Program-made: the position numbers and the translations under genes
Notes under the pieces: model-generated
Told to the model about the DNA's origin: nothing
The model's input: the letters and a program-made list of their open reading frames with translations, nothing else
Databases searched by the model: none
Shown: positions 1-64,000 of the stretch, in pieces
Layout: each line of letters opens with the position of its first letter
Numbering within the stretch: position 1 is the first letter of the stretch
NCBI GenBank assembly: GCA_030156895.1
Contig: JASGLP010000007.1
Location: 1-64,000 of the forward strand
Length of the DNA: 64,000 nucleotides
From: Eubacteriaceae bacterium
GTDB lineage: Bacteria; Bacillota; Clostridia; Eubacteriales; Eubacteriaceae
Reading direction: 5' to 3'

Positions 1-1
1 C

Positions 2-460
2 AATAAAAGAATACATGGCTCTTTGGGTTATATAGCACCAGTTGAATATAGAATGTTAGCGTTCGATAAAAAGTGTCTTAAAAAGGGTTGCCAATCCAAT
101 CCAGCAATTTCTTATACCGAAACGCATCAGGTGATTGTCCGCGTTGGTTATGGGATCGGTCCGGATGTAGCCAAACGTCTGGAAGAAAACAACCTGATCA
201 TTAACTATCAGGCAACACCGGAAGAAGAAGGATTTACCGCCTCAGGCGCTATTCGTATCGGTGTTTCTGAAATGACTCGTTTCGGTTTTGGTTTTGAAGA
301 ATTCAAACAAACAGCTAAATTGATGGCTGATGCTATCTTAAGAAATAAAGAAGTTAAAGATGATGTTGTTGAGTTAAAACAGAATTTTAAAACCTTAAAA
401 TATTGTTTTACAGATGAAGATATCATGAAACAACTAGATAAACTTAAATCAACTTTCTAA
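2..460 (+). CDS. Serine hydroxymethyltransferase-like protein, C-terminal part (5' end outside window)
   Basis: The reading frame is open from the first bases, so the gene begins upstream and only about 152 C-terminal residues are visible. They resemble the small C-terminal domain of fold-type I PLP enzymes of the serine hydroxymethyltransferase family: a stretch matching the SHMT 'SGIRIGTPAxTTRG' region appears here as SGAIRIGVSEMTRFGFG, followed by the usual helix. The PLP lysine would lie upstream and is not visible. SHMT interconverts serine and glycine with methylene-THF. The gene ends 11 bases before gcvPA, which has a GGAGGAG ribosome site, so they form one operon. The replacement of TTRG by TRFG suggests a divergent paralogue rather than ordinary GlyA. 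A related beta-eliminating PLP enzyme cannot be excluded. Confidence 0.65.
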   Translation, partial: NKRIHGSLGYIAPVEYRMLAFDKKCLKKGCQSNPAISYTETHQVIVRVGYGIGPDVAKRLEENNLIINYQATPEEEGFTASGAIRIGVSEMTRFGFGFEEFKQTAKLMADAILRNKEVKDDVVELKQNFKTLKYCFTDEDIMKQLDKLKSTF

Positions 461-471
461 GGAGGAGCGCA

Positions 472-1818
472 ATGGCATCTTATATACCGAATACTGATGA
501 ACAAAAACAAAAGATGTGCCAGGTGATTGGCGTCGATTCTGTCCAGGATCTCTTCGAAGATATTCCTCAAAAGGTTAGACTTGGGCGGGAGCTTTTGTTA
601 CCGGATGCTCTTTCAGAAATGGATCTTATTTCGCACATGAAAAAGATCTCTGATAAGAGCGTTGATTTAGATGAATTGACCTGCTTTCTGGGGGCTGGTG
701 CCTATGATCGTTATATCCCCAGTGCAGTGGGTAATTTGACTTCGCGACAGGAGTTTTACACGGCCTATACCCCTTACCAACCCGAAATCAGCCAGGGAAC
801 CTTGCAGGCGATTTTCGAATTCCAAACCATGATCTGCGAACTGACCGGGATGGATATAGCCAATGCTTCCATGTATGATGGTGCGACAGCTTTGGCTGAG
901 GCGGTCTCAATGGCTTGTGAGCAAAAGAGAAAAAAGGAAGTCATCCTAGCGGCTTCAATCCATCCTGAAAGCAAAGAAGTGGTTAAAACTTATGCTAAAT
1001 TTAAAGGGATTACAGTTAAAGAGGTGGGCTACAAAAATGGTCAGCTAGATCAGGAAGCGTTGACTAATTTAATCAGCGATCAGACTGCTGCAGTTCTGGT
1101 TCAGAGTCCAAACTTCTTTGGAATCATCGAAGATTTAGCGGCGATCTCTGAGCTTGCACATAGCAAAAAAGCTTTAGCGGTTGCCAGTGTTGATCCGATT
1201 TCGCTGACTCTTTTAAAATCGCCAGGTGAACAAAATGTAGATATTGCCGTTGGCGAAGGACAGTCATTAGGCAACCCCATTAGTTTTGGCGGGCCGGGTT
1301 TTGGTTTCATGGCGACATCTAAATCATTGATGCGAAAACTACCTGGTCGAATTGTCGGTCAGACAACTGACAAAGAGGGGAAAAGAGCCTTTGTGCTTAC
1401 CCTTCAGACCCGAGAACAGCATATCAGACGGGAAAAAGCAACTTCAAATATTTGTTCTAATCAGGCCTTGAATGCTTTAACAGCTACAATATACATGACC
1501 ATGCTCGGTAAACAAGGGCTTAAAGAGGTGGCGATGTTAAGTCTTAATAAAGCGCACTATCTCTATGATCAGTTAATCAAAACGGAAAAATTCAAACCTG
1601 TTTTCACGGCACCTTTCTTTTGTGAATTTGCCGTCAGTGCTTGTAGTTCAATCAATGATCTCAACGCTAAGCTTCTCGAAGATGGAATTATTGGTGGTTT
1701 AGATTTAAGCAAGGAATATTCAGAGATTGAGAATGGCTGGCTTTTAGCAGTCACAGAAAAAAGAACCCGACAGGAAATAGACAGTCTGGTCAGTAAGGCG
1801 GTGAGCTATTGTGATTAA
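472..1818 (+). CDS. gcvPA: Glycine dehydrogenase (decarboxylating) subunit 1, P-protein
   Basis: 448 residues, the normal size of the N-terminal half of P-protein in organisms with a split enzyme. GcvPA and GcvPB form the PLP-dependent glycine decarboxylase that transfers the aminomethyl group to lipoyl GcvH. Diagnostic stretches are the [15 protein letters not shown] motif near residue 72, the [14 protein letters not shown] motif near 100, and the glycine-rich [12 protein letters not shown] segment near 265. The ATG follows GGAGGAG. The 3' end overlaps gcvPB by 8 bases, consistent with translational coupling. Neither gcvH nor gcvT is in the window; they may lie upstream. Confidence 0.96.
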
Positions 1819-3271
1819 GCAGGAATCATTAATATTTGAAAAAAATATTCCCGGTAAAAGAACTTACCTCTTTCCGGAGTGTGATGTCCCAGAAATTAAG
1901 ACAAATACGGTTATTCCGGAATCTTTGTTAAGATCAGCAGATCCAGCTTTGCCGGAAGTCAGCGAAATTGATGCTGTCCGTCATTTTACAGCACTTTCGA
2001 TGATGAATCACGGAGTAGATTCAGGTTTCTATCCATTGGGCTCTTGTACAATGAAATATAATCCTAAAGTTAATGAAGATGTTTCGAAATATTCAGGTTT
2101 TTCGCGGATTCATCCTTATCAGTCTGAAAAAACAACTCAGGGATGCTTGGAAATTCTTTATCAGGCAGACAAAATGCTATCCGAAATTACCGGTATGGAA
2201 CAAGTTACTTTACAGCCGGCCGCTGGTGCCCATGGTGAGATGACAGGTTTGATGATCATTAAGGCTTATCATGAAAGCCGTGGCCAAGCTAAGCGAAAGA
2301 AAATTGTTGTTCCTGATTCATCACATGGTACCAATCCAGCTTCAGCCGCAGTTGTCGGTTTTGATGTAATTGAAGTCAAATCAAATGAATTTGGTGGCGT
2401 GGATGTTGATGCACTTAAAGCGGTTATGAGCGACGAGATTGCCGGTTTGATGCTTACAAATCCTAGCACATTAGGTCTTTTTGAAGATAATATCGTTGAA
2501 ATTGCTGAAATCGTCCATGAAGCGGGCGGATTATTATACTATGACGGAGCAAACATGAATGCAATTATGGGTGTTACCCGTCCTGGAGATATGGGATTTG
2601 ATGTCGTTCACCTTAATTTGCATAAAACATTTTCCACTCCCCACGGTGGTGGCGGACCGGGAGCTGGTCCGGTTGGTGTGAAAAAAGACCTTGTTAAATT
2701 TTTACCCAAACCTGTTGTAGCCTGCAAAGGTGACAACTACTACCTTGATTATGAGCGGCCTGACTCAATTGGTCGGATTAAATCTTTTTATGGTAATTTC
2801 TCAGTAGTTGTTAAAGCCTATGCTTACATTCGTTCTTTAGGCGCTAAAGGTTTAAAAGACGCATCAGAAACAGCGGTTTTAAATGCCAATTATATTCGGG
2901 TTAATCTTCAGGATGACTATGATCTGCCATTTGGCAAAACCTGTATGCATGAGGTTGTTTTCTCAGCTTCTAAACAGCATAAGCAGGGAATCGCTGCGCT
3001 TGATATTGCCAAAAGGTTGATCGATTTTGGTTATCATCCGCCAACGATTTATTTCCCTCTAATTGTTAAAGAAGCCATGATGATCGAACCGACAGAAACA
3101 GAAAGTCTTGAGACTTTGGATGTATTTATAGCAGCCATGAAACAGATTGCCAAAGAAGCCGAAACGAATCCTGAAGCATTACATGATGCGCCGCATGATA
3201 CCATCGTATTACGTCTTGATGAAGTAAAAGCAGTAAAACAGCCGATTTTAAAATACACAAAAGAAGCTTAA
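1811..3271 (+). CDS. gcvPB: Glycine dehydrogenase (decarboxylating) subunit 2, P-protein
   Basis: 486 residues, the C-terminal half of the split P-protein. It carries the PLP site: Lys272 in [18 protein letters not shown] is the expected Schiff-base lysine, and the conserved [14 protein letters not shown] motif lies near residue 74. The start is GTG inside the end of gcvPA, and no better ATG is nearby. The enzyme runs towards glycine oxidation or towards glycine synthesis. Coupling with serine dehydratase genes downstream suggests use of glycine and serine as C1 and pyruvate sources, but direction cannot be read from sequence. 71 bases separate it from sdaAB, with a small hairpin (ACTGC-TGC-GCAGT) and no clear promoter. 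Confidence 0.96.
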
Positions 3272-3342
3272 GGCAAACCGAATAAAATATTATTTAATAT
3301 AAAAAAGACTGCTGCGCAGTGTCGACTGCAGATGGAGGTAAT

Positions 3343-4005
3343 ATGAATGTATTTGATATAATTGGTCCTATAATGGTTGGCCCCTCCAGCTCTCACACGG
3401 CCGGAGCAGTCAGAATCGGTCGAATCGCCCGGGCTGTTTGTGGAAAACAGCCCATCGATGCAAAAATTGAACTTTTCGGTTCATTTGCTAAGACCTATCG
3501 TGGCCATGGAACGGACAAAGCGATTATTGCTGGCCTTTTAGGAATGATGCCAGATGATGAACGGATTAGAGATAGCCTGGGAATATCTGTGAAAGCGGGT
3601 ATGGGTTACCAATTTATACAAGCCAATAAAAAAGATGTCCATCCTAATACAGCACTAATTACCATGCGTGACCAAGAGGGTAAAGAATCGGTCGTTCAGG
3701 GATCTTCTGTTGGCGGAGGACGGATTGTGGTTAATCGAATTAATGACATCAATGTCGAGTTTGATGGTGATTTTTACACTTTTCTGGTTCCCCATCACGA
3801 TTCACCTGGCGTAATTGCGACAGTTACTAAATTATTAGCAGAGCATGGGCTTAATATTGCCAAGATGAATATGTATCGCTCTCATCGTGGCGGAGAAGCG
3901 ATGATGGTAATTGAAACAGACCAGCCGGCAACACAGGAAATGGCGGACTCAATTGAAGCAATAAAAAATGTTCGTAAAGCTGTTTTAATCGAACCGATTT
4001 ATTAG
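3343..4005 (+). CDS. sdaAB: L-serine dehydratase, iron-sulfur-dependent, beta subunit
   Basis: 220 residues. It begins with the family hallmark MNVFDIIGPIMVGPSSSHT, in which the serine-rich loop helps bind substrate, and ends with an ACT-like regulatory domain (about residues 145-220, starting FLVPHHDSPGVIATVT). With the alpha subunit it deaminates L-serine to pyruvate and ammonia through a labile [4Fe-4S] cluster. I chose the ATG at 3343 because it follows a GGAGGT ribosome site; an in-frame upstream extension has no such signal and is unlike the family. sdaAA starts 8 bases later, so the two chains are co-translated. Confidence 0.95.
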   Translation: MNVFDIIGPIMVGPSSSHTAGAVRIGRIARAVCGKQPIDAKIELFGSFAKTYRGHGTDKAIIAGLLGMMPDDERIRDSLGISVKAGMGYQFIQANKKDVHPNTALITMRDQEGKESVVQGSSVGGGRIVVNRINDINVEFDGDFYTFLVPHHDSPGVIATVTKLLAEHGLNIAKMNMYRSHRGGEAMMVIETDQPATQEMADSIEAIKNVRKAVLIEPIY

Positions 4006-4013
4006 GAGAAAAA

Positions 4014-4892
4014 ATGATTACTTATGATTCGATTCAGAGCTTAATTGATCAGGCGGTGCTTGAAGGAAAACTAATTTCTCAAATTGTTTTAATCGATAAG
4101 GCCAGCCAAATGGAAATGACGGATAAACAGTTACTTAAAAAAATGAATGATAACCTACAGGTTATGAAGGAAGCAGTTTTAACTGGACTGGAATCTGAAA
4201 GCAAATCTGTTAGTGGATTAAGTGGCGGAGATGCTAAAAAAATGATGCAATCGATCAGTGCGGGTCGTTCAATCGGTGGTCATTTATTAAGCGAAGTAAT
4301 CACCAAAGCTTTGGCAGTTTCAGAAGTTAATGCCTGTATGGGTAGAATCGTAGCCTCCCCTACAGCGGGATCCTGTGGCATAATTCCTGGCCTTTTACTA
4401 ACGCTTAAAGAAGTGTATCAGATCAATGATGAGAAAGTTGTGATGAGTCTCTTTACGGCTTCCGGTTTTGGCATGGTAATTGCAAAGAATGCTGGTATTT
4501 CAGGCGCTGAGGGTGGCTGCCAGGCTGAATGCGGTTCGGCTTCGGCGATGGCAGCGGCGGCTGCTGTAGAGCTGGCAGGCGGTACACCTGAAATGTGTGG
4601 CCATGCTGTTGCTTTTGCCTTGAAAAGTGTTTTAGGTCTGGTCTGTGATCCAGTCGCCGGACTGGTTGAAGTGCCTTGTGTGAAAAGAAATGCCAGTGGT
4701 GCGGCTAACGCTTTAGTAGCTGCTGAAATGGCATTGGCAGGGATTGAGAGTAAAATTCCCGTTGATGAAGTTATTACTGCGATGAAAGCTGTTGGGGATG
4801 CATTGCCAGCCAGCTTAAAAGAAACCGCTGAAGGTGGATTGGCAGATACGCCAACAGGAAAGAAACTAGCGGAATCAATCCTCATGCAATAA
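4014..4892 (+). CDS. sdaAA: L-serine dehydratase, iron-sulfur-dependent, alpha subunit
   Basis: 292 residues, full length for the alpha chain of the Firmicute two-subunit serine dehydratase. The conserved SPTAGSCGIIPG motif is present. Candidate cluster-ligand cysteines are Cys169 and Cys173 in GCQAECG and Cys211 in LVCDPVAG. It works with SdaAB to turn serine into pyruvate, the natural sink for serine made from glycine by an SHMT. It is the last gene of the glycine/serine operon; a perfect hairpin terminator follows 8 bases after the stop. Confidence 0.95.
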   Translation: MITYDSIQSLIDQAVLEGKLISQIVLIDKASQMEMTDKQLLKKMNDNLQVMKEAVLTGLESESKSVSGLSGGDAKKMMQSISAGRSIGGHLLSEVITKALAVSEVNACMGRIVASPTAGSCGIIPGLLLTLKEVYQINDEKVVMSLFTASGFGMVIAKNAGISGAEGGCQAECGSASAMAAAAAVELAGGTPEMCGHAVAFALKSVLGLVCDPVAGLVEVPCVKRNASGAANALVAAEMALAGIESKIPVDEVITAMKAVGDALPASLKETAEGGLADTPTGKKLAESILMQ

Positions 4893-4900
4893 ATTATTCA

Positions 4901-4930
4901 AAAAAACGCCGTTGTTTAACGGCGTTTTTT
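4901..4930. terminator. Strong intrinsic terminator, works on both strands
   Basis: A perfect 13-bp stem (arms 4901-4913 and 4918-4930, loop GTTT) with A-tract and T-tract flanks. It lies between the convergent sdaAA and MFS genes and should end both transcripts. Confidence 0.95.
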
Positions 4931-4944
4931 GCGTTATAAAATTT

Positions 4945-6129
4945 TTACTGTAGCGTTTCAGTTTGTGGTAGATCGGCGGCTTTTGGTTTGAGAACAGCAT
5001 ACAGAATGGTTGCGCCAAAGAATGCGACAGTGGCAAATATAAATGGGAATTTCATGTTTTCGGTTTGTCCCAAAATGCCCGCTACAAAAGCGTAGAAATA
5101 AGCGGAAATAAAGCCTCCGATATTCATAAAGCTGACGATCATAGCTGAAGCTGTTGGAATAAGCGGACCAGGTACAAAGGAATCCAGGTCAATCATCAGA
5201 CTTGGGAAAATTAAACTGAATCCCATTCCAGATAAAGCGGCGCCAATATACATAAAGAGAATGGTTGTTCCGCTGGCGATACTAAGCATTGCCAGTGCCA
5301 TTAAAAGGAGTCCGACGGTGGCCAGATTCTTTTTTAAAATGCCAAATAGTTTTGCAAACAGTAAACCGGCAACCATACCGCCTATGGTAAAGGTTGTTAA
5401 CACCATTGCTGCGTCAGCAGTCGTTCCCATATCGTATGCAGCGATAAGGGATGACATATTGACGAGGAGAGGATAGTTTAACATCATTAATGTCAGAGCC
5501 ATAAAAGCGAATACCCAAACCATTTTAGGCATTTTCATTTTAGGAGCGTTTGTATCAGTGATAGGTGGTGCGGGCACTTTTGGTGGTTCGGGAATAAAGA
5601 AGACAAGCAGGAGTGTAACAATTCCTATTCCATGGGCCAGGAAAGCGTAATTCCAGTTAGATGCTGCAAAAACACCGCCAAGCAACTGGAAGAGGATTCC
5701 ACCGACATTTCCAACGACGCCGCTGATACCCATCATGGATGCACGTTCAGGACCGTCAAAAAAGCTGATAATTAATACGGCTCCTAATGGTGCCATGATC
5801 CCGATTGAAATACCGAAAATTGCTCTAAATAAAAGAATTGTTGTAAAATTGTCGATAAAATAGGGGGACATACCGGAAATTAAAAATAAGATCATACCAA
5901 CAAGCAACAAAGTTTTATATTTCACTTTTATTCCGGCAATTCGCCCGGAAACCAGAGTAGCAGGGACGGACAAAAGCGTTGGCAAAGTAGATACCAGTAA
6001 CAGCGTTGTAAAAGGAACTTCAGGAAAGGCTGCGGCAATACTGGCAATGGCAGGCGTAATAGTTCCAACAGCCATTCCGACAAAAAAGACAGATAAAATT
6101 GCAATCTTTAAAAAAGTCTTGTTTTTCAT
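4945..6129 (-). CDS. Major facilitator superfamily transporter
   Basis: 394 residues, almost entirely hydrophobic, with about 12 predicted membrane segments in two halves split by a short charged loop near residue 190 (PEPPKVPAPP). An MFS-type motif-A-like segment (SGRIAGIKVKYKT) follows the second helix. Start ATG is preceded by AGGAGGAAAA. It is transcribed away from the TetR gene at 6724, and a long inverted repeat lies in its upstream region, so control by that regulator is plausible. Substrate unknown: the sequence resembles the CynX/NimT or drug-export-like MFS group, but I cannot choose between them. Confidence 0.8.
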   Translation of the reverse strand: MKNKTFLKIAILSVFFVGMAVGTITPAIASIAAAFPEVPFTTLLLVSTLPTLLSVPATLVSGRIAGIKVKYKTLLLVGMILFLISGMSPYFIDNFTTILLFRAIFGISIGIMAPLGAVLIISFFDGPERASMMGISGVVGNVGGILFQLLGGVFAASNWNYAFLAHGIGIVTLLLVFFIPEPPKVPAPPITDTNAPKMKMPKMVWVFAFMALTLMMLNYPLLVNMSSLIAAYDMGTTADAAMVLTTFTIGGMVAGLLFAKLFGILKKNLATVGLLLMALAMLSIASGTTILFMYIGAALSGMGFSLIFPSLMIDLDSFVPGPLIPTASAMIVSFMNIGGFISAYFYAFVAGILGQTENMKFPFIFATVAFFGATILYAVLKPKAADLPQTETLQ

Positions 6130-6723
6130 TTTTTCCTCCTGATTCTACAAGAAATTTAATTAACTTTTACTTCATTCGAGATCGGATAGGACAAAGGTTT
6201 GCGCATAACCATTGCACTTTAACATCAAGAGCTCTTTTAATCGTGATAATAAAAATATCGCAACAAATATTATGCACGATTAATTAATTGGATGATAGCA
6301 CGATGCCTTTTGCTTGTCAAGACAAAAAAGAATTTAAAATACATAAATGATAAATATTACGAAATAAAACATTAAATAATATGAAAAAAAGCGATTACAA
6401 TAGTAAAATAGATGCAAAGATAAAAAAATGCATCATATAAAAAGCGAATATAAAATATTATGCCATAGAAATTAATTTCAATTAATGATTTTCGTGCAAT
6501 GAGGATTATCTTCAAATAAATAGATTATGGATGATTCTTGGTGAAATGTTAAATAAATCCAAGTCTACTGCTGCATAGAGAAAGGCGGATTTTGAACTGA
6601 TTTATTTGCCTTAATAGCATGTTTAATAGAGAAATAGCTATCTGTAATTATTTATTTATTGTATAATTAAGTCACGTCAAAATTATGTAAATTGAAATCT
6701 TTTATAATGAACAGGAGTCTGCT
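6130..6723. other. 594-bp intergenic region between divergent MFS and TetR genes
   Basis: AT-rich control region. It holds the inverted repeat at 6238-6282, further copies of the core GCACGAT/ATCGTGC (for example near 6298), and -10-like TATAAT boxes at 6662 and 6703 upstream of the TetR gene. No open frame here has a ribosome site or protein-like composition, so I see no gene. Confidence 0.6.
6238..6282. promoter_or_regulatory. Long inverted repeat upstream of MFS gene, candidate operator
   Basis: Left arm TAATCGTGATAATA (6238-6251) and right arm 6268-6282 are reverse complements except for one extra base; the 16-base centre is AT-rich. It lies 109-153 bases upstream of the MFS start. Symmetry of this type fits a dimeric regulator such as the neighbouring TetR protein. 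No T-tract follows, so it is not a terminator. Confidence 0.5.
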
Positions 6724-7386
6724 ATGGAAAAATATGAAAATGAAATGAAGGATCGAATTTATAAAGCTGCAAAACAACTTTTTTATGATATTGGTTATAA
6801 GAAAACAACTTATAAGCAGATTGGGAAAACGGTAAATGGTAACAGTGCCTTAATTGCTTATTATTTTGGAACAAAAGGTCGGCTTGGCGTTTTAGTTTAT
6901 AATGAATATATGAATGATATTAAGGAATTTGTTCGTCGATGCTTTGAGGACAATAAATTAGAATATGATATTTTAAAAGCAACGGCTGTTGAAATTAGAG
7001 TTCATGGTGTTTTGATGAGGGAAAATCGTGATTTAAGTCGCTTTTATTCGGAAATAATGAATGAGAATATTATAGTCAAGGAAGATGCGGTCAATGACCA
7101 ATATTTTAGGGAACTTGTAGAGTCTTGTAATTTAATGCTTCCGGAATATATGATAAATTATCTCAATTTTGGCGAGTTTGGTCTCCGTCAGGGTGCATGC
7201 AGTGCCCATGAGATGGGGAAAATTGATTGTTCTTACAAAGAGTTCACCGAAGCATCGATAGAAACACTGTTACTTTTATTGCGTCAGGTTGATCGGATCG
7301 ATGAAATCTTAACCTTTTCTTATGAATTTGAACAAAAACTACCCAAAATTGCCATAAAAAAGGAATTTGAATTAGTAGTTTTATAA
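6724..7386 (+). CDS. TetR/AcrR-family transcriptional regulator
   Basis: 220 residues. The N-terminal 60 residues form a TetR-type helix-turn-helix: RIYKAAKQLFYDIGYKKTT, then a recognition region ending SALIAYYFGTKGRLG, the characteristic 'YYHFxxKxxL' position. The rest is an all-helical ligand/dimerisation domain with no recognisable subfamily. Start ATG is preceded by CAGGAG. It lies divergent from the MFS gene and convergent with the flavoenzyme gene, so either could be its target; the inverted repeat at 6238-6282 makes the MFS gene the better guess. Ligand unknown. Confidence 0.85.
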   Translation: MEKYENEMKDRIYKAAKQLFYDIGYKKTTYKQIGKTVNGNSALIAYYFGTKGRLGVLVYNEYMNDIKEFVRRCFEDNKLEYDILKATAVEIRVHGVLMRENRDLSRFYSEIMNENIIVKEDAVNDQYFRELVESCNLMLPEYMINYLNFGEFGLRQGACSAHEMGKIDCSYKEFTEASIETLLLLLRQVDRIDEILTFSYEFEQKLPKIAIKKEFELVVL

Positions 7387-7404
7387 TGCTATAGCAAATA
7401 TTAA

Positions 7405-7438
7405 GAGACTGCCTGAAAAAATCAAGGCAGCCTTTTTA
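7405..7438 (+). terminator. Intrinsic terminator after TetR gene
   Basis: Stem CTGCCT (7409-7414) with AGGCAG (7425-7430), followed by a T-run at 7433-7437. It lies between convergent genes. Confidence 0.7.
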
Positions 7439-7458
7439 TTTGTAGTTTTAAGTGCATT

Positions 7459-9450
7459 TTACAAATGAACAGCAATTTTAAAAGCGTTATTGACCGCTTC
7501 AGCAATGGTTCCAACTTCAACAGCATCACCGACAACAAATGTTTCTGTTGCTGGAGTGCTGTAGCGAAGCGCATCTACCTGAGCAATTCTTGGCAGCATG
7601 CCAACGGCCATTAAGACAGTGTCGGCGGGGATTTTTTTCAACTCACCAGTAATTAAATCCTCAAATTCGATATCATGATCATTAATTGTCTTTAGCTTGG
7701 CTGAATTGATAATAGGGATCTTTAATTGTTCTACTTTTTCCAAAAGATCCTGCATGGTGCCACTTGATGTCATAAACAGATTCGATAAATCTTTAGCCAT
7801 CTCAATAACGGTTACATCATTTCCCTTTTGCGCTAATTCAATAGCGGTTTCTATGCCGATTGCGCCACCGCCGACAATGACGGTTTTTTCACCAAGCGCA
7901 ATTTTTCCCATTTCGCCTTCTGGTGCCCAGTGAACATGGCTTTTTTCAATGCCTGGAATATCAGGCATCAGTGGATCGGCGCCTACTGCGATGATAAGCG
8001 CATCAAAGTTTTGCTGATCGAGAATTTCTTTTGTTGCATTGGTATTTAAACAGACCTTAGTATTTGATTTTTCAATCTGTCGCAGTAGATAGGATTGATA
8101 ATCTTTCATGTCGACCTTGAATGCAGGTGAAGAAGCGGTAATAAGATTGCCACCTAATTGCACTTCTTTTTCATATAAAGTAACATGATGCCCCCGATCA
8201 CAAAGGGTTAAAGCAGCCTGCATACCGGCTGGTCCGCTGCCAATTACGGCAACCTTCTTTTTGATATCAGCTTGAGGAATTTTTCCATATGGAAATTCAT
8301 CAATATTGGCGCATAAGGGGTTGACAGCGCAACCGATGACTCGGGGCATAACTAATCGCTTCCCGCAGTGCTGGCAACGGATGCAGGGACGGTGATCGTC
8401 TTCGCGTCCCTGTGCATACTTTCGGGGCATTTCCGGATCGGCGATCAGGGGCCGACACATTGCCACGAAATCAGCTTTTCCGGATGCAATAATTTCTTCA
8501 GCTTCCTTGATATTCATAATTGAGCCGACGGTGGCGATCAAGAGGTCGGGAAATCTTTTTTTAATATCTGCTGCATAGTGGACATTATACATCCGATCCA
8601 TCATGGAATTTTGCCACCAGTTGCGCATATATTCAAATTCACCATGGAGACCAGCTGAAACGTGGAGGATATCAATTTTATCTTTGATCAGTTCAATAAA
8701 AGCAAGCGTTTCTTCAAAATGCATGCCATCGGGATGTATTTCGTCGGCAGAGATGCGAAACTCAATGACAAAGCCTTCCCCGACTTTTGCTCTTACCGCA
8801 TCCAGGACTTCAATGCAAAAGCGGGCTCGATTTTCTAATGAACCGCCGTATTCGTCAGTTCGTTTGTTATAAAGCTTACTGGCAAACTGAGAAATGAGAT
8901 TGCCATGACCGCCATGAATCATACATATTTTCATGCCGGCCTTTTGGCAGCGATAGGCGGCCATCGCGTATTTTTCGACAGTTTCTTTGATTTTTTCCTG
9001 ATCCATCTCGAGCGTTGCCACTGGTTCGCGTCCGGCGGCCATTGCGCGTCCCATTTCAGCAGGAGTCACAAAAGCCGAAGCTGAGAGGGCGGGGCGGCCA
9101 ATTTTGTGTGGATCAGAATCTTTGCCACAATGGTTAATTTCTAATGAAGCCTGACATCCGAAATTCTCACACATTTCAACAAATTGGGAAAGGGGCAAAA
9201 TACAGCCATCCGTCCCCACATCCAGCTGACGTTCTTCATCGCTGGATTCCACCCGATCAATCACAGAGTTGCCGACATGAATGATAGCAGTACCCCCTGC
9301 AGCAATTGGTTTGAACCAGTCAATAAATTCTTTTGATACACGACCGTCCCGGTCAGCGCGGTTGGGTGAGGGGGGAGCCATTTCGATGCGATTTTTAAAA
9401 TCGATCCCTCGGATTCTAATGGGTTTAAAAACATGAGCGTATTGATTCAT
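7459..9450 (-). CDS. NADH:flavin oxidoreductase, 2-enoate reductase / 2,4-dienoyl-CoA reductase-like
   Basis: 663 residues in the three-part layout of this family. An N-terminal Old-Yellow-Enzyme TIM barrel (about 1-350) binds FMN and contains the HGGHGNLISQF loop. Four cysteines near 355-375 (C-x2-C-x2-C-x11-C, from CIRCQHCG to the Cys before AVNP) should hold a [4Fe-4S] cluster. A C-terminal FAD/NAD domain has dinucleotide motifs VIGSGPAGMQAA near 400 and VIVGGGAIGIETA near 525. Such enzymes reduce enoates or related unsaturated carbonyl compounds with NADH. The C-terminus ends AFKIAVHL, typical of the class. Start ATG follows AAAGGA. Substrate cannot be deduced. Confidence 0.88.
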   Translation of the reverse strand: MNQYAHVFKPIRIRGIDFKNRIEMAPPSPNRADRDGRVSKEFIDWFKPIAAGGTAIIHVGNSVIDRVESSDEERQLDVGTDGCILPLSQFVEMCENFGCQASLEINHCGKDSDPHKIGRPALSASAFVTPAEMGRAMAAGREPVATLEMDQEKIKETVEKYAMAAYRCQKAGMKICMIHGGHGNLISQFASKLYNKRTDEYGGSLENRARFCIEVLDAVRAKVGEGFVIEFRISADEIHPDGMHFEETLAFIELIKDKIDILHVSAGLHGEFEYMRNWWQNSMMDRMYNVHYAADIKKRFPDLLIATVGSIMNIKEAEEIIASGKADFVAMCRPLIADPEMPRKYAQGREDDHRPCIRCQHCGKRLVMPRVIGCAVNPLCANIDEFPYGKIPQADIKKKVAVIGSGPAGMQAALTLCDRGHHVTLYEKEVQLGGNLITASSPAFKVDMKDYQSYLLRQIEKSNTKVCLNTNATKEILDQQNFDALIIAVGADPLMPDIPGIEKSHVHWAPEGEMGKIALGEKTVIVGGGAIGIETAIELAQKGNDVTVIEMAKDLSNLFMTSSGTMQDLLEKVEQLKIPIINSAKLKTINDHDIEFEDLITGELKKIPADTVLMAVGMLPRIAQVDALRYSTPATETFVVGDAVEVGTIAEAVNNAFKIAVHL

Positions 9451-9655
9451 GACAATAATCCTTTCGTTTATTATTAATAATTACGAAAATATTATCATAT
9501 GAATAGAGTTAATTGCAAGCAAATAATAAGAGTCGATTAAGAGTCTTAAAGAAAATTAAATATGGACCAATAGATAAAGCTTAAAACAAGGGTATTTAAG
9601 GATGGGATTGACGCTTGTTAAAAAACTAAGAAATGAAATATCAACGAAATAAAAA

Positions 9656-11284
9656 TCATTCATACATAAATATGTCTTTTAAATCACTAGATTCCTTGAT
9701 CAGTTTTTTGTCTTCGTACATCATTTGGTCGGCTGTTTTGATCATGAAATCAATCTTATTTTGACAGTGACTGGATATGGAATAGCCAGCGGCCAGGGAA
9801 ATGCTAAAACAATGTTCAGCAATGCTGAAGGGATCTAAAAAAGAAAATTTAATTTTTTCAATCAACAATTTTGTGTTCACTTCTAAATGATTTTGTAGCA
9901 CAATCATTGTAAATTCGTCGCCACCGATTCGAGATAAAAAATCATTTTCTGATTTACATTCATTTATTCGTTGAGCGGCAAAAATCAGTAATTGATCACC
10001 AATATCGTGGCCAAAAGTATTGTTAATTGCTTTGAAACCATTTAGATCCATGAATATTACAGAAAACTCAAGACCAGCGTCGGATGATAGCCTGTTTGTT
10101 TCTTCGAGTTTATGAAAGAAAAACCGTCTGTTTGGTAATCCTGTGAGACTATCATAATTTGCCGCCAGATATAATTGTTCTGCACGTTCACGATATTTTT
10201 CTTTGCTGCTATATAAAGTCAGCTCTCTTTTTTTACGTTGAGTGATATCGTGGAAAGCAAAAACAAGTCCTTTGAAGCCTTCTTTTCGATCATGAATATA
10301 GCTGGCTGAAAGATTGACCCTAAGTTGACTGTTAGAAGCCGTTATGATTGTAGTTTCAAAGGATTCGAGATGAGCATTGTCTTTTAACAAAAAACGAATT
10401 TTAATCAGGGCCTCCTTATCTTTGAAAAAGAAGTCAAGGGGTTGGTTCAACAGTGCTTTCTGCTCATAGCCAAGGATATTGAAAGTTGCATCGTTTTGAT
10501 TTAAAATGAAGAATGCTTCATCAGTAATGATCACCGGATCCATGATGGTATTTAGAATAATTTCTGATGAGGCGATCTCAGAAAATCGAAAAAGCTGATA
10601 TCGGTCACTGACAAAAAAATACGTTACGGGAAAGATAATCACTAAAATATTTGATAATGGCGGAAAAACTGATAAGAAAAAGGGCAAGAATAAATCAGAA
10701 ATTATTCCGCTGGTCATAATAAAGCCGATGATGAGAATGATATATTTTCCTTGCTTTTTAACAAGGGCATAACTAGACTGGGATTGCCACTGATAAACAT
10801 AATAAAGGGAGAGTGCGATATAAGTGCAAACATATAAAATATAAATATAGGTCCAGACATTGGAAATAGTATTGTTGTAGGCGTAGCCTAGTCCGGAAAT
10901 GCTTGCAACAAAATTTATGGCAACACAGGAAGTGGGGCTTACAATGTTTTTGATTAAAATGATTGTCGGAATGGCATAGAAAAGCGTGATGCGGGCAGAT
11001 GACTCGATTAAAGCATTTCGTTTTGCCGTGGCCAGCAAGAGATGACTGACAAAAGCTGGGAAAAGACTCCATCCAATTGATCCGACAAGATGCATCTTAT
11101 AGGCGGTTTCAGCATTGGGAGCAATATAGATAAAGGCATAGGCAAAGGCCCAGACAGCAATTGACAGGCAGGTGAGCAAGGATAGTTGACTAATTCTGGA
11201 TCCTAAGCCGCCTTTTAAATCATTTAGAGCTAAAAGCAAAAATAATAAAAATACGGTGTATGAGACAAGGGAAAGAATATGCAC
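9656..11284 (-). CDS. Membrane-bound PAS-GGDEF diguanylate cyclase
   Basis: 542 residues. The first ~220 hold about seven hydrophobic helices of the type found at the N-terminus of 7TM sensor kinases. A PAS domain follows (about 230-350, ending AFHDITQRKKRE) and then a GGDEF domain (about 370-535) with SRIGGDEFTMIV and the NYDSLTGLPNRRFF entry motif. GGDEF enzymes make cyclic di-GMP. The residues five positions before the GGDEF motif are SEND, so the RxxD product-inhibition site is absent. Start is GTG, preceded by AAAGGAGCC. It is the second of two tandem paralogues. Confidence 0.88.
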   Translation of the reverse strand: MHILSLVSYTVFLLFLLLALNDLKGGLGSRISQLSLLTCLSIAVWAFAYAFIYIAPNAETAYKMHLVGSIGWSLFPAFVSHLLLATAKRNALIESSARITLFYAIPTIILIKNIVSPTSCVAINFVASISGLGYAYNNTISNVWTYIYILYVCTYIALSLYYVYQWQSQSSYALVKKQGKYIILIIGFIMTSGIISDLFLPFFLSVFPPLSNILVIIFPVTYFFVSDRYQLFRFSEIASSEIILNTIMDPVIITDEAFFILNQNDATFNILGYEQKALLNQPLDFFFKDKEALIKIRFLLKDNAHLESFETTIITASNSQLRVNLSASYIHDRKEGFKGLVFAFHDITQRKKRELTLYSSKEKYRERAEQLYLAANYDSLTGLPNRRFFFHKLEETNRLSSDAGLEFSVIFMDLNGFKAINNTFGHDIGDQLLIFAAQRINECKSENDFLSRIGGDEFTMIVLQNHLEVNTKLLIEKIKFSFLDPFSIAEHCFSISLAAGYSISSHCQNKIDFMIKTADQMMYEDKKLIKESSDLKDIFMYE

Positions 11285-11349
11285 TTTTGGCTCCTTTAAA
11301 AAGATTTTTAAAATATATTGCGAAATAGAAAATCAAAATAATAAGCTTT

Positions 11350-12948
11350 TTATTTTCGTTTATCGCGATACATCATTTGATCCGCATTTCGAATCATTAA
11401 ATCGGAATCCATGTTAGATTGGCTGTATAATGCATAGCCAACGGAAATGTTAAATTTAAATTGTTGCTTATTGATTATGATGGGGGCCGCAAAAATTTCT
11501 TTAATCAATTGCTTTTTCTTAAAAATATCCAACTCCGAGTCAAACTGTTGATAAAGAATGGTGAACTCATCGCCACCCATTCGGGCAATTAACTCATTTT
11601 GGCTTTTTTGAGTGTTTAAACGATTGGCTGTTTGAATGAGTACCTGGTCACCAATATCGTGTCCGTATTGATCGTTAATCGATTTGAAATCATTAAGATC
11701 CATAAAGATAACAGAAAAATCAATTTTTTCGACCAAATAGCTCTTTTTAAACTTTTCAAGCTCGAGAAAGAAGGCACGGCGGTTGGCAAGTCCGGTCAAG
11801 GAATCATAGTTGGCGATTGCGTAAAGTTCATCACCAAATTTACGGTAGTTTTCGCGTGTTTCAAGGACTTCATTTTCGATTCGTTTTTTATTGCTGATGT
11901 CATGCAGGGTAATGACGATTCCCATAAAGCCGTCGATATGATCGCTGGCAACAGATGCCGAAATGACAGCATCAATCATTTCATGGTTGGCGGTTAAAAG
12001 TTTTGTTTCACGTCGTCTAAATTGCCGATTTGCTTTTAAAAGATCCAAGCTTTCCTGCTTATATTCTTTAGCTTCGAGCAGACTATTTAAGCCCCTGCCG
12101 ATCAGTTCTTGCTGGTCGTATTTTAAAAGATTGCTAGTTGCCTGATTATAGCGAAGAATCATGCCCTTTTCATCAAGCAGTATTACGGGGTCGGAAACAG
12201 TTTCAAGAATGGCATCTGATGAAGCCATTGTTGAAAATGAAAAAAGCTGATATTGGGTAATGAGACGGGCAAAAGCGGCGGCGAATAGCATGGTGCTGAT
12301 AACGGCTAGCGGAGGCAGGTAATTATTAAACATAGGCAAGATGACATCTGTTAAACTGCCGAAAATTAAGATAATAGCGTCTACGAAAATAATGAATAAT
12401 GCCTGACGCTTTTGAATTTCGTAGTCGGACTCATGCTGCCAGATATAAAGCAGGATAAAACCAAAGGTGAAATAGGCAGCCAGCACCAGGAAATAGAACC
12501 ATGTCCATAAATTTTGGGGCCTATTTATATAGGTCCAGCCCAGACCTGAAGTTGATTGAGTGAAGCCCAAAGCCAGACAGGTGGTTTTTCCAAACAGGTT
12601 TTTAATCAGCAGGATAGCCGGTATGCCCCAAAAGATGGCGTTTTGCCATTTATGTTTAAGCAGGCTTTTACCTTTAGTAAGGATCATGAAGAAGTATATG
12701 GCAAAGGGAGGGAAGAGACTTCCACCAATAAAGCCAATACGATGCCAAAACATGGCGGATGACTGATCGGGAGCAGTGTAAAAGAAAGTATAAGCAAATG
12801 CCCATATTGATAGTTCCAGGCATTCGTAAAAGGCGGCGCGATTTAAAGCTTGTTTAATATTTAACTTTAGGGAATATGCCCCTAAAACGACAAACATAAT
12901 AAATACGGTATAGGAAAAAAAAGATAAGCTGTTCAAAGTATATTCCAA
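11350..12948 (-). CDS. Membrane-bound PAS-GGDEF diguanylate cyclase (paralogue of neighbour)
   Basis: 532 residues with the same plan as the gene at 9656-11284: about seven N-terminal membrane helices, a PAS domain ending TLHDISNKKRIE, and a C-terminal GGDEF domain with ARMGGDEFTILY and NYDSLTGLANRRAF. SQNE stands where an RxxD I-site would be. The two genes are 65 bases apart on one strand and align along their whole length, indicating tandem duplication. The start used is TTG with no good ribosome site; the true start could be a few codons inward, but alignment with the paralogue supports a start close to here. Confidence 0.85.
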   Translation of the reverse strand: MEYTLNSLSFFSYTVFIMFVVLGAYSLKLNIKQALNRAAFYECLELSIWAFAYTFFYTAPDQSSAMFWHRIGFIGGSLFPPFAIYFFMILTKGKSLLKHKWQNAIFWGIPAILLIKNLFGKTTCLALGFTQSTSGLGWTYINRPQNLWTWFYFLVLAAYFTFGFILLYIWQHESDYEIQKRQALFIIFVDAIILIFGSLTDVILPMFNNYLPPLAVISTMLFAAAFARLITQYQLFSFSTMASSDAILETVSDPVILLDEKGMILRYNQATSNLLKYDQQELIGRGLNSLLEAKEYKQESLDLLKANRQFRRRETKLLTANHEMIDAVISASVASDHIDGFMGIVITLHDISNKKRIENEVLETRENYRKFGDELYAIANYDSLTGLANRRAFFLELEKFKKSYLVEKIDFSVIFMDLNDFKSINDQYGHDIGDQVLIQTANRLNTQKSQNELIARMGGDEFTILYQQFDSELDIFKKKQLIKEIFAAPIIINKQQFKFNISVGYALYSQSNMDSDLMIRNADQMMYRDKRK

Positions 12949-13082
12949 AGAAAAATGCTACCATCAGTATAACCGCTTTAAGAACATTTGTCATTATGAA
13001 TATTTAGAAAAAAAGTAAAAAAGTCAAATTTTGATGAAATGATTAAAACTTTTGATCAAGCAAAGAAATTATGGGGAAAATT

Positions 13083-13091
13083 TGCTATAAT
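13083..13091 (+). promoter_or_regulatory. Extended -10 promoter for GNAT gene
   Basis: TGCTATAAT combines a TG extension with a consensus -10 box, 78 bases before the GNAT start. No -35 box is evident at the right spacing. Confidence 0.45.
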
Positions 13092-13168
13092 TAAATTCAA
13101 ACATTTAGTTTATGATCATCAGGCTTTCTGGTGGTTATAGTGAATTCTTTTAAGGACAGGTATGAAGT

Positions 13169-13660
13169 ATGATCAGAAATGGAAACGAAGGCGATTTAGA
13201 GCGGATAATGGCAATCTATGAATTTGCTCGAGACCTGATGAAAAAAAGCGGTAATCCGGATCAATGGACTAATGGTTACCCGGAGGAATGGCGGGTCAAA
13301 GAAGATATTGCAACGAAAACAAATTTCGTTTTAGAGCGTGAGGGCGTTGTCAAAGGGGTCTTTGTATTGCTTGAGGATGGTGATCCGGATTATCTAAATA
13401 TTCATCAAGGGCAGTGGTTGAATGATAAAGCCTATGGCGCTATCCATCGTGTCGCCAGTTGCACAACCGGCAAGGGTCTGACTAAGGAGATTTTTGACTG
13501 GTCGTTGAAACGCTGCCACAACATTAAAATTGATACCCATAAAGATAATAAAATTATGCAGCATGTTCTGATAAAAAATGGTTTTAAACGGTGTGGACTC
13601 GTATATATAAGGGGTGCAGGTGAACGGATTGCCTATCAAAAGAATCTTGATATTAAATAA
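13169..13660 (+). CDS. GNAT-family N-acetyltransferase
   Basis: 163 residues. It opens MIRNGNEGDLERIMAIYEFAR, the usual first strand and helix of GNAT enzymes, and contains the strand-helix region around HRVASCTTGKGLTKEIFDW that corresponds to acetyl-CoA-binding motif A, followed by IKIDTHKDNKIMQHVLIKNGFKRCG, a motif-B region typical of the family. It should transfer an acyl group from acyl-CoA to an amine. The acceptor is unknown. Start ATG is preceded by AGGACAGG. It is convergent with the DUF364-type gene, 4 bases apart, with no terminator between them. Confidence 0.75.
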   Translation: MIRNGNEGDLERIMAIYEFARDLMKKSGNPDQWTNGYPEEWRVKEDIATKTNFVLEREGVVKGVFVLLEDGDPDYLNIHQGQWLNDKAYGAIHRVASCTTGKGLTKEIFDWSLKRCHNIKIDTHKDNKIMQHVLIKNGFKRCGLVYIRGAGERIAYQKNLDIK

Positions 13661-13664
13661 TTGC

Positions 13665-14417
13665 TTAGCAAGAGCTGACCTGATCAGCAAAACATAGTCT
13701 GCGGATGTTTAAGCTACTGGCTGCGCCGGAAATAGTTGTTCCGAAGAAAAAAACATCTTTATCTAAATTCAGGTAAGATACAATGGAACCATTACATAAG
13801 GTGCTGCCAGTACATAGAATAACATCAGCCCATTCAATAGCGTCATCCATCGTATCTATCCCATCTTCAATGGTGACACCATAACGTTTTTCGCCGATAT
13901 TGGCAGGGTTTAGATCGAGAACACGCAGGGAGAAAGAGTGGCTTAATTGTTCAATCATGGCTGGCTGATAACCGACAAGCAGGATTTTTGGGTTTTGATA
14001 ATGGCTGGCGATAAATTCGTTGAGCTGTTTTGAACATAGCTCCGGGCCATTGTTTTTGCAATGAATAACATCAGTGCTAAAACCCAGATCATTTTTTAAA
14101 GCATTATAGGTCGCAATAAAAATCGAACGATTGTAGGAGTTGTCAATAATTGACATTTGAGAGATCTCTTTTAGACTTCCCTGGAAACAGGTTGGCGAAT
14201 CAGTGAAAGCCTGACCAGAGGAATTTCTGAATTTTGCCTGTATCATTACTTCTGATCCAGTCAGTATGGGGAAATCTTTTCGTTTTGTGATGCCGATGGC
14301 TTCTTCGGGGGTTAATGATTTACTGGTGATCGTAATCGTTTCATCATTCAATTGATGAGTGGTCAAAAGATCCTGGAAATCTTTTTGCAGGAGTGTGAAT
14401 AATTCGGACTTTGTCAT
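13665..14417 (-). CDS. DUF364/DUF4213-type protein (putative metal-chelation domain)
   Basis: 250 residues. The order fits the two-part family with an enolase-N-like DUF4213 domain followed by the Rossmann-like DUF364 domain: SDP-like SLKEIS region near 100, then KILLVGYQPAMIEQL near 155 and WADVILCTGSTLCNGS near 205. Members are often encoded near metal or corrinoid genes; the activity is not established. I chose ATG at 14417 because GAAAGGAAG precedes it; an upstream in-frame extension lacks a ribosome site. Several cysteines (ELCSKQ, ILCTG, TLCNG) might bind metal; this is inference. Confidence 0.6.
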   Translation of the reverse strand: MTKSELFTLLQKDFQDLLTTHQLNDETITITSKSLTPEEAIGITKRKDFPILTGSEVMIQAKFRNSSGQAFTDSPTCFQGSLKEISQMSIIDNSYNRSIFIATYNALKNDLGFSTDVIHCKNNGPELCSKQLNEFIASHYQNPKILLVGYQPAMIEQLSHSFSLRVLDLNPANIGEKRYGVTIEDGIDTMDDAIEWADVILCTGSTLCNGSIVSYLNLDKDVFFFGTTISGAASSLNIRRLCFADQVSSC

Positions 14418-14471
14418 TTTGCGCTTCCTTTCGAAATTAAAGAATGTGAAATAGCTAGCAATCAAACTAAG

Positions 14472-14502
14472 AATCTGTTAGTAAAGTATAACAGATTTTT
14501 TA
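14472..14502 (+). terminator. Terminator-like hairpin in divergent promoter region
   Basis: Perfect 9-bp stem AATCTGTTA (14472-14480) with TAACAGATT (14489-14497), then a T-run. It points on the plus strand towards the small membrane protein gene at 14563, so it may be an attenuator for that gene or a barrier to upstream transcription. Confidence 0.6.
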
Positions 14503-14562
14503 TTGAAAAGACACAATAATTACAAATTGATTTGTAAAAAAGAAATAGAGGTGAGAAATTAT

Positions 14563-14895
14563 ATGAAAAATTTCAGGCAATTATTACCGGTGCTTCCCAA
14601 TATTGTGATAACCGCTCTCGTTTTTTTTCTGCTTCAATCATGGAAACCGGGAACAAGCGAATTTGCCATGTTGCTGATATTATACATTCCCCTTTATTGC
14701 ATGAGCGGCTCATTGATTTACGGACTAAAAAATGGTTTTCACTATCTGTATCCTTTGTTTATTTTACTTGCCTTTTGCCCGATATTGTATACCGTGATAG
14801 GCTGGAGGTCGCTGCTATTATCAGCTGCTTATAGTTTGCTGGCACTGATCGGAGTGTTTTTAGGGGGCCGGATTACAAAACATAGAAACAAATAG
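14563..14895 (+). CDS. Small hydrophobic membrane protein, function unknown
   Basis: 110 residues with about four membrane helices and a basic C-terminal tail (GRITKHRNK). I recognise no family with confidence; the layout resembles small integral membrane proteins of the TIGR04086 or exosortase-accessory type, but this is not demonstrable. The ATG at 14563 follows GAGGTGAG at good spacing, so I prefer it to an upstream in-frame start. A terminator follows. It appears monocistronic. Confidence 0.6.
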   Translation: MKNFRQLLPVLPNIVITALVFFLLQSWKPGTSEFAMLLILYIPLYCMSGSLIYGLKNGFHYLYPLFILLAFCPILYTVIGWRSLLLSAAYSLLALIGVFLGGRITKHRNK

Positions 14896-14965
14896 CCAAG
14901 AAAAGTTTGAGAAAATATTTCTCGGCTCACAAGAGATTTATTAAATTTAAGATTATTACAAACAC

Positions 14966-15003
14966 AGCGATTGTTGAGAGCTTTTAAGCAATCGCTTTTT
15001 TAA
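14966..15003 (+). terminator. Intrinsic terminator
   Basis: Stem AGCGATTG (14966-14973) with CAATCGCT (14989-14996), then a run of T. Ends the small membrane protein transcript. Confidence 0.85.
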
Positions 15004-15158
15004 TGAGCTTAACGATTATTTCAGTTAAAAATGAATTGAAGCCAGCAAAATTGCGGATTTTATGTAAATTTTAAATAGGGATAAGATGACTGTTGAATGA
15101 TTTTTAAAATTTAGTATTTAGCCAATTAGTAAAATATTAAATATATTTAAAATAATTA

Positions 15159-15187
15159 TTGACGTTCCTTTACATTGGTGCTAAACT
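15159..15187 (+). promoter_or_regulatory. Sigma-A-type promoter for methyl-THF methyltransferase
   Basis: TTGACG (15159-15164), 17-base spacer, TAAACT (15182-15187). The start of transcription would fall near 15194, which rules out translation starts upstream of that point and supports the ATG at 15261. Confidence 0.75.
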
Positions 15188-15260
15188 ATACCTGTGCACA
15201 ACAGTAAAAATTATGAAATGCACTAAACAAATTAGTAAAATTGATTATCTGGAGGCTAAC

Positions 15261-16058
15261 ATGATCATTATTGGCGAAAAAATCAATGGCGCCATTCCTT
15301 CCACCGGAAAAGCCATTGCCGAAAAAGATGCGGAATTTATCAGAAACCTTGCCATTAAACAGACAGAAGCAGGTGCGGACTATATCGATGTCTGTGCATC
15401 AGTGGATGATGACATTGAAATGGAAACGATGAAATGGCTGATTGACATTGTTCAGGACGCGACTGATGTACCGATTGCGGTAGACAGCCCAAATGTCATT
15501 ACATGTATCGAATCACTCAAACTTTGCAAGAAACCAGGTTTGTTTAATTCGGTTTCAATGGAAGGTGACAAAATTGATGCGGCATTTAAAGCGATTGCTG
15601 ATACAAAATGGGAATGTGTCGCCCTTCTTAATAGTGATAAAGGAATCCCTAAAACGGCAAAAGACCGTTTGGATGTTTTCCATGACATTATGGCCAAATG
15701 TAAGGAGTATGGTATTGATCCTTCCCGCATGCATATTGATCCATTGATTGAAATGCTTTGCACTTCAGAAGATGGGATCAATATGGTAACTGAAGTAATC
15801 CGTGAAATTAAAAAAGCATATCCAACCATTCATGTTACAGGTGCGGTATCCAATATCTCATTTAACTTACCAGCCCGTCGAATAGCGAACCAGGCTTTTG
15901 CCGTTTTGGCGATGAACGCCGGCATGGATTCCTTCATCCTGGATCCTTTAAACAAGGACATGATGGGAATGCTTTTCGCCACCGAAGCCATGATGGGTGA
16001 AGATGAGTACTGTATGGAATATATTGGTGCTTTCCGTGAAGGAATCTTTACAAAATAA
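15261..16058 (+). CDS. Methyltetrahydrofolate:corrinoid protein methyltransferase (AcsE/MtgA/MtvA family)
   Basis: 265 residues forming the pterin-binding TIM barrel of this family. It begins MIIIGEKINGAIPSTGKAIA, the family's pterin-site start, with ADYIDVCASVDDD near 35 and a conserved VDSPN near 75 that matches the barrel strand contacting the substrate. Proteins of this type move a methyl group between a cob(I)alamin protein and THF; in acetogens they complete O-, N- or betaine-demethylation by making methyl-THF. GGAGG sits 5 bases before the ATG. The cognate corrinoid protein gene is downstream beyond a 285-base structured spacer. Which methyl donor system it serves depends on the partner, here probably the UroD-type enzyme at 17371. 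Confidence 0.9.
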   Translation: MIIIGEKINGAIPSTGKAIAEKDAEFIRNLAIKQTEAGADYIDVCASVDDDIEMETMKWLIDIVQDATDVPIAVDSPNVITCIESLKLCKKPGLFNSVSMEGDKIDAAFKAIADTKWECVALLNSDKGIPKTAKDRLDVFHDIMAKCKEYGIDPSRMHIDPLIEMLCTSEDGINMVTEVIREIKKAYPTIHVTGAVSNISFNLPARRIANQAFAVLAMNAGMDSFILDPLNKDMMGMLFATEAMMGEDEYCMEYIGAFREGIFTK

Positions 16059-16077
16059 GCTAGCGTAAATATACGCC

Positions 16078-16241
16078 GTACCGACCAATTGGATCTCGCA
16101 GGCTGCTACGGACCCGTACACTTGTTGCTGGTAATACGCTGTAGCCCTAAATTTACTTTAGGTAAGTAAAAATAGTTTTGAAGCAATGATGAGGCAAGTG
16201 TTCGTTCCGATGCAGCCGGCTGAGAAGCCAATTGTCGGTAC
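16078..16241 (+). ncRNA. Candidate structured RNA (or MITE-like element) between methyltransferase and corrinoid genes
   Basis: A 14-bp closing stem pairs 16078-16092 with 16228-16241, with only one bulged base. Inside, nested pairings continue as a rod: 16101-16106 with 16212-16217 (GGCTGC/GCAGCC), 16109-16112 with 16206-16209, 16118-16124 with 16195-16201 (ACACTTG/CAAGTGT), 16125-16128 with 16183-16186, and an apical hairpin 16146-16151 with 16157-16162. It ends about 100 bases before the corrinoid gene. Fragments such as GGACCCG and GCTGAGAAGCC faintly recall cobalamin riboswitches, but the full consensus is missing. Terminal inverted repeats would also fit a small mobile element. Confidence 0.55.
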
Positions 16242-16343
16242 TCAGACGAAATATATAAGTTATTTGTGAAAAATAACTTTCTTTACCACTCACTTTGCAC
16301 ACTCAAAGAAAATAAAAATAACTATTCTAAGGAGAAAGAAAAA

Positions 16344-16973
16344 ATGTCAACAATTGCAGAAGTAAAAACACTGGTTGAAACTGGAAAATCAAAAAAAGTA
16401 GGCGCAGCCGTACAGGGCGCTTTGGATGCGGGTTTAGCAGCTCAGTCGATCCTTGATGGTATGATTGAGTCAATGGGCGTTGTCGGAGAAAAATTCTCAG
16501 CCGGTGAAATTTTTGTACCAGAAATGCTGATCGCTGCCAAAGCGATGTCTAAAGGTGTTGAAGTTTTAAAACCGGTTATGGCTGGAGACAACGCTACATC
16601 ATTAGGAACCTGTGTTATGGGTACCGTTGCCGGTGACCTTCACGATATTGGTAAAAACCTGGTTGTTATGATGCTTGAAAGCTCAGGATTTGATATGGTT
16701 GATTTGGGTGTTGATGTACCAGCTGACAAGTTCGTTGAAGCGGTTAAAGAAAATGACAACGTTGTTTTAGTTGCCTGCTCAGGCCTTTTAACAACTACCA
16801 TGCCAGCCCTTAAAGAAGCTGTTCAAACTGTAAAAGCGGCATATCCGGATATGAAAGTAATTGTTGGTGGCGCTCCTGTTACGCCTGAATATGCAGCAGA
16901 AATTGGAGCCGATGGCTATGCTCCAGATGCTGGATCATCAGCAGCAAAAGCTAAGCAGTTAATTGGCGCATAA
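16344..16973 (+). CDS. Corrinoid protein of methyltransferase system (MtgC/MtvC/MttC family)
   Basis: 209 residues with the two standard domains: a four-helix methionine-synthase-type cap (about 1-85) and a Rossmann-like cobalamin domain carrying the DxHxxG motif as Asp98-Leu-His100-Asp-Ile-Gly103; His100 is the expected lower axial ligand. The later GGAPVTPEYAAEIGADGY stretch lines the nucleotide tail. The protein carries the methyl group between the substrate-specific methyltransferase and the methyl-THF enzyme at 15261. The ATG at 16344 follows AAGGAGAAAG; an upstream in-frame extension runs into the structured spacer and does not resemble the family. A perfect terminator follows. Confidence 0.93.
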   Translation: MSTIAEVKTLVETGKSKKVGAAVQGALDAGLAAQSILDGMIESMGVVGEKFSAGEIFVPEMLIAAKAMSKGVEVLKPVMAGDNATSLGTCVMGTVAGDLHDIGKNLVVMMLESSGFDMVDLGVDVPADKFVEAVKENDNVVLVACSGLLTTTMPALKEAVQTVKAAYPDMKVIVGGAPVTPEYAAEIGADGYAPDAGSSAAKAKQLIGA

Positions 16974-17008
16974 AAAGATTTAAGTTTGGCTCATTATTAA
17001 TCAATGTA

Positions 17009-17047
17009 GACTTCGCTATGCTAAAAACAGATAGCGAAGTCTTTTTT
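17009..17047 (+). terminator. Strong intrinsic terminator after corrinoid gene
   Basis: Stem GACTTCGCTAT (17009-17019) with ATAGCGAAGTC (17031-17041), then seven T. Separates the corrinoid unit from the UroD-type unit. Confidence 0.92.
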
Positions 17048-17312
17048 GAATGTATTCACGACTTGAGGAGAAAGAGAATTTCTTTTCGGTCGCTAGTGGT
17101 GTAAAATATTTTTTGTGGCTGTCCTTCGAGATGATTGTTTGCCGGCTTAATTTTCGGAAATGTTAATGATTATGTGTACATAAATACCGTGTGCAAATAA
17201 AAAAAGTTCAAATATCAAAAATAAATATTCATAAAAATAACGATAAATAAAGCTCATAAGTTGCTAATATAAAACGAATACAATGGTAAATAAAAGCACT
17301 TTACGAAAACGC

Positions 17313-17341
17313 TTGACAAATTTATTAAGCAGAGATAAAAT
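17313..17341 (+). promoter_or_regulatory. Consensus promoter for UroD-type methyltransferase
   Basis: TTGACA (17313-17318), 17-base spacer, TAAAAT (17336-17341), then an AGGAGG ribosome site and ATG at 17371. The -35 is perfect and the -10 has one mismatch, suggesting high expression or control by a repressor. Confidence 0.85.
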
Positions 17342-17370
17342 TATTCATAATTAATATTCAGGAGGTTGTT

Positions 17371-18390
17371 ATGACTGCACATCTAACACAAAAGGAGAAT
17401 TTTTTACGAGTGGCCACTGGCCAAATGCCAGAATATGTTCCGATTTCTACTTTCGGTATGCCGGGCGTTGAACCCTTGATGACCATGGCTGATCCATGTA
17501 TTCTCGGTGATTTTAGAGGACCGGGTGGCGGAATTGATCCCTGGGGAGTGACTTTTGTCACTGGGGAAGAAATAGATTTTGCAGCGCTTCCAAAGCCTAA
17601 TGATTTCATCTTGACAGATGTCACCAAATGGCGTGATGTCATCAAAGCACCTGATTATTCGGGTTTTGATTGGGAAGCAGCAGCACGAAATGATCGCCAA
17701 AAATTCGTGAAAGACCCTGATCAGACAGCATTTGTTTTGGCTGGCTACGCTGATCTTTTCCAGCAGTTTATTGGCTTTATGGGCTTTACAGAAGGCTTAT
17801 GTGCAATTTACGAGGAAACAGAAGAAGTGGAAGAACTGATGGATTATATGTTGGAACATTCCTTGTATATTACGAAGAATCTACTGCATTACTATAAACC
17901 CGATGGATATTATCTTTTAGATGACACGGCTTCAAAGCTGCAGCCATTTATTTCGCCAAAGATTTTCAAGGAATTATTAGTTCCGCGATATAAACAGTGT
18001 CTTGATCTAGTGAGGGAAGAAGGCATTCCGATTTTTTATCATAATTGTGGTCGCTGTGAAGATTTGATTCCTGATATGGTGGATATTGGTGTAAATGTTT
18101 GGGATCCAGCGCAAATAGAAAATGACCTTGTGGCAATTAAAGAAAAATTTGGACCCAAATTAGCGATCAATGGCGGATATGAGTATCGAATGCCTGCAAC
18201 ATGGCCAAATGTTGACGAGGAAGAAGTGCGACAGACAGTTAGAAAGACATACGATAAAATGGCGCCAAATGGCGGATTTATTTTCAGCGGTATGGTGACA
18301 TCTTTGGATTTTGGCGATCCCAAAGTGATTGAAGTCAATGGCTGGATTTTTGATGAAGCCCAGAAATTAAGTAAAACTGTTTATCAGTAA
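17371..18390 (+). CDS. Uroporphyrinogen decarboxylase-family methyltransferase (MtvB/MtaA-like)
   Basis: 339 residues of the UroD superfamily, which includes corrinoid-dependent methyltransferases such as MtaA and MtbA and, to my knowledge, the O-demethylase methyltransferases of acetogens (MtvB type). A zinc-site candidate is His224-Asn-Cys226-Gly-Arg-Cys229 on the strand where MtaA has its HxC ligands. No tetrapyrrole-specific N-terminal signature of HemE is seen. With the corrinoid protein and methyl-THF enzyme just upstream it completes a three-component methyl-transfer path from an unknown methyl donor, plausibly a methoxylated aromatic compound, to THF. The reductive activator of the corrinoid protein is not in the window. 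Confidence 0.82.
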   Translation: MTAHLTQKENFLRVATGQMPEYVPISTFGMPGVEPLMTMADPCILGDFRGPGGGIDPWGVTFVTGEEIDFAALPKPNDFILTDVTKWRDVIKAPDYSGFDWEAAARNDRQKFVKDPDQTAFVLAGYADLFQQFIGFMGFTEGLCAIYEETEEVEELMDYMLEHSLYITKNLLHYYKPDGYYLLDDTASKLQPFISPKIFKELLVPRYKQCLDLVREEGIPIFYHNCGRCEDLIPDMVDIGVNVWDPAQIENDLVAIKEKFGPKLAINGGYEYRMPATWPNVDEEEVRQTVRKTYDKMAPNGGFIFSGMVTSLDFGDPKVIEVNGWIFDEAQKLSKTVYQ

Positions 18391-18409
18391 AGATATGTAA
18401 GGATTAGAA

Positions 18410-19006
18410 ATGAAAATTATTATTTTTGGCGGTTTTTTAGGATCAGGAAAAACGAGTGTCGTGATTCAACTGGCTAAACATTTAATTGGTGATAATTTAG
18501 AAAATCAGACTAAGGTCGTTATTCTTGAGAATGAAATTGGCGATGTTGGTATTGATGATAAACTTTTGAAATCGAGCGGCTACGAAGTTGAGAACCTTTT
18601 TTCGGGATGTGTTTGTTGCACCTTGTCAGGAGAATTGGTATTAGGGATTCATCGAATCCAAAAGGATTTTAATCCGGATACAATCATCCTTGAGGCGACA
18701 GGGGTTGCTTTTCCTGATAATATTCGAGAAACGATTCAAAAATCAATGCCGGAAATTGAATGTCGTGTGATCTGCTTAACAGATGCTAAAAGGTGGATGC
18801 GACTTTTAAAACCTATGGAAATGCTTTTAAATGATCAGCTTAATGCAGCAGACGCCATCCTGCTAAACAAAATAAACCTTGTCGATAATGAGACAGTCAT
18901 GGCGGTTGAGGAATCGATCAGGACATTTAATGATGAAGCAGTTCTTTATAAGATTAATGCCATGGAAACAATCCATCCGGACATTATTGAAACCATTATT
19001 GGTTAG
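18410..19006 (+). CDS. CobW/COG0523-like G3E GTPase domain, short form
   Basis: 198 residues covering only the GTPase domain. Walker A is GGFLGSGKTS at 7-16, an ENEIGDVGID switch region follows near 45, the metal-binding CxCC motif is Cys67-x-Cys69-Cys70, and LLNKINLVD near 145 supplies the NKxD guanine-specificity motif (NKIN). COG0523 proteins insert or deliver metal ions such as zinc or cobalt into target enzymes. Typical members have 300 or more residues with a His-rich linker and a C-terminal CobW_C domain, both missing here but present in the next gene in the same reading frame, beyond one TAG. It lies 19 bases after the UroD-type gene, so loading zinc into that enzyme is a reasonable guess. 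Confidence 0.85.
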   Translation: MKIIIFGGFLGSGKTSVVIQLAKHLIGDNLENQTKVVILENEIGDVGIDDKLLKSSGYEVENLFSGCVCCTLSGELVLGIHRIQKDFNPDTIILEATGVAFPDNIRETIQKSMPEIECRVICLTDAKRWMRLLKPMEMLLNDQLNAADAILLNKINLVDNETVMAVEESIRTFNDEAVLYKINAMETIHPDIIETIIG

Positions 19007-19018
19007 AAAGGAAGCATT

Positions 19019-19468
19019 ATGCCTAAACAGCATCAAGCAGGGACATGCAATTGCCATGATGAACACCATCATCATGATCACGCGCATCATGATCACCATC
19101 ATCACCTTGAGCAAAAAAAGCATTCGGTGAAAATTCATACCCATGACAGCTCTGTTATTGGTTCTTTCAAAATAGAGATGGGTGAGAGCCTTTCAGTTAC
19201 TGAAAGCAAAATTGAAGACTGTTTGAAAAAAATTGCCGAAGGGGTTGATTCGTGTGGTGGTATAATCGGTCATATCAAAGGCTTTGTTCAATACCAGGGT
19301 GAAAACAGCATGCTGTCAATTACAGATGAAGAAGTCACGAAAAAACGTGGTTTATCTAACTTGTGTACATGTGAGTGTGTTGCAATTGTTTTTAATGTAG
19401 CACCCCCGGAACTTGAGAAAATAATCACCAATGAACTGCTCAAATTGTTGCCGGTTATGAAAGAATAA
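19019..19468 (+). CDS. His-rich protein with CobW_C-like domain, apparent second half of the GTPase
   Basis: 149 residues. Residues 10-35 form a Cys/His-rich tract (CNCHDEHHHHDHAHHDHHHH) of the sort that links the two domains of COG0523 proteins. The remainder, including SFKIEMGESLSVTESKIEDCL and IIGHIKGFVQYQGE, matches the pattern of a CobW C-terminal domain (fold start, long helix, then 'KGfv'). A CTCEC cysteine motif follows near 122. It has its own ribosome site (AAAGGA, 6 bases before ATG), so it is probably made as a separate chain that binds metal for the GTPase. It is in frame with that gene, separated by TAG and four sense codons. Confidence 0.65.
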   Translation: MPKQHQAGTCNCHDEHHHHDHAHHDHHHHLEQKKHSVKIHTHDSSVIGSFKIEMGESLSVTESKIEDCLKKIAEGVDSCGGIIGHIKGFVQYQGENSMLSITDEEVTKKRGLSNLCTCECVAIVFNVAPPELEKIITNELLKLLPVMKE

Positions 19469-19544
19469 GAAGCCTTCCAATAATTTTAGGATACATTCAA
19501 TTGCATTAGTTTTTAATTATTTTGGCTTGTAAATGAATAAATTT

Positions 19545-19589
19545 AAAAAACAATCATGATGCTTTTTAAGTAGAAATGATTGTTTTTTT
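19545..19589 (+). terminator. Intrinsic terminator
   Basis: Stem 19545-19556 with 19577-19588 (core ACAATCA/TGATTGT), then T-run. Ends the methyltransferase/GTPase operon. Confidence 0.8.
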
Positions 19590-19598
19590 ATCGTAAAA

Positions 19599-19627
19599 TT
19601 GAATCATAAAACAAGCCGTGTTAAAAT
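19599..19627 (+). promoter_or_regulatory. Promoter for patatin-MORN operon
   Basis: TTGAAT (19599-19604), 17-base spacer, TAAAAT (19622-19627). Transcription would start near 19634, which rules out the TTG at 19599 as a translation start. Confidence 0.65.
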
Positions 19628-19640
19628 AGTAGACAAAGAT

Positions 19641-20537
19641 ATGGGGGCTAATGTGGAAATAATAAATAATATAAATGATACTGCTTTAATTTTTGAAGGC
19701 GGTGGTATGCGGGCAAGTTACACGGCGGGGATTTTAAATATTCTTTTAGAAAACAAACTTTTTTTTAATTACGTTGCAGGTATTTCAGCTGGTTCAAGCC
19801 ACACGGTCAATTATTTGTCAAGAGATCCGCTGCGATCCAGAAAATCTTTTGTGGAATTGGTTAATGACCCAAAGTTTGGGGGCTGGGGGTCGTTTCTAAA
19901 AGGTAAGGGCTTTTTTAATGCTCAGTACCTGTATGAAGAAACCTCGCATAAGGGTGGCCCCCTGGAATTTGATCTGGCAACATTTATTTCAAATCCGGCA
20001 AAATTACGTATCGGCGCTTTTTGTGGTGAAACAGGTAAAATGATTTATTATGAGAAAAAACACATGCAGACCTTGGAAGATGTTGTAAAAATTGTCCGGT
20101 CGTCCTCTTCAATGCCGGTCTTTATGCCGCCAACTGTTTATCAGAATAAGCTTATGGTTGATGGTGGCTTGGGGGGAGGAATTCCTTTAGATATTGCGAT
20201 TGAGGATGGCTATCAAAAATACTTTGTGGTTTTAACCCAGGAAAAAGGATATCGCAAAAAACCTATGAAATTAAGGCGTTCCATTCGATTGTATTACCGA
20301 AAATATCCGCGTATAGCTGAAGCGATGATTCGTCGCCATATAATTTATAATCGAACCCTTGATCAGTTGGAGAAACTGGAGCAAGAAGGTAAAGCATATC
20401 TGATTTATCCAGATTCAATGCCGATTACAAATCGTGAAACGAATTTTGACAGACTTGAACAGTCTTTTTCTGCGGGTTATAATCAGGGGAAAAGAGATGT
20501 AATTGAGTGGCGTCGTTTTTTAACAGAGGTTCACTAA
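19641..20537 (+). CDS. Patatin-like phospholipase
   Basis: 298 residues of the bacterial YjjU-like patatin group. The oxyanion loop is EGGGMRASYTAG near residue 18, the nucleophile is in GISAGSS near 48 (GxSxG), and the catalytic aspartate is in VDGGLGGGIP near 180 (DGG). It should hydrolyse acyl esters of lipids at a Ser-Asp dyad. Neither ATG 19641 nor GTG 19653 has a perfect ribosome site; GGGGG precedes the latter, so the start is uncertain by four codons. The stop overlaps the start of the MORN gene (TAATG), indicating translational coupling. Confidence 0.88.
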   Translation: MGANVEIINNINDTALIFEGGGMRASYTAGILNILLENKLFFNYVAGISAGSSHTVNYLSRDPLRSRKSFVELVNDPKFGGWGSFLKGKGFFNAQYLYEETSHKGGPLEFDLATFISNPAKLRIGAFCGETGKMIYYEKKHMQTLEDVVKIVRSSSSMPVFMPPTVYQNKLMVDGGLGGGIPLDIAIEDGYQKYFVVLTQEKGYRKKPMKLRRSIRLYYRKYPRIAEAMIRRHIIYNRTLDQLEKLEQEGKAYLIYPDSMPITNRETNFDRLEQSFSAGYNQGKRDVIEWRRFLTEVH

Positions 20538-21151
20538 TGATTGGCTTAATGTCAGTCGCCCTAATAGTGGCTGTGATAATATTATTTTGGGTATCTTATC
20601 ATTCAAAAGAAGAAAGTAATCAGGAAACAATTTTTTTAAAGACAAGAGATGGTTATATAAAAGGGCATATGTTGGACTCGGGATTGATTAAAGGACAAGC
20701 GTTTAGTGGGAAACAATTAGTGGCTGATGGATATTTCCTGAATGGTCTGCAAACTGGACAGGGCAAAATGTTTTTCCAAAATGGCAGGGTTCGCTATGAT
20801 GGACATTTTGAAAAAGGCCAGCCTTCTGGTGAGGGCAAACTTTATGAAGAGGATGGTCGATTAAAATACCTGGGGAATTTTATAAATGGTTATGCAGCAG
20901 GTCGGGGAAAGATCTTTGATGACAAGGGGCATCTAAAAATTGAAGGACAATTTAAACGAGCTTCCGGCTTTGAACAATTTGCTAAAGATCCATCGCTGCC
21001 TTATGGTCATTGTCGGGAGTATTACAGTAATGGAAAAATTAAATATGATGGCGAATTTGAAAATGGACTCTGGCATGGGCAGGGAAAACTATATGATAGC
21101 TTGGGAAAATTATTATTTAAAGGAAGTTTTTATCAAGGGAAGCCCAATTGA
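20537..21151 (+). CDS. Membrane-anchored MORN-repeat protein
   Basis: 204 residues. One N-terminal membrane helix (about residues 2-20) is followed by about seven MORN-type repeats of the form Y-x-G-x-F-x-x-G-x-x-x-G-x-G-K, for example YDGHFEKGQPSGEGKLYEED and YDGEFENGLWHGQGKLYDSL. MORN repeats form an extended beta surface used for membrane or protein attachment. The start ATG overlaps the patatin stop codon by one base. The pairing suggests that it places the lipase at the membrane or presents a partner to it; this is inference. No terminator is visible directly after it. Confidence 0.85.
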   Translation: MIGLMSVALIVAVIILFWVSYHSKEESNQETIFLKTRDGYIKGHMLDSGLIKGQAFSGKQLVADGYFLNGLQTGQGKMFFQNGRVRYDGHFEKGQPSGEGKLYEEDGRLKYLGNFINGYAAGRGKIFDDKGHLKIEGQFKRASGFEQFAKDPSLPYGHCREYYSNGKIKYDGEFENGLWHGQGKLYDSLGKLLFKGSFYQGKPN

Positions 21152-21283
21152 TCATTAACGATTGCGCAGTTTTCATTAAGTTAAGGATAAATTTTTTTAG
21201 AAATGATGAAAAGTTCATAATTGGGGTAAATATTTTAAAGGAATTGACGTTTTCTTGAAATTAGTTTATAGGAGCGTGTGAAA

Positions 21284-21883
21284 ATGAAAAGAAAAGCTTG
21301 CATATTATTTTGTTTGATGCTTGTTGTTTTATTGTCCGCTTGTTCAAGTGACGATGCTGCTGATCAGGCAAAGCTAGATGATACATCAACCGATGCTTAT
21401 GATGAGCAGTTTATCAGCAATGATCCAATTTATAATTTTTACAATTTAGTTGAACTGAATCAGACAAAAGAAGAACTTGACGAAATTTTGGGCATTGTTC
21501 CGGAGATCGATGATGCTGGCATGTATAATTATATTGATCCGGAAACCGGTTATGGTGTTTTTGTCAGCTTCGATACGGGAGATGCGGTGATCCTCAAGAG
21601 TCTTTATATTCCCCAGGGAGGGCAGGCGCTTATTGATTTAAGCAATGCCAGTGTAACGGCTGATATGGTTGCCCAGGTTACGGAAGGTATTTCCTTTGAC
21701 GAAGCAGTTGATATTCTTGGCAGTGGTGCTGTAGAACTTGTTTGCTCGAAAAATGCAACAGACGAGAATAATCCTTTTTATGCAATGGCCTGGCTAAATA
21801 ATGATGGCAGCCTTGCAATTGTATATTTCGAAGGCTTTAAAGGCAGTGTAGACAGTGCTGAATTTTTAAATAGTGTCCAGTAA
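21284..21883 (+). CDS. Lipoprotein with two BLIP-like (BamE-fold-like) repeats
   Basis: 199 residues. A signal peptide ends at the lipobox LSAC (Cys22), so the protein should be lipid-anchored outside the membrane. Two half-domains follow, one starting YNLVELNQTKEELDEILG near 52 and one starting VTEGISFDEAVDILGSG near 130; each continues into strands rich in Tyr and Asp. This 'helix with LG then beta sheet' pattern is that of DUF3862/BLIP-like and BamE-like proteins, often protease-inhibitor or binding modules. I chose ATG 21284, nine bases after GGAG, rather than a GTG six bases upstream. The next gene is a tandem paralogue. Exact function unknown. Confidence 0.7.
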   Translation: MKRKACILFCLMLVVLLSACSSDDAADQAKLDDTSTDAYDEQFISNDPIYNFYNLVELNQTKEELDEILGIVPEIDDAGMYNYIDPETGYGVFVSFDTGDAVILKSLYIPQGGQALIDLSNASVTADMVAQVTEGISFDEAVDILGSGAVELVCSKNATDENNPFYAMAWLNNDGSLAIVYFEGFKGSVDSAEFLNSVQ

Positions 21884-21905
21884 AAAGTTTTGGAAGGAGA
21901 AAAAA

Positions 21906-22448
21906 GTGAGAAGAAAAAGTTTTTTAAAGGGTTTATTGCTTGTTTTAATAACGCTGTGTTTCTTGACATTCACAGCATGCTCCCAGCAAGCAGCCTTAAG
22001 TGATCCCTTTGATTTTTACAATCGGGTCGAATTGGGTGCAACAAAAGAACAGGTTGAATCTGATCTGGGAGTAACAGGCGTATTGAGTGACGGCACTTAT
22101 CAGTATGTCGATGAAACGACTGGTTTTGGTGTAATGGTTGTCTATGACAGCGGTGATGCGGTTAACATGAAAACTATTTATAATGCTGATGAAACAAAAA
22201 TTATGGCTTTAAGTGATGCAGTTGTAACGGAAGAACAAGGGAGCAGTATCACTGAAGGAATGAGTTATGATGATGTCGTTTCGCTATTGGGTACCGAAGG
22301 AATCGAAATCATTCAGATGGTCAACCCATCAGATATGGATAAACCGATACATATGATGATCTGGTTTAATGAAGATAATACTGGTTTATATGTGACCTTC
22401 CTGGGGGAAAAGGGTCTTGTATTGAGTGTTAACTACTATAATGAATAA
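21906..22448 (+). CDS. Lipoprotein with two BLIP-like repeats, tandem paralogue
   Basis: 180 residues, GTG start after GGAAGGAG. Signal peptide and lipobox (TFTAC, Cys25) mark it as a surface lipoprotein. Domain one begins YNRVELGATKEQVESDLG near 37 and domain two ITEGMSYDDVVSLLGTEG near 108, aligning with the two halves of the preceding gene, including the shared FYN-VEL-TKE core and a matching GFGVMVVYDSGDAV strand. The genes are 22 bases apart and end at a terminator, so they are probably co-transcribed. A single tandem duplication explains the pair. Confidence 0.7.
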   Translation: MRRKSFLKGLLLVLITLCFLTFTACSQQAALSDPFDFYNRVELGATKEQVESDLGVTGVLSDGTYQYVDETTGFGVMVVYDSGDAVNMKTIYNADETKIMALSDAVVTEEQGSSITEGMSYDDVVSLLGTEGIEIIQMVNPSDMDKPIHMMIWFNEDNTGLYVTFLGEKGLVLSVNYYNE

Positions 22449-22460
22449 ACTTGATTTCAG

Positions 22461-22489
22461 GCAGAGATTCGATGAATTTCTGCTTTTTT
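22461..22489 (+). terminator. Intrinsic terminator
   Basis: Stem GCAGAGATT (22461-22469) with AATTTCTGC (22475-22483, one G-U pair), then six T. Confidence 0.8.
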
Positions 22490-22650
22490 CTATGCCATTG
22501 AACGCTTGCAGTGCAAGAAAAATTACAAAATTTATAATCTGAGGCATTTTTAAAAAATCTTTCAGAAAAAATAAAAATTTAGAATTAGCGGGAAGAAAAA
22601 ATCAGCCAAGATCGCTATATAGACATAGAAGTTCAGAAGAGGTGAAAAAG

Positions 22651-23211
22651 GTGCCGGAAACTAAAGAAATCAGTGATGACACTTTAATAGAAAATTTTCT
22701 AAAAACTGGAAATGCGGCCAAGTTCGAACCATTGGTCAGACGTTATGAAAAATTTGCATCTGTCTATGCTTATTCGCTGTTAGGCAACGAATTTGATGCT
22801 CAGGATGCTGTGGCTGACAGCTTTTTAAAAGCTTTCACTAAGATCAGGCAATATCGAATGGGAAGCAGTTTCAAAAATTGGTTTTTAAAAATTGTCCATA
22901 ACACCTGTTATGATTTACTGAGAAAAAGAAAAAAGCAGATCTATCTGGATGATGAAGAAGTCGGGGAAGCGATTAAAAACGATGAGGCACTTTCATATGA
23001 TAATATTGAGAATCTAAACTTTGGCGAAATGAAGCAGTTATTGTTGAAATTGTCCCCGGACTTAAGGTCGGTCATAATATTACGATACTATTATGATTGG
23101 GATTACCAAAAGATATGCAAATTTTTAGATATTCCAATGGGAACTTTATCTTCAAGGCTTAACCGAGCCTGCAAAAAACTGAAATCCTTTATGGAGGAAC
23201 AAAATGAATGA
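22651..23211 (+). CDS. ECF-type RNA polymerase sigma factor
   Basis: 186 residues. Region 2 spans about 15-95 (RRYEKFASVYAYSLLGNEFDAQDAVADSFLKAF, with the FKNWFLKIVHNTCYDLLRKRKK end), and region 4 spans about 125-180 with the helix-turn-helix DWDYQKICKFLDIPMGTLSSRLNRACKKLK. Length and the absence of regions 1 and 3 mark an extracytoplasmic-function sigma factor. I chose GTG 22651, eight bases after AGAAGAGG; another GTG at 22642 overlaps the ribosome site. The next gene overlaps its stop by 8 bases and encodes a membrane protein, the position usual for an anti-sigma factor. Confidence 0.9.
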   Translation: MPETKEISDDTLIENFLKTGNAAKFEPLVRRYEKFASVYAYSLLGNEFDAQDAVADSFLKAFTKIRQYRMGSSFKNWFLKIVHNTCYDLLRKRKKQIYLDDEEVGEAIKNDEALSYDNIENLNFGEMKQLLLKLSPDLRSVIILRYYYDWDYQKICKFLDIPMGTLSSRLNRACKKLKSFMEEQNE

Positions 23212-23578
23212 ACTTGACAAAATGATGAATTGTTTGGGATTCAATGAAAATAATATGGACGGTTTTATTGAAAGAATCCCTTTTGAGACAAAGGCTGAAG
23301 AAATAATGCAGCAGATTCAAAGATCCGTCGGGAATCCCTTTGAACAATGGTTAGTTTTTGGATATATCGTACTGATTGCATTTGCGGCTTGTATGACACG
23401 TCTGTTTGTAATGGGAGATTCGATAAGAGAAATATTCAATGCCTTACTAATTGCTATGATTTATTATGCTGATGTAATAATGATTGCAGGGAAAGTTTTG
23501 TCATTTTGTATTTCTTTCAGTATTCTACTGTGGGTGCTGATTGGGATATTTCAATATAAAAATGAAAAAGTATTTTAA
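23204..23578 (+). CDS. Small membrane protein, possible anti-sigma factor
   Basis: 124 residues: a soluble N-terminal ~45 residues, then a membrane helix at about 48-66 and a longer hydrophobic region at about 77-117 (two helices). The N-terminal part (MNELDKMMNCLGFNENNMDG) lacks the HxxxCxxC zinc motif of classical anti-sigma domains. Its 8-base overlap with the ECF sigma gene and its topology suggest it may hold the sigma factor at the membrane. No family recognised; the assignment rests on context. Confidence 0.5.
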   Translation: MNELDKMMNCLGFNENNMDGFIERIPFETKAEEIMQQIQRSVGNPFEQWLVFGYIVLIAFAACMTRLFVMGDSIREIFNALLIAMIYYADVIMIAGKVLSFCISFSILLWVLIGIFQYKNEKVF

Positions 23579-23589
23579 GGAGAGAAAAG

Positions 23590-24894
23590 ATGTTTAAAAA
23601 TTTAAAAAAAACGATCCCCCTTTTTGTTCTGATTCTAGTTCTTAGTATGTCGGCGGTTTTTGCCCAGGCGGCTGATTATGGCGATTACAATGATGATTCC
23701 GGAAATATAACCATCCAGGGAGAAACCGTATCAAACCGTGATTTTGTATTTGCCGGATCCAATATCAATGTTAACGCAAATTTCGATACAACAACGATTT
23801 TTATGGGTAATATTGTTACCCTTGATGGTGAGTACAATGGAGATGTATTTGTCTTTGGAAATACGATTACCATCAATGGTAAAATTAATGGCAGTCTCTA
23901 CACCGCCGGTAATGTTATTACAGTTAACGGAGAAGTCAGAGATGATGTGTTTGTCGCCTGCTCTGACTTTGCTCTTGGAAACACAGCATGGTTGAACCGG
24001 GATGTATGGTTTAGTGGTGCCAGTGGCACCTTTGAGGGATCGGTGGGACGAAATTTACGATCGGAATCTGGTAATCTGATTTTAAATGGGAAAATTGGTG
24101 GATTTGTCGATGCGAGTGTGGATCAATTAACGATAAATGATTCAGCCGAGATTCAGGGAACAATTGATAATAAAAGTGAGAATGAAGCAATCGTTGCCGC
24201 TGGTGCCAGTGTACCGGAAATTAACTGGGAAAAGGTGACCGACGAGGAATCTCAGGCCACGACAGATCAAGGGACTTCAGTTGGCTCAGTCATTCTTGGA
24301 ATCATTACAAAACTGGCTTTTATTCTGGTGATCTGGTTGTTGATCACATTTGTTGCTAAAGAATTTAGTGAAAATACCAGCATGATTGTTAAAAAACATT
24401 TATGGCCATCTCTGGGAATCGGCGCTGGCTATATGTTTTTGTCCCCCATCATTCTGTTGATTTCTTTCATTATTTATGTTCCTTTTGGTTTGGCCATGAT
24501 GTTCTTAATAATCGCTAGCTTTATCCTAGCAATGCCGATTGCAGCAGTCGTTTTTTCAAAACTGCTAATCAGGTTTTTTGAAGACCAGATGAAACCGCTT
24601 TTAGCTTCATTTGTGTCGATTTTAATAATTGCAGCGGCTGTCATTGTGGTTGGGTATATTCCCTTTCTTGGCGGTTTGACAGGCTTTGTTCTGACCCTGT
24701 TCGGAAGCGGATTTTTGGGATATAACATTTTGTTTGCTTCACGACAACTTAAAGAAGAAAAAAGCATGATCTTTGAGATCGACGATGAAGCATCTCTGGT
24801 GACGACAATCGAAGAAACAAATAATATTGAAGAGATTGAGGCAGATGATCAAGTGGAATCCGCTTCTGAATCTGAAGAAGACGAAAATAATTAA
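23590..24894 (+). CDS. Bactofilin-like (polymer-forming) exported protein with C-terminal membrane domain
   Basis: 434 residues. A signal peptide (about 1-27, ending VFAQAADY) is followed by a right-handed beta-helix-like repeat (about 35-195) built of short units such as GDVFVFGNTITINGKINGS and GSLYTAGNVITVNGEV, typical of the bactofilin/polymer-forming family. After a linker come about four or five membrane helices (about 235-395) and an acidic tail. Similar proteins are common beside ECF sigma factors in Clostridia and may sense or shape the envelope. It starts 11 bases after the membrane protein gene, so the three form one operon. A terminator follows. Confidence 0.8.
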   Translation: MFKNLKKTIPLFVLILVLSMSAVFAQAADYGDYNDDSGNITIQGETVSNRDFVFAGSNINVNANFDTTTIFMGNIVTLDGEYNGDVFVFGNTITINGKINGSLYTAGNVITVNGEVRDDVFVACSDFALGNTAWLNRDVWFSGASGTFEGSVGRNLRSESGNLILNGKIGGFVDASVDQLTINDSAEIQGTIDNKSENEAIVAAGASVPEINWEKVTDEESQATTDQGTSVGSVILGIITKLAFILVIWLLITFVAKEFSENTSMIVKKHLWPSLGIGAGYMFLSPIILLISFIIYVPFGLAMMFLIIASFILAMPIAAVVFSKLLIRFFEDQMKPLLASFVSILIIAAAVIVVGYIPFLGGLTGFVLTLFGSGFLGYNILFASRQLKEEKSMIFEIDDEASLVTTIEETNNIEEIEADDQVESASESEEDENN

Positions 24895-24920
24895 TAGCCT
24901 GCAAGATTGTAGAATCAGAA

Positions 24921-24944
24921 AGATCGGGGAAACCCGATCTTTTT
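24921..24944 (+). terminator. Intrinsic terminator
   Basis: Stem AGATCGGG (24921-24928), loop GAAA, CCCGATCT (24933-24940), then T-run. Ends the sigma/bactofilin operon. Confidence 0.92.
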
Positions 24945-25066
24945 GATTTTAAAGGAATATGAACTGGGCGAAAAGTCTTTTCTGATTTAAGCATACTATT
25001 TGGGGTATTATTGATATAAATACCATTTGTGGATTAGGATTAGCGAATAGTCTTGAGGAGACGCTT

Positions 25067-28003
25067 ATGAGACATTCTTTTAAAAACGCACAAATTGAAT
25101 TAACTGTCATTTTAATCATTTTACAACTGCTATTATCGCCCCTTCTTTTTAAAAATGTTATTCAGGCTGAAACAGCAAAGCCAAGGGTTTTATTCTTATC
25201 TTCATATTCACAATCCTTTGAAAGTGATCCCCAGAAAATTGAAGGGGCACAATCAGTTTTTCAGGGAGATTATGATATGGATGTCGAATATATGGATTCA
25301 AAAAGATTTGAAACGCCTGAGAATAAAGCGCTTTTTTATCAATTGCTAAAATATAAACTGAGTAATATTGCGCCTTATGATGCGATTATTGTCGCTGATG
25401 ATTATGCATTGCAATTTGCATTGGATTTTCAAGATGATTTGTTCAAGGAAATTCCCATTGTTTTTATTGGCATCAATGATAAACAAAGAGCGGTGGAAGC
25501 GGCTGATCGAGAAAATATAGCCGGCATCTGGGAAGAGACGTCATTAGTTGAGAATATTGAATTGGCTATTCATTTTAATCCAAAAGCAGCAAAAGTTATG
25601 GCAATTGTCGATTCTACAATTACTGGTCAAGGCGATCAGAAGCAGTTCGAAGAATCAATGTTGGCATTTCACGATTTACAGCCAGAAATTTTAAATGTAT
25701 CGAATTATAGTTTTGATGAAGTTGCTAGCATCCTTGAAGGGCTTGACGATGACACAATTCTCTTGTTTTTAAGTATGAATCAGGCTGAAGATGGTGTATT
25801 TATGCCGCTTGATGATCAGTTTGAGTTTTTAAAAAATCACACAGATATTCCGGTTTATCGCGCCTCACTAGGCGGGGTGGGAAAAGGGCTTTTAGGTGGG
25901 AAATTAATCGACTACTTTGGCTTTGGGGAAGCCGCAGCTGAAATGGTAATTCAAATTTTAAATGGAAGGTCGGTGGATTCCATCGGCTTGATAAAAGAAA
26001 CACCTTACTATTATACCTTTGATTATGAGCTGATAAAAAAATACGAAATAGATGAAGACTTAATTCCTGACGGCGCTGTGCTGATCAACAAGGAAGAAAA
26101 TGTATTCGAAAAATATCATGATTTCCTTTTAACGATTGGTGCAATTTTAATTTTTATGATTCTTGTTTCCGTCATTCTGATTATTGATAACATGAAAAGA
26201 AGAAAAGCCGAAAGTGATTTAAAAGACAAGAATCGGGAATTAAAAGAGTTTTATAAAAACCTTTCTGTTGCTGAGGAAGCTTTGAGGTTGCAGTATGAAA
26301 TAGTCCAGGAACATGCTGACAAAATGGATATACTCAATCAGAAATATAAAATTGCAACTGAAAGTACCAATAGTGCGGTTTGGGAAATGAATCTTGAAAC
26401 AAAACAACTCTTGATTTCAGAAAGCTTTAGCCTGATTTTTGAACAAAGGGTTGAGGCTCAGGACGATTACGACCAATTTTTTGACCAGGTTTTATGTCAA
26501 GCTGATAAGCTGCGGTTGGATCAGGCAATCAACCGATACATAAATGGCGAATCGTCAGAAATAAGTCTGCAGGTTAAAATGAACAATAAAAATTGAATTC
26601 TTGTTAAAGGTAAGGGCGTTTATAATTGCGATAAACAATTCACTGATATTCATGGCTTGTTGATTGACAGTACAAAAATAAAAGAACAGGAAGAGTATAT
26701 TGAGTATCTCGCCGGACATGATTACTTGACGAATTTACCAAATCGGCATTACTTCATGGAACGTTTGAATCAGGCATTAAAAAACAATGAAGCAGGTGCG
26801 GTTATTCTATTCGATATCGATAATTTTAAAAGCATAAACGACACCTTAGGACATGTTTACGGCGATCAGCTCCTCAAAGCCATAGCCCTACAGCTCAAAC
26901 CCCTGCAGACTGAAAAGGTTTTGATTGCTAGGTTTGGCGGTGATGAATTTCTTATTTTATGTCGGGGCACTGAAGATCTTTCAGAAATCAGCGATTTTGC
27001 TAAAAAAATTCGTCGACAATTACACGGTGGTGTGATGATTGATGGTGTGGAAAGCTACTTTAATATCAGTATGGGAATTACCTGTTTTCCAAAAGACAGC
27101 AGCAATTTAAATCAACTGATTATGAACGCTGATACAGCGATGTATAAAATCAAGCGCAGCGGAAAAAATAATATGGTTTTTTTTCATGAAGATATGAATC
27201 TGGAAATGAAGGAAAAACTGAATACCGAGAATATTTTGCGGGATGCAATTAAAAATGATGGCTTTAAACTCTTATATCAACCCCAGGTTGAATCGGCTAC
27301 TGGTGAAATAATTGGTTTTGAGGCCTTGCTTCGTTTAAAAAATCATCCCATCCGTCCAGATGTTTTTATTGGGGTAGCAGAGGAAACCGGCTTGATTGTA
27401 GAAATTGGGCGTTGGGTTTTAAAAGAAGCTGTCGGTCAGTTGAAAGCTTGGGACCAGAAAGGATTTAAGCATAAAAGTGTAGCAGTAAATTTTTCAATTA
27501 AGCAGTTGCGGGATACTGGTTATATTGATTATCTCAAACAATTATTATTTGAAGCCAATTTGGATCCGGCATTGATAGAAGTTGAAATTACAGAAAGTAT
27601 TCTACTTGAAAACAATGAGGAGACATTTCTCTTTCTGAATGAACTGAAAAAATCTGGCTTTCGAATTGCCTTGGATGATTTCGGTACGGGCTATGCATCA
27701 TTTAACTATTTAACCTATATACCCGTAGATAAAGTAAAGCTGGATAAGTCAATTAATGATAAGTTTTTAAAACACGAAAATAGTGATGTGATCGAAAGTC
27801 TTATTACACTGGTTCATAGTTTAAAACTTGAAATTACAGCTGAAGGAATAGAAAGCTGGGATAAATTTGAAAAGTTACGATTTAGTAAGTGCGACTATAT
27901 ACAGGGGTATTTATTCAGTCGTCCAGTTGAAGCGGATGAAATTGAAAAGATTTATGAAGCGAATATGATTGATTTAATAAGAAAAAGTGAAGCAAGCGAG
28001 TGA
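25067..28003 (+). pseudogene. Sensor GGDEF-EAL c-di-GMP enzyme interrupted by one in-frame TGA
   Basis: One continuous frame of 979 codons broken only by TGA at 26594-26596 (codon 510). Upstream: signal/membrane helix, a periplasmic ABC-substrate-binding-type domain (about 35-325), a membrane helix near 355 and a PAS domain. Downstream: the end of the PAS domain, a GGDEF domain (ARFGGDEFLIL) and a complete EAL domain (FEALLRL, VEITES, DDFGTGYASF, KLDKS, AEGIES, QGYLFSRPV). The TGA falls where PAS domains usually have Trp in the 'W-I-L-V-K-G' strand, so a TGG to TGA change explains it. Without readthrough the product is a 509-residue sensor with no output domain. Re-initiation downstream would give a soluble GGDEF-EAL protein, but TTG 26657 has no good ribosome site. 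GGDEF residues are intact; no RxxD I-site. Confidence 0.85.
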
Positions 28004-28118
28004 AAAGAAGTCTTGGCAAATAAATGCAGCAAAAGACAGGGGATGGATTTAAGATAGTCATTAGAGTAGCCTGATATAATGCGCTTTGTTCAAATACTAT
28101 TGAATAAAGAGGTGAAGG

Positions 28119-28949
28119 ATGAAAAGAAAAATAATGATGACTAGTTTGGCTTTAGTCATGTGTGCGGCTTTGACGTCGCCAGTTTTGGCTGACAGCAAAA
28201 GCGCATGTGTTGCCATCGGCGCAGATAATACAGAGTCGCAACTGGAAACTGTTTATGATTACTTTGGGATTAAACAGGGAGACGTTGAAGAAACAGTCGT
28301 GACAAATGAAGATGAAAGGGAATATCTTGACGGTCTGGTATCACTTGATAAAATCGGAACATTGGCTTTATCTAGTGTTTATGTTCAGGAAACCCAATCA
28401 GGTGGGATTGAAATTGAATCACATAACATTGATTGGGTTACTGATGACATGTATGAAGCCGCTTTAACAACTGCTGGAATCACCAATGCAGAAGTTGTGG
28501 TGGCTGCTTATACTCCGGTATCTGGAACAGGAGCCCTGACTGGAATTTATAAAGCATATGAAGTGGCAACGGGGATCGAATTGGATGAAGAGGCCAAAGC
28601 CACCGCTGTTGAAGAAGTTGTGGTGACAGGAGAGCTTCAGGATATGATCGGAGATGATGCGGTTAATATCATTAATTCACTCAAATCTGAAATTGAACAA
28701 ACCAAAACAATGGATGATGATGAAATCAGAGCATTGATCCTGGAAACGGCTGAAAAATATGATACAGAGCTGACAGATCAACAGGTTGAGGATATTTTAG
28801 ATCTGGTCAATAAATTTAATGAACTGAACATGGATCCGGATACATTTTTAAAACTGGTTGAAGCCGGTCAGCAAACTGAAGGATTCTTTGAAAAGGTTCA
28901 GGGATTTTTCACAAATATTGGTGATTTTTTTAGCGGTTTGACCAATTAG
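28119..28949 (+). CDS. DUF1002-family secreted protein
   Basis: 276 residues. A signal peptide ends near VLADSKSA (about 25). The middle contains the DUF1002 pattern: VAIGADNTESQLETVYDYFGI near 31 and EVVVAAYTPVSGTGALTGIYKAYE near 125, the last being the family's most conserved stretch. The C-terminus has two amphipathic helices ending in a hydrophobic tail (VQGFFTNIGDFFSGL). DUF1002 proteins are exported proteins of Firmicutes with no established role. Start ATG after GAGGTGAAGG. It stands alone before a long terminator. Confidence 0.85.
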   Translation: MKRKIMMTSLALVMCAALTSPVLADSKSACVAIGADNTESQLETVYDYFGIKQGDVEETVVTNEDEREYLDGLVSLDKIGTLALSSVYVQETQSGGIEIESHNIDWVTDDMYEAALTTAGITNAEVVVAAYTPVSGTGALTGIYKAYEVATGIELDEEAKATAVEEVVVTGELQDMIGDDAVNIINSLKSEIEQTKTMDDDEIRALILETAEKYDTELTDQQVEDILDLVNKFNELNMDPDTFLKLVEAGQQTEGFFEKVQGFFTNIGDFFSGLTN

Positions 28950-28988
28950 AATGGCGATCAGCTTACTGTTATAATCACTAGCTGTAAA

Positions 28989-29027
28989 TTAAAGAACGGA
29001 TTTGTTTTTAACAAATCCGTTCTTTAA
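28989..29027. terminator. Long perfect bidirectional terminator
   Basis: Perfect 16-bp stem AAAGAACGGATTTGTT (28991-29006) with 29010-29025 around a TTT loop, between convergent genes. Confidence 0.93.
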
Positions 29028-29029
29028 AT

Positions 29030-31594
29030 TTATGCGTTTGTTTGTTGTAGAAGTGGTAAATTATTGAGGAAATCTTCGGCTAGTTCATGACCGATTAGTT
29101 TCTCCAGGAGGACTTGATGATCCATCACCAGAATAGTTCTGAATGTTCCATCTTCTAACGGAAAAACACCAGTTATTGATGAGGAGACACCAACTGATTT
29201 TATCTGGTTAAGGTTGACTTCCAGAACATTGTTTAGTTTATCCACTTGTAGGGCGACGGTTTCAGTCTCTGATAACTGCAGAACTAAGAGGCTTGAGGTA
29301 TCAAGTTTTCGTTCGTTGTTATTAAAGAGAATATCAAGATCGACAACAGCGATGAAATTTCCTTTGTATTCTACAGCACCTTTAATGGGCCCCGATGCAC
29401 CTGGCATTGAGACAATTCGACTGGTATCCAAGGCTTCTAATACAACAGATTGATCCAAACCGAACATTTGATCGTTGATAACGAAAGTGGCTAATTTAAT
29501 ATTGTCTTCATTCATTGCATAGTTGATTTCGGCTTGTTCAATTTCCATTTCCTTGTAACTGGTGGAAATGGCTGAACCGCAGTCTGCCAGTTGGTCAAAT
29601 ACGATGGCCAGCAGGTCATTTTGATAGCCGTCACTGATTTTATATTCGCGATAGCCTGAGGAACAGGCACAACCAATGGAAGCGTAACAATCATCAAAAG
29701 GTATTAATTCCGAGGTTGTACGGCCATTTTCAATGTTGAAGAGTGTATCTTTCAGATGCAGGGTGGTGCCGGTTTTATATTCAGGATGGGTCGAGGCAAT
29801 AATTGTTTTACGGCGATCAGTAAAAACGGCAAAAGTTTTTTCGCTGTCAACTGATTCCAAAAGAATCTGTTTAAACTGAAATTCGCTGTCAAAAACAATG
29901 CCAATGCCACCAACTGTATGATTGGAGTGGTTGATATCGGTTATTGAAGCGCCGTATATATAAGTCGGGCGATTGTCATAAAGTTCGGTGCGTTCAAATG
30001 GTGAAACAAAATAGCGTTCCGACTGACTATTTGACAGGATATTATTGATGTATGGGTCAGTCAGCTTCTTCCCGATATCGCCAGAACGGGATGGGTTGGA
30101 AACTGCAATGATGGTACCGGACTTGTCAAATAAAAAGAGATTAGTATAAACGGTATAAAGACTGTTGATATAAGTGAGGATTTCAGTCAACTGTTTCTTG
30201 TCGCCTTGTGAAACTGAATCCTGGGCTAGAATTTTTCTAAAGGTTGAATTCAGTGCCCACCAGCGACAATCGTTAGCGCGTTCATAAAGATTTCTGTCCA
30301 TGATGTCAATGCAAAGCGAAGCCAAAAAACTTGATTCGCTGAGACTGCTGGATACAACTGTCGAAAAAAGATCGGTAACAGATGTCTGAAAGAGATTACT
30401 GGTCCGCGTGCCAATTCTGCCAATAGCGCGAAGAATAGGTTTTAATCGCGTGTATTCTTCGTGCAGAGATTCATCTCGGGCAATAATCTGTCCGTTATAG
30501 ACAATCCGTCTAAGCGAACTGTTGATGGTAACTGTTTTTTCAATGATCTCGTTAAGTTGATCCGAAAAGGATTCGGCCATTCCTAAGAGGTTGTTAGCAG
30601 TCTGCTCATCAATTTGCTCGAGGTCAGTTTTTTCCCGGCAGGCGACATTCAGAGGTAACATGACATGACCCCGCCAGCCTAAACCATAATAATCCTGATA
30701 GCCATTGGATTTAATGGTTTTTGTGATATATGAAATACCATGATGAATTTGAATGCCATGAATGCCCGGATCAACGGCTTCGACTTTAAAACCAGTGGGT
30801 ACATGGGTTTGGTCGCTGCTGGCAATCACGCGTTCGTTGTCATCAATAATTAGTATGACTGATCCATCGGAGTCAGCATTTAATTTTTCGAAGATGGTAT
30901 TCATTTCATCTTCAAAACGGAAACAAAGACAGATGACACCGATGGTATGTTGGGAATTCGCATCATAAATACGGCTGCTGAAAATGTGTGATTTTTGGCG
31001 CCGTGGCTGTAAATTGGATTGTGCAAAAGATTCAACATAAAGATCATTTGAATTTAGCGTCTTTTCGATAATCGGATCATTGATTGTTTCATTTAAGATC
31101 GGGTTGGATGGATCAAGATTGGCAATAACCTGGTTATTTTGATCCAGAATGACAATTTCTTCATAGACCGAATAATTACGAACATACTCGCTTAAACGAT
31201 TGCGGATATGGGCCAGGCTGTAGTCATCGCGCTGGTCATCTTTGACAAATTGTCGGATATCATCATCAGTTGCCAGAAAACCAATATCGGCAGTCCGTTC
31301 ATACAGATTTCTAACTAAAATATCGATGGCGACCTGGGCTTTGAAAACAATTTTTTGTTCCATTTTTTTAAGCTTTTCGGACACCAATGCATCGATCAGT
31401 TCCTGTTGAAGACTGTAAAAGCTATTTTGAATACTAGCCATATTTGGAAGAACACTTTTGGATTGGATCGGACAGTTGATTTCGCAAAGCAGTTTAATAT
31501 TATCCCACTGGTCGTTTAATTCCGAGATGCCTTTGTCACAATCCATGACATCCTGCATGTGGGGAATAAAGTCTCTGTTTTTATAGATGATCAT
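29030..31594 (-). CDS. Cytoplasmic double-Cache-like sensor fused to CheW
   Basis: 854 residues with no predicted membrane helix or signal peptide. Two homologous sensor units, each opening with a shared NLYERxxD motif (near 95 and 433), have the strand pattern of Cache domains (for example EEIVILDQNNQVIANLDPSN and TNLFLFDKSGTIIAVSNPS). About 60 residues of helix precede and follow each. The C-terminal ~150 residues form a CheW domain (LATFVINDQMFGLDQ near 700, then GAVEYKGNFIAVVDL). CheW couples receptors to the CheA kinase; here the sensor is joined directly to the coupler, so it may act as a soluble receptor scaffold. No other che gene lies in the window. ATG after AGGAGTG. Confidence 0.8.
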   Translation of the reverse strand: MIIYKNRDFIPHMQDVMDCDKGISELNDQWDNIKLLCEINCPIQSKSVLPNMASIQNSFYSLQQELIDALVSEKLKKMEQKIVFKAQVAIDILVRNLYERTADIGFLATDDDIRQFVKDDQRDDYSLAHIRNRLSEYVRNYSVYEEIVILDQNNQVIANLDPSNPILNETINDPIIEKTLNSNDLYVESFAQSNLQPRRQKSHIFSSRIYDANSQHTIGVICLCFRFEDEMNTIFEKLNADSDGSVILIIDDNERVIASSDQTHVPTGFKVEAVDPGIHGIQIHHGISYITKTIKSNGYQDYYGLGWRGHVMLPLNVACREKTDLEQIDEQTANNLLGMAESFSDQLNEIIEKTVTINSSLRRIVYNGQIIARDESLHEEYTRLKPILRAIGRIGTRTSNLFQTSVTDLFSTVVSSSLSESSFLASLCIDIMDRNLYERANDCRWWALNSTFRKILAQDSVSQGDKKQLTEILTYINSLYTVYTNLFLFDKSGTIIAVSNPSRSGDIGKKLTDPYINNILSNSQSERYFVSPFERTELYDNRPTYIYGASITDINHSNHTVGGIGIVFDSEFQFKQILLESVDSEKTFAVFTDRRKTIIASTHPEYKTGTTLHLKDTLFNIENGRTTSELIPFDDCYASIGCACSSGYREYKISDGYQNDLLAIVFDQLADCGSAISTSYKEMEIEQAEINYAMNEDNIKLATFVINDQMFGLDQSVVLEALDTSRIVSMPGASGPIKGAVEYKGNFIAVVDLDILFNNNERKLDTSSLLVLQLSETETVALQVDKLNNVLEVNLNQIKSVGVSSSITGVFPLEDGTFRTILVMDHQVLLEKLIGHELAEDFLNNLPLLQQTNA

Positions 31595-31717
31595 TTTGCA
31601 CTCCTGTTCTTTAAATGAAATAAGTCAGCGTTTATGTTTACTTTAAATATGTATAGTTATGAAAACGACTATAACATTTTTGCAAATAAATTGCAATGTA
31701 AAATCATTAAATTCGTG

Positions 31718-33268
31718 TTAGGAATGAAACAGCAACTGTTCGAGAAACTCAAGATCTGCGAGATTTGGCAGACGATCAATTCTGAGTTTTTTATCAAAAA
31801 CCATAATCTCGGGAGCTTGGTGGCTGAAGGTCGGCCAGGCAATTTTTCCTTTGTAATCAGACTGGAAGTTTGGGTCGCCGATTTTAATGAAATTAACCCA
31901 TGAATGCTGCATAATCCAGGATAAATGGCTGATTTTCGATGTGCGCCGTTGACTAATACCATTCCCGAAAACAAAGGGAAGTTCCATTCCGTGAGCGGAA
32001 TTTAAACCCAGAAATTTTAAAATAGTCGGGTCATAGTCAAAATTGTAGAAATATACAGATTCTCCCAATTCGGAATACCTTTTTGAGAGCATGACCATTC
32101 CGATTAAAAAAGCGGAATAGGTATAGACTTCTTTTGTCCGGTCTAATGCACTGTGATGATCATCCAAGGAAAAATAGGACAGGACTTGCTCGGCTTTTTC
32201 AGGCCCAAAGATCTGATAGCATAGCATTTTATATATTCCGGCATTTGTGTGTGATTTAATAAATAAGGAGGATTCATCAGTGTTGTAACCAATCAGTAGC
32301 TTTACTTTATTCACCTTTCCCTGTTGCAGCGTAGTGACAGGATTCTGGGGCAGAATTTCACCATCGAAAACCGGCCAGAAGCTGAAGGCGGGTGGGGCGT
32401 TGGTCTGGTCTGCTTTTATCATTGAGCAGGCAGCCAGTAGATCTCCAGGAACTTTACGTAAAGCGGCTAGTCCCTGAATATCATCGTGAATTCCCAGAGT
32501 TTTAAGAAGTAAGGCGCCATTATCCATTGATTTTTTTAAATTCCCGCGATTTAATCGGGCAAAAGCAGAAATTGAAAAAATAGAACCACTTTCAATAATA
32601 GCCTGATGAAAAAGTCCTTCAGCGATTGGGGATAGAAGTAAGGCTGTAACACTATAGGCACCTGCTGATTGTCCACCAACTGTCACCCGGCGGGGATCAC
32701 CGCCAAATGCAGCGATATTCTCCTGCACCCATTTTAAGGCCTGAATCTGATCAAGTAATCCATAGTTGCCGGCTGTTCCGGATTCTTCATAAAGTCCGTG
32801 GGTGGCAAGAAAACCCAGTGCGCCCAGGCGATAATTAATGGTAACAACAATTATTCCCTGTTGCGCAAGAAGATGGCCGTCATATAGCACTTCGGAACCT
32901 GAACCGGTGGCAAAAGCGCCGCCATGGATAAAAACATAAACCGGCAGCTGATCAGCTTCTGATAGCGCAGGTGACCAGATATTTAAATAAAGACAGTCTT
33001 CGTTTTTACCATCCATTCGATAAGAAGCAGGGCTGTCGATAGTAATTCCCCCCATCTGCAGGGAAGCGCTGCCACTTTCAAAGCAGGGACGCAGTTCCGT
33101 CCAGGGAGCTAAGGACTCTGGCGCTTTAAAACGTTTGTTTAGAACTGGTGGTTGGGCATAAGGAATGCCTTTAAAACTTGCTATGCCGCGCCGTTTGATG
33201 CCCATTACCGGGCCACAGGGGGGATAAGCTACTGGGTTCTTATATTTTTTTTCTTCCTGACTTTGCAT
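31718..33268 (-). CDS. Type B carboxylesterase (para-nitrobenzyl esterase family)
   Basis: 516 residues, usual length for type B carboxylesterases of the alpha/beta-hydrolase fold. The oxyanion loop is VFIHGGAFATGSGSE near 115, the nucleophile serine lies in GGQSAGAYS near 198, the acid residue in NTDESSLF near 315, and the catalytic His in SAHGMELPFVFGN near 415. It hydrolyses carboxylic esters in the cytoplasm; no signal peptide is seen. Start ATG after AAAGGAG. It stands alone on the minus strand, with no visible regulatory motif; natural substrate unknown. Confidence 0.93.
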   Translation of the reverse strand: MQSQEEKKYKNPVAYPPCGPVMGIKRRGIASFKGIPYAQPPVLNKRFKAPESLAPWTELRPCFESGSASLQMGGITIDSPASYRMDGKNEDCLYLNIWSPALSEADQLPVYVFIHGGAFATGSGSEVLYDGHLLAQQGIIVVTINYRLGALGFLATHGLYEESGTAGNYGLLDQIQALKWVQENIAAFGGDPRRVTVGGQSAGAYSVTALLLSPIAEGLFHQAIIESGSIFSISAFARLNRGNLKKSMDNGALLLKTLGIHDDIQGLAALRKVPGDLLAACSMIKADQTNAPPAFSFWPVFDGEILPQNPVTTLQQGKVNKVKLLIGYNTDESSLFIKSHTNAGIYKMLCYQIFGPEKAEQVLSYFSLDDHHSALDRTKEVYTYSAFLIGMVMLSKRYSELGESVYFYNFDYDPTILKFLGLNSAHGMELPFVFGNGISQRRTSKISHLSWIMQHSWVNFIKIGDPNFQSDYKGKIAWPTFSHQAPEIMVFDKKLRIDRLPNLADLEFLEQLLFHS

Positions 33269-33374
33269 GGTAACTCCTTTTGCAGCTGTATTAAAATCAT
33301 CTCGAGATTTCTAAAAAATCTTGTCGCTGCTTAAACACTTTTATTATAGCATTAGTAGCAGTTAAAAAAAAAGA

Positions 33375-34607
33375 TCAAAAAAGCAGTGGATTGGTAAAAA
33401 AATCGCGGTGGTAACAGTAAGTCTTTTCGAAAAAGAGATTATGAAGATCAGTAGCGCGAATATCATAATGAAGCATTTGCTGTTGGCAAACATTTAACTG
33501 ATTGATTTTTTTTCGCGGATTATTGATCATGATGATTTGGTCTTTATTTTTTATTTGTCTCAGAATTTCCCGGCCGATTTGGTTAAAACCCAGAATTCTT
33601 AGATATGGCGTCGTTTTATTTAATCGGTCAAGATCAGTTTTTTTCAGGTCTAACAATCGGTTTGTCAGGATACGATTGACTCTGGTTTTGGGGATGCGTT
33701 TGGATATAATATTGGCAATTAGCTCATCATAGTTCTCAGCACTTTTAAGCGCGTCTTTGATCTTATGTTCCAGACCTTCAGAGACATCGGGATATAATTT
33801 AAGGGCGGCTACATGGTCATTTAATATTAGCAGTCGCAAGGCGTCGAGCATTTTTTGTTTTCCAGAAAAATTGACATTTTTCAGTAATGGCATGAGTCTT
33901 TCTGTTGGGTAGGGAAGTTTTTGCTCAAGCGTTTGATAAAGCTTTGCCTGATTCTGATCGTTCGAAAATTGAGAGAGGATGCTGCGAATCGCTGTCGCAC
34001 TCAAAAAGTTGGAATCTTCCAGGCTGTGATAATCAGCGCCGATTCTTTTGATGGTTACCGGTTGAATGCTGCTGTTTAATCGTCTGAGCGCTTTAAGATA
34101 TTCGGTTGCTAAAATGTTGTTTGGTTTTAAAAGAAGCCTTGAGACATTAAAGCCTAAGAGTGTTTTAACAGTAAGCTCTCGTGCTTTGGCAAAAGAATAA
34201 CCCTGAGAAAGAAAGAAGCTTAAATTTTCTTTAAAAGCCGGTGGCTCGTCAGCGAGTAATTGTGAAAGGGGGAGAAGGTCATGCAGATCTCCCGATTCTG
34301 AGCCAAAACACAAAAAATCGCAGACGCCGCAAAGCTCAAGAATGCGTACAGCACCCGATGAAAAATACTCAGCAGACTGCCCGGCAAAGACAACTGGCAG
34401 CTCAATGACCAAATCTACACCGGAGGAAAGAGCTAGACGGCTTTTTTCCCATTTGTTAAAAAGCGAAAATTCACCCCGCTGGGTGAGACTTCCGCTCATC
34501 AGGGCAATGACTCCTTGAGCACCGGTTTTTTTTACAGATTCTTTTATTTGATGATGGTGGCCGAGATGAAATGGGTTATACTCAGAAACAATGCCAATTG
34601 TATTCAT
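33375..34607 (-). CDS. tmcAL: tRNA(Met) cytidine acetate ligase (YlbM family)
   Basis: 410 residues. The N-terminal nucleotidyltransferase core opens NTIGIVSEYNPFHLGHHHQI with the HxGH ATP-binding motif, followed by MSGSLTQRGEFSLFNKWEKS and the IELPVVFAGQSAEYFSSGAV segment, all diagnostic of YlbM/TmcAL. In Bacillus subtilis TmcAL makes N4-acetylcytidine at the wobble position of elongator tRNA-Met using acetate and ATP. Divergent from ackA, a common arrangement in Clostridia; both genes handle acetate, though linkage may only reflect ancestry. Start ATG after GGAGGATCC. Confidence 0.93.
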   Translation of the reverse strand: MNTIGIVSEYNPFHLGHHHQIKESVKKTGAQGVIALMSGSLTQRGEFSLFNKWEKSRLALSSGVDLVIELPVVFAGQSAEYFSSGAVRILELCGVCDFLCFGSESGDLHDLLPLSQLLADEPPAFKENLSFFLSQGYSFAKARELTVKTLLGFNVSRLLLKPNNILATEYLKALRRLNSSIQPVTIKRIGADYHSLEDSNFLSATAIRSILSQFSNDQNQAKLYQTLEQKLPYPTERLMPLLKNVNFSGKQKMLDALRLLILNDHVAALKLYPDVSEGLEHKIKDALKSAENYDELIANIISKRIPKTRVNRILTNRLLDLKKTDLDRLNKTTPYLRILGFNQIGREILRQIKNKDQIIMINNPRKKINQLNVCQQQMLHYDIRATDLHNLFFEKTYCYHRDFFTNPLLF

Positions 34608-34745
34608 GGATCCTCCGAACAGTTTAGATTAAATATTGCTTAACTTTCACAAAATGACAAAAATTTATCAGACTATTTTCCTGTTAACTGTTATTATATA
34701 GAACGTATGGTATCTAATCAATAAAAACTAAAGGAGAGAATAACA

Positions 34746-35936
34746 ATGAACGTACTTGTTATTAATTGTGGTAGTTCATCACTGAAATACCAGTTGCTGG
34801 ATATGACAACTGAAAAAGTGATGGCTAAAGGTCTGGCGGAAAGAATCGGAATTGATGGATCAGTTCTGACACATGAAGCTGCGGGTAAAGACAAGGTTAA
34901 ATTTGAACAAGCAATGGAAACCCACAAAGATGCGCTGAATATTTTAATGGATGCTTTAGTAAGTCCAGCTCATGGCGTTATCAAATCACTGGAAGAAATT
35001 TCGGCTGTTGGTCATCGAACCGTGCATGGGGCAGAAACATTTTGTGATTCCGTTGTCATTAATGCAGATGTTATCGAAAAAATGGAAGAATGCTCTGAAC
35101 TGGCACCACTTCATAATCCGGCAAACCTGATTGGAATCAGAGCTTGTCAGGAATTGCTTCCAAATGTACCGATGGTAGGAGTTTTTGATACAGCCTTCCA
35201 TCAGACGCTGCCAGCGGAAGCTTTTATGTATCCACTACCGTATGAATTATATGAAGAACATAAAATCAGAAAATACGGTTTCCATGGAACTTCTCATAAA
35301 TTTGTAAGCCGTGCTGCCGCTGAGTTAATGGGTGAAAAAATCGAGAACCTGAAACTGATTTCTTGCCATTTAGGCAATGGTGCCAGCCTTTGTGCTATTA
35401 AAGGCGGTAAATCAGTTGAGACTTCAATGGGTTTAACACCTTTGGCCGGACTGGAAATGGGAACACGTTGTGGCGATATCGACCCGGCAATTATTCCCTT
35501 CCTTGTTAATAAAGGTTATTCGGTTAAAGAAGTCGACGAGATTATGAATAAAAAATCTGGTGTTCTTGGGGTTTCAGGCGTTAGCTCAGATTTTAGAGAT
35601 GTTGAAGGGGCTGCGGATGAAGGAAACAAACGTGCTCAGTTAGCCTTAGATATTTTCCATTATCGGGTTGTTACAACCATTGGCGCTTACGTTGCAGCAA
35701 TGGACGGTGTCGATGGCATTATCTTTACTGCTGGTCTTGGCGAAAACTCTGTAACATCACGAAAAGCGATTTGCGACCGTTTAAATTTCCTGGGTATTAA
35801 ACTGGACGTGACTGCAAACAGTCAACGCGGAAAAGCCATGATCATTTCGGCAGCAGATTCAAAAACGAAAGTAATGGTTATTCCTACAAACGAAGAATTA
35901 ATGATTGCTCGTGACACAATGGAATTAGTAAAATAA
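34746..35936 (+). CDS. ackA: Acetate kinase
   Basis: 396 residues, full length. It opens [18 protein letters not shown] (first signature, phosphate-binding Asn and Ser), contains [17 protein letters not shown] near 180 and the ASKHA-fold nucleotide stretches [11 protein letters not shown] near 208 and FTAGLGENS near 325. It turns acetyl phosphate plus ADP into acetate plus ATP, the substrate-level ATP step of acetogenesis. Start ATG after AAAGGAGAG. No pta neighbour is present. The yceD operon begins about 70 bases downstream from its own promoter. Confidence 0.98.
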
Positions 35937-35951
35937 TGTAAAGACTTTCAC

Positions 35952-35995
35952 TTGACAAAACGGGCAATCGTCTATATAATGATGATTGCCCGTTT
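35952..35995 (+). promoter_or_regulatory. Consensus promoter with inverted-repeat operator around the -10 box (yceD-rpmF operon)
   Basis: TTGACA (35952-35957), 17-base spacer, TATAAT (35975-35980): a perfect sigma-A promoter. Overlaid on it is an inverted repeat with 15-base arms (35958-35972 and 35981-35995; 14 of 15 positions match) separated by TATATAAT, which contains the -10. Transcription should start near 35987, inside the right arm, so the repeat acts as DNA (an operator) and not as a full RNA hairpin. The sequence core ACGGGCAATC does not resemble the FapR operator. Confidence 0.85.
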
Positions 35996-36006
35996 GGAGT
36001 GATAAT

Positions 36007-36465
36007 ATGAAAATTGAAATCAATAAGCTGTTACAGGAAAAAGCTGTCCCTTTTGAATTTATTGTTCACAATGATGAGTTGGAGGACGTTGAGGGAGAAT
36101 TGGATGAAAATGGCGCTTTGGTCAAAGGAACAATCATAAAGCTTGCTAAAGGAAGTTTTGAGATTGAGCTGACTATCGAGATGACCATGGTCTTTCCCTG
36201 TGCGCGTTGTCTGGAGCCAACCCCGGTTCCGTGCCGTTATAATTACGCTGACACGGTTTCGATTGATGATGATGCAACAGAATTGGATCTTATACCCGTT
36301 GTCGAGGAATGTATTTATATCAATGAACCGTTTCGAATTTTATGTCGGGAAGATTGCAGGGGGTTGTGTCCAAAATGTGGCAATAATTTAAATCATGAGC
36401 AATGCGATTGCGAAAATGACGGGGACATAGATCCGCGTCTGGCAGCTTTAAAATCGTTATTGTAA
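36007..36465 (+). CDS. yceD: YceD/DUF177 family protein
   Basis: 152 residues. The DUF177 core includes FPCARCLEPTPVPCRYNYADT near 62 and the C-terminal Cys cluster CREDCRGLCPKCGNNLN near 115, the usual end of the family. It is encoded just before rpmF, as in most bacteria, and is linked to 23S rRNA accumulation in plants and E. coli. ATG 36007 is preceded by GGAG; an upstream in-frame start would lie within the promoter. First gene of the operon driven by the promoter at 35952. Confidence 0.9.
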   Translation: MKIEINKLLQEKAVPFEFIVHNDELEDVEGELDENGALVKGTIIKLAKGSFEIELTIEMTMVFPCARCLEPTPVPCRYNYADTVSIDDDATELDLIPVVEECIYINEPFRILCREDCRGLCPKCGNNLNHEQCDCENDGDIDPRLAALKSLL

Positions 36466-36498
36466 ATGAGTTGACTATTTAAGCAGGAGGTGATAGTG

Positions 36499-36678
36499 AT
36501 GGCTGTACCAAAAAGAAAGGTTTCGAAAGCGCGTCGAGATAAAAGAAGAACACATTATAAATTAAGTATTCCAGGTATGAGTACTTGTCCAAAATGTGGA
36601 GAGATTAAAGTACCACACCGTGTCTGCAAGTCTTGCGGAACATACAAAGACGTGAGTGTCATTAGTTTTGATGAATAA
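36499..36678 (+). CDS. rpmF: Ribosomal protein bL32
   Basis: 59 residues. [20 protein letters not shown] is the classic bL32 start, and a zinc-ribbon pair CPKCG and CKSCG follows, so this is the zinc-binding (C+) form. ATG 36499 lies after AGGAGGTGATAG; upstream in-frame GTG codons overlap that ribosome site. A short terminator hairpin follows, which may set the ratio of rpmF to plsX mRNA. Confidence 0.97.
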
Positions 36679-36701
36679 ACAGAGCCTTGTCTCTGTTTTT
36701 T
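36679..36701 (+). terminator. Intrinsic terminator between rpmF and plsX
   Basis: Stem ACAGAG (36679-36684) with CTCTGT (36691-36696), then T-run. Probably partial, since plsX follows. Confidence 0.75.
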
Positions 36702-36736
36702 CTCTATATAGGAGTAAATTTTCGGCATAATTAACA

Positions 36737-36765
36737 TTGTTCTGAAAGCATTTTTTTGAGATAAT
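36737..36765 (+). promoter_or_regulatory. Possible plsX promoter
   Basis: TTGTTC (36737-36742), 17-base spacer, GATAAT (36760-36765). Weak match, but it lies after a terminator and 22 bases before plsX. Confidence 0.45.
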
Positions 36766-36786
36766 AGACAAAAGGAAGGTGTCAAG

Positions 36787-37782
36787 TTGAATATATTTTT
36801 AGATGTCATGGGTGGCGATCATGCACCCGGTGAAATTATTAAAGGTTCAATTGATGCAATAAAGGAATATAATATCAGCTTAATCCTTGTTGGCCAGAAG
36901 GAAATCATCCAGAATGAACTGGCACAATACGATTACCCTGCTGATAAAATTGAAATTATTCATGCCGAAACGGTGATTGAAAATACCGAAGAACCGGCAA
37001 TGGCAATTCGCCGAAAAACAGATTCGTCTTTGGTTGTCGCCCTTGAAGAAATGAAAAAACGTGATCAGTCGGTACTAATTTCTGCCGGCAGCACCGGCGC
37101 ACTTTTATCGGGTGGCCTTTTAAAATTGGGGCGAATAAAAGGTGTGAAAAGACCGGCCTTAGCTTCGATGCTGCCCAAGGAAAATGGTGTTTCTCTTTTA
37201 ATCGATACTGGTGCAAATGCCGATTGCAAACCGGAATACCTCTTGCAGTTTGCGCAATTGGGAACAATTTATTTTGAAAATGTGCTGGGCAAAAAAAATC
37301 CTTCTGTTGGACTTATTAATATTGGAACAGAAGCGAAAAAAGGTAACACACTGGTAAAAACTGCTTATGAGCTGCTTGAAGCTTCGAACTTGAATTTTAT
37401 TGGCAATATTGAAGCGCGGGATGTGCTTGAGTCAAAAGCTGATATTTTAGTCTGTGATGGTTTTACCGGGAACGTCGTTTTAAAATTGACCGAAGGCGTA
37501 GCATCCTTTATATTAAATGGTGTTAAAAAATCAGTGATGAGCAATACGACTGGAAAGATCGGTGGATTGTTGATTAAAAACAACCTCAGATCATTTAAAA
37601 AGCAGTTTGATTATTCGGAATATGGCGGGGCGCCTTTTTTGGGTGTTAAGGGCGGAATAATAAAAGCGCATGGAAGCAGCAATGCTTTTGCGATAAAAAA
37701 TGCGATTAAACAAAGTATATCATTTCTGGAAAATGATGTATTACGTAAAATCTCAGAAAATTCGAATGAAGAGGAGGTGTGA
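36787..37782 (+). CDS. plsX: Phosphate acyltransferase PlsX
   Basis: 331 residues. It opens MNIFLDVMGGDHAPGEIIKG, the PlsX signature, and has SAGSTGALLSGGL near 98, LIDTGANADCKPEYLLQFA near 138 and GFTGNVVLKLTEG near 223. It makes acyl-phosphate from acyl-ACP, the first step of phospholipid synthesis in most Gram-positive bacteria. The start is TTG, after AAGGAAGGTG. acpP follows one base after its stop, so the acyl carrier is co-translated. Confidence 0.96.
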   Translation: MNIFLDVMGGDHAPGEIIKGSIDAIKEYNISLILVGQKEIIQNELAQYDYPADKIEIIHAETVIENTEEPAMAIRRKTDSSLVVALEEMKKRDQSVLISAGSTGALLSGGLLKLGRIKGVKRPALASMLPKENGVSLLIDTGANADCKPEYLLQFAQLGTIYFENVLGKKNPSVGLINIGTEAKKGNTLVKTAYELLEASNLNFIGNIEARDVLESKADILVCDGFTGNVVLKLTEGVASFILNGVKKSVMSNTTGKIGGLLIKNNLRSFKKQFDYSEYGGAPFLGVKGGIIKAHGSSNAFAIKNAIKQSISFLENDVLRKISENSNEEEV

Positions 37783-37783
37783 A

Positions 37784-38008
37784 ATGGACGAAAAGTTTCT
37801 GAAAGTGACAGCAATTATTTCTGAACAGCTTGGTGTTGAAGCTGAATCACTCACGCTTGAGACGTCTTTAGTTGACGATTTAGAAGCTGATTCTTTAGAT
37901 GTGGTCGAACTGATTATGGCCTTTGAAGAAGAATTTGGGACAAAAATAGAAGAAGAGCATCTTGAAGATATTCAAACAATTGAAGACATTTTGAATGCAA
38001 TTGGGTAA
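37784..38008 (+). CDS. acpP: Acyl carrier protein
   Basis: 74 residues, highly acidic. The phosphopantetheine serine is in LEADSLDVVELIM near 36 (DSL motif). ATG 37784 follows GAGGAGGTGTG. It supplies the acyl-ACP used by PlsX. Unlike many Firmicutes, no fab genes sit next to it. Confidence 0.96.
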   Translation: MDEKFLKVTAIISEQLGVEAESLTLETSLVDDLEADSLDVVELIMAFEEEFGTKIEEEHLEDIQTIEDILNAIG

Positions 38009-38013
38009 AGGCG

Positions 38014-38057
38014 GCGTCGCCAAAATGATAACCCAGACGAGTATCTGATGGCGGCGC
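38014..38057 (+). other. Imperfect hairpin between acpP and rnc
   Basis: GCGTCGCCA (38014-38022) pairs with TGGCGGCGC (38049-38057) with one G-U pair; the loop is about 26 bases. No T-run follows, so it is not a terminator. It lies just upstream of the RNase III gene. Confidence 0.5.
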
Positions 38058-38080
38058 TTGTTGATTAAGGGGGAAGAATT

Positions 38081-38743
38081 GTGACCATTGAAGATAAAAT
38101 CGGATATTGTTTCAAAAAAAGAGAACTTCTAAAAATAGCGTTAACACATAGCTCTCACGCCGGTAATACAACAAACAATGAACGACTTGAATTCTTGGGG
38201 GATGCAGTGCTGGAACTGATTATCAGTGAGTATTTATATTTTGCTCACAAATTATCGGAAGGTAAAATGACGAAAATCCGTTCCAATATTGTATGTGCCG
38301 AGTCTCTTTCAAAAGCAGCAATTGAGCTGGAAATTGGCGAACATATGTTGCTGGGAAAAGGAGAGATCGTTACCGGAGGCAGGCGGCGAAAGTCAAATCT
38401 GGCAAACGCATTTGAAGCACTGATCGGTGCAGTTTTTTTAGACAGTGGTTTTGAACAAACCCGAAAAGTCGTGTTAAAAATTCTTGATAACAATATTAAA
38501 TTAGCCTTAAAAGGATCGTTGGTTAAGGACTATAAAACAGAGTTGCAGGAATTTGTGCAAAAAAACAATGAAAATGTAATTGTTTATAAGCTGAGCAAAT
38601 CAGAAGGACCGGAACATAACAAAACTTTTTTTATTGATCTGTTTTTAAATGGAACTTGCGTCAGCAATGGGATCGGAAAAAGTAAAAAAGAAGGCGAACA
38701 GGATGCGGCTAAAAACTACTTGAAAGTGATCCGCAATTTGTAA
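38081..38743 (+). CDS. rnc: Ribonuclease III
   Basis: 220 residues. The catalytic signature ERLEFLGDAVLELI starts near 34, and a double-stranded-RNA-binding domain covers about 153-220 (KTELQEFVQKNNENVIVYKL ... GKSKKEGEQDAAKNYL). It cuts rRNA precursors and SRP RNA. GTG start after GGGGGAAG. It lies 18 bases before smc, the standard Firmicute arrangement. Confidence 0.97.
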   Translation: MTIEDKIGYCFKKRELLKIALTHSSHAGNTTNNERLEFLGDAVLELIISEYLYFAHKLSEGKMTKIRSNIVCAESLSKAAIELEIGEHMLLGKGEIVTGGRRRKSNLANAFEALIGAVFLDSGFEQTRKVVLKILDNNIKLALKGSLVKDYKTELQEFVQKNNENVIVYKLSKSEGPEHNKTFFIDLFLNGTCVSNGIGKSKKEGEQDAAKNYLKVIRNL

Positions 38744-38761
38744 TTCTGATGAGGTGAAAAT

Positions 38762-41700
38762 TTGTTTTTAAAAAAACTAAAAATAGCTGGTTTCAAGTCC
38801 TTTGCTGACCCTGTATCATTAGAGTTTTCGCAAGGAATTTCAGCAATAGTTGGTCCAAACGGAAGTGGTAAAAGTAATATCACGGATGCGATTAAATGGG
38901 TTTTGGGCGAACAGAGTATTAAATCCCTGCGTGGGAAAAAAATGGAAGATGTCATTTTTTCAGGCACAGAAAAGAAACCACCATCTGGTTATGCAGAGGT
39001 GGTTTTAGTCTTGGATAACACAGATGAGGCGATTAAAGGTTATCCCCAGGAGGTTGCAGTTTCCAGAAAGCTTTTTAGAAGTGGTGATAGTGAGTATGCA
39101 ATTAATAAAAAAAATTGTAAACTGAAGGATGTGCACCACTTGTTTATGGATACCGGACTAGGAAAAAACGGCTATTCTTTAATCAGCCAGGGCGGGATTG
39201 AAAGTATCATTGCCAGTAGCCCGGCAGAACTGCGGGGGATTTTTGAAGAAGCCGTCGGAATCGTTTCCTATAAAACGAAGAAGAATGAAGCCGAAAAAAA
39301 ACTGGATCAGACACAACAGCATATTGATCGTTTGATGGATATCATTCAAGAGATTGAAAAACAGATGACACCATTAAAAAAACAGTCTGAAAAAGCGCAA
39401 ATCTATCAAACATTAAGGGATGAATTAAAAATTCAGGATCTGGTTATTTTTTATGAGGAGATTAAGCAAAATACTGAAAATCTTAAAATTGCAGATGAAA
39501 AATTTCGAGAACAGAATAAAAAGTGCCTGGAAAACGAAACAGAAATTTCGCAAGTTGATGAAATTTACCAGAAACGAACAGTTGAAAATCGCCAACTATC
39601 GAATGAACTGACGCGCAAACGCTCGGAAATGGCAGCGCTTGATGATAGTAAGGCGACTATTGAACGAGAAATTGTTCAGCTTAACAGTCAATTGCAGGCG
39701 AATCATAAAAATGATGAACGTCTTTCATTTGAAAAAGTTGAATTGACAGATGATATTGGTAAAATATCTGATCAGATTCGAGTAAAAGAAACGGAGACAA
39801 GAGAAAAAAATAAGTCGCTCGAAAGTTTGATTGAAGCCATAAAAAAACTTGATGCCGAGTTAGCAAGACTTTTGTCTGAAGAAAATCTGGAGAAGGAAAA
39901 CATCTGGCAACAACAAAAGAATATTGTAGAAACGCAAAAATCTGAAGAAAATCTAGTTGAAAACAGGATCAGTTTAAGAACTGAACTGCAGGACTTATTG
40001 GCGCAAGTCAAGTTCTTTCGAGAGTCATTAAATAAACTGAATACTGAAAGCGGTGATTTAGCAGATGAGCAAAAAAAATATTCCCAGGAAATTCATGCAT
40101 TATCAGGCCAGTTAATTGATGCGAATAAAAAACAAAATGAAGAAAAGAATGGCCTTCAGGAAAATCGGGTTCGCCATAAAAAATGCATGGATGCGATACA
40201 GGCTTTATCCAATCATTTAAAGGTAGATAGTTCTAAGGTCGAATATCTTAAGAATATCCAAAAGAATTATCAGGACTATTTTCCGGCGATTAGAAAATTA
40301 ATGACATCGGAAAAATTGTTGGGTTCAACAATCAAAAATGTTTTTGGGCCTGTGGGAGAACTGATTCAAATCGATGTCAAGTATTTACAAGCGATTGAAG
40401 TTTCATTAGGGGCAAAAAGTCAAAATATTGTCGTTTCGACGGTTTCCACTGCTCGTGAATGTATTGACTTGTTAAAAAGGCAGAAACTGGGTAGAGCGAC
40501 TTTTTTACCGCTTGATAATTTAAGGATATCCAGCCTTGATCTCAGCTTGAAAAATCAAGTCGAAAAGACAGCGGGGGTGGAAGGTTTTGCTTCTGATTTA
40601 GTTAAAACAGATGAAAAATTCAGGTCTTGTATTGAAAGTTTATTAGGACGTACCGTTGTAACCAGCAACTTTGAAGATGGTAAACATGTTTCGCAAAAAT
40701 TTAATGGCCGTTTTACCGTTGTCACGCTGGATGGTGAAATATTCTATCCGGGTGGCGCAATTGTTGGCGGGCAAAATAAAGAAACTAAGCAATCGCCGAT
40801 GTCGAAAAAAATTGAAATTGATCAGCTGGAAAGTGAAATTAAAAAGAATCAGGTTCAACTGGAAAAATATATTAAGCTGGAAGAACAGCTAAAAAAGACA
40901 CTGAATTCCCAGAATTTACAGGTCGAAAAGATTGAAACTGACATTGGCCTACTCAAACAGTCGATTTGGGAAAAAAACAAGGCATTAGAAGATATTAATG
41001 GCCAAATTTTAGAACATCAAAAAAATCATCATGATTTGACTCAAAAAGAGAGTAAAATTGACATCGATCGACAAAGAATTATTGCAGAACTTGCACAGAT
41101 TGAAGAACAATACGAACAAACTAAAAAGCTGTCCAGAAAGCCGATTTCCGAAGAACAACTCAACACACTTAGGGAAAGTATTGCAGACAAAAAAAGCGAG
41201 ATAAGCAGCCTTCAAATGAAGGAAACAGAAATAAACGGCGAAATACGCTCTGATCAGAATGAGATAAGGTTGTTACAGGCGCAATTGGATCAGAAGAATT
41301 TGAGAGCTGATCAAATAGCTGAGGAAATTATCGAAACCAGAGCAGCTCATGAAGAGCTTGAAAAAAGACTGGCAGAGCTTTCCCGAAATGAACAAAGGCT
41401 TAAGACGCAAGCGATTCAACAACATGACGCTTTGGTCAAGGATGAAGAAAAGTTTAAAGACAACAGTGAGCAGTTACTCCTGCTGCAGGAGAAAGTGAAA
41501 GGTCATAATCATGACTTAATCATTAACAATGATGAAAAAAATCGCCTGCAAACTGCTATGAATAGTTTTGAAATGAAGTTAGCACACCTTGAGGAAGAAA
41601 TTCATAAAAATTATCAAATGAATTTGATCATGGTAGAAGATTCGGTTTTAAAATTTCAGGAATCTGGGGTTCTGGAAGCTTATGAAATATCGCCTAAAAG

Positions 41701-42334
41701 ACAGCGAGCGCTCAGCAACCAGATTGCTTCACTGGGAAATATTAATCTCAATGCCCTTGAAGAGTATCAGGAAATCACCTCAAGGCATACATATTTGAAG
41801 CAGCAGATTGATGATCTGCAAATGGGTCGCAAGGAATTGCTAGATATTATTGGCGAACTATATGAAGCAATGACCGAGCAGTTTAAAACAAACTTTATTA
41901 GATTGCAAGAGAATTTCTCGAAAATCTTTTCAATTCTTTTTGAAGGGGGACGGGCTTATCTGGAGTTCACTGACCCGACTGGAGTTCTGGAAGGTGGGAT
42001 TGAACTGGTGGCTCAACCACCAGGCAAAAGATTAAGGCATATTTCTCTTTTATCAGGTGGCGAAAAATCAATGGTTGCAATAGCCTTGCTGTTTTCCTTT
42101 TTAGAAATTAATCCCTCACCTTTTTGTGTGATCGATGAGATTGACGCAGCCTTGGATGATCATAATATTTATCGTTATATTAATTATCTGAAAACATTGT
42201 CGCATGAAAATCAGTTTATTACAATTACCCATCGTCGTACAACCCTGGAGGTGTGTGACGATTTGTATGGGGTATCAATGTCAAAGGAAGGCGTTTCACA
42301 ACTGGTATCCGTCCGTTTAACAGATTACGTATAA
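38762..42334 (+). CDS. smc: Chromosome segregation protein SMC
   Basis: 1190 residues, full length. N-terminal Walker A is VGPNGSGKSNITDAIKWVLG near 32; two long coiled coils (about 170-500 and 660-1010) flank a hinge with ATFLPLDNLR near 580 and a conserved glycine region (PGGAIVGG) near 662; the C-terminal ABC signature LSGGEKSMVAIALLFSF lies near 1099 with Walker B FCVIDEIDAALDD near 1122. It compacts and segregates the chromosome as a dimer with ScpAB. Start is TTG after GAGGTGAAAA. Confidence 0.97.
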   Translation: MFLKKLKIAGFKSFADPVSLEFSQGISAIVGPNGSGKSNITDAIKWVLGEQSIKSLRGKKMEDVIFSGTEKKPPSGYAEVVLVLDNTDEAIKGYPQEVAVSRKLFRSGDSEYAINKKNCKLKDVHHLFMDTGLGKNGYSLISQGGIESIIASSPAELRGIFEEAVGIVSYKTKKNEAEKKLDQTQQHIDRLMDIIQEIEKQMTPLKKQSEKAQIYQTLRDELKIQDLVIFYEEIKQNTENLKIADEKFREQNKKCLENETEISQVDEIYQKRTVENRQLSNELTRKRSEMAALDDSKATIEREIVQLNSQLQANHKNDERLSFEKVELTDDIGKISDQIRVKETETREKNKSLESLIEAIKKLDAELARLLSEENLEKENIWQQQKNIVETQKSEENLVENRISLRTELQDLLAQVKFFRESLNKLNTESGDLADEQKKYSQEIHALSGQLIDANKKQNEEKNGLQENRVRHKKCMDAIQALSNHLKVDSSKVEYLKNIQKNYQDYFPAIRKLMTSEKLLGSTIKNVFGPVGELIQIDVKYLQAIEVSLGAKSQNIVVSTVSTARECIDLLKRQKLGRATFLPLDNLRISSLDLSLKNQVEKTAGVEGFASDLVKTDEKFRSCIESLLGRTVVTSNFEDGKHVSQKFNGRFTVVTLDGEIFYPGGAIVGGQNKETKQSPMSKKIEIDQLESEIKKNQVQLEKYIKLEEQLKKTLNSQNLQVEKIETDIGLLKQSIWEKNKALEDINGQILEHQKNHHDLTQKESKIDIDRQRIIAELAQIEEQYEQTKKLSRKPISEEQLNTLRESIADKKSEISSLQMKETEINGEIRSDQNEIRLLQAQLDQKNLRADQIAEEIIETRAAHEELEKRLAELSRNEQRLKTQAIQQHDALVKDEEKFKDNSEQLLLLQEKVKGHNHDLIINNDEKNRLQTAMNSFEMKLAHLEEEIHKNYQMNLIMVEDSVLKFQESGVLEAYEISPKRQRALSNQIASLGNINLNALEEYQEITSRHTYLKQQIDDLQMGRKELLDIIGELYEAMTEQFKTNFIRLQENFSKIFSILFEGGRAYLEFTDPTGVLEGGIELVAQPPGKRLRHISLLSGGEKSMVAIALLFSFLEINPSPFCVIDEIDAALDDHNIYRYINYLKTLSHENQFITITHRRTTLEVCDDLYGVSMSKEGVSQLVSVRLTDYV

Positions 42335-42348
42335 ATTTGGAGGTTTTA

Positions 42349-43251
42349 ATGGAGTTAAGTTTATTTGAAAGAATGCGAAATCGTCTGGTAAAAACTAAAG
42401 ATGATTTCAAAGAAAAAATTGAAAATGTAATGTATATGGGTAGTTTCGATGATGATTTTTTTGAAGAATTGGAAGAAACGCTGATTCTTTCTGACTTGGG
42501 AGCGGAATCGTCAATGAAGATTACCGATCAGCTGCGGGATAAAATCATTGAAACACGTTCGAAAAGCAAAGAAGAAGTGCTGGGATTTCTTAAAGAAATT
42601 CTGATCAGTATGGTAGATGTTCCAGTTATCAAACCGGAGTACCCAACCATCATATTGGTTGTCGGTGTAAATGGTGTTGGCAAAACAACTTCTATTGCCA
42701 AATTAGCCAGTCGTTATAAAAGCGAAGGCAAAAAAGTCGTGATTGCAGCGGCTGATACTTTTAGGGCAGCGGCTGTGGAACAGATTGATGAATGGTCTAA
42801 ACGTATTGGGGTTGATCTGATAAAATCTACAACTGGCGCAGATCCCAGTTCTGTTGTTTTTGATGCGATTGGTGCGGCAAAAGCCAGAAAAGCCGATATC
42901 TTAATTTGTGATACGGCTGGAAGACTTCATAACAAGGTCAATTTAATGAACGAACTACAAAAAATCAGTCGGGTTGTTAATCGAGAAGGCCAAGGCTTTA
43001 CGATTCATAATTTGATGGTGCTGGATGCCACGACTGGACAGAATGCTCTTAATCAGGCCAAGGTTTTTAAAGAGGCTGTCGATGTGAGTGGCATTGTATT
43101 GACTAAACTGGATGGAACCGCAAAAGGCGGGATTGCCATCTCATTAATTGATGAAATGCAAATTCCCATCGAATATGTGGGGATCGGCGAAAAATCAGAA
43201 GATTTAATAGACTTTGACGCGAAAAAATTTGTTGATATGCTTTTTGAATAA
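42349..43251 (+). CDS. ftsY: Signal recognition particle receptor FtsY
   Basis: 300 residues: a short N-terminal helical NG linker and SRP-type GTPase. G1 is VGVNGVGKTTSIAKLA near 104, the DTFRAAAVEQIDEW insertion-box region lies near 137, G3 DTAGRLHNK near 184 and G4 TKLDGTAKGG near 247. It docks ribosome-SRP complexes at the membrane. The acidic A domain of many FtsY proteins is missing, as usual in Firmicutes. ATG 42349 follows GGAGG. Confidence 0.97.
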   Translation: MELSLFERMRNRLVKTKDDFKEKIENVMYMGSFDDDFFEELEETLILSDLGAESSMKITDQLRDKIIETRSKSKEEVLGFLKEILISMVDVPVIKPEYPTIILVVGVNGVGKTTSIAKLASRYKSEGKKVVIAAADTFRAAAVEQIDEWSKRIGVDLIKSTTGADPSSVVFDAIGAAKARKADILICDTAGRLHNKVNLMNELQKISRVVNREGQGFTIHNLMVLDATTGQNALNQAKVFKEAVDVSGIVLTKLDGTAKGGIAISLIDEMQIPIEYVGIGEKSEDLIDFDAKKFVDMLFE

Positions 43252-43254
43252 TAC

Positions 43255-43283
43255 TTGACATTTTTGGTCAGGCACATTATAAT
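43255..43283 (+). promoter_or_regulatory. Consensus promoter for ylxM-ffh operon
   Basis: TTGACA (43255-43260), 17-base spacer, TATAAT (43278-43283). A perfect sigma-A promoter. A small inverted repeat (AAGTCGT near 43290 and ACGACTT near 43310) follows in the leader. Confidence 0.9.
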
Positions 43284-43329
43284 AACAAAGTCGTCAAGTA
43301 GATTTCCTTTACGACTTGTGCAGGTGAAA

Positions 43330-43686
43330 ATGGAAAAGAAGGTTGAAGAACAATATCTATTTGATTTTTATGGAGAACTCCTGACTGACAAGCAAAAGCA
43401 GATTCTGGAATATTACTACTATGAAGATTACAGCCTGGCAGAAATTGCAGAAGTAATGTCTGTGACCCGACAGGGGATATTTGATGTTATTAAAAGAACT
43501 AAATCCATGATGGAAACCTACGAAGAAAAACTGGGACTGGTCAGGCGTTTTTTATACAGTCAGAAGTTGATTCAAAAAGTTCAGGCAGAAATCAGAGAAT
43601 TGACAGATTTGGAAAAGTTTTCGGATCATCGGGTTCAACTATTAAACATGATCGATTTGTTAAACAAAATTAACGAAGAAAGCTAG
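43330..43686 (+). CDS. ylxM: YlxM/p13-like DNA-binding protein, SRP-associated
   Basis: 118 residues. A sigma-70 region-4-like helix-turn-helix covers about 18-60 (LLTDKQKQILEYYYYEDYSL, then AEVMSVTRQGIFDVIKRT), followed by a long helical C-terminus. This is the UPF0122/YlxM family, nearly always encoded immediately before ffh and thought to affect the SRP pathway. ATG 43330 follows CAGGTGAAA; an in-frame upstream extension would lie in the promoter leader. Confidence 0.93.
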   Translation: MEKKVEEQYLFDFYGELLTDKQKQILEYYYYEDYSLAEIAEVMSVTRQGIFDVIKRTKSMMETYEEKLGLVRRFLYSQKLIQKVQAEIRELTDLEKFSDHRVQLLNMIDLLNKINEES

Positions 43687-43694
43687 AGGGAATC

Positions 43695-45032
43695 ATGATA
43701 TTTGAAGGATTAAGTGAAAAATTTCAAAATATTTTTTCGCAGATGAAAAGAAAAGGAAAGCTTAGCGAAAAAGATATCAAAGAAATTAATCGCGAGATTA
43801 AAATGGCTTTGCTTGAAGCAGATGTTAACTTCAAGGTGGTCAAGCAGTTTACAAAGAACATTAGTGAACGTGCTGTTGGGGCAGAAGTATTAAATAGTCT
43901 AACCCCTGGCCAGCAATTTATAAAAATTGTCAAAGATGAGATGACAGCTCTTTTGGGCGGCGAAATTGAACGAATGGATTTTATCGACGGCAGACGCAAC
44001 ATTTTTATGATGGTCGGTCTGCAAGGCGCCGGTAAAACAACAACCGCTGGAAAGCTTGCCAACCTATTACGTAAGGAAAAGAAATTCAAACCACTACTGG
44101 TAGCCTGTGATGTTTACCGACCGGCAGCAATCAGACAGCTGGAAATATTGGGTGAAGAATTAAAAATAGATGTTCATTCGGAACATGATAACCAGGATGC
44201 GGTCTCAATTGCCAGAAATGGTATTAAAAAAGCCGAAGAAGGTTTTTATGATCTGGTGATCATCGATACAGCAGGTCGTTTGCAAATTGATGAAGCTTTA
44301 ATGAACGAATTGGTTGAAATTAAAGAGGCAGTTGATCCCACCGAAATCCTTTTAACAGTTGATGGGATGACCGGTCAGGAATCGGTTAACGTAGCCAATG
44401 AATTCAATCGTCTGCTGGATATTACCGGTGTCATCCTGACAAAATTGGATGGTGATACCCGTGGTGGTGCGGCTTTGTCCATCACCTATACCGTTGAAAA
44501 GCCCATAAAATACATCGGAACCGGTGAAAAACTTTCTGATATTGAACTCTTTTATCCTGATCGAATGGCCTCCAGAATTCTGGGCATGGGAGATGTGCTG
44601 TCTTTTATTGACAAAGCTCAGAACATGATCGATGAGGATAAAGCCAAACAACTCGAAGAAAAGATAAAGAATCAGGAATTTGATCTCAATGATTTTTTGG
44701 ATCAGATTCATCAAATAGAGGAAATGGGATCATTGAACAGTTTGCTGGAAATGATGCCAGGTGCCAATAAAAAAGCCTTGAAAGGGCTAGACTTATCCGG
44801 TGCCAGCACCAAACAGACAGAAGCAATTATTCTGTCCATGACAAATGAAGAACGCAGGAAACCAGGAATCATTAATGCGAGTCGCAGAAAGCGTATCGCT
44901 ACAGGAAGTGGTACCAGTGTTTCGGATGTTAATCGTCTTTTGAAAGGCTTTGAGCAATCCCGTAAACTCATGAAACAGATGTCAAATCCTAATGTTTCCA
45001 AAAAAGGGCGTTTTAAATTACCATTTATGTAA
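43695..45032 (+). CDS. ffh: Signal recognition particle protein Ffh
   Basis: 445 residues. NG GTPase domain with VGLQGAGKTTTAGKLANLL near 105, DVYRPAAIRQLE near 139, DTAGRLQIDE near 190 and TKLDGDTRGGAAL near 248; the methionine-rich M domain (about 300-440) binds 4.5S RNA and signal peptides, with LLEMMPG and MTNEERRKPGIINASRRKRIA. Starts 8 bases after ylxM. Terminal GRFKLPFM is a common Ffh ending. Confidence 0.98.
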   Translation: MIFEGLSEKFQNIFSQMKRKGKLSEKDIKEINREIKMALLEADVNFKVVKQFTKNISERAVGAEVLNSLTPGQQFIKIVKDEMTALLGGEIERMDFIDGRRNIFMMVGLQGAGKTTTAGKLANLLRKEKKFKPLLVACDVYRPAAIRQLEILGEELKIDVHSEHDNQDAVSIARNGIKKAEEGFYDLVIIDTAGRLQIDEALMNELVEIKEAVDPTEILLTVDGMTGQESVNVANEFNRLLDITGVILTKLDGDTRGGAALSITYTVEKPIKYIGTGEKLSDIELFYPDRMASRILGMGDVLSFIDKAQNMIDEDKAKQLEEKIKNQEFDLNDFLDQIHQIEEMGSLNSLLEMMPGANKKALKGLDLSGASTKQTEAIILSMTNEERRKPGIINASRRKRIATGSGTSVSDVNRLLKGFEQSRKLMKQMSNPNVSKKGRFKLPFM

Positions 45033-45086
45033 AATGTTATCAAGGACTCAGGTCATTAGATAAAGTTAACGAAAGGGGGAAAGAAA

Positions 45087-45332
45087 ATGGCAGTTAAAAT
45101 TAGATTAAAAAGAATGGGTAAAAAGAAAAAACCTTTTTATAGAATCGTAGTTGCTGATTCACGTGCACCTCGTGATGGAAAATTCATTGAGGAAATTGGT
45201 TATTACAACCCATGTGTTGAACCAATTGTTGTTAAAGTAGACGAAGAAAAAGCAAAAACATGGTTAGCAAATGGTGCTAAACCGACCGATACTGTAAAAT
45301 ATTTACTGAAAAAAGAAAGCGTTATCGAGTAG
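45087..45332 (+). CDS. rpsP: Ribosomal protein bS16
   Basis: 81 residues. [20 protein letters not shown] and [21 protein letters not shown] are textbook bS16. Binds 16S rRNA early in assembly. ATG after GAAAGGGGGAAAG. khpA follows 15 bases later. Confidence 0.98.
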
Positions 45333-45347
45333 GAACAGGAGGTTATG

Positions 45348-45578
45348 ATGAAAGAACTTGTTGAAATTATTGCAAAGTCTCTAGTTGATCACCCTGACGA
45401 AGTCTCTGTGACAGAAGTTGAGGGCGAGCAGTCGATTATTCTTGAACTCAAAGTCGCAAATGATGATATGGGCAAGGTGATTGGAAAACAGGGGCGTATT
45501 GCCAAAGCAATTCGGACCGTCATTAAAGCCGCCGCCACAAAAGAAGATAAACGTGTCATGCTGGAGATTATTCAGTAA
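45348..45578 (+). CDS. khpA: KH-domain RNA-binding protein KhpA
   Basis: 76 residues, a single KH domain with the [16 protein letters not shown] loop (GxxG) near 47. KhpA pairs with KhpB and binds RNA in many Gram-positive bacteria. Two ATGs are in frame; I chose 45348, six bases after AGGAGG. Its place between rpsP and rimM is conserved. A terminator-like hairpin follows. Confidence 0.95.
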
Positions 45579-45587
45579 CTAAGACAT

Positions 45588-45612
45588 GGGCTGTGCAAAC
45601 AGCTCTTTTTTT
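45588..45612 (+). terminator. Terminator/attenuator between khpA and rimM
   Basis: Stem GGGCTGT (45588-45594) with ACAGCTC (45599-45605; one G-U pair), then seven T. Likely leaky, since rimM-trmD continue without a clear promoter. Confidence 0.7.
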
Positions 45613-45644
45613 AATGGTTCAACAAGGTTTTCAAGGAGTTGAAG

Positions 45645-46154
45645 ATGAAAAAAGAAACAATGATTATTGGTCGTGTTGCCGGTGTTCATGGAATAAAAGG
45701 CGAAGTCAAGGTACAGCCCTTAACTGATGATTCCCAGCGTTTTTTTGACTTGCATGAAATAATATTAGAAAGCCCAAAAGAAAATAAAAATGTTATGATT
45801 ACAGCATGCAGAATCCATAAAAATTCAGTATTATTGCAATTAGATGGAATAAAGACGCGAAATGAAGCTGAGGCACTAATTGGAATGAGCCTTTTGATCG
45901 ACCGTGACCAGGCCGTTTCCTTGAATGATGATGAGTATTTTGTCGAAGATTTAAAAGGAATGGCGGTTTATAATCAGCAAGTCTTGTTAGGTGAACTGAT
46001 CGATATTTTGCAGACTGGCGGTGTTGATGTTTATATGATCAAAGGGGAAAACAGAGAATACTGTGTGCCAGCGAGAAAAATATATTTTAAGCAATTTGAT
46101 TTTGAAAACAACCGCATTGAAGCTGACATTCCACAGGATATTCTGGAACTATGA
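45645..46154 (+). CDS. rimM: 16S rRNA maturation protein RimM
   Basis: 169 residues. N-terminal beta-barrel begins IIGRVAGVHGIKGEVKVQPL, and the C-terminal PRC-barrel contains EYFVEDLKGMAVYN near 104 and EYCVPARKIYFKQFDF near 140. It helps assemble the 30S head with bS19. ATG 45645 follows AAGGAG; the TTG six bases upstream is too close. It overlaps trmD by 4 bases (ATGA). Confidence 0.95.
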   Translation: MKKETMIIGRVAGVHGIKGEVKVQPLTDDSQRFFDLHEIILESPKENKNVMITACRIHKNSVLLQLDGIKTRNEAEALIGMSLLIDRDQAVSLNDDEYFVEDLKGMAVYNQQVLLGELIDILQTGGVDVYMIKGENREYCVPARKIYFKQFDFENNRIEADIPQDILEL

Positions 46155-46846
46155 AATATTATTTTTTAACGCTTTTCCCGGAAATTTTTGATACTTACTT
46201 TGAGTCAGGAATGATGAAGAAGGCTAAAGAAAAAGGTATTATAGAGGTAGAAGTCATTAATATCCGCGATTTTTCCGGTAATAAGCATTTAAAAGTCGAT
46301 GATAGCCCTTATGGTGGTGGCGCTGGGATGGTGATGGCTGCGCCACCAATTGTTGCTGCCTTAAAAAGTATTATTGAATATGAAAAAATACCGGTAATAT
46401 TTCCAACCCCCAGTGGTATTCCTTTTCATCAACAGGATAGCCAGATGCTTTCACGATATGAGGCTTTAATCTTTATATGTGGACACTACGAAGGGATCGA
46501 TCAGCGAGTGATTGATGGCTATGTTAATTATCAATATTCAATGGGAGATTATATATTAACGGGTGGAGAACTGCCGGCAGTCACGATAGCGGACGCGACT
46601 GCAAGACACCTCGATGGTTTTTTGGGTAACTGTGAGAGTCTTGATGAAGAGTCGTTTGAATCTGATTTATTGGAGTATCCACAATATACAAAACCTCGCC
46701 AGTTTGAAGGGATTGATGTACCTGAGATTTTACTTTCGGGTCACCATGCGCAAATTAAAAAATGGCGGCATGAACAATCTCTTGAAAAGACAAAAAAAAT
46801 GAGACCGGATCTGTACCAAAGATATAAAAATTTAAAAAAAGCTTGA
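46151..46846 (+). CDS. trmD: tRNA (guanine-N1)-methyltransferase TrmD
   Basis: 231 residues. It opens KYYFLTLFPEIFDTYFESGM, contains VDDSPYGGGAGMVMAAPPI near 51 and the trefoil-knot SAM site ICGHYEGIDQRV ... SMGDYILTGGELPA near 110-145. It methylates G37 in tRNAs to prevent frameshifting. Start ATG overlaps the rimM stop. The rplS promoter begins in its last codons. Confidence 0.97.
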   Translation: MKYYFLTLFPEIFDTYFESGMMKKAKEKGIIEVEVINIRDFSGNKHLKVDDSPYGGGAGMVMAAPPIVAALKSIIEYEKIPVIFPTPSGIPFHQQDSQMLSRYEALIFICGHYEGIDQRVIDGYVNYQYSMGDYILTGGELPAVTIADATARHLDGFLGNCESLDEESFESDLLEYPQYTKPRQFEGIDVPEILLSGHHAQIKKWRHEQSLEKTKKMRPDLYQRYKNLKKA

Positions 46847-46871
46847 TAAATGAGCTGCTTGTGTGTATAAT
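46843..46871 (+). promoter_or_regulatory. Promoter for rplS
   Basis: TTGATA (46843-46848), 17-base spacer, TATAAT (46866-46871). Gives rplS its own transcript with a leader of about 70 bases. Confidence 0.8.
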
Positions 46872-46947
46872 TTATTAGTATGTTAAAAAGAGATGTTCCA
46901 ATGTACAATCGTATAAGAACGTTGAAAATCAGTTGAAGGAGATACAA

Positions 46948-47292
46948 ATGGATATCATTAAAAAAATTGAACAGCAGAACTTGAAAGCTGAATTACCACA
47001 GTTTAGCGTTGGTGATACAGTAAAAGTTCATGTAAAAATTGTTGAAGGTAAAAATGAACGAATTCAGATTTTTGAAGGCGTTGTTTTGAAAAAACAAAAT
47101 GGTGGTATTGGACAGACTTTCACGGTCAGAAAAATTTCATATGGTGTTGGCGTTGAAAGAACATTCCTGATGAATTCGCCAAAAGTCGAAAAAGTCGATA
47201 TTGTAAGACGTGGTAAGGTAAGACGTGCTAAACTGAATTATCTACGAGATCGTGTTGGTAAAGCGGCTAAGGTTAAAGAAAAACGATCGTAA
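46948..47292 (+). CDS. rplS: Ribosomal protein bL19
   Basis: 114 residues. Characteristic segments are [35 protein letters not shown] and [17 protein letters not shown]; the end [20 protein letters not shown] is typical. Located at the 30S-50S interface. ATG 46948 follows GAAGGAGATAC. Followed by a terminator. Confidence 0.98.
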
Positions 47293-47296
47293 TTCC

Positions 47297-47320
47297 AGAG
47301 GCTGTAAAGCCTCTTTTTTT
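47297..47320 (+). terminator. Intrinsic terminator after rplS
   Basis: Stem AGAGGCT (47297-47303), loop GTAA, AGCCTCT (47308-47314), then seven T. Confidence 0.9.
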
Positions 47321-47350
47321 GACTAAGATACTCTCTGAAAGGTGATATCA

Positions 47351-47875
47351 ATGAGTGAAGAAAAAAGCAGTAAAATGGAAATAAAAGAATGGGTGCAGTC
47401 GGCACTGATTGCCGTAATTTTGGCATTTATCATCAAAATGTTTTTATTCGATTTTGTGATGGTTCAGGGAAGTTCAATGTTTCCGACCCTGGAAGAAGGG
47501 GATCGTCTGATCGTCAACAAAATTGGTTACCTGATTGGAGAACCGGATTACGGTGATATTGTGATCTTAAGTTATACAGACAGTATTGAGTATGTCAAAA
47601 GAGTGATTGCCAAGGGTGGTGATACCATAGCAATCAAGGATATGGTGGTATATCTAAATGGTGAACCATTGGATGAAGATTATATTAACACCGATCCTTA
47701 CGAGGATTTTGCTGAAGTAACAGTTCCCGAAGGCAAATATTTCGTAATGGGTGATAACCGTGCCAATAGCTCAGACAGCCGTTATCAATCATTAGGCTTT
47801 GTTGATGAAGATGATATTGATGGAAAAGTGTTTTTCAGGCTCTGGCCCTTTAATAAGATAGGTTTTGTAGAATGA
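47351..47875 (+). CDS. lepB: Signal peptidase I
   Basis: 174 residues. One N-terminal membrane helix (about 15-35), then the catalytic serine in VQGSSMFPTLEEGDRLIVNK near 38 and the catalytic lysine in YVKRVIAKGGD near 79; box E is FVMGDNRANSSDSRYQS near 132. It removes signal peptides from secreted proteins. Start 47351 after AAAGGTGATATCA; overlaps rbgA by 4 bases. Confidence 0.95.
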   Translation: MSEEKSSKMEIKEWVQSALIAVILAFIIKMFLFDFVMVQGSSMFPTLEEGDRLIVNKIGYLIGEPDYGDIVILSYTDSIEYVKRVIAKGGDTIAIKDMVVYLNGEPLDEDYINTDPYEDFAEVTVPEGKYFVMGDNRANSSDSRYQSLGFVDEDDIDGKVFFRLWPFNKIGFVE

Positions 47876-48711
47876 CAGAGAATAATATTGAAATGATTCA
47901 ATGGTATCCTGGCCATATGGCTAAGGCTAATCGTGAAATCAGAGAAAAACTGAAATTAATCGACCTTGTCATTGAAATTGTTGATGCGCGCTTGCCGCAA
48001 TCCAGCAAAAATCCGGATATTTTACAGTATACGGCTAATAAAAAGCATCTTTTGCTTTTAAATAAATCAGATCTGGCTGATCCTGAGACAAGTGAAAAAT
48101 GGCTGGCTTACTTTACAGAACAGAAAATGGCTGATGCCGTGATGCTCTATGATGCTTTTGATCGTAACCAGAAGACCCTTCTGATAAAAAGGATTCATGC
48201 GCTAAATTCCAAAAACAAGCCAATTGTAAAGTGTCTGATTTGTGGAATCCCTAATGTTGGTAAATCAACAGTCATCAATAGTCTGATTGGTAAAAAGAAA
48301 ACCCAGATTGGCAATAAGCCTGGGGTTACTAAAGGCCAACAGTGGCTAAAAACCGATGAGAATATTCTCTTATTGGATACACCGGGTATTTTGTGGCCTA
48401 AATTTGAAGATCCAATGGTTGGCATTCACTTGGCCTGGCTGGGCTCAATTAAAGACACAATTTATGAAAAGCAGAACCTGGCTGCAGATCTGCTTAAATA
48501 TCTTGTAAAATATTATCCAGAGCAGATTGAAGTGCTTTATAAAATATCATTGAGTCAACAACCTTTATATGAAGTTTTTGATGCAATTTCGAAAAGTCGG
48601 GGATTTTTGCTTAAAGGTGGCGAGTATGACTATGAGCGAACCTGTAATCAGATTCTAAATGATTTTAAAAATGGAAAAATTGGCAGAATTACATTAGAAC
48701 AACCGGTATAA
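47872..48711 (+). CDS. rbgA: Ribosome biogenesis GTPase RbgA (YlqF)
   Basis: 279 residues. A circularly permuted GTPase: IQWYPGHMAKANREI near 9, G4 LLNKSDLAD near 62 precedes G1 CGIPNVGKSTVIN near 124, then G2 GNKPGVTKGQQW and G3 LLDTPGIL. The C-terminal ANTAR-like domain follows. It acts late in 50S assembly in Bacillus. Gene order lepB-rbgA-rnhB-yraN is standard in Firmicutes. It starts within the lepB stop codon. Confidence 0.96.
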   Translation: MTENNIEMIQWYPGHMAKANREIREKLKLIDLVIEIVDARLPQSSKNPDILQYTANKKHLLLLNKSDLADPETSEKWLAYFTEQKMADAVMLYDAFDRNQKTLLIKRIHALNSKNKPIVKCLICGIPNVGKSTVINSLIGKKKTQIGNKPGVTKGQQWLKTDENILLLDTPGILWPKFEDPMVGIHLAWLGSIKDTIYEKQNLAADLLKYLVKYYPEQIEVLYKISLSQQPLYEVFDAISKSRGFLLKGGEYDYERTCNQILNDFKNGKIGRITLEQPV

Positions 48712-48769
48712 AATTGGCGAAGACACAAAATTGTTTCTTCGCTTTTTTCATACCATAATAGGAGAGGAT

Positions 48770-49540
48770 ATGGATTTTACAAATCAGACTGTCAGTCAGA
48801 TTAAGAAAATTATTGATAATGCACCGATTGACGATTATCTAAAGATTAGTAGCGTATTGTTAGACGATTCAAGGGAGTCGGTCAAAAAAATTGGGGCAAG
48901 CCTTTCTAAAAAAAAGGAAAAATACGATAAAGAATTAAAACGAATTCGGCAACTAAAAGAGCAGGAAATTTTTCACCATAAAGAAGGCCATAAAAGGATA
49001 GCTGGGATAGATGAAGTTGGTAGAGGACCATTGGCCGGACCGGTGGTGACTTGCGCGATTATTATGCCCATCGAATCAGAAATTATGTTTGTTAATGATT
49101 CTAAGCTTTTGAGCAAAAAAAGGCGTGAAGATTTAAATCAGCAAATTTTAGCAGAATGTCTGGATTATCAAATTGGAATGATGTCACCAGAAGTTATTGA
49201 CAGAATCAATATTTTGAACGCCACAAAGAAAGCAATGAGTCAGGCTGTTGAAAATTTGAAGTTAAAGCCGGATCTCTTACTCTTAGATGCTGTAACCCTT
49301 GATATGGACATTCCTCAGAAGGGGATTATAAAAGGTGATGCCTCAGTATACGCAATTGCCTGCGCCAGCATCGTGGCAAAAGTATTCAGAGATCAAATGA
49401 TGTCAGAAATCCATAAAGACTATCCCGAGTATGGCTTTGAACAGAATATGGGGTACGGAACTGCTCAACATATTGATGCAATCAAAAAATTTGGTCCAAC
49501 ACCCTATCATCGGCAATCGTTTATCAAAAATTTTCTTTAA
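48770..49540 (+). CDS. rnhB: Ribonuclease HII
   Basis: 256 residues. The catalytic core begins IAGIDEVGRGPLAGPVVTCA near 77 (first Asp and Glu); DAVTLDMDIPQKGIIKGDAS near 176 and the conserved ASIVAKVFRD follow. The N-terminal ~75-residue helical extension is the usual Firmicute form. It removes RNA primers and single ribonucleotides from DNA. ATG 48770 follows AGGAGAGG. Confidence 0.96.
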   Translation: MDFTNQTVSQIKKIIDNAPIDDYLKISSVLLDDSRESVKKIGASLSKKKEKYDKELKRIRQLKEQEIFHHKEGHKRIAGIDEVGRGPLAGPVVTCAIIMPIESEIMFVNDSKLLSKKRREDLNQQILAECLDYQIGMMSPEVIDRINILNATKKAMSQAVENLKLKPDLLLLDAVTLDMDIPQKGIIKGDASVYAIACASIVAKVFRDQMMSEIHKDYPEYGFEQNMGYGTAQHIDAIKKFGPTPYHRQSFIKNFL

Positions 49541-49552
49541 AGGGATAAAAGC

Positions 49553-49915
49553 ATGAAGACCTATAATCGAAAAAAGGGAAACCAGGGAGAATTAATAGCA
49601 GAAGTATTTCTCAAAAATCAAGGCTATAGGATCAGGGATAAAAATTATTTCAAAAAGTCGGGCGAGATTGATTTGATCGTGGAAAAGGGCCAGTATATTA
49701 TTTTTGTTGAGGTGAAATTCCGAAACAATTTGGATTACGGCTACCCTCGGGAAGCTGTTACTGTAAGCAAACAAAAAAAGATCCTAAAAACGGCATTATG
49801 GTACATTAAAGAGAAAAGACTTGATCAGTTTGGTTTTCGCTTTGATGTGATAGAGATTTATTTCGAGAATGGGCAGCAGCGAATCAATCATCTGGAAAAT
49901 GCTTTTTCATATTAA
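49553..49915 (+). CDS. yraN: UPF0102 family endonuclease-like protein YraN
   Basis: 120 residues. GEIDLIVEKGQYIIFVEVKF is the catalytic-type motif of the PD-(D/E)xK nuclease fold shared by this family, preceded by GNQGELIAEVFLKNQGYRI. Biological role unsettled. Starts 12 bases after rnhB and ends at a long hairpin. Confidence 0.92.
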   Translation: MKTYNRKKGNQGELIAEVFLKNQGYRIRDKNYFKKSGEIDLIVEKGQYIIFVEVKFRNNLDYGYPREAVTVSKQKKILKTALWYIKEKRLDQFGFRFDVIEIYFENGQQRINHLENAFSY

Positions 49916-49917
49916 AA

Positions 49918-49984
49918 AAAACCAGTTATTTCATGCCTGCATTTGACATCGTTGTCAATTGTGCCATGAAAAACTGGTTTAAAA
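49918..49984. terminator. Long branched hairpin between convergent genes
   Basis: AAACCAGTT-ATTTCATG at the left pairs with CATGAAA-AACTGGTTT at the right with one extra base; an inner TTGACA/TGTCAA stem continues. A-tract and T-tract flanks fit a bidirectional terminator, though the stem is unusually long (about 25 pairs). Confidence 0.75.
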
Positions 49985-49988
49985 ATGA

Positions 49989-50309
49989 TTATTGTCCGTC
50001 ATCAACCGAGATCAGATAAACGCGGTTTGAATATGTTCCCTTGTTTTCTTTGTTTTGAAGTTTCAGATAGTCGATGTGTAAAGGTTCGTAATCATAAGTT
50101 TCAACGATAGCATTTAAGAGTTCATAAATATCCGACAATTCATCCTCTGAAGGTTTGTTTGAAAAAATCTGAGCTTTCTCAATAAGTTTTTCTTTAAGAG
50201 CATCCTTGATTTCAGAATCACCCAGAACCTTATACTCACAGGTGCGGCCACTGTCTTTGATAATTTGCGGAATTTTATCCCTGACCAGCTTATTGTATTC
50301 TACTTTCAT
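49989..50309 (-). CDS. Phosphoribosyl-ATP pyrophosphohydrolase-like (MazG-type) protein
   Basis: 106 residues. VEYNKLVRDKIPQIIKDSG and the helix-rich LKEKLIEKAQIF region are typical of short all-alpha NTP pyrophosphohydrolases of the COG4997 type often found next to phage or housekeeping genes. The usual E-x-x-E metal motif is only partly visible (EDELSDIYELLNAIVE). I chose ATG 50309, which lies 7 bases after GAGGTG on the minus strand; the ATG six bases upstream overlaps that site. Stand-alone, convergent with yraN. Substrate unknown. Confidence 0.7.
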   Translation of the reverse strand: MKVEYNKLVRDKIPQIIKDSGRTCEYKVLGDSEIKDALKEKLIEKAQIFSNKPSEDELSDIYELLNAIVETYDYEPLHIDYLKLQNKENKGTYSNRVYLISVDDGQ

Positions 50310-50416
50310 TTTCATCACCTCTTGTTGTTTATGCCCTAATTTTAGAGAATTAAACATAAAGAAACCTTAAAAAAAGTAGCATAATAAAATGCAATATAAT
50401 TTTAATGCCAAAGGTC

Positions 50417-50445
50417 TGGATTTTTAAGATTATTTAGGATATAAT
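50417..50445 (+). promoter_or_regulatory. Possible promoter of the ABC-F gene
   Basis: TATAAT at 50440-50445, with a poor -35 (TGGATT at 50417-50422) 17 bases upstream. Transcription would begin near 50452, at the base of the hairpin described next. Confidence 0.5.
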
Positions 50446-50452
50446 TTAACTT

Positions 50453-50497
50453 AGAAAGGGTTCTTTACCAGCCATACTGATAAAGGCCTTTCTTTTA
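50453..50497 (+). promoter_or_regulatory. Leader hairpin of the ABC-F gene, candidate attenuator
   Basis: AGAAAGG (50453-50459) pairs with CCTTTCT (50487-50493); inside, CTTTA (50463-50467) pairs with TAAAG (50481-50485). A short TTTT-A follows. It sits right at the predicted 5' end, where a terminator-like fold could control read-through. Confidence 0.45.
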
Positions 50498-50520
50498 TGT
50501 TTAAGTAACGGAGGAATTTA

Positions 50521-52125
50521 ATGATCACAGTATCAGATTTAAGTCTTAATTTTAGTGGAACGAATTTATTTTCTAATGTCAATATAAAATTCACGCCAGG
50601 TAATTGTTATGGTGTTATTGGGGCAAATGGCGCCGGTAAATCAACTTTTTTAAAAATATTATCGGGAGAATTGGAACCCACTACTGGAAGCGTAAGCTTC
50701 CCGCAGCATTTGCGAATGTCTGTGCTAAAGCAGGATCACTACGCTTATGATGATTATACAGTGCTTGAAGCCATTATTATGGGCAACCAGCATTTATATG
50801 AAGTGATGAAGGAAAAAGATGCGATTTATATGAAAGCGGATTTTTCCGATGAAGATGGCATCAGAGCTGGGGAATTGGAAGGCGAATTTGCAGAAATGGG
50901 GGGCTGGGAAGCCGAATCGGACGCGTCTCGGATGCTCCAGGGATTGGGACTTGATAAAGAAATTATCGACTTGCCAATGAGTAGCTTAAATGGTAACGAC
51001 AAAGTGAAAGTATTACTGGCGCAAGCCCTGTTTGGCAAACCTGAAATTCTTTTGCTGGATGAACCGACAAACCATTTGGATATTCAGGCAGTTGACTGGC
51101 TGGAAGAATTTCTGATGGATTATGAAGGTACGGTCATCGTCGTATCACATGACCGCTATTTCTTAAATGATGTATGTACCCATATTGTGGATATCGATTT
51201 TGGAAAAATAAAAGTCTATGTTGGTAATTATGACTTCTGGTACGAATCTAGTCAGTTGGTACAGCGGATGATTAAAGATCAGAACAAAAAAAATGAAGAC
51301 AAGATTAAGGAGTTGCAAAATTTTATTGCTCGTTTCTCGGCAAATAAATCAAAATCTAAGCAGGCAACTTCAAGAAAGAAATTAATCGATAAGTTAAGTG
51401 TTGAGGAAATGCCGGCCTCTTCACGTAAATATCCCTGGGTTGGTTTTAATATTGATCGGGAACCAGGAAAAGAAATCCTTTTTGTCGAAGGGCTGTCAAA
51501 GACTATCGATGGTGTTAAAGTACTTAATAATGTCAGTTTTAGAGTAAATAGGGGTGATAAGATCGCTTTCGTAGCTGACAATGAAATAGCCATGACAACT
51601 TTATTCAAAATTCTCATGGAGGAGATAGAACCAGATGAAGGGTCTTTTAAATGGGGCGTCAGCACCAGTCAATCATACTTTCCCAAAGACAATTCAGCAT
51701 ATTTTAATGGCTGTAGCCTAAATATTTGCCAATGGCTGCAGCAGTATACTGAAGAAATAACTGAAACCTATATCAGAGGATTTTTAGGCAGAATGTTATT
51801 TTCAGGGGATGATATTTATAAAGAAGTGCAGGTTTTATCGGGAGGCGAAAAAGTTCGTTGTATGCTGTCGCGGATGATGATGTTCGGCTCAAATGTGCTG
51901 GTAATGGATCAGCCCACCAATCATCTTGACCTGGAGTCGATCACCGCAGTCAATAATGGCCTGATTGATTTTAAAGGCATCATCCTTTTTGCCAGTCATG
52001 ATCATCAGTTTATGCAAACTGTGGCGAATCGAATCATTGAAATAAATGAAGAAGGTATAACTGATCGCTTGTCAACATACGATGAATTTATCGCCTTTAA
52101 GAAAGAACAATCTAATAAAAATTGA
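50521..52125 (+). CDS. ABC-F family ATPase (YkpA/YbiT-like), one degenerate ATP site
   Basis: 534 residues, two ABC domains and no membrane helices, like the ABC-F proteins that work on ribosomes. Domain 1 has a good Walker A (GANGAGKST) and Walker B (LLLDEPTNHLD), but its signature is LNGNDK at 156-161 instead of LSGGxK. Domain 2 has a good LSGGEK (439-444) but a Walker A of ADNEIAMTT, with Met358 where lysine is expected, and Walker B DQ (Asp463-Gln464) instead of DE. Thus one composite site is intact and the other degenerate. ATG after GGAGGAATTT. A resistance role is possible but not shown. Confidence 0.88.
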   Translation: MITVSDLSLNFSGTNLFSNVNIKFTPGNCYGVIGANGAGKSTFLKILSGELEPTTGSVSFPQHLRMSVLKQDHYAYDDYTVLEAIIMGNQHLYEVMKEKDAIYMKADFSDEDGIRAGELEGEFAEMGGWEAESDASRMLQGLGLDKEIIDLPMSSLNGNDKVKVLLAQALFGKPEILLLDEPTNHLDIQAVDWLEEFLMDYEGTVIVVSHDRYFLNDVCTHIVDIDFGKIKVYVGNYDFWYESSQLVQRMIKDQNKKNEDKIKELQNFIARFSANKSKSKQATSRKKLIDKLSVEEMPASSRKYPWVGFNIDREPGKEILFVEGLSKTIDGVKVLNNVSFRVNRGDKIAFVADNEIAMTTLFKILMEEIEPDEGSFKWGVSTSQSYFPKDNSAYFNGCSLNICQWLQQYTEEITETYIRGFLGRMLFSGDDIYKEVQVLSGGEKVRCMLSRMMMFGSNVLVMDQPTNHLDLESITAVNNGLIDFKGIILFASHDHQFMQTVANRIIEINEEGITDRLSTYDEFIAFKKEQSNKN

Positions 52126-52168
52126 GCATAGATAGAATAATTCATAACAAATTATAAGTAATATATTT

Positions 52169-52206
52169 ACCACCACAGATAAAATTTCATTTTCTGTGGT
52201 GGTTTT
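52169..52206 (+). terminator. Intrinsic terminator after ABC-F gene
   Basis: Stem ACCACCACAGA (from 52169) with TCTGTGGTGGT (from 52193), then T-run. Strong. Confidence 0.9.
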
Positions 52207-52315
52207 GTTTATTTATTAAAAAACCGTCCATAAATTGTAAAGAAACCTACTATGGTGTGGTGGATGCGGTAAAAGAAACAATGACTCTGATTACAGGAGC
52301 AGTTAGTGGGGGCAA

Positions 52316-53158
52316 ATGAAAAAGACGGAGAGCCAGCTTCTTAATAAAAATCGTGAATGGCTGATATCGGCACTTAAAAGTGCGGGAGATGCTATTATAA
52401 CTGCGGATTGTGAGGGGAAGATTGATTTTGTCAACCAGGAATCTGTTCGTATTCTTGATAAATCACATGAAGATTTAATTAATCAAAATATTTTTAGTGA
52501 AATGATTATATTTGATACAGATGACCAGGTGGTAGATTTATTTCCGGAATATGATGTCAATCGGATTTTCAGTTTGCCCAGAGGTGCCTATTTCTTAGAC
52601 AAGCAAGATAGACGTCATCATATATCAGCACGATGTTCCTTTCTGAAATCTGAAAAGAATGATTTCGTTGGTTATATTATTGTCTTTCGTGAAATAACTA
52701 GAATTGTTGAAAAAGAAAAACAAGTAGATCGACAACGCAACAAACTATTAAAAATATTCGATATCTTACCAAATGGAATGATCAGTCTGGACAAAACTGC
52801 TGGCATCATTGAAGTCAACCAGTCATTTATGAAAATATTTAATCTTAGCAAGAAGTCTGAGCAGGGAAGTCGGTTTGGAAATGTTATTAATTGTGTAAAT
52901 AGTGAAATTAATGGATGCGGTGAAACAGAGAATTGCATTAATTGTACTGCCAGAAAGGCTTTTTTGAAAATTGTCAGTTCAGAGGAAGCGATTAACGATC
53001 AAAGAGTAGAATTAAGAATCAAACGCTTTGGACGAATCAGAAAAGTCATACTTAATTTAAATCTTCTCAGACTGGAATTTAAAGATGATTTGGAGTATAT
53101 TGTAACATTAGAAGATATTTCCAGCCGAATAAAATATGAAGAAGACCTTAAAGAATAA
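52316..53158 (+). CDS. PAS-domain protein, probable N-terminal part of the following kinase
   Basis: 280 residues with two PAS domains (about 15-135 and 143-275), each ending in the usual 'I-V-x-x-x-D-I' plus helix (VFREITRIVEKEKQ and TLEDISSRIKYEEDLKE). The second PAS has a Cys-rich insertion (GCGETENCINCTARK), a pattern sometimes seen with metal or redox sensing. No output domain. It ends 23 bases inside the kinase gene, in a different frame. The kinase begins with a truncated PAS lacking its first ~50 residues, so a single ancestral gene that lost sequence at the junction is likely. Start ATG after GGGGGC. Confidence 0.65.
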   Translation: MKKTESQLLNKNREWLISALKSAGDAIITADCEGKIDFVNQESVRILDKSHEDLINQNIFSEMIIFDTDDQVVDLFPEYDVNRIFSLPRGAYFLDKQDRRHHISARCSFLKSEKNDFVGYIIVFREITRIVEKEKQVDRQRNKLLKIFDILPNGMISLDKTAGIIEVNQSFMKIFNLSKKSEQGSRFGNVINCVNSEINGCGETENCINCTARKAFLKIVSSEEAINDQRVELRIKRFGRIRKVILNLNLLRLEFKDDLEYIVTLEDISSRIKYEEDLKE

Positions 53159-55280
53159 TATGAGTGAAGAAGATTTTAATTACTATCAAGAATCTCTATT
53201 TAACGCGATTGAGAATGAATGCTCATTTAGATTGGAAATTCAATTGTTATCGCAACAGAATACAGATCGTTATTTCATGGGGATCGGTCATCCTTATTAT
53301 GACGAAATGGGAGAGTATTGCGGGATTGTAGGTTTATTTCTTGACGTGAATGATGCACGATTGACGGAAATAAATCTGCTTAACAGTCGGCGCAAGTATC
53401 AACTTCTTTTTGACTCGCTGATTAGTGGTTTCATCTATTTTCGCGGAATTTATGATGAACACAATGACTTATTGGATGCTGAGATTATCGAATTAAATCC
53501 AGCTTTGGAAAAAATATTTGGCCTGGAAAAAGATTGTTTGATCGGAATGCGATTATCCCAAGTGCAGTTTTTGACAGAAGCAGACAAATCAAATTCAGTT
53601 CAGTATTTCAGACGAATATTAAATGATAACCAAAATGAAAGTCTGGTAGAGTATTATCTTGAGGGTATGAATCGTTGGATTGAAGGATCAATTTATAGTC
53701 CTGAACCGGGTTTTATTGCCTTGCTGGTTACAGATATTGATTCGAAAAAAAGAACTGAAATCAAACTCAAGCATGCCATGGAACGATCGGAGGCTGCGAA
53801 TCGCGCTAAAAGTGAATTTCTTGCTAATATGAGCCATGAAATCAGGACTCCGCTTAATGGTATTATGGGGATGATTGACCTGACAATGCTTGATTCTTTA
53901 TCTGATGAGCAGCAGGATAATCTGATCACCGCAAAAGACTGTATTTATTCACTGATCGGTATCATCAACGATGTTTTAGATTTTTCAAAGATTGAAGCAG
54001 GTCAGATGATGCTTGAATTGCAGGATTTTGATTTAATACAATTATTGGAAACCACGATAAAAACGCATAAAAGACATGCAATTGAAAAAAAACTGGCCCT
54101 CAAACTTTTTTATAATAATGTATTCAAGACAAATCTCAATGGTGATGCGAAGCGACTCAAACAAGTGCTAAATAATTTAATTTCCAATGCGATTAAATTT
54201 ACGGAAAAAGGTGAGGTGACAGTTTTTGTCACGGAAGAAGTTCAAAAGGGAAAGGAAATCATATTAAATATCACTGTCGAAGACACTGGTATTGGAATTG
54301 AAGCAGAAAATTATGATCTTTTATTTAAGAGTTTTACCCAGATAGATGGTTCATATACGCGACAGTATGGTGGCACGGGTCTAGGCCTAGTAATAACCCA
54401 AAAGCTCTTAAACATGATGGATGGCAATATCCGTTTTGATTCAGTTCCCGGGAGTGGGAGCCGCTTTCATATTAGTGTTCCGCTAAAAGAAAAAATTCAG
54501 AAAGACAAACCGAAAGCCCATGAAGGATTGGAAATGTGTTTGAAAAATCAGTCTATTCTTTTAGTGGAAGATGATCGGGTTAATCAAATTGTGATGGAAA
54601 AAATGCTTGAAAGTTTTAGCATTTGTGTTGATTTGGCGCAAAATGGAAAGGAAGGTGTAGAGAAAGCAAAGCAGAAAAAATATGATCTGATTTTGATGGA
54701 TGTTCAAATGCCAGTGATGGATGGCATCCAGGCGACAAAGCAAATAAGAGAAAAGGATAAAAACAGAAATCTCAATGCGCAAACGCCGATCATAGCCCTT
54801 ACTGCATTTGCCCTTGAAGGCGATCGGACCCTGTTTAAAAATAGTGGTATGGATGATTATGTGTCTAAACCGGTAGAAAGGCAACAATTATTCAAATTGC
54901 TGATGAGATATCTAAAATCAGATTTTAAAAACGAAAAAATTGTAGAGCCTTCAAAAGTTCATTCGTCGAAAGAAGTATTATTCAACCAAGAACTTGCCCA
55001 TGAAATAAGTGAATCCATTAATGAGATAGAAAAAATCTATAATCAGGAGAACTATTTACTTTTAGAAATCATTGCCCATCAGTTAAAAGAAATGTTTGAA
55101 AGAATAAATGCAGAAGAATTAAGAAGCCTAACATTTAAGTTGGAATTGGCCATTCGTAAAAAAAAGGCGACTGATGCTCTTGCAATGTTAGAAAACATTA
55201 AAAAGAATTGGGAAATAATGAATTCATTAATATTTAAAAATGGAGAAGCCGATGAAAAAAATACTAATCGCCGAAGATGA
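53136..55280 (+). CDS. Hybrid histidine kinase (truncated PAS - PAS - kinase - receiver - Hpt-like)
   Basis: 714 residues. The N-terminal 75 match only the second half of a PAS domain (SFRLEIQLLSQQNTDRYFMG ... GLFLDVNDARL); a complete PAS follows (about 85-205). The kinase core has the phospho-acceptor His234 in SHEIRTPLNG, N-box LNNLISNAIKFTEKG, and G-boxes VEDTGIGI and YGGTGLGL. A receiver with the acceptor Asp in LILMDVQMPVMDG (near 525) and an Hpt-like C-terminal helical domain (AHQLKEMFERINAEEL) complete a phosphorelay. The ATG lies inside the preceding gene and has no strong ribosome site, so expression depends on coupling or may be impaired. Confidence 0.8.
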   Translation: MKKTLKNNMSEEDFNYYQESLFNAIENECSFRLEIQLLSQQNTDRYFMGIGHPYYDEMGEYCGIVGLFLDVNDARLTEINLLNSRRKYQLLFDSLISGFIYFRGIYDEHNDLLDAEIIELNPALEKIFGLEKDCLIGMRLSQVQFLTEADKSNSVQYFRRILNDNQNESLVEYYLEGMNRWIEGSIYSPEPGFIALLVTDIDSKKRTEIKLKHAMERSEAANRAKSEFLANMSHEIRTPLNGIMGMIDLTMLDSLSDEQQDNLITAKDCIYSLIGIINDVLDFSKIEAGQMMLELQDFDLIQLLETTIKTHKRHAIEKKLALKLFYNNVFKTNLNGDAKRLKQVLNNLISNAIKFTEKGEVTVFVTEEVQKGKEIILNITVEDTGIGIEAENYDLLFKSFTQIDGSYTRQYGGTGLGLVITQKLLNMMDGNIRFDSVPGSGSRFHISVPLKEKIQKDKPKAHEGLEMCLKNQSILLVEDDRVNQIVMEKMLESFSICVDLAQNGKEGVEKAKQKKYDLILMDVQMPVMDGIQATKQIREKDKNRNLNAQTPIIALTAFALEGDRTLFKNSGMDDYVSKPVERQQLFKLLMRYLKSDFKNEKIVEPSKVHSSKEVLFNQELAHEISESINEIEKIYNQENYLLLEIIAHQLKEMFERINAEELRSLTFKLELAIRKKKATDALAMLENIKKNWEIMNSLIFKNGEADEKNTNRRR

Positions 55281-55653
55281 CAGGGTTAGTCGAAAATTTC
55301 TCAGTAGATTACTAAAGCAGTATGGTGAATGTGATCAGGTTGTAGATGGAACAGAAGCAATTGAGGCATATATGCTTGCGATTAAAGATAAAAAAACTTA
55401 CGATCTGATCTGTCTCGATATTATGATGCCTGAGCTTGATGGTATTAAGGTGTTGAAAACAATCAGGGATCTTGAAATACAGAGTAATGTTAGAGATTTT
55501 AATCAGGCTAAAATAATCATGACAACTGTTCTTGGCGAACAGCACATTATTCAATCAGCATTTGATTTTGGCTGTAATGCTTTTGCCAGTAAACCAATCA
55601 ACTTAATCAAATTTAAAGAGCAGCTGAAAAAAATTGGTTTTCTGCCAATTTAG
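55252..55653 (+). CDS. Single-domain response regulator
   Basis: 133 residues, one receiver domain. Acidic pair in ILIAEDDRVSRKF near 8, acceptor Asp in CLDIMMPELDG near 60, conserved Thr in IMTTVLGEQ near 92 and Lys in FASKPINL near 116. No DNA-binding output. ATG 55252 follows GGAGAAG; it overlaps the kinase end by 29 bases, so this regulator is a likely partner of the upstream phosphorelay. Confidence 0.88.
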   Translation: MKKILIAEDDRVSRKFLSRLLKQYGECDQVVDGTEAIEAYMLAIKDKKTYDLICLDIMMPELDGIKVLKTIRDLEIQSNVRDFNQAKIIMTTVLGEQHIIQSAFDFGCNAFASKPINLIKFKEQLKKIGFLPI

Positions 55654-57254
55654 AAAAAGTAAAGATAGGCGGTTAAGGACGAAAAATATAAAAGTACTGA
55701 TAAACAAACAGTATTAAAACTGACATCTAAAGACTTTAGTTTTTTAAGCGATCGAATTTGAACTTTGGGTCTGATGAAAATAAGAATCAGAAAACTTAGA
55801 GAGACGGAGATGGTAAAATAAACGGTTTTCTCCAAGTATGACGATATAGTTATTTGGAAATTTTGCCCCCAAAGTAAATTCATCAAATCGACACCCCAGA
55901 TCCCGCCCAGCAGACAAAAAAGTGCCAGAACAAGTAGCAGCAAAAATTTTATTGGCTTTTGCTTAGACATGACTGCTGGCTCTGTTTTCCCAATCAGTAT
56001 CCTTGAGAATTGAACAAAGATGAAAATTGTACCAAAATTGATGATCTCCAATCCGTATTTAGTAAAGTCTGATTGTGCACCGCTGGCAATGAAGTATTTG
56101 GAAATACTGGCATTAAAAAAGGGAGCGCCAGAAATCGCCAAAGAAAATAGAATAATGGCTATTCCGGTAGCTGGCATACGTTTTAACAGACCTTTTATTT
56201 TATTGATGTCGCGGGTCTGATACTCCTCAATGATTAAGCCGGCAGCTAAAAAGAGGCCAACTTTAAAAATTGCATGGTTGATAATATGATACAAACTGCC
56301 ATAGAAAGCCTGGCTTGATGAGAAATTAAGCCCGATCATGATCAGCCCCAGCTGTGCCACAGTCGAGTAGGCCAGAATCAGTTTAATATCAGTTTGTTGC
56401 AGGCAAAGTATTATTCCGACGATAGCAGTTGCAAAACCGAGTATCAAAAATAAAAGTTGTGTATCAATTGCGGCAGAAAACATAAGTTGAAGCCGGATAA
56501 ATAAATAGATTCCGGATTTCACAAAGAGCCCTGATAATAATGCAGAAACCACAGCGGGTGCGCCAGGTGTGCCGTGGGCTTTTGGCAGCCAGCTAAATAA
56601 TGGCATTAAGGCAGATTTTAGACTGACTGCGGTAAGCATAAAAGCATAAGGTAAAATGAGATCTTTCTTGTTATTAATTAATGTAATCTGCTTTGTAATG
56701 TCGCCTATGTCAAGAAAACCCGTTTGCTTGTAAAGCATTCCTAGCCCAAGCAGGAAAAAAGACATGGCAAAAATATTAATCAGCAAATACATCATGCCGT
56801 CATAAATTGAGCGTTTGTCTTTTTTATACATGATGAGAATGCTGACAATAATAGTGCTGACTTCCAGTGAAACAAAAATAGTAAAAAGATCATTAGCTAA
56901 AAAGACACAAGAAATCAAGCCTTCAACTGATAAAAAAAGAAAATTAAAAAGTTTGTCAGAATAAGAACTGTTCATCGAGAACAGAATCAGGATTAAAAAC
57001 AGGAAAGAGGTCAGCAAAACAAACAAAATGCTCGTGGTGTCAGCTTTTAGACCGATTCCAATGGACTGGGGCCAGTTGCCGATTATTTGAAAAACTTGAC
57101 CGTCCTGGTGAACAGTAAAAAAAAGCATGATTGCGTAAACGAAAATTAGAGTTTGTCCAAATAAAGAAAGAATATTTGAAATTTTATCAGACAAAAGCAG
57201 ACCTGCAATACCGACAATCACAGGAAAGAGAATGAACCAGTACAAACTAACCAT
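55650..57254 (-). CDS. mrpD: Cation/proton antiporter subunit D (MrpD/MnhD/MbhH-like)
   Basis: 534 residues, about 14 membrane helices, NuoL/M/N-type. Key family positions are visible: a glutamate in TM5 (FVSLEVSTIIVSILIMYKK near 130), a lysine in the proton-channel region (SALMPLFSWLPKAHGTPGAP near 215) and another lysine in GLFVKSGIYLFI. This is the ion-translocating subunit of Mrp-type antiporters and related hydrogenase complexes. It overlaps mrpC by 8 bases and is the last gene of the operon. No second large NuoL-like subunit (MrpA) is present. Confidence 0.93.
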   Translation of the reverse strand: MVSLYWFILFPVIVGIAGLLLSDKISNILSLFGQTLIFVYAIMLFFTVHQDGQVFQIIGNWPQSIGIGLKADTTSILFVLLTSFLFLILILFSMNSSYSDKLFNFLFLSVEGLISCVFLANDLFTIFVSLEVSTIIVSILIMYKKDKRSIYDGMMYLLINIFAMSFFLLGLGMLYKQTGFLDIGDITKQITLINNKKDLILPYAFMLTAVSLKSALMPLFSWLPKAHGTPGAPAVVSALLSGLFVKSGIYLFIRLQLMFSAAIDTQLLFLILGFATAIVGIILCLQQTDIKLILAYSTVAQLGLIMIGLNFSSSQAFYGSLYHIINHAIFKVGLFLAAGLIIEEYQTRDINKIKGLLKRMPATGIAIILFSLAISGAPFFNASISKYFIASGAQSDFTKYGLEIINFGTIFIFVQFSRILIGKTEPAVMSKQKPIKFLLLLVLALFCLLGGIWGVDLMNLLWGQNFQITISSYLEKTVYFTISVSLSFLILIFIRPKVQIRSLKKLKSLDVSFNTVCLSVLLYFSSLTAYLYFF

Positions 57255-57600
57255 TTTTGTTCCTTTTCTTTTTTACTTTAATCCAGTTGCTTGTTCCAAA
57301 TTGATGATATAAATGAATAAACATTGTCAGGGCAACAGCTGTGACACCAATACCGATAACAATATTTGTGATCATCAAGGCCTGGGGTAGGGGATCAGCG
57401 ACCAAGGTCAGATCAATAGTCTCGCCAATTGGTGCGAGAGCTCCCGTCCGAGTTGCAGTAGCTAAAAAATATAGAATAATAGCCACTTCCATAATGCCAA
57501 GCGATATGATTGATTTGATGATATTTCGTCTGGCGATAATGCCATAAACGCCAATAAAAAAAAGTATAATGGCAGTGTTTTCGCCATTTATTAACGCCAT
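57247..57600 (-). CDS. mrpC: Antiporter subunit C (MrpC/MnhC, NuoK-like)
   Basis: 117 residues, three membrane helices in NuoK style (IIARRNIIKSIISLGIMEVAIILYF and PLPQALMITNIVIGIGVTAVAL). The conserved DPLPQALxxTxIVIG signature is present. ATG 57600 follows GGAGGCATATA; upstream in-frame sequence belongs to mrpB. The start overlaps the mrpB stop by one base. Confidence 0.92.
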   Translation of the reverse strand: MALINGENTAIILFFIGVYGIIARRNIIKSIISLGIMEVAIILYFLATATRTGALAPIGETIDLTLVADPLPQALMITNIVIGIGVTAVALTMFIHLYHQFGTSNWIKVKKKRNKNG

Positions 57601-57995
57601 TATATGCCTCCCTCGTAGAATACATATCGAAAAAAGATGATAGTCAGGCCGCAACAAACCTTTATACCTATCAAAGAATTCATGATAATTAGATAAACAA
57701 CCGGTGTTAAGCTATTAAAAATCATCACTTTAGAAATCCCGATTAAAACTGCAAATAGAATAATTGCAAGAAAAAGCAGCTTTTCGGCTGTTTGCAGGAT
57801 TTTTATGCGAACGCATTTTTCAGGGTCAACCAGGTAACGGCTGATAAAAACTGAAGCCAGAACTGCACCCCCTTGGAAACCGCCGCCGGGCGAAATGTGG
57901 CCATTTAGGATAACATAAAAACCTAATAAGAGGATGTAAGGATAAAATAAACCGGTCATTGTTGAAATGATTTCAGAACGTGAATTATTCATCAT
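57600..57995 (-). CDS. mrpB: Antiporter subunit B (MrpB/MnhB domain)
   Basis: 131 residues, four membrane helices. GHISPGGGFQGGAVLASVFI (near 35) is the MnhB signature. Start at ATG 57995 or the adjacent in-frame ATG 57992, both close to GGAGAAAGG on the minus strand. It overlaps the MbhE-like gene by 11 bases. Confidence 0.92.
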   Translation of the reverse strand: MMNNSRSEIISTMTGLFYPYILLLGFYVILNGHISPGGGFQGGAVLASVFISRYLVDPEKCVRIKILQTAEKLLFLAIILFAVLIGISKVMIFNSLTPVVYLIIMNSLIGIKVCCGLTIIFFRYVFYEGGI

Positions 57996-58254
57996 GATCC
58001 TTTCTCCAGGAAAAATGAATGACTGCGATGACACAGATCAGCAGAATCAGGGTTTCCAACATGGTATCAAAAACACGATAATTCAAATATATAGAAGTAA
58101 CGGCATTAAGCGCACCAGAATCAGGATTAAAATGAATCAGGTAATAGTGTGATACATCCGAGATTGATTTGCCGGTCTTGCTAGTGAAAATAACAAAAAT
58201 CGAAATAATTGTACATAATACAAATAAAGATAGTTTACGAACGAAACTCTTCAT
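57985..58254 (-). CDS. MbhE-like antiporter subunit
   Basis: 89 residues with two membrane helices; AVTSIYLNYRVFDTMLETLILL is the conserved motif shared by MbhE and the last part of MrpA. In canonical Mrp this segment is part of the large A subunit; here it is a separate gene as in membrane-bound hydrogenases of archaea. It overlaps the MbhD-like gene by 20 bases. Confidence 0.88.
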   Translation of the reverse strand: MKSFVRKLSLFVLCTIISIFVIFTSKTGKSISDVSHYYLIHFNPDSGALNAVTSIYLNYRVFDTMLETLILLICVIAVIHFSWRKDHDE

Positions 58255-58789
58255 ACTCTACACACCTTCCAAAGCAAATTTCCAAATCCTTAAAAGATTT
58301 ATCTTTTAAAAATGTTTCGATCCCATCTAAATGATATTCATCCGGACCGGTAATCAAAAGCTGAGCATTATCCTGATAGACTAAGAGATCAAATACCTCT
58401 GATGCCAAAATCAGTTCATAGGATTTTGTAGTCATAATTAGCTGAGGTTCGAATTCATGATCAATTAAAAATTTTTCGATGCTTTTTAGGATTTGACCGC
58501 GAGCTTTTATCGTTTTGCGCGAATCAGATGAATTGAAATCCGCATTTGCATAATAGATGATAAAGACACGGGATTTTTTAAAGGAAACAAGAAAAAGAAC
58601 TGTGGTGATGGTGGAGCCGATGACAGCTTCAGCAATTGCCACATCTGGAGAACCATAGAACAGATATACCAATGAACTGACCAGCGAAAAAATACCAAGA
58701 TAGATAATTGCTCGTCGCAAATGTCTGGTATTAACAGCAAAAATCGCTAAAATTATGAGTCCGATTAAAAAAATCTTTTCAGTCATCAA
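58235..58789 (-). CDS. MbhD-like (DUF4040) antiporter subunit with C-terminal extension
   Basis: 184 residues. The first ~78 form three membrane helices of the MbhD/DUF4040 family (LVYLFYGSPDVAIAEAVIGST is the hallmark). A soluble C-terminal domain of about 100 residues (after VFIIYYANADFNSS) is not part of typical MbhD proteins (about 95 residues). It includes LLVYQDNAQLLITGPDEYHL; I recognise no fold. It overlaps mrpG by 11 bases. Confidence 0.85.
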   Translation of the reverse strand: MMTEKIFLIGLIILAIFAVNTRHLRRAIIYLGIFSLVSSLVYLFYGSPDVAIAEAVIGSTITTVLFLVSFKKSRVFIIYYANADFNSSDSRKTIKARGQILKSIEKFLIDHEFEPQLIMTTKSYELILASEVFDLLVYQDNAQLLITGPDEYHLDGIETFLKDKSFKDLEICFGRCVEYEEFRS

Positions 58790-59087
58790 TTTTCTCCCAA
58801 GGACTCAGATAACCATTCACTCTAGCAGAACGGGCAATCGCGTGGGATGCCAATGGATTAGTAAACATCAGGACAAGTCCAATCAGTAAAATTTTAAGAC
58901 TTGCAAAACTGACACCGGAAAGAATTATTAGGCCTATAAGCATGGCCAGTAACCCAACGGTTTCAATTTTAGCAGATATCAGGATTCGTAAATAAAAATC
59001 TTTAAAACGGAATAAACCAATAATACCGATTAGCATGAAAATCATTGAAAATATAATAAAAAATCGTCCTAGCCAGAGAAAAATCAT
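58779..59087 (-). CDS. mrpG: Antiporter subunit G (MrpG/MnhG)
   Basis: 102 residues, three membrane helices. LRILISAKIETVGLLAMLIG and the C-terminal NPLASHAIARSA are the conserved MnhG elements. Start overlaps the mrpF stop by one base. Confidence 0.9.
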   Translation of the reverse strand: MIFLWLGRFFIIFSMIFMLIGIIGLFRFKDFYLRILISAKIETVGLLAMLIGLIILSGVSFASLKILLIGLVLMFTNPLASHAIARSARVNGYLSPWEKIDD

Positions 59088-59344
59088 TAGTCACCTCGCT
59101 TTTCGATGAATCGTGCAATCAAAACGGTGCCGAGAAATCCTAAAAAGGCATAAATCAAAGCAATATCCAGGAGGTAATCCTGATTGCTTATTACAGAAAG
59201 AAGCACAATGGCCATAATAATTTTAGCCGAAACGACATTTAAACAAAGTAAACGATCCCAAATGCTGGGGCCAAGTAAAACCCGAATGATGCTGAAGACA
59301 GTATAAATAGCGATTCCGCAAAGTACAAGTTCAAGAAAATTCAT
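59087..59344 (-). CDS. mrpF: Antiporter subunit F (MrpF/MnhF)
   Basis: 85 residues, three membrane helices. GPSIWDRLLCLNVVSAKIIM and LDIALIYAFLGFLGTVLIAR match the MnhF family, including the Asp that is implicated in transport. Overlaps mrpE by 4 bases. Confidence 0.92.
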   Translation of the reverse strand: MNFLELVLCGIAIYTVFSIIRVLLGPSIWDRLLCLNVVSAKIIMAIVLLSVISNQDYLLDIALIYAFLGFLGTVLIARFIEKRGD

Positions 59345-59829
59345 GATTTAAGGCTCCCCAGAATTTGTTCGTATTTTGAAAATGTTGTTGTCAATTCAGG
59401 ATCATCAGTTATTTCTTCGTCATCAAAACAAAGAATGCTTAAAATATTTCCTTTTTTTTCAATGGTAATCGTGCCAGGGGTCAAGGTGATGGCATTTGCC
59501 AAGAGGGAAATGGCCAGTTGACTGTTTAGCGGTGTATGATAATCGACAATTTTAACTCGACAATCGCCTTTTATTACTTTTGGGATTGCAGTTAAACCGG
59601 ATTTGAAAATTTGGAAAATGAGATAGATAAGATAGGCGAGAATGGTGGTAAAAGGGATATGAAATAATTGCGAATAAGATTTACCAAGAAGGACCTTATC
59701 TGTAAAATAAAGTGATATGACCGAAAAAAAGATTCCGGACAAAACAACAAAACCGTTTAATTTCTCGTTGAGTAAAATCCATATAAGTGTAAAGAGACAA
59801 ATATTCTTTATGGCGCCTCTATTTATCAT
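59341..59829 (-). CDS. mrpE: Antiporter subunit E (MrpE/MnhE)
   Basis: 162 residues. Membrane helices in the first half, then the family motif NSQLAISLLANAITLTPGTI near 105, and a soluble tail. First gene of the antiporter operon; ATG after AAAGGGCG. A perfect hairpin terminator lies just upstream, so the operon has its own promoter within about 90 bases, which I could not locate with confidence. Confidence 0.92.
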   Translation of the reverse strand: MINRGAIKNICLFTLIWILLNEKLNGFVVLSGIFFSVISLYFTDKVLLGKSYSQLFHIPFTTILAYLIYLIFQIFKSGLTAIPKVIKGDCRVKIVDYHTPLNSQLAISLLANAITLTPGTITIEKKGNILSILCFDDEEITDDPELTTTFSKYEQILGSLKS

Positions 59830-59921
59830 AATCGCCCTTTCTACAATATGTCTAAAAATTTTTTACCTAAAACAATGGTGATTTAAAATAAATAGAATGA
59901 TCATTTTAATTGCATTTTGAA

Positions 59922-59960
59922 TTGGTAAAAAGAAAGCATTGCAGGCTTTCTTTTTACCAA
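59922..59960. terminator. Perfect 16-bp bidirectional terminator
   Basis: Arms 59922-59937 and 59945-59960 are fully complementary around a 7-base loop, with A/T tracts built into the stem. It separates the small-protein genes from the antiporter operon. Confidence 0.9.
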
Positions 59961-59982
59961 ATGCAGAAAGTTTAAATCTCCT

Positions 59983-60081
59983 TTATCGGCTGGCCTTGTT
60001 TAGCGCAATAATGCTTAATGTTAAAGCAGCTGCGCCTAAAGCTGTGCCAATGATGCCTGTGACAAACGAAGCAATTTTCAT
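59983..60081 (-). CDS. 32-residue hydrophobic mini-protein
   Basis: Short frame MKIASFVTGIIGTALGAAAL..., 32 residues, one hydrophobic helix rich in Gly/Ala and a basic end (NKASR). The ATG lies 6 bases after GGAGGTC on the minus strand, a strong ribosome site, and a perfect terminator follows the stop by about 20 bases. These signals make it a likely real gene although it is far below usual length cut-offs. It starts 10 bases after the acidic 61-residue gene, in the same transcript. Role unknown. Confidence 0.65.
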   Translation of the reverse strand: MKIASFVTGIIGTALGAAALTLSIIALNKASR

Positions 60082-60091
60082 GTTAGACCTC

Positions 60092-60277
60092 CTATTCATC
60101 ATCATCTATAAAAGTATCAATACAAAAGTCTTCGAGTGCTTCGAATAAAGAAGAGAGTGTTCCAAGTTTTTCTTCGGAAGCGGAAACAACAATTTCCTTT
60201 TCCTCTTCAGTTAAATCCGAAAACTCTAATTCAAGGTCACAGAGTCGCTTGATCAAAAAATAAAGTTGTGTGTTCAT
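60092..60277 (-). CDS. Small acidic protein, function unknown
   Basis: 61 residues, very acidic (about 18 Asp/Glu), predicted helical, ending IDTFIDDDE. I recognise no family. ATG after AGGAGTC; a TATAAT box lies on the minus strand at about 60306-60311. Co-transcribed with the 32-residue hydrophobic peptide downstream. Confidence 0.6.
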   Translation of the reverse strand: MNTQLYFLIKRLCDLELEFSDLTEEEKEIVVSASEEKLGTLSSLFEALEDFCIDTFIDDDE

Positions 60278-60441
60278 AAGACTCCTATTAGGTTGTTGAT
60301 GCAGCTATTATACTATAATTTGGAAAAAAATTAAATACTATTTTACGATAAGAGTAAAGTGAAGAACCCTTTTAATCGCATTTTTCCTGTCTTTATCACT
60401 TGGCTAGAATGGGTAAAACCGATAATTCCAAGTCTGTGCGA

Positions 60442-61461
60442 TTAAGAAATAGGTCTGATCCATCCTTCTGGAGCTTCAAGATCCCCAGTTTGAATGGCGG
60501 TTAAAGTATCGTAGAGCTTTTTAACGACAGGACCAACCTCCGTTTCACTATGAAAAACATGAAGATGATCATGATGGAGAATGCCGCCAATTGGAGTAAT
60601 CACGGCTGCGGTTCCGCAGGCGCCGGCTTCTACAAATTTATCAAGTTCATCTATATAGACATCTTCTTCACTGACTTGCATTGAAAGGTAATGCTCAGCC
60701 AGATAGAGTAGCGAGTATTTTGTAATACTTGGCAAGATTGAAGATGACACAGGGGTGATAAAGCGATTATCCTTAGTAATCCCAAAGAAATTGGCGGCAC
60801 CCACTTCCTCAATCTTTGTATGCGTGGTTGGATCCAGATAGATACAGTCGGCAAAGCCTTTTTTAACGGCGATTTCATGGGCGATCATTGAGGCTGCGTA
60901 ATTACCGCCTACTTTCTGTTGACCAGTTCCATTAGCAGCAGCACGGTCAAAATCGGATACCATGAAATTAACTGGTGAAAGCCCATCTTTAAAATATGGG
61001 CCGACAGGCATGCAAAAAACAGTAAAAAGGTATTCATCCGCGGGTTTAACGGCAATGCTGTTGCCAATTCCAATCAGCATGGGTCGGATGTAGAGTGTTC
61101 CGCCAGAACCGTAGGGGGGTAAGTAATCAAGATTTGCTTTGACCACTGACTCACAGGCTGCAATAAATTTCTCAATAGAGATTTCCGGCATTAGAAGTCG
61201 TTGACAGGAAGACTGCAGGCGTTTGGCATTTTCCTGAATGCGAAAAAAGGAAACGCCACCATTTTTTGTTGCATAAGCTTTAAGCCCTTCAAAGCACTGT
61301 TGACCATAATGTAGACAAGGAGATGATTCACCAATATGCAGGGTGTTGTCTTCGGTTAATGTCCCCTCATCCCATTGTCCGTCACGCCAATAAGAAATAT
61401 AACGGTAGTCGGTCTTAATATAGTTAAAACCAAGATTTGAAAAATCAATTTTTTCTTTCAT
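60442..61461 (-). CDS. ilvE: Branched-chain amino acid aminotransferase
   Basis: 339 residues, fold-type IV PLP enzyme of the long (eukaryotic-like, BCAT2) subgroup. HYGQQCFEGLKAYATKNG near 51 is the substrate-cofactor loop; Lys183 in GQQKVGGNYAAS is the PLP lysine; EEVGAANFFGI near 217 and EAGACGTAAVITPIG near 277 bind the cofactor phosphate. It transfers amino groups between branched-chain 2-oxo acids and glutamate. ATG after AAAGGAGAAAC. No other ilv/leu genes are in the window. Confidence 0.95.
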   Translation of the reverse strand: MKEKIDFSNLGFNYIKTDYRYISYWRDGQWDEGTLTEDNTLHIGESSPCLHYGQQCFEGLKAYATKNGGVSFFRIQENAKRLQSSCQRLLMPEISIEKFIAACESVVKANLDYLPPYGSGGTLYIRPMLIGIGNSIAVKPADEYLFTVFCMPVGPYFKDGLSPVNFMVSDFDRAAANGTGQQKVGGNYAASMIAHEIAVKKGFADCIYLDPTTHTKIEEVGAANFFGITKDNRFITPVSSSILPSITKYSLLYLAEHYLSMQVSEEDVYIDELDKFVEAGACGTAAVITPIGGILHHDHLHVFHSETEVGPVVKKLYDTLTAIQTGDLEAPEGWIRPIS

Positions 61462-61535
61462 TTAGTTTCTCCTTTGAAAAATATTTTCCATCTGATATTT
61501 TTAAAATACAGTTTTAAATTAAAGAATGATTTTAG

Positions 61536-62432
61536 CTACATGAAGCTCATGATCACGCCCATGATAGCCCCCAGCAATCCTCCGAGCAAAATAATTGCTT
61601 TTAATTCTTTGTCCATGATTTCAAGCAGTAATTTTTCAAATGTTAATACATCAAAAGCATTAATCTGATCTTCAACGAGTTTTCCCAGATCCACCGCTTT
61701 GGTGATTGAATGACTGTGTTTTTCAATCATTTGATGGTAGGCTGCCAGAATTTTCTCTTTCAGATCAGGAAGTCTTTCTTGATGGCTGGCAATCATATCG
61801 CCAATCTTTAATGCCAGAAGTTCATCTGTCTCTTTATGAACAATGGTCTGAATGACTTCTTCACCTCGGTCTGCCACCAGTGAATCGATAATTGACGATA
61901 TTTTATTGCGAATAGAATCAATTAAACTATCAGAAATAAACATTGAGAACATGGAATTGTTGAGATCTGGCAGAATTGATTCCATCGCCAGGCCAGAAAT
62001 CATCGGTCCCAGTTCCATTTTTTTCATTTTAGAATAGGAGTAGTCGACGATTTTTTCTTCAGCGTTTTCAATCACATCAAGTCCTTTGTCATCACCAGTA
62101 AGCGAAAACATGGCTTCTTTAACAGTTAATGACGAATTCTGATACTTATCGATAAAATGGTCAAGTGACAAAAGGATCTTTTCATCCAATTCAGGCGAGC
62201 TGAGTCCTTTTTTTAATGTTTCCTCGTTGAGAATATGTGTTGAGACCACTTGGCCCAATGATCGGGCAATTCTAGCTTTTTCCTTGGGAATTAAACCGGG
62301 AGTGAAAGGGATTTGAAAACCAAAAAGAAAAATAGGATTAATAGGTCGAAATAGCATTCTTATAGCAATGCCGTTGGTAATCAGTCCAATAATACCACCA
62401 ATTACTGGACCAGCAAGCAGTTTTAAATACAT
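61536..62432 (-). CDS. DUF445 family membrane protein (YheB-like)
   Basis: 298 residues. The N-terminal signature GPVIGGIIGLITNGIAIRMLF and FQIPFTPGLIPKEKARIARSLG mark DUF445. A long helical soluble domain follows and the C-terminus is a second hydrophobic helix (LLGGLLGAIMGVIMSF), so both ends may be membrane-embedded. The role is not established. I chose ATG 62432 after AAGGAG on the minus strand; an upstream in-frame extension lacks a site. Confidence 0.9.
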   Translation of the reverse strand: MYLKLLAGPVIGGIIGLITNGIAIRMLFRPINPIFLFGFQIPFTPGLIPKEKARIARSLGQVVSTHILNEETLKKGLSSPELDEKILLSLDHFIDKYQNSSLTVKEAMFSLTGDDKGLDVIENAEEKIVDYSYSKMKKMELGPMISGLAMESILPDLNNSMFSMFISDSLIDSIRNKISSIIDSLVADRGEEVIQTIVHKETDELLALKIGDMIASHQERLPDLKEKILAAYHQMIEKHSHSITKAVDLGKLVEDQINAFDVLTFEKLLLEIMDKELKAIILLGGLLGAIMGVIMSFM

Positions 62433-62516
62433 GGTGTACTCCTTATGCAAGAATTCAATAAAGCTATTGTAAACTTTTTGTAATGGGGTGTCCAGTAGGA
62501 AAAAACTTTTAAAAGA

Positions 62517-62545
62517 TTGTTAATTCCCAATAATCCTGTTACAAT
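62517..62545 (+). promoter_or_regulatory. Promoter for MFS gene
   Basis: TTGTTA (62517-62522), 17-base spacer, TACAAT (62540-62545), then AAGGAGGAAG and the TTG start. Confidence 0.7.
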
Positions 62546-62578
62546 ATAAAAAATCAGGTTGAAAACAAGGAGGAAGAT

Positions 62579-63808
62579 TTGAAAAACGAGGATCAAAAGT
62601 TGAAACAAAGCAAGATTTCAATGTATGTTATTATTTTTATTGCTTATTATTTTGTAAACTTTCATCGTTATGCCGGCAGCATGTCGGCGCCAGTGCTGAT
62701 TGATGAATTGGGTTTTACACCAACCCAAATCGGCTGGTTTGGTGCGATTTTTACTTATTGTTATGCTTTTGCCAACTTGCCGGCAGGTATCTTAATCGAT
62801 AAGTTTGGGAGTCGTAAACTGATTGCAGTTCTTTATATTGGGGCGGCAGTTGGGACACTATTCTTGGCCACAGGTAACAATTATGCGATGATTTTAATTG
62901 GTCGTGCTTTGATTGCGGCAGGAATTGCACCAGTTTATGTTGCGGCCTGTAAAGTAATCGCCGAATGGGAAGTGCCCGAAAGATTTTCAGCTATGAATGG
63001 CTATTTGATGGCTTTTGGTCGAGCGGGCGGAATTGTTGCAGCCACACCATTAGCGCTTTTGATGGCTTCTGTAGGCTGGCGAAATACCTACTACATATTT
63101 GCACTGATTTCACTAGTGATTGGAATTGCCGCCTGGATTTTAATTAGAGACAAAAAAGAAGATAAAATTCAGCAAGGCGCAAATCCCTTTAAAGGATTGG
63201 GCAAACTAGTTGGCCAAAGCCAATACTGGCTCCTGGTTTTGTTTATGATGGCGGCCACGGCCACCGTTCAAAATATTTTTTCTAACTGGGGCGGTGTTTT
63301 TATGATTCAGGGACTTGGCTATGATGCTAATACAACAGCAAATGTGCTGGTATTTTGTGCCATAGCATCAGCAACCGGATCGCTCTTTGCTGGAACGGTG
63401 GTTAAAAAAACATCACCTCGCAAGGCGGTTATGATCGGGGGAACGGTGTTAATGATTGGAACTGCGACGTTGGCTTTCTTTGCACCAGTTTTAAGTCAAA
63501 CAGCGGTGTTTACAGTTTTTATTGTTATGGGATTTGCTGAATTTTACACCATATCTACTGGTTTTTCGCTGTTGCGAACAATATTGCCAGCAAAATTCGT
63601 GGGAACAGCCATGGGCATGGCGAATTTTATGATGTGGGGAGTAGGGGCCAGCATCATTGCCCAGCTTTGGGGTGCTTGGATTCCAGAGGATTATGCGATT
63701 AGTGGTTTTCAGACAGCTTTCACTTTCCATGCTGTAATTCTTCTAGTAGGATTAATTTCGGTTTTCTTTGTTAAGGAAAAAACCATCCCGGCACTGGAAA
63801 ATTTATAG
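62579..63808 (+). CDS. Major facilitator superfamily transporter
   Basis: 409 residues, about 12 membrane helices. The MFS loop 2-3 motif appears as GILIDKFGSRKLIAV near 63 (the usual G-x-x-x-D-R-x-G-R-R). The ANLPAGILIDKFG start and the VPERFSAMNG segment resemble hexuronate/phthalate- and glycerol-3-phosphate-type MFS members, though substrate is unknown. TTG start after AAGGAGG. A separate promoter precedes the next gene. Confidence 0.85.
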   Translation: MKNEDQKLKQSKISMYVIIFIAYYFVNFHRYAGSMSAPVLIDELGFTPTQIGWFGAIFTYCYAFANLPAGILIDKFGSRKLIAVLYIGAAVGTLFLATGNNYAMILIGRALIAAGIAPVYVAACKVIAEWEVPERFSAMNGYLMAFGRAGGIVAATPLALLMASVGWRNTYYIFALISLVIGIAAWILIRDKKEDKIQQGANPFKGLGKLVGQSQYWLLVLFMMAATATVQNIFSNWGGVFMIQGLGYDANTTANVLVFCAIASATGSLFAGTVVKKTSPRKAVMIGGTVLMIGTATLAFFAPVLSQTAVFTVFIVMGFAEFYTISTGFSLLRTILPAKFVGTAMGMANFMMWGVGASIIAQLWGAWIPEDYAISGFQTAFTFHAVILLVGLISVFFVKEKTIPALENL

Positions 63809-63832
63809 AATCTTTAAATCCGTGAGGTCAGC

Positions 63833-63861
63833 TTGACGGTTTGCTTTTGAACGGCTATACT
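63833..63861 (+). promoter_or_regulatory. Promoter for terminal ABC gene
   Basis: TTGACG (63833-63838), 17-base spacer, TATACT (63856-63861), followed by GAGGTAAAA and the ATG at 63884. Confidence 0.8.
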
Positions 63862-63883
63862 GAATTAAAAAGCAGAGGTAAAA

Positions 63884-64000
63884 ATGAGTCATTTTGTTGA
63901 ATTTAAGGACGTTATCAAACAATATCATATGGGTGAAGTGACCATCAATGCCGCCAATGGCATTAGCTTTAATGTCGACAAAGGGGAATTTGCCATCGTA
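63884..64000 (+). CDS. ABC transporter ATP-binding protein, start only (MacB/LolD type)
   Basis: Only 39 residues before the window ends. VEFKDVIKQYHMGEVTINAA and ISFNVDKGEFAIV match the first strand and A-loop region of MacB/LolD-type ABC ATPases, with the Tyr of KQY as the A-loop aromatic. The Walker A motif would come next, outside the window. Start ATG after GAGGTAAAA. Confidence 0.8.
   Translation, partial: MSHFVEFKDVIKQYHMGEVTINAANGISFNVDKGEFAIV

Follow-up and report, generated by a model that had tools for sequence, protein, structure and literature searches.

Two separate neighbouring genes in a Eubacteriaceae bacterium probably code for a COG0523 metal chaperone in two halves, a single-domain GTPase and a CobW_C-like partner protein. 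The pair lies in the window (the whole stretch of DNA that was analysed, 64,000 nucleotides, positions 1 to 64,000 of the forward strand of contig JASGLP010000007.1) of an 85% complete assembly of 101 contigs (GCA_030156895.1), which holds three such GTPase/partner pairs in addition to one fused COG0523. With this analysis, one candidate for amber recoding drops out, and in its place stands a two-gene COG0523 system that is open to testing and tied, in the host family, to methyltransferase operons. Its lasting point is a recurrent split of COG0523 with a partner family that is unnamed in the searched releases of Pfam and NCBIfam.

The gene pair and the TAG between its halves

An earlier sequence-only reading had described a GTPase half ending at TAG (19004-19006), followed four codons later and in the same frame by a His-rich open reading frame with AAAGGA ahead of its ATG, and had weighed two explanations, a two-subunit chaperone and amber read-through. 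The description itself is borne out: the open reading frames code for 198 and 149 aa, and past the TAG the junction reads AAAGGA, a 6-nt spacer (AGCATT) and the partner ATG. The parts of the pair are as follows:

18410-19006, forward strand: single-domain COG0523 (CobW-type) GTPase of 198 aa, stop codon TAG, matched by Pfam cobW
18431-18454, forward strand: Walker A motif GFLGSGKT within the GTPase, read from the sequence
18608-18619, forward strand: CVCC within the GTPase, the COG0523 metal-binding CxCC motif
18866-18877, forward strand: NKIN within the GTPase, at the position of NKxD
19004-19006, forward strand: TAG, to all appearances the ordinary stop codon of the GTPase gene
19007-19012, forward strand: AAAGGA, likely ribosome-binding site of the partner gene, 6 nt ahead of its ATG
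19019-19468, forward strand: partner protein of 149 aa, with a Cys/His-rich N-terminus and a divergent CobW_C-like domain
19046-19105, forward strand: candidate metal-binding segment CNCHDEHHHHDHAHHDHHHH, partner residues 10-29, from the sequence and its relatives
19268-19279, forward strand: GHIK signature of the partner, from the 37-row alignment A5 and the profile alignment

Occasional read-through of the TAG (via pyrrolysine or suppression) would yield some fused, one-chain COG0523 protein, in keeping with the common frame of both halves and the absence of any further stop across the junction, with the location of the pair in a corrinoid methyltransferase operon, with the same domain order in fused COG0523 proteins, and with the existence of natural fusions of the same domain pair (L117, L168, L169). 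The junctions of related pairs render this reading extremely improbable. A search for the GTPase in 40 genomes of the family found a match in 27, and the 81 loci whose junctions were read (L001-L041, L053-L092) comprise 58 single-domain and 23 full-length GTPases; this is not a random set, L053-L072 having been picked for long frames and L073-L092 being the best remaining short ones. Neither the TAG nor the frame is conserved: the 13 closest pairs (window included) stop at TGA (6), TAG (only 4, where the same TAG had been proposed as a check) and TAA (3), and their second genes start in frame 0 (2), frame 1 (4) and frame 2 (7). Over all 52 pairs, the stops are TGA in 26, TAA in 18 and TAG in 8, and frame 0 occurs in 9, i.e., no more often than expected by chance. 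Six of these nine frame-0 pairs are open into the partner, not only behind TAG (the window) but also behind TAA (L021, L022, L027) and TGA (L034, L035), and the combination of TAG, frame 0 and an open path is found among the 52 pairs in the window only. The nearest relative, L005 (88% identical), has the junction TAG AAA GGT TGA ATT ATG, sharing with the window both the TAG and the AAAGG right behind it, but carrying an in-frame TGA three codons later, so that read-through there would end at once. Every stop and every frame is represented in this set, and the window is a normal case within it.

The partner gene moreover has a likely ribosome-binding site of its own, and translational coupling or re-initiation at this gene is plausible. 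When the first in-frame ATG is taken as the start, 28 of the 52 second genes overlap the GTPase gene (12 at -8, 7 at -4), 16 begin 0-30 nt past its stop, 7 begin further on and 1 has no ATG; this ATG-only recount is used here, as counting from the first ATG, GTG or TTG overstates overlaps (34/52 at or before the end of the stop).

A search of the genome for pyrrolysine genes, likewise proposed earlier, covered PylS and PylD, and in the host genome (85% complete) neither gave a match over cut-off, PylS_Nterm giving 0 matches. Across the 19 genomes of the genus, PylS_Cterm and PylD each exceed the cut-off in one, the same genome in both cases (G003), whose pair has TGA at its junction (L015). 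Weaker PylS_Cterm and PylD matches, present in all 19 genus genomes and likewise in 12 and 9, respectively, of 14 control genomes, are taken for other proteins. The three MttB-like genes of the host genome all score below the pyrrolysine-type cut-off, and none has an internal stop. Amber read-through was rejected on the varied stops and frames, the TGA of L005, the lack of PylS over cut-off and the uninterrupted MttB-like genes. These results contradict the second of the two earlier explanations and support the first, the relatives having just the different stop codons and clear separate genes that had been named as evidence against read-through. The TAG appears to be a normal stop codon that separates two distinct, adjacent genes.

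The single TAG between in-frame halves might also mark a once-fused gene recently broken by a nonsense mutation (a pseudogene, or a sequencing error). This has practically no likelihood in view of the full single-domain length of the GTPase half, of the split seen in 12/12 nearest relatives with differing junctions, and of purifying selection on the second gene in the tested pairs and on the first wherever a ratio was obtainable. For the second gene, dN/dS is 0.13-0.26 by NG86 in seven locus pairs and 0.15-0.37 by YN00 in the six where it was computable; for the first gene it is below 1 in six locus pairs, the comparison of the window with L005 being saturated. A pseudogene was accordingly rejected on the recurrent split and dN/dS < 1, and the second open reading frame is a real gene, since it recurs behind the GTPase in all 12 nearest relatives with low dN/dS.

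The GTPase and the identity of its partner

The first gene product matches Pfam cobW over residues 3-177 of 198 (E 1.2e-35, 123.1 bits, cut-off 20.7), with Walker A, CxCC and Walker B with its Glu all intact. An intact NKxD is absent, the window reading NKIN and L005 NKVN, whereas NKxD is kept in 54 of the 58 single-domain loci; the window protein is therefore called a COG0523-type G domain with a variant fourth motif, and its guanine specificity, like that of L005, is putative. The C-terminal domain that full-length COG0523 proteins have in their own chain is encoded here by a separate open reading frame.

The best NCBIfam match of the GTPase is NF041053 (CobW-related selenoprotein), at 86.8 bits against a cut-off of 180, so the window GTPase is not a member of that family, which had no match over cut-off in any of 299 genomes of the phylum. 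The NF041053 model is also a single G domain (195 positions), but with selenocysteine in the motif where the window GTPase has Cys. In structural comparison, the GTPase half matches UreG and HypB best, which are likewise single-domain G3E GTPases, UreG receiving metal-binding help in trans from UreE; these systems serve nickel enzymes, unlike the clients proposed below for the window pair. The fused COG0523 GTPases (YjiA, CobW, ZigA) have in common with the pair a G domain with GxxGxGKT and CxCC and a CobW_C-like C-terminal domain, but are one chain instead of two genes. According to the accessible part of the COG0523 survey of Haas et al. 2009 (PMC2770081), the CxCC motif and common His-rich stretches are features of this family.

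The earlier assignment of the second half as CobW_C-like did not follow from standard searches, in which the window partner had no CobW_C match at E<=0.1 in Pfam, where a single hit to an unrelated family fell below threshold, and no match in NCBIfam; it gained support from a profile comparison and, more weakly, from the predicted fold. In the 37-member alignment A5, the G, H and K of GHIK and one Ser are invariant. A partner profile (93 rows, some from overlapping loci) scored 32 against the C-tails of 42 fused COG0523 proteins (E 1.8e-5 to 3.4e-5), compared with at most 15.2 for 100 column shuffles and 11.6 for the reversed profile, and placed GHIK over the R-x-K-G of CobW_C; an earlier comparison with fewer sequences had been weak (probability 15%). 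On this sequence evidence, the partner appears to be a remote relative of CobW_C with a GHIK signature in place of the R-x-K-G of fused proteins, CobW_C-like and under the Pfam cut-off rather than a CobW_C member.

An alternative to a CobW_C relationship would be a His-rich metal store without kinship to CobW_C, comparable to UreE in its role, that lies by chance beside a single-domain GTPase, and UreG and HypB do likewise work as single G domains. The Pfam CobW_C cut-off was passed by all 10 of the fused C-tails checked, so the yardstick is sound, and by none of the partners scanned (37 cores and 10 full-length proteins). Among the 37 cores, CobW_C was found in 2 at E<=1 (best 0.0045) along with 21 other families in one member each; it was absent from 9 of the 10 full-length partners and was the only Pfam match of the tenth, L017 (E 0.0063, 16.8 bits, cut-off 22). 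We nevertheless consider an unrelated store unlikely, as it leaves unexplained the profile score above all shuffles, the register of GHIK with R-x-K-G, and the GHLK or GHVK domain that L117, L168 and L169 hold at the very position of CobW_C.

Structure prediction gave a modest match. The partner model has a mean pLDDT of 72, with low confidence in the tail, and three YjiA entries stand among its ten best PDB entries (rmsd 3.8-3.9 over 94-95 residues), at Z 6.7-6.8, i.e., below Z 8 and below the level safe alone; this match could reflect a common alpha/beta arrangement. Foldseek found no PDB entry at E<=0.001 for the partner model, its top rows being unrelated (FtsA, HPPK, ACT-like). A single-chain model of both halves matched YjiA at residues 1-210 only, leaving the second half uncovered, and therefore lends no support to a YjiA-like packing; 46 of the 50 entries in its structure list end by residue 210, and two IcmF and two Shulin entries reach 306-352. 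Folding used alignment A3, in which short pieces of some partner rows are misplaced into the GTPase part; the misaligned alignments A2 and A4 were left out, and an X in partner L012 was written as A for alignment.

Pairing of the two genes across genomes

The two-gene GTPase/partner arrangement recurs in many anaerobic bacteria. The partner lies behind the GTPase in 12/12 nearest relatives, and a GHIK partner starts between -40 and +150 nt from the GTPase stop in 52 of the 58 single-domain loci, scans of the whole available stretches finding none in the other six (L020, L023, L024, L026, L028, L087). In a partner-blind test on the 30 best NF041053 matches from 299 genomes of the phylum, the partner is next door to 11/11 GTPase frames of up to 227 aa and to 0/19 of those of at least 292 aa. 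Conversely, of 398 genomes of the phylum searched with the partner only, 25 contained a total of 37 matches; of the 32 of these loci that were examined (two of which, L095 and L118, come from the host genome), 29 adjoin a GTPase on the same strand and 3 are fused to a G domain. These three fusions (L117, L168, L169) encode a G domain and a GHLK or GHVK domain within a single frame, 369-386 aa long. In the 81 genomes of the phylum of a Synergistaceae genome that carries the pair, the partner was found in one, already known, and a scan of viral contigs with the partner found no relative. Searches of the open-licence literature, which leaves out most subscription papers, brought up no account of a COG0523 protein split into a gene pair.

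Several loci depart from the common layout. Five of those without a partner (L020, L023, L024, L026, L028) belong to another genus, where the GTPases may work alone or the partner may lie elsewhere. Near its N-terminus, the GTPase of L087 and L132 has an expanded QIKSE repeat; it lacks a partner within a 20-kb stretch and is perhaps a decaying copy. The CobW-type G domain fusions (L117:721-1878, also seen as L129, L168 and L169) have no His-rich stretch between the domains. In L101 (1198-2373), the partner domain shares an open frame with a DUF2284 predicted metal-binding domain.

Operon context and a proposed role in metal delivery

The sequence-only reading had also placed the pair in a corrinoid methyltransferase operon, and Pfam and NCBIfam matches of the same-strand upstream genes confirm this:

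15159-16058, forward strand: MeTr-like methyltransferase of the operon (NF005719, 340.7 bits)
16266-16973, forward strand: corrinoid protein of the operon, B12-binding, MtgC/MtbC-like but below those cut-offs
17371-18390, forward strand: URO-D-type methyltransferase, directly upstream of the pair

The first of these frames shows homology only from residue 35 on, so its true start is probably near 15261; in the second, homology runs from about residue 30-35, and the true start is probably internal, near 16344.

A URO-D-type homologue, 81-93% identical, stands upstream of the pair in 12/12 nearest relatives. A homologue of the methyltransferases or of the corrinoid protein of the window was found, in the stretch examined, at 39 of the 51 other pair loci in addition to the window itself. 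The remaining 12 (L034, L036-L038, L040, L041, L074, L080, L083-L086) have no such homologue in their stretches, which for many loci are short (about 3.5-4.6 kb), so that some of these negatives may be cut off; ten neighbour proteins from five of the 12 were scanned against Pfam, and none belongs to a methyltransferase family. In view of these loci and neighbours, the link to methyltransferase operons is strong in the host family and not general outside it. A comparable neighbourhood is on record for COG0523 subfamily 13, whose genes adjoin corrinoid-dependent methyltransferases, including zinc enzymes and, in one case, a clostridial MeTr neighbour (Haas et al. 2009, PMC2770081); a separate partner gene is not mentioned in the accessible part of that paper.

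In our reading, the first gene makes a complete single-domain GTPase ending at a normal TAG, and the second, started from its own ribosome-binding site right behind this stop, probably by translational coupling, makes the partner with its divergent CobW_C-like domain and its Cys/His-rich tail. The sequences themselves show the split into two genes, their constant pairing, the remote kinship of the partner with the CobW_C domain of fused COG0523 proteins and, within the host family, the linkage to corrinoid methyltransferase operons. By analogy with COG0523, UreG and HypB (PMC2770081, PMC7689651), the two proteins may form a complex equivalent to a fused COG0523, in which the Cys/His tail would collect a metal ion (most likely zinc, possibly cobalt). 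The GTPase cycle together with the CxCC site would pass this ion to, or install it in, a client from the operon, either the methyltransferase or the corrinoid protein, and GTP hydrolysis by the G domain would release it there. Metal binding and transfer by the pair are thus predictions from the family and the Cys/His tail, and delivery to corrinoid methyltransferases would be their putative purpose.

The alternative that the pair activates the corrinoid or handles cobalt, rather than delivering zinc, is conceivable but rather doubtful. Many pairs adjoin corrinoid proteins, and, as described in the accessible part of PMC7689651, CobW acts as a chaperone for Co(II), and MeaB gates the insertion of B12; the same source, however, ties zinc to many COG0523 subgroups, and MtaA and MtaB, encoded beside archaeal COG0523 genes, are zinc enzymes according to the accessible part of PMC2770081. 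Two zinc-site patterns (E-x14-E-x20-H, and H-x-C followed 60-90 residues later by a Cys) are absent from the URO-D-type protein of the window, which is no evidence against zinc. Since the halves of the proposed metal chaperone are separate proteins, each can be probed directly, to learn which of them holds the metal, which one recognises the client, and whether this client is the corrinoid protein or a zinc methyltransferase.

In a broader perspective, single-domain COG0523 GTPases and their GHIK partners may, with about even chances, constitute a distinct and undescribed class of obligate two-protein metal chaperones, in which the CobW_C half and the His-rich store form a separate, exchangeable subunit and, in acetogen-type Bacillota, several pairs per cell serve different corrinoid methyltransferase systems.

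Two further features of these neighbourhoods were observed. In the Synergistaceae MAG contig JAISYN010000189.1 (L035:5418-6470), one in-frame TAG (5901-5903) breaks the gene of a URO-D-type methyltransferase that lies immediately downstream of the pair; the stretches before and after this TAG are both homologous to the window protein. This gene is a better amber candidate than the window junction, but the likeliest causes of its TAG are damage to the gene or a faulty assembly, since its genome (G437) has no PylS over cut-off; a tRNA scan found none in L035 and none in the window. Upstream of the operon in the window, on the opposite strand (13665-14465, reverse), lies a gene for a DUF364 protein (putative heavy-metal chelation in Pfam), and a 70% identical DUF364 protein is encoded upstream of the same operon in L125.
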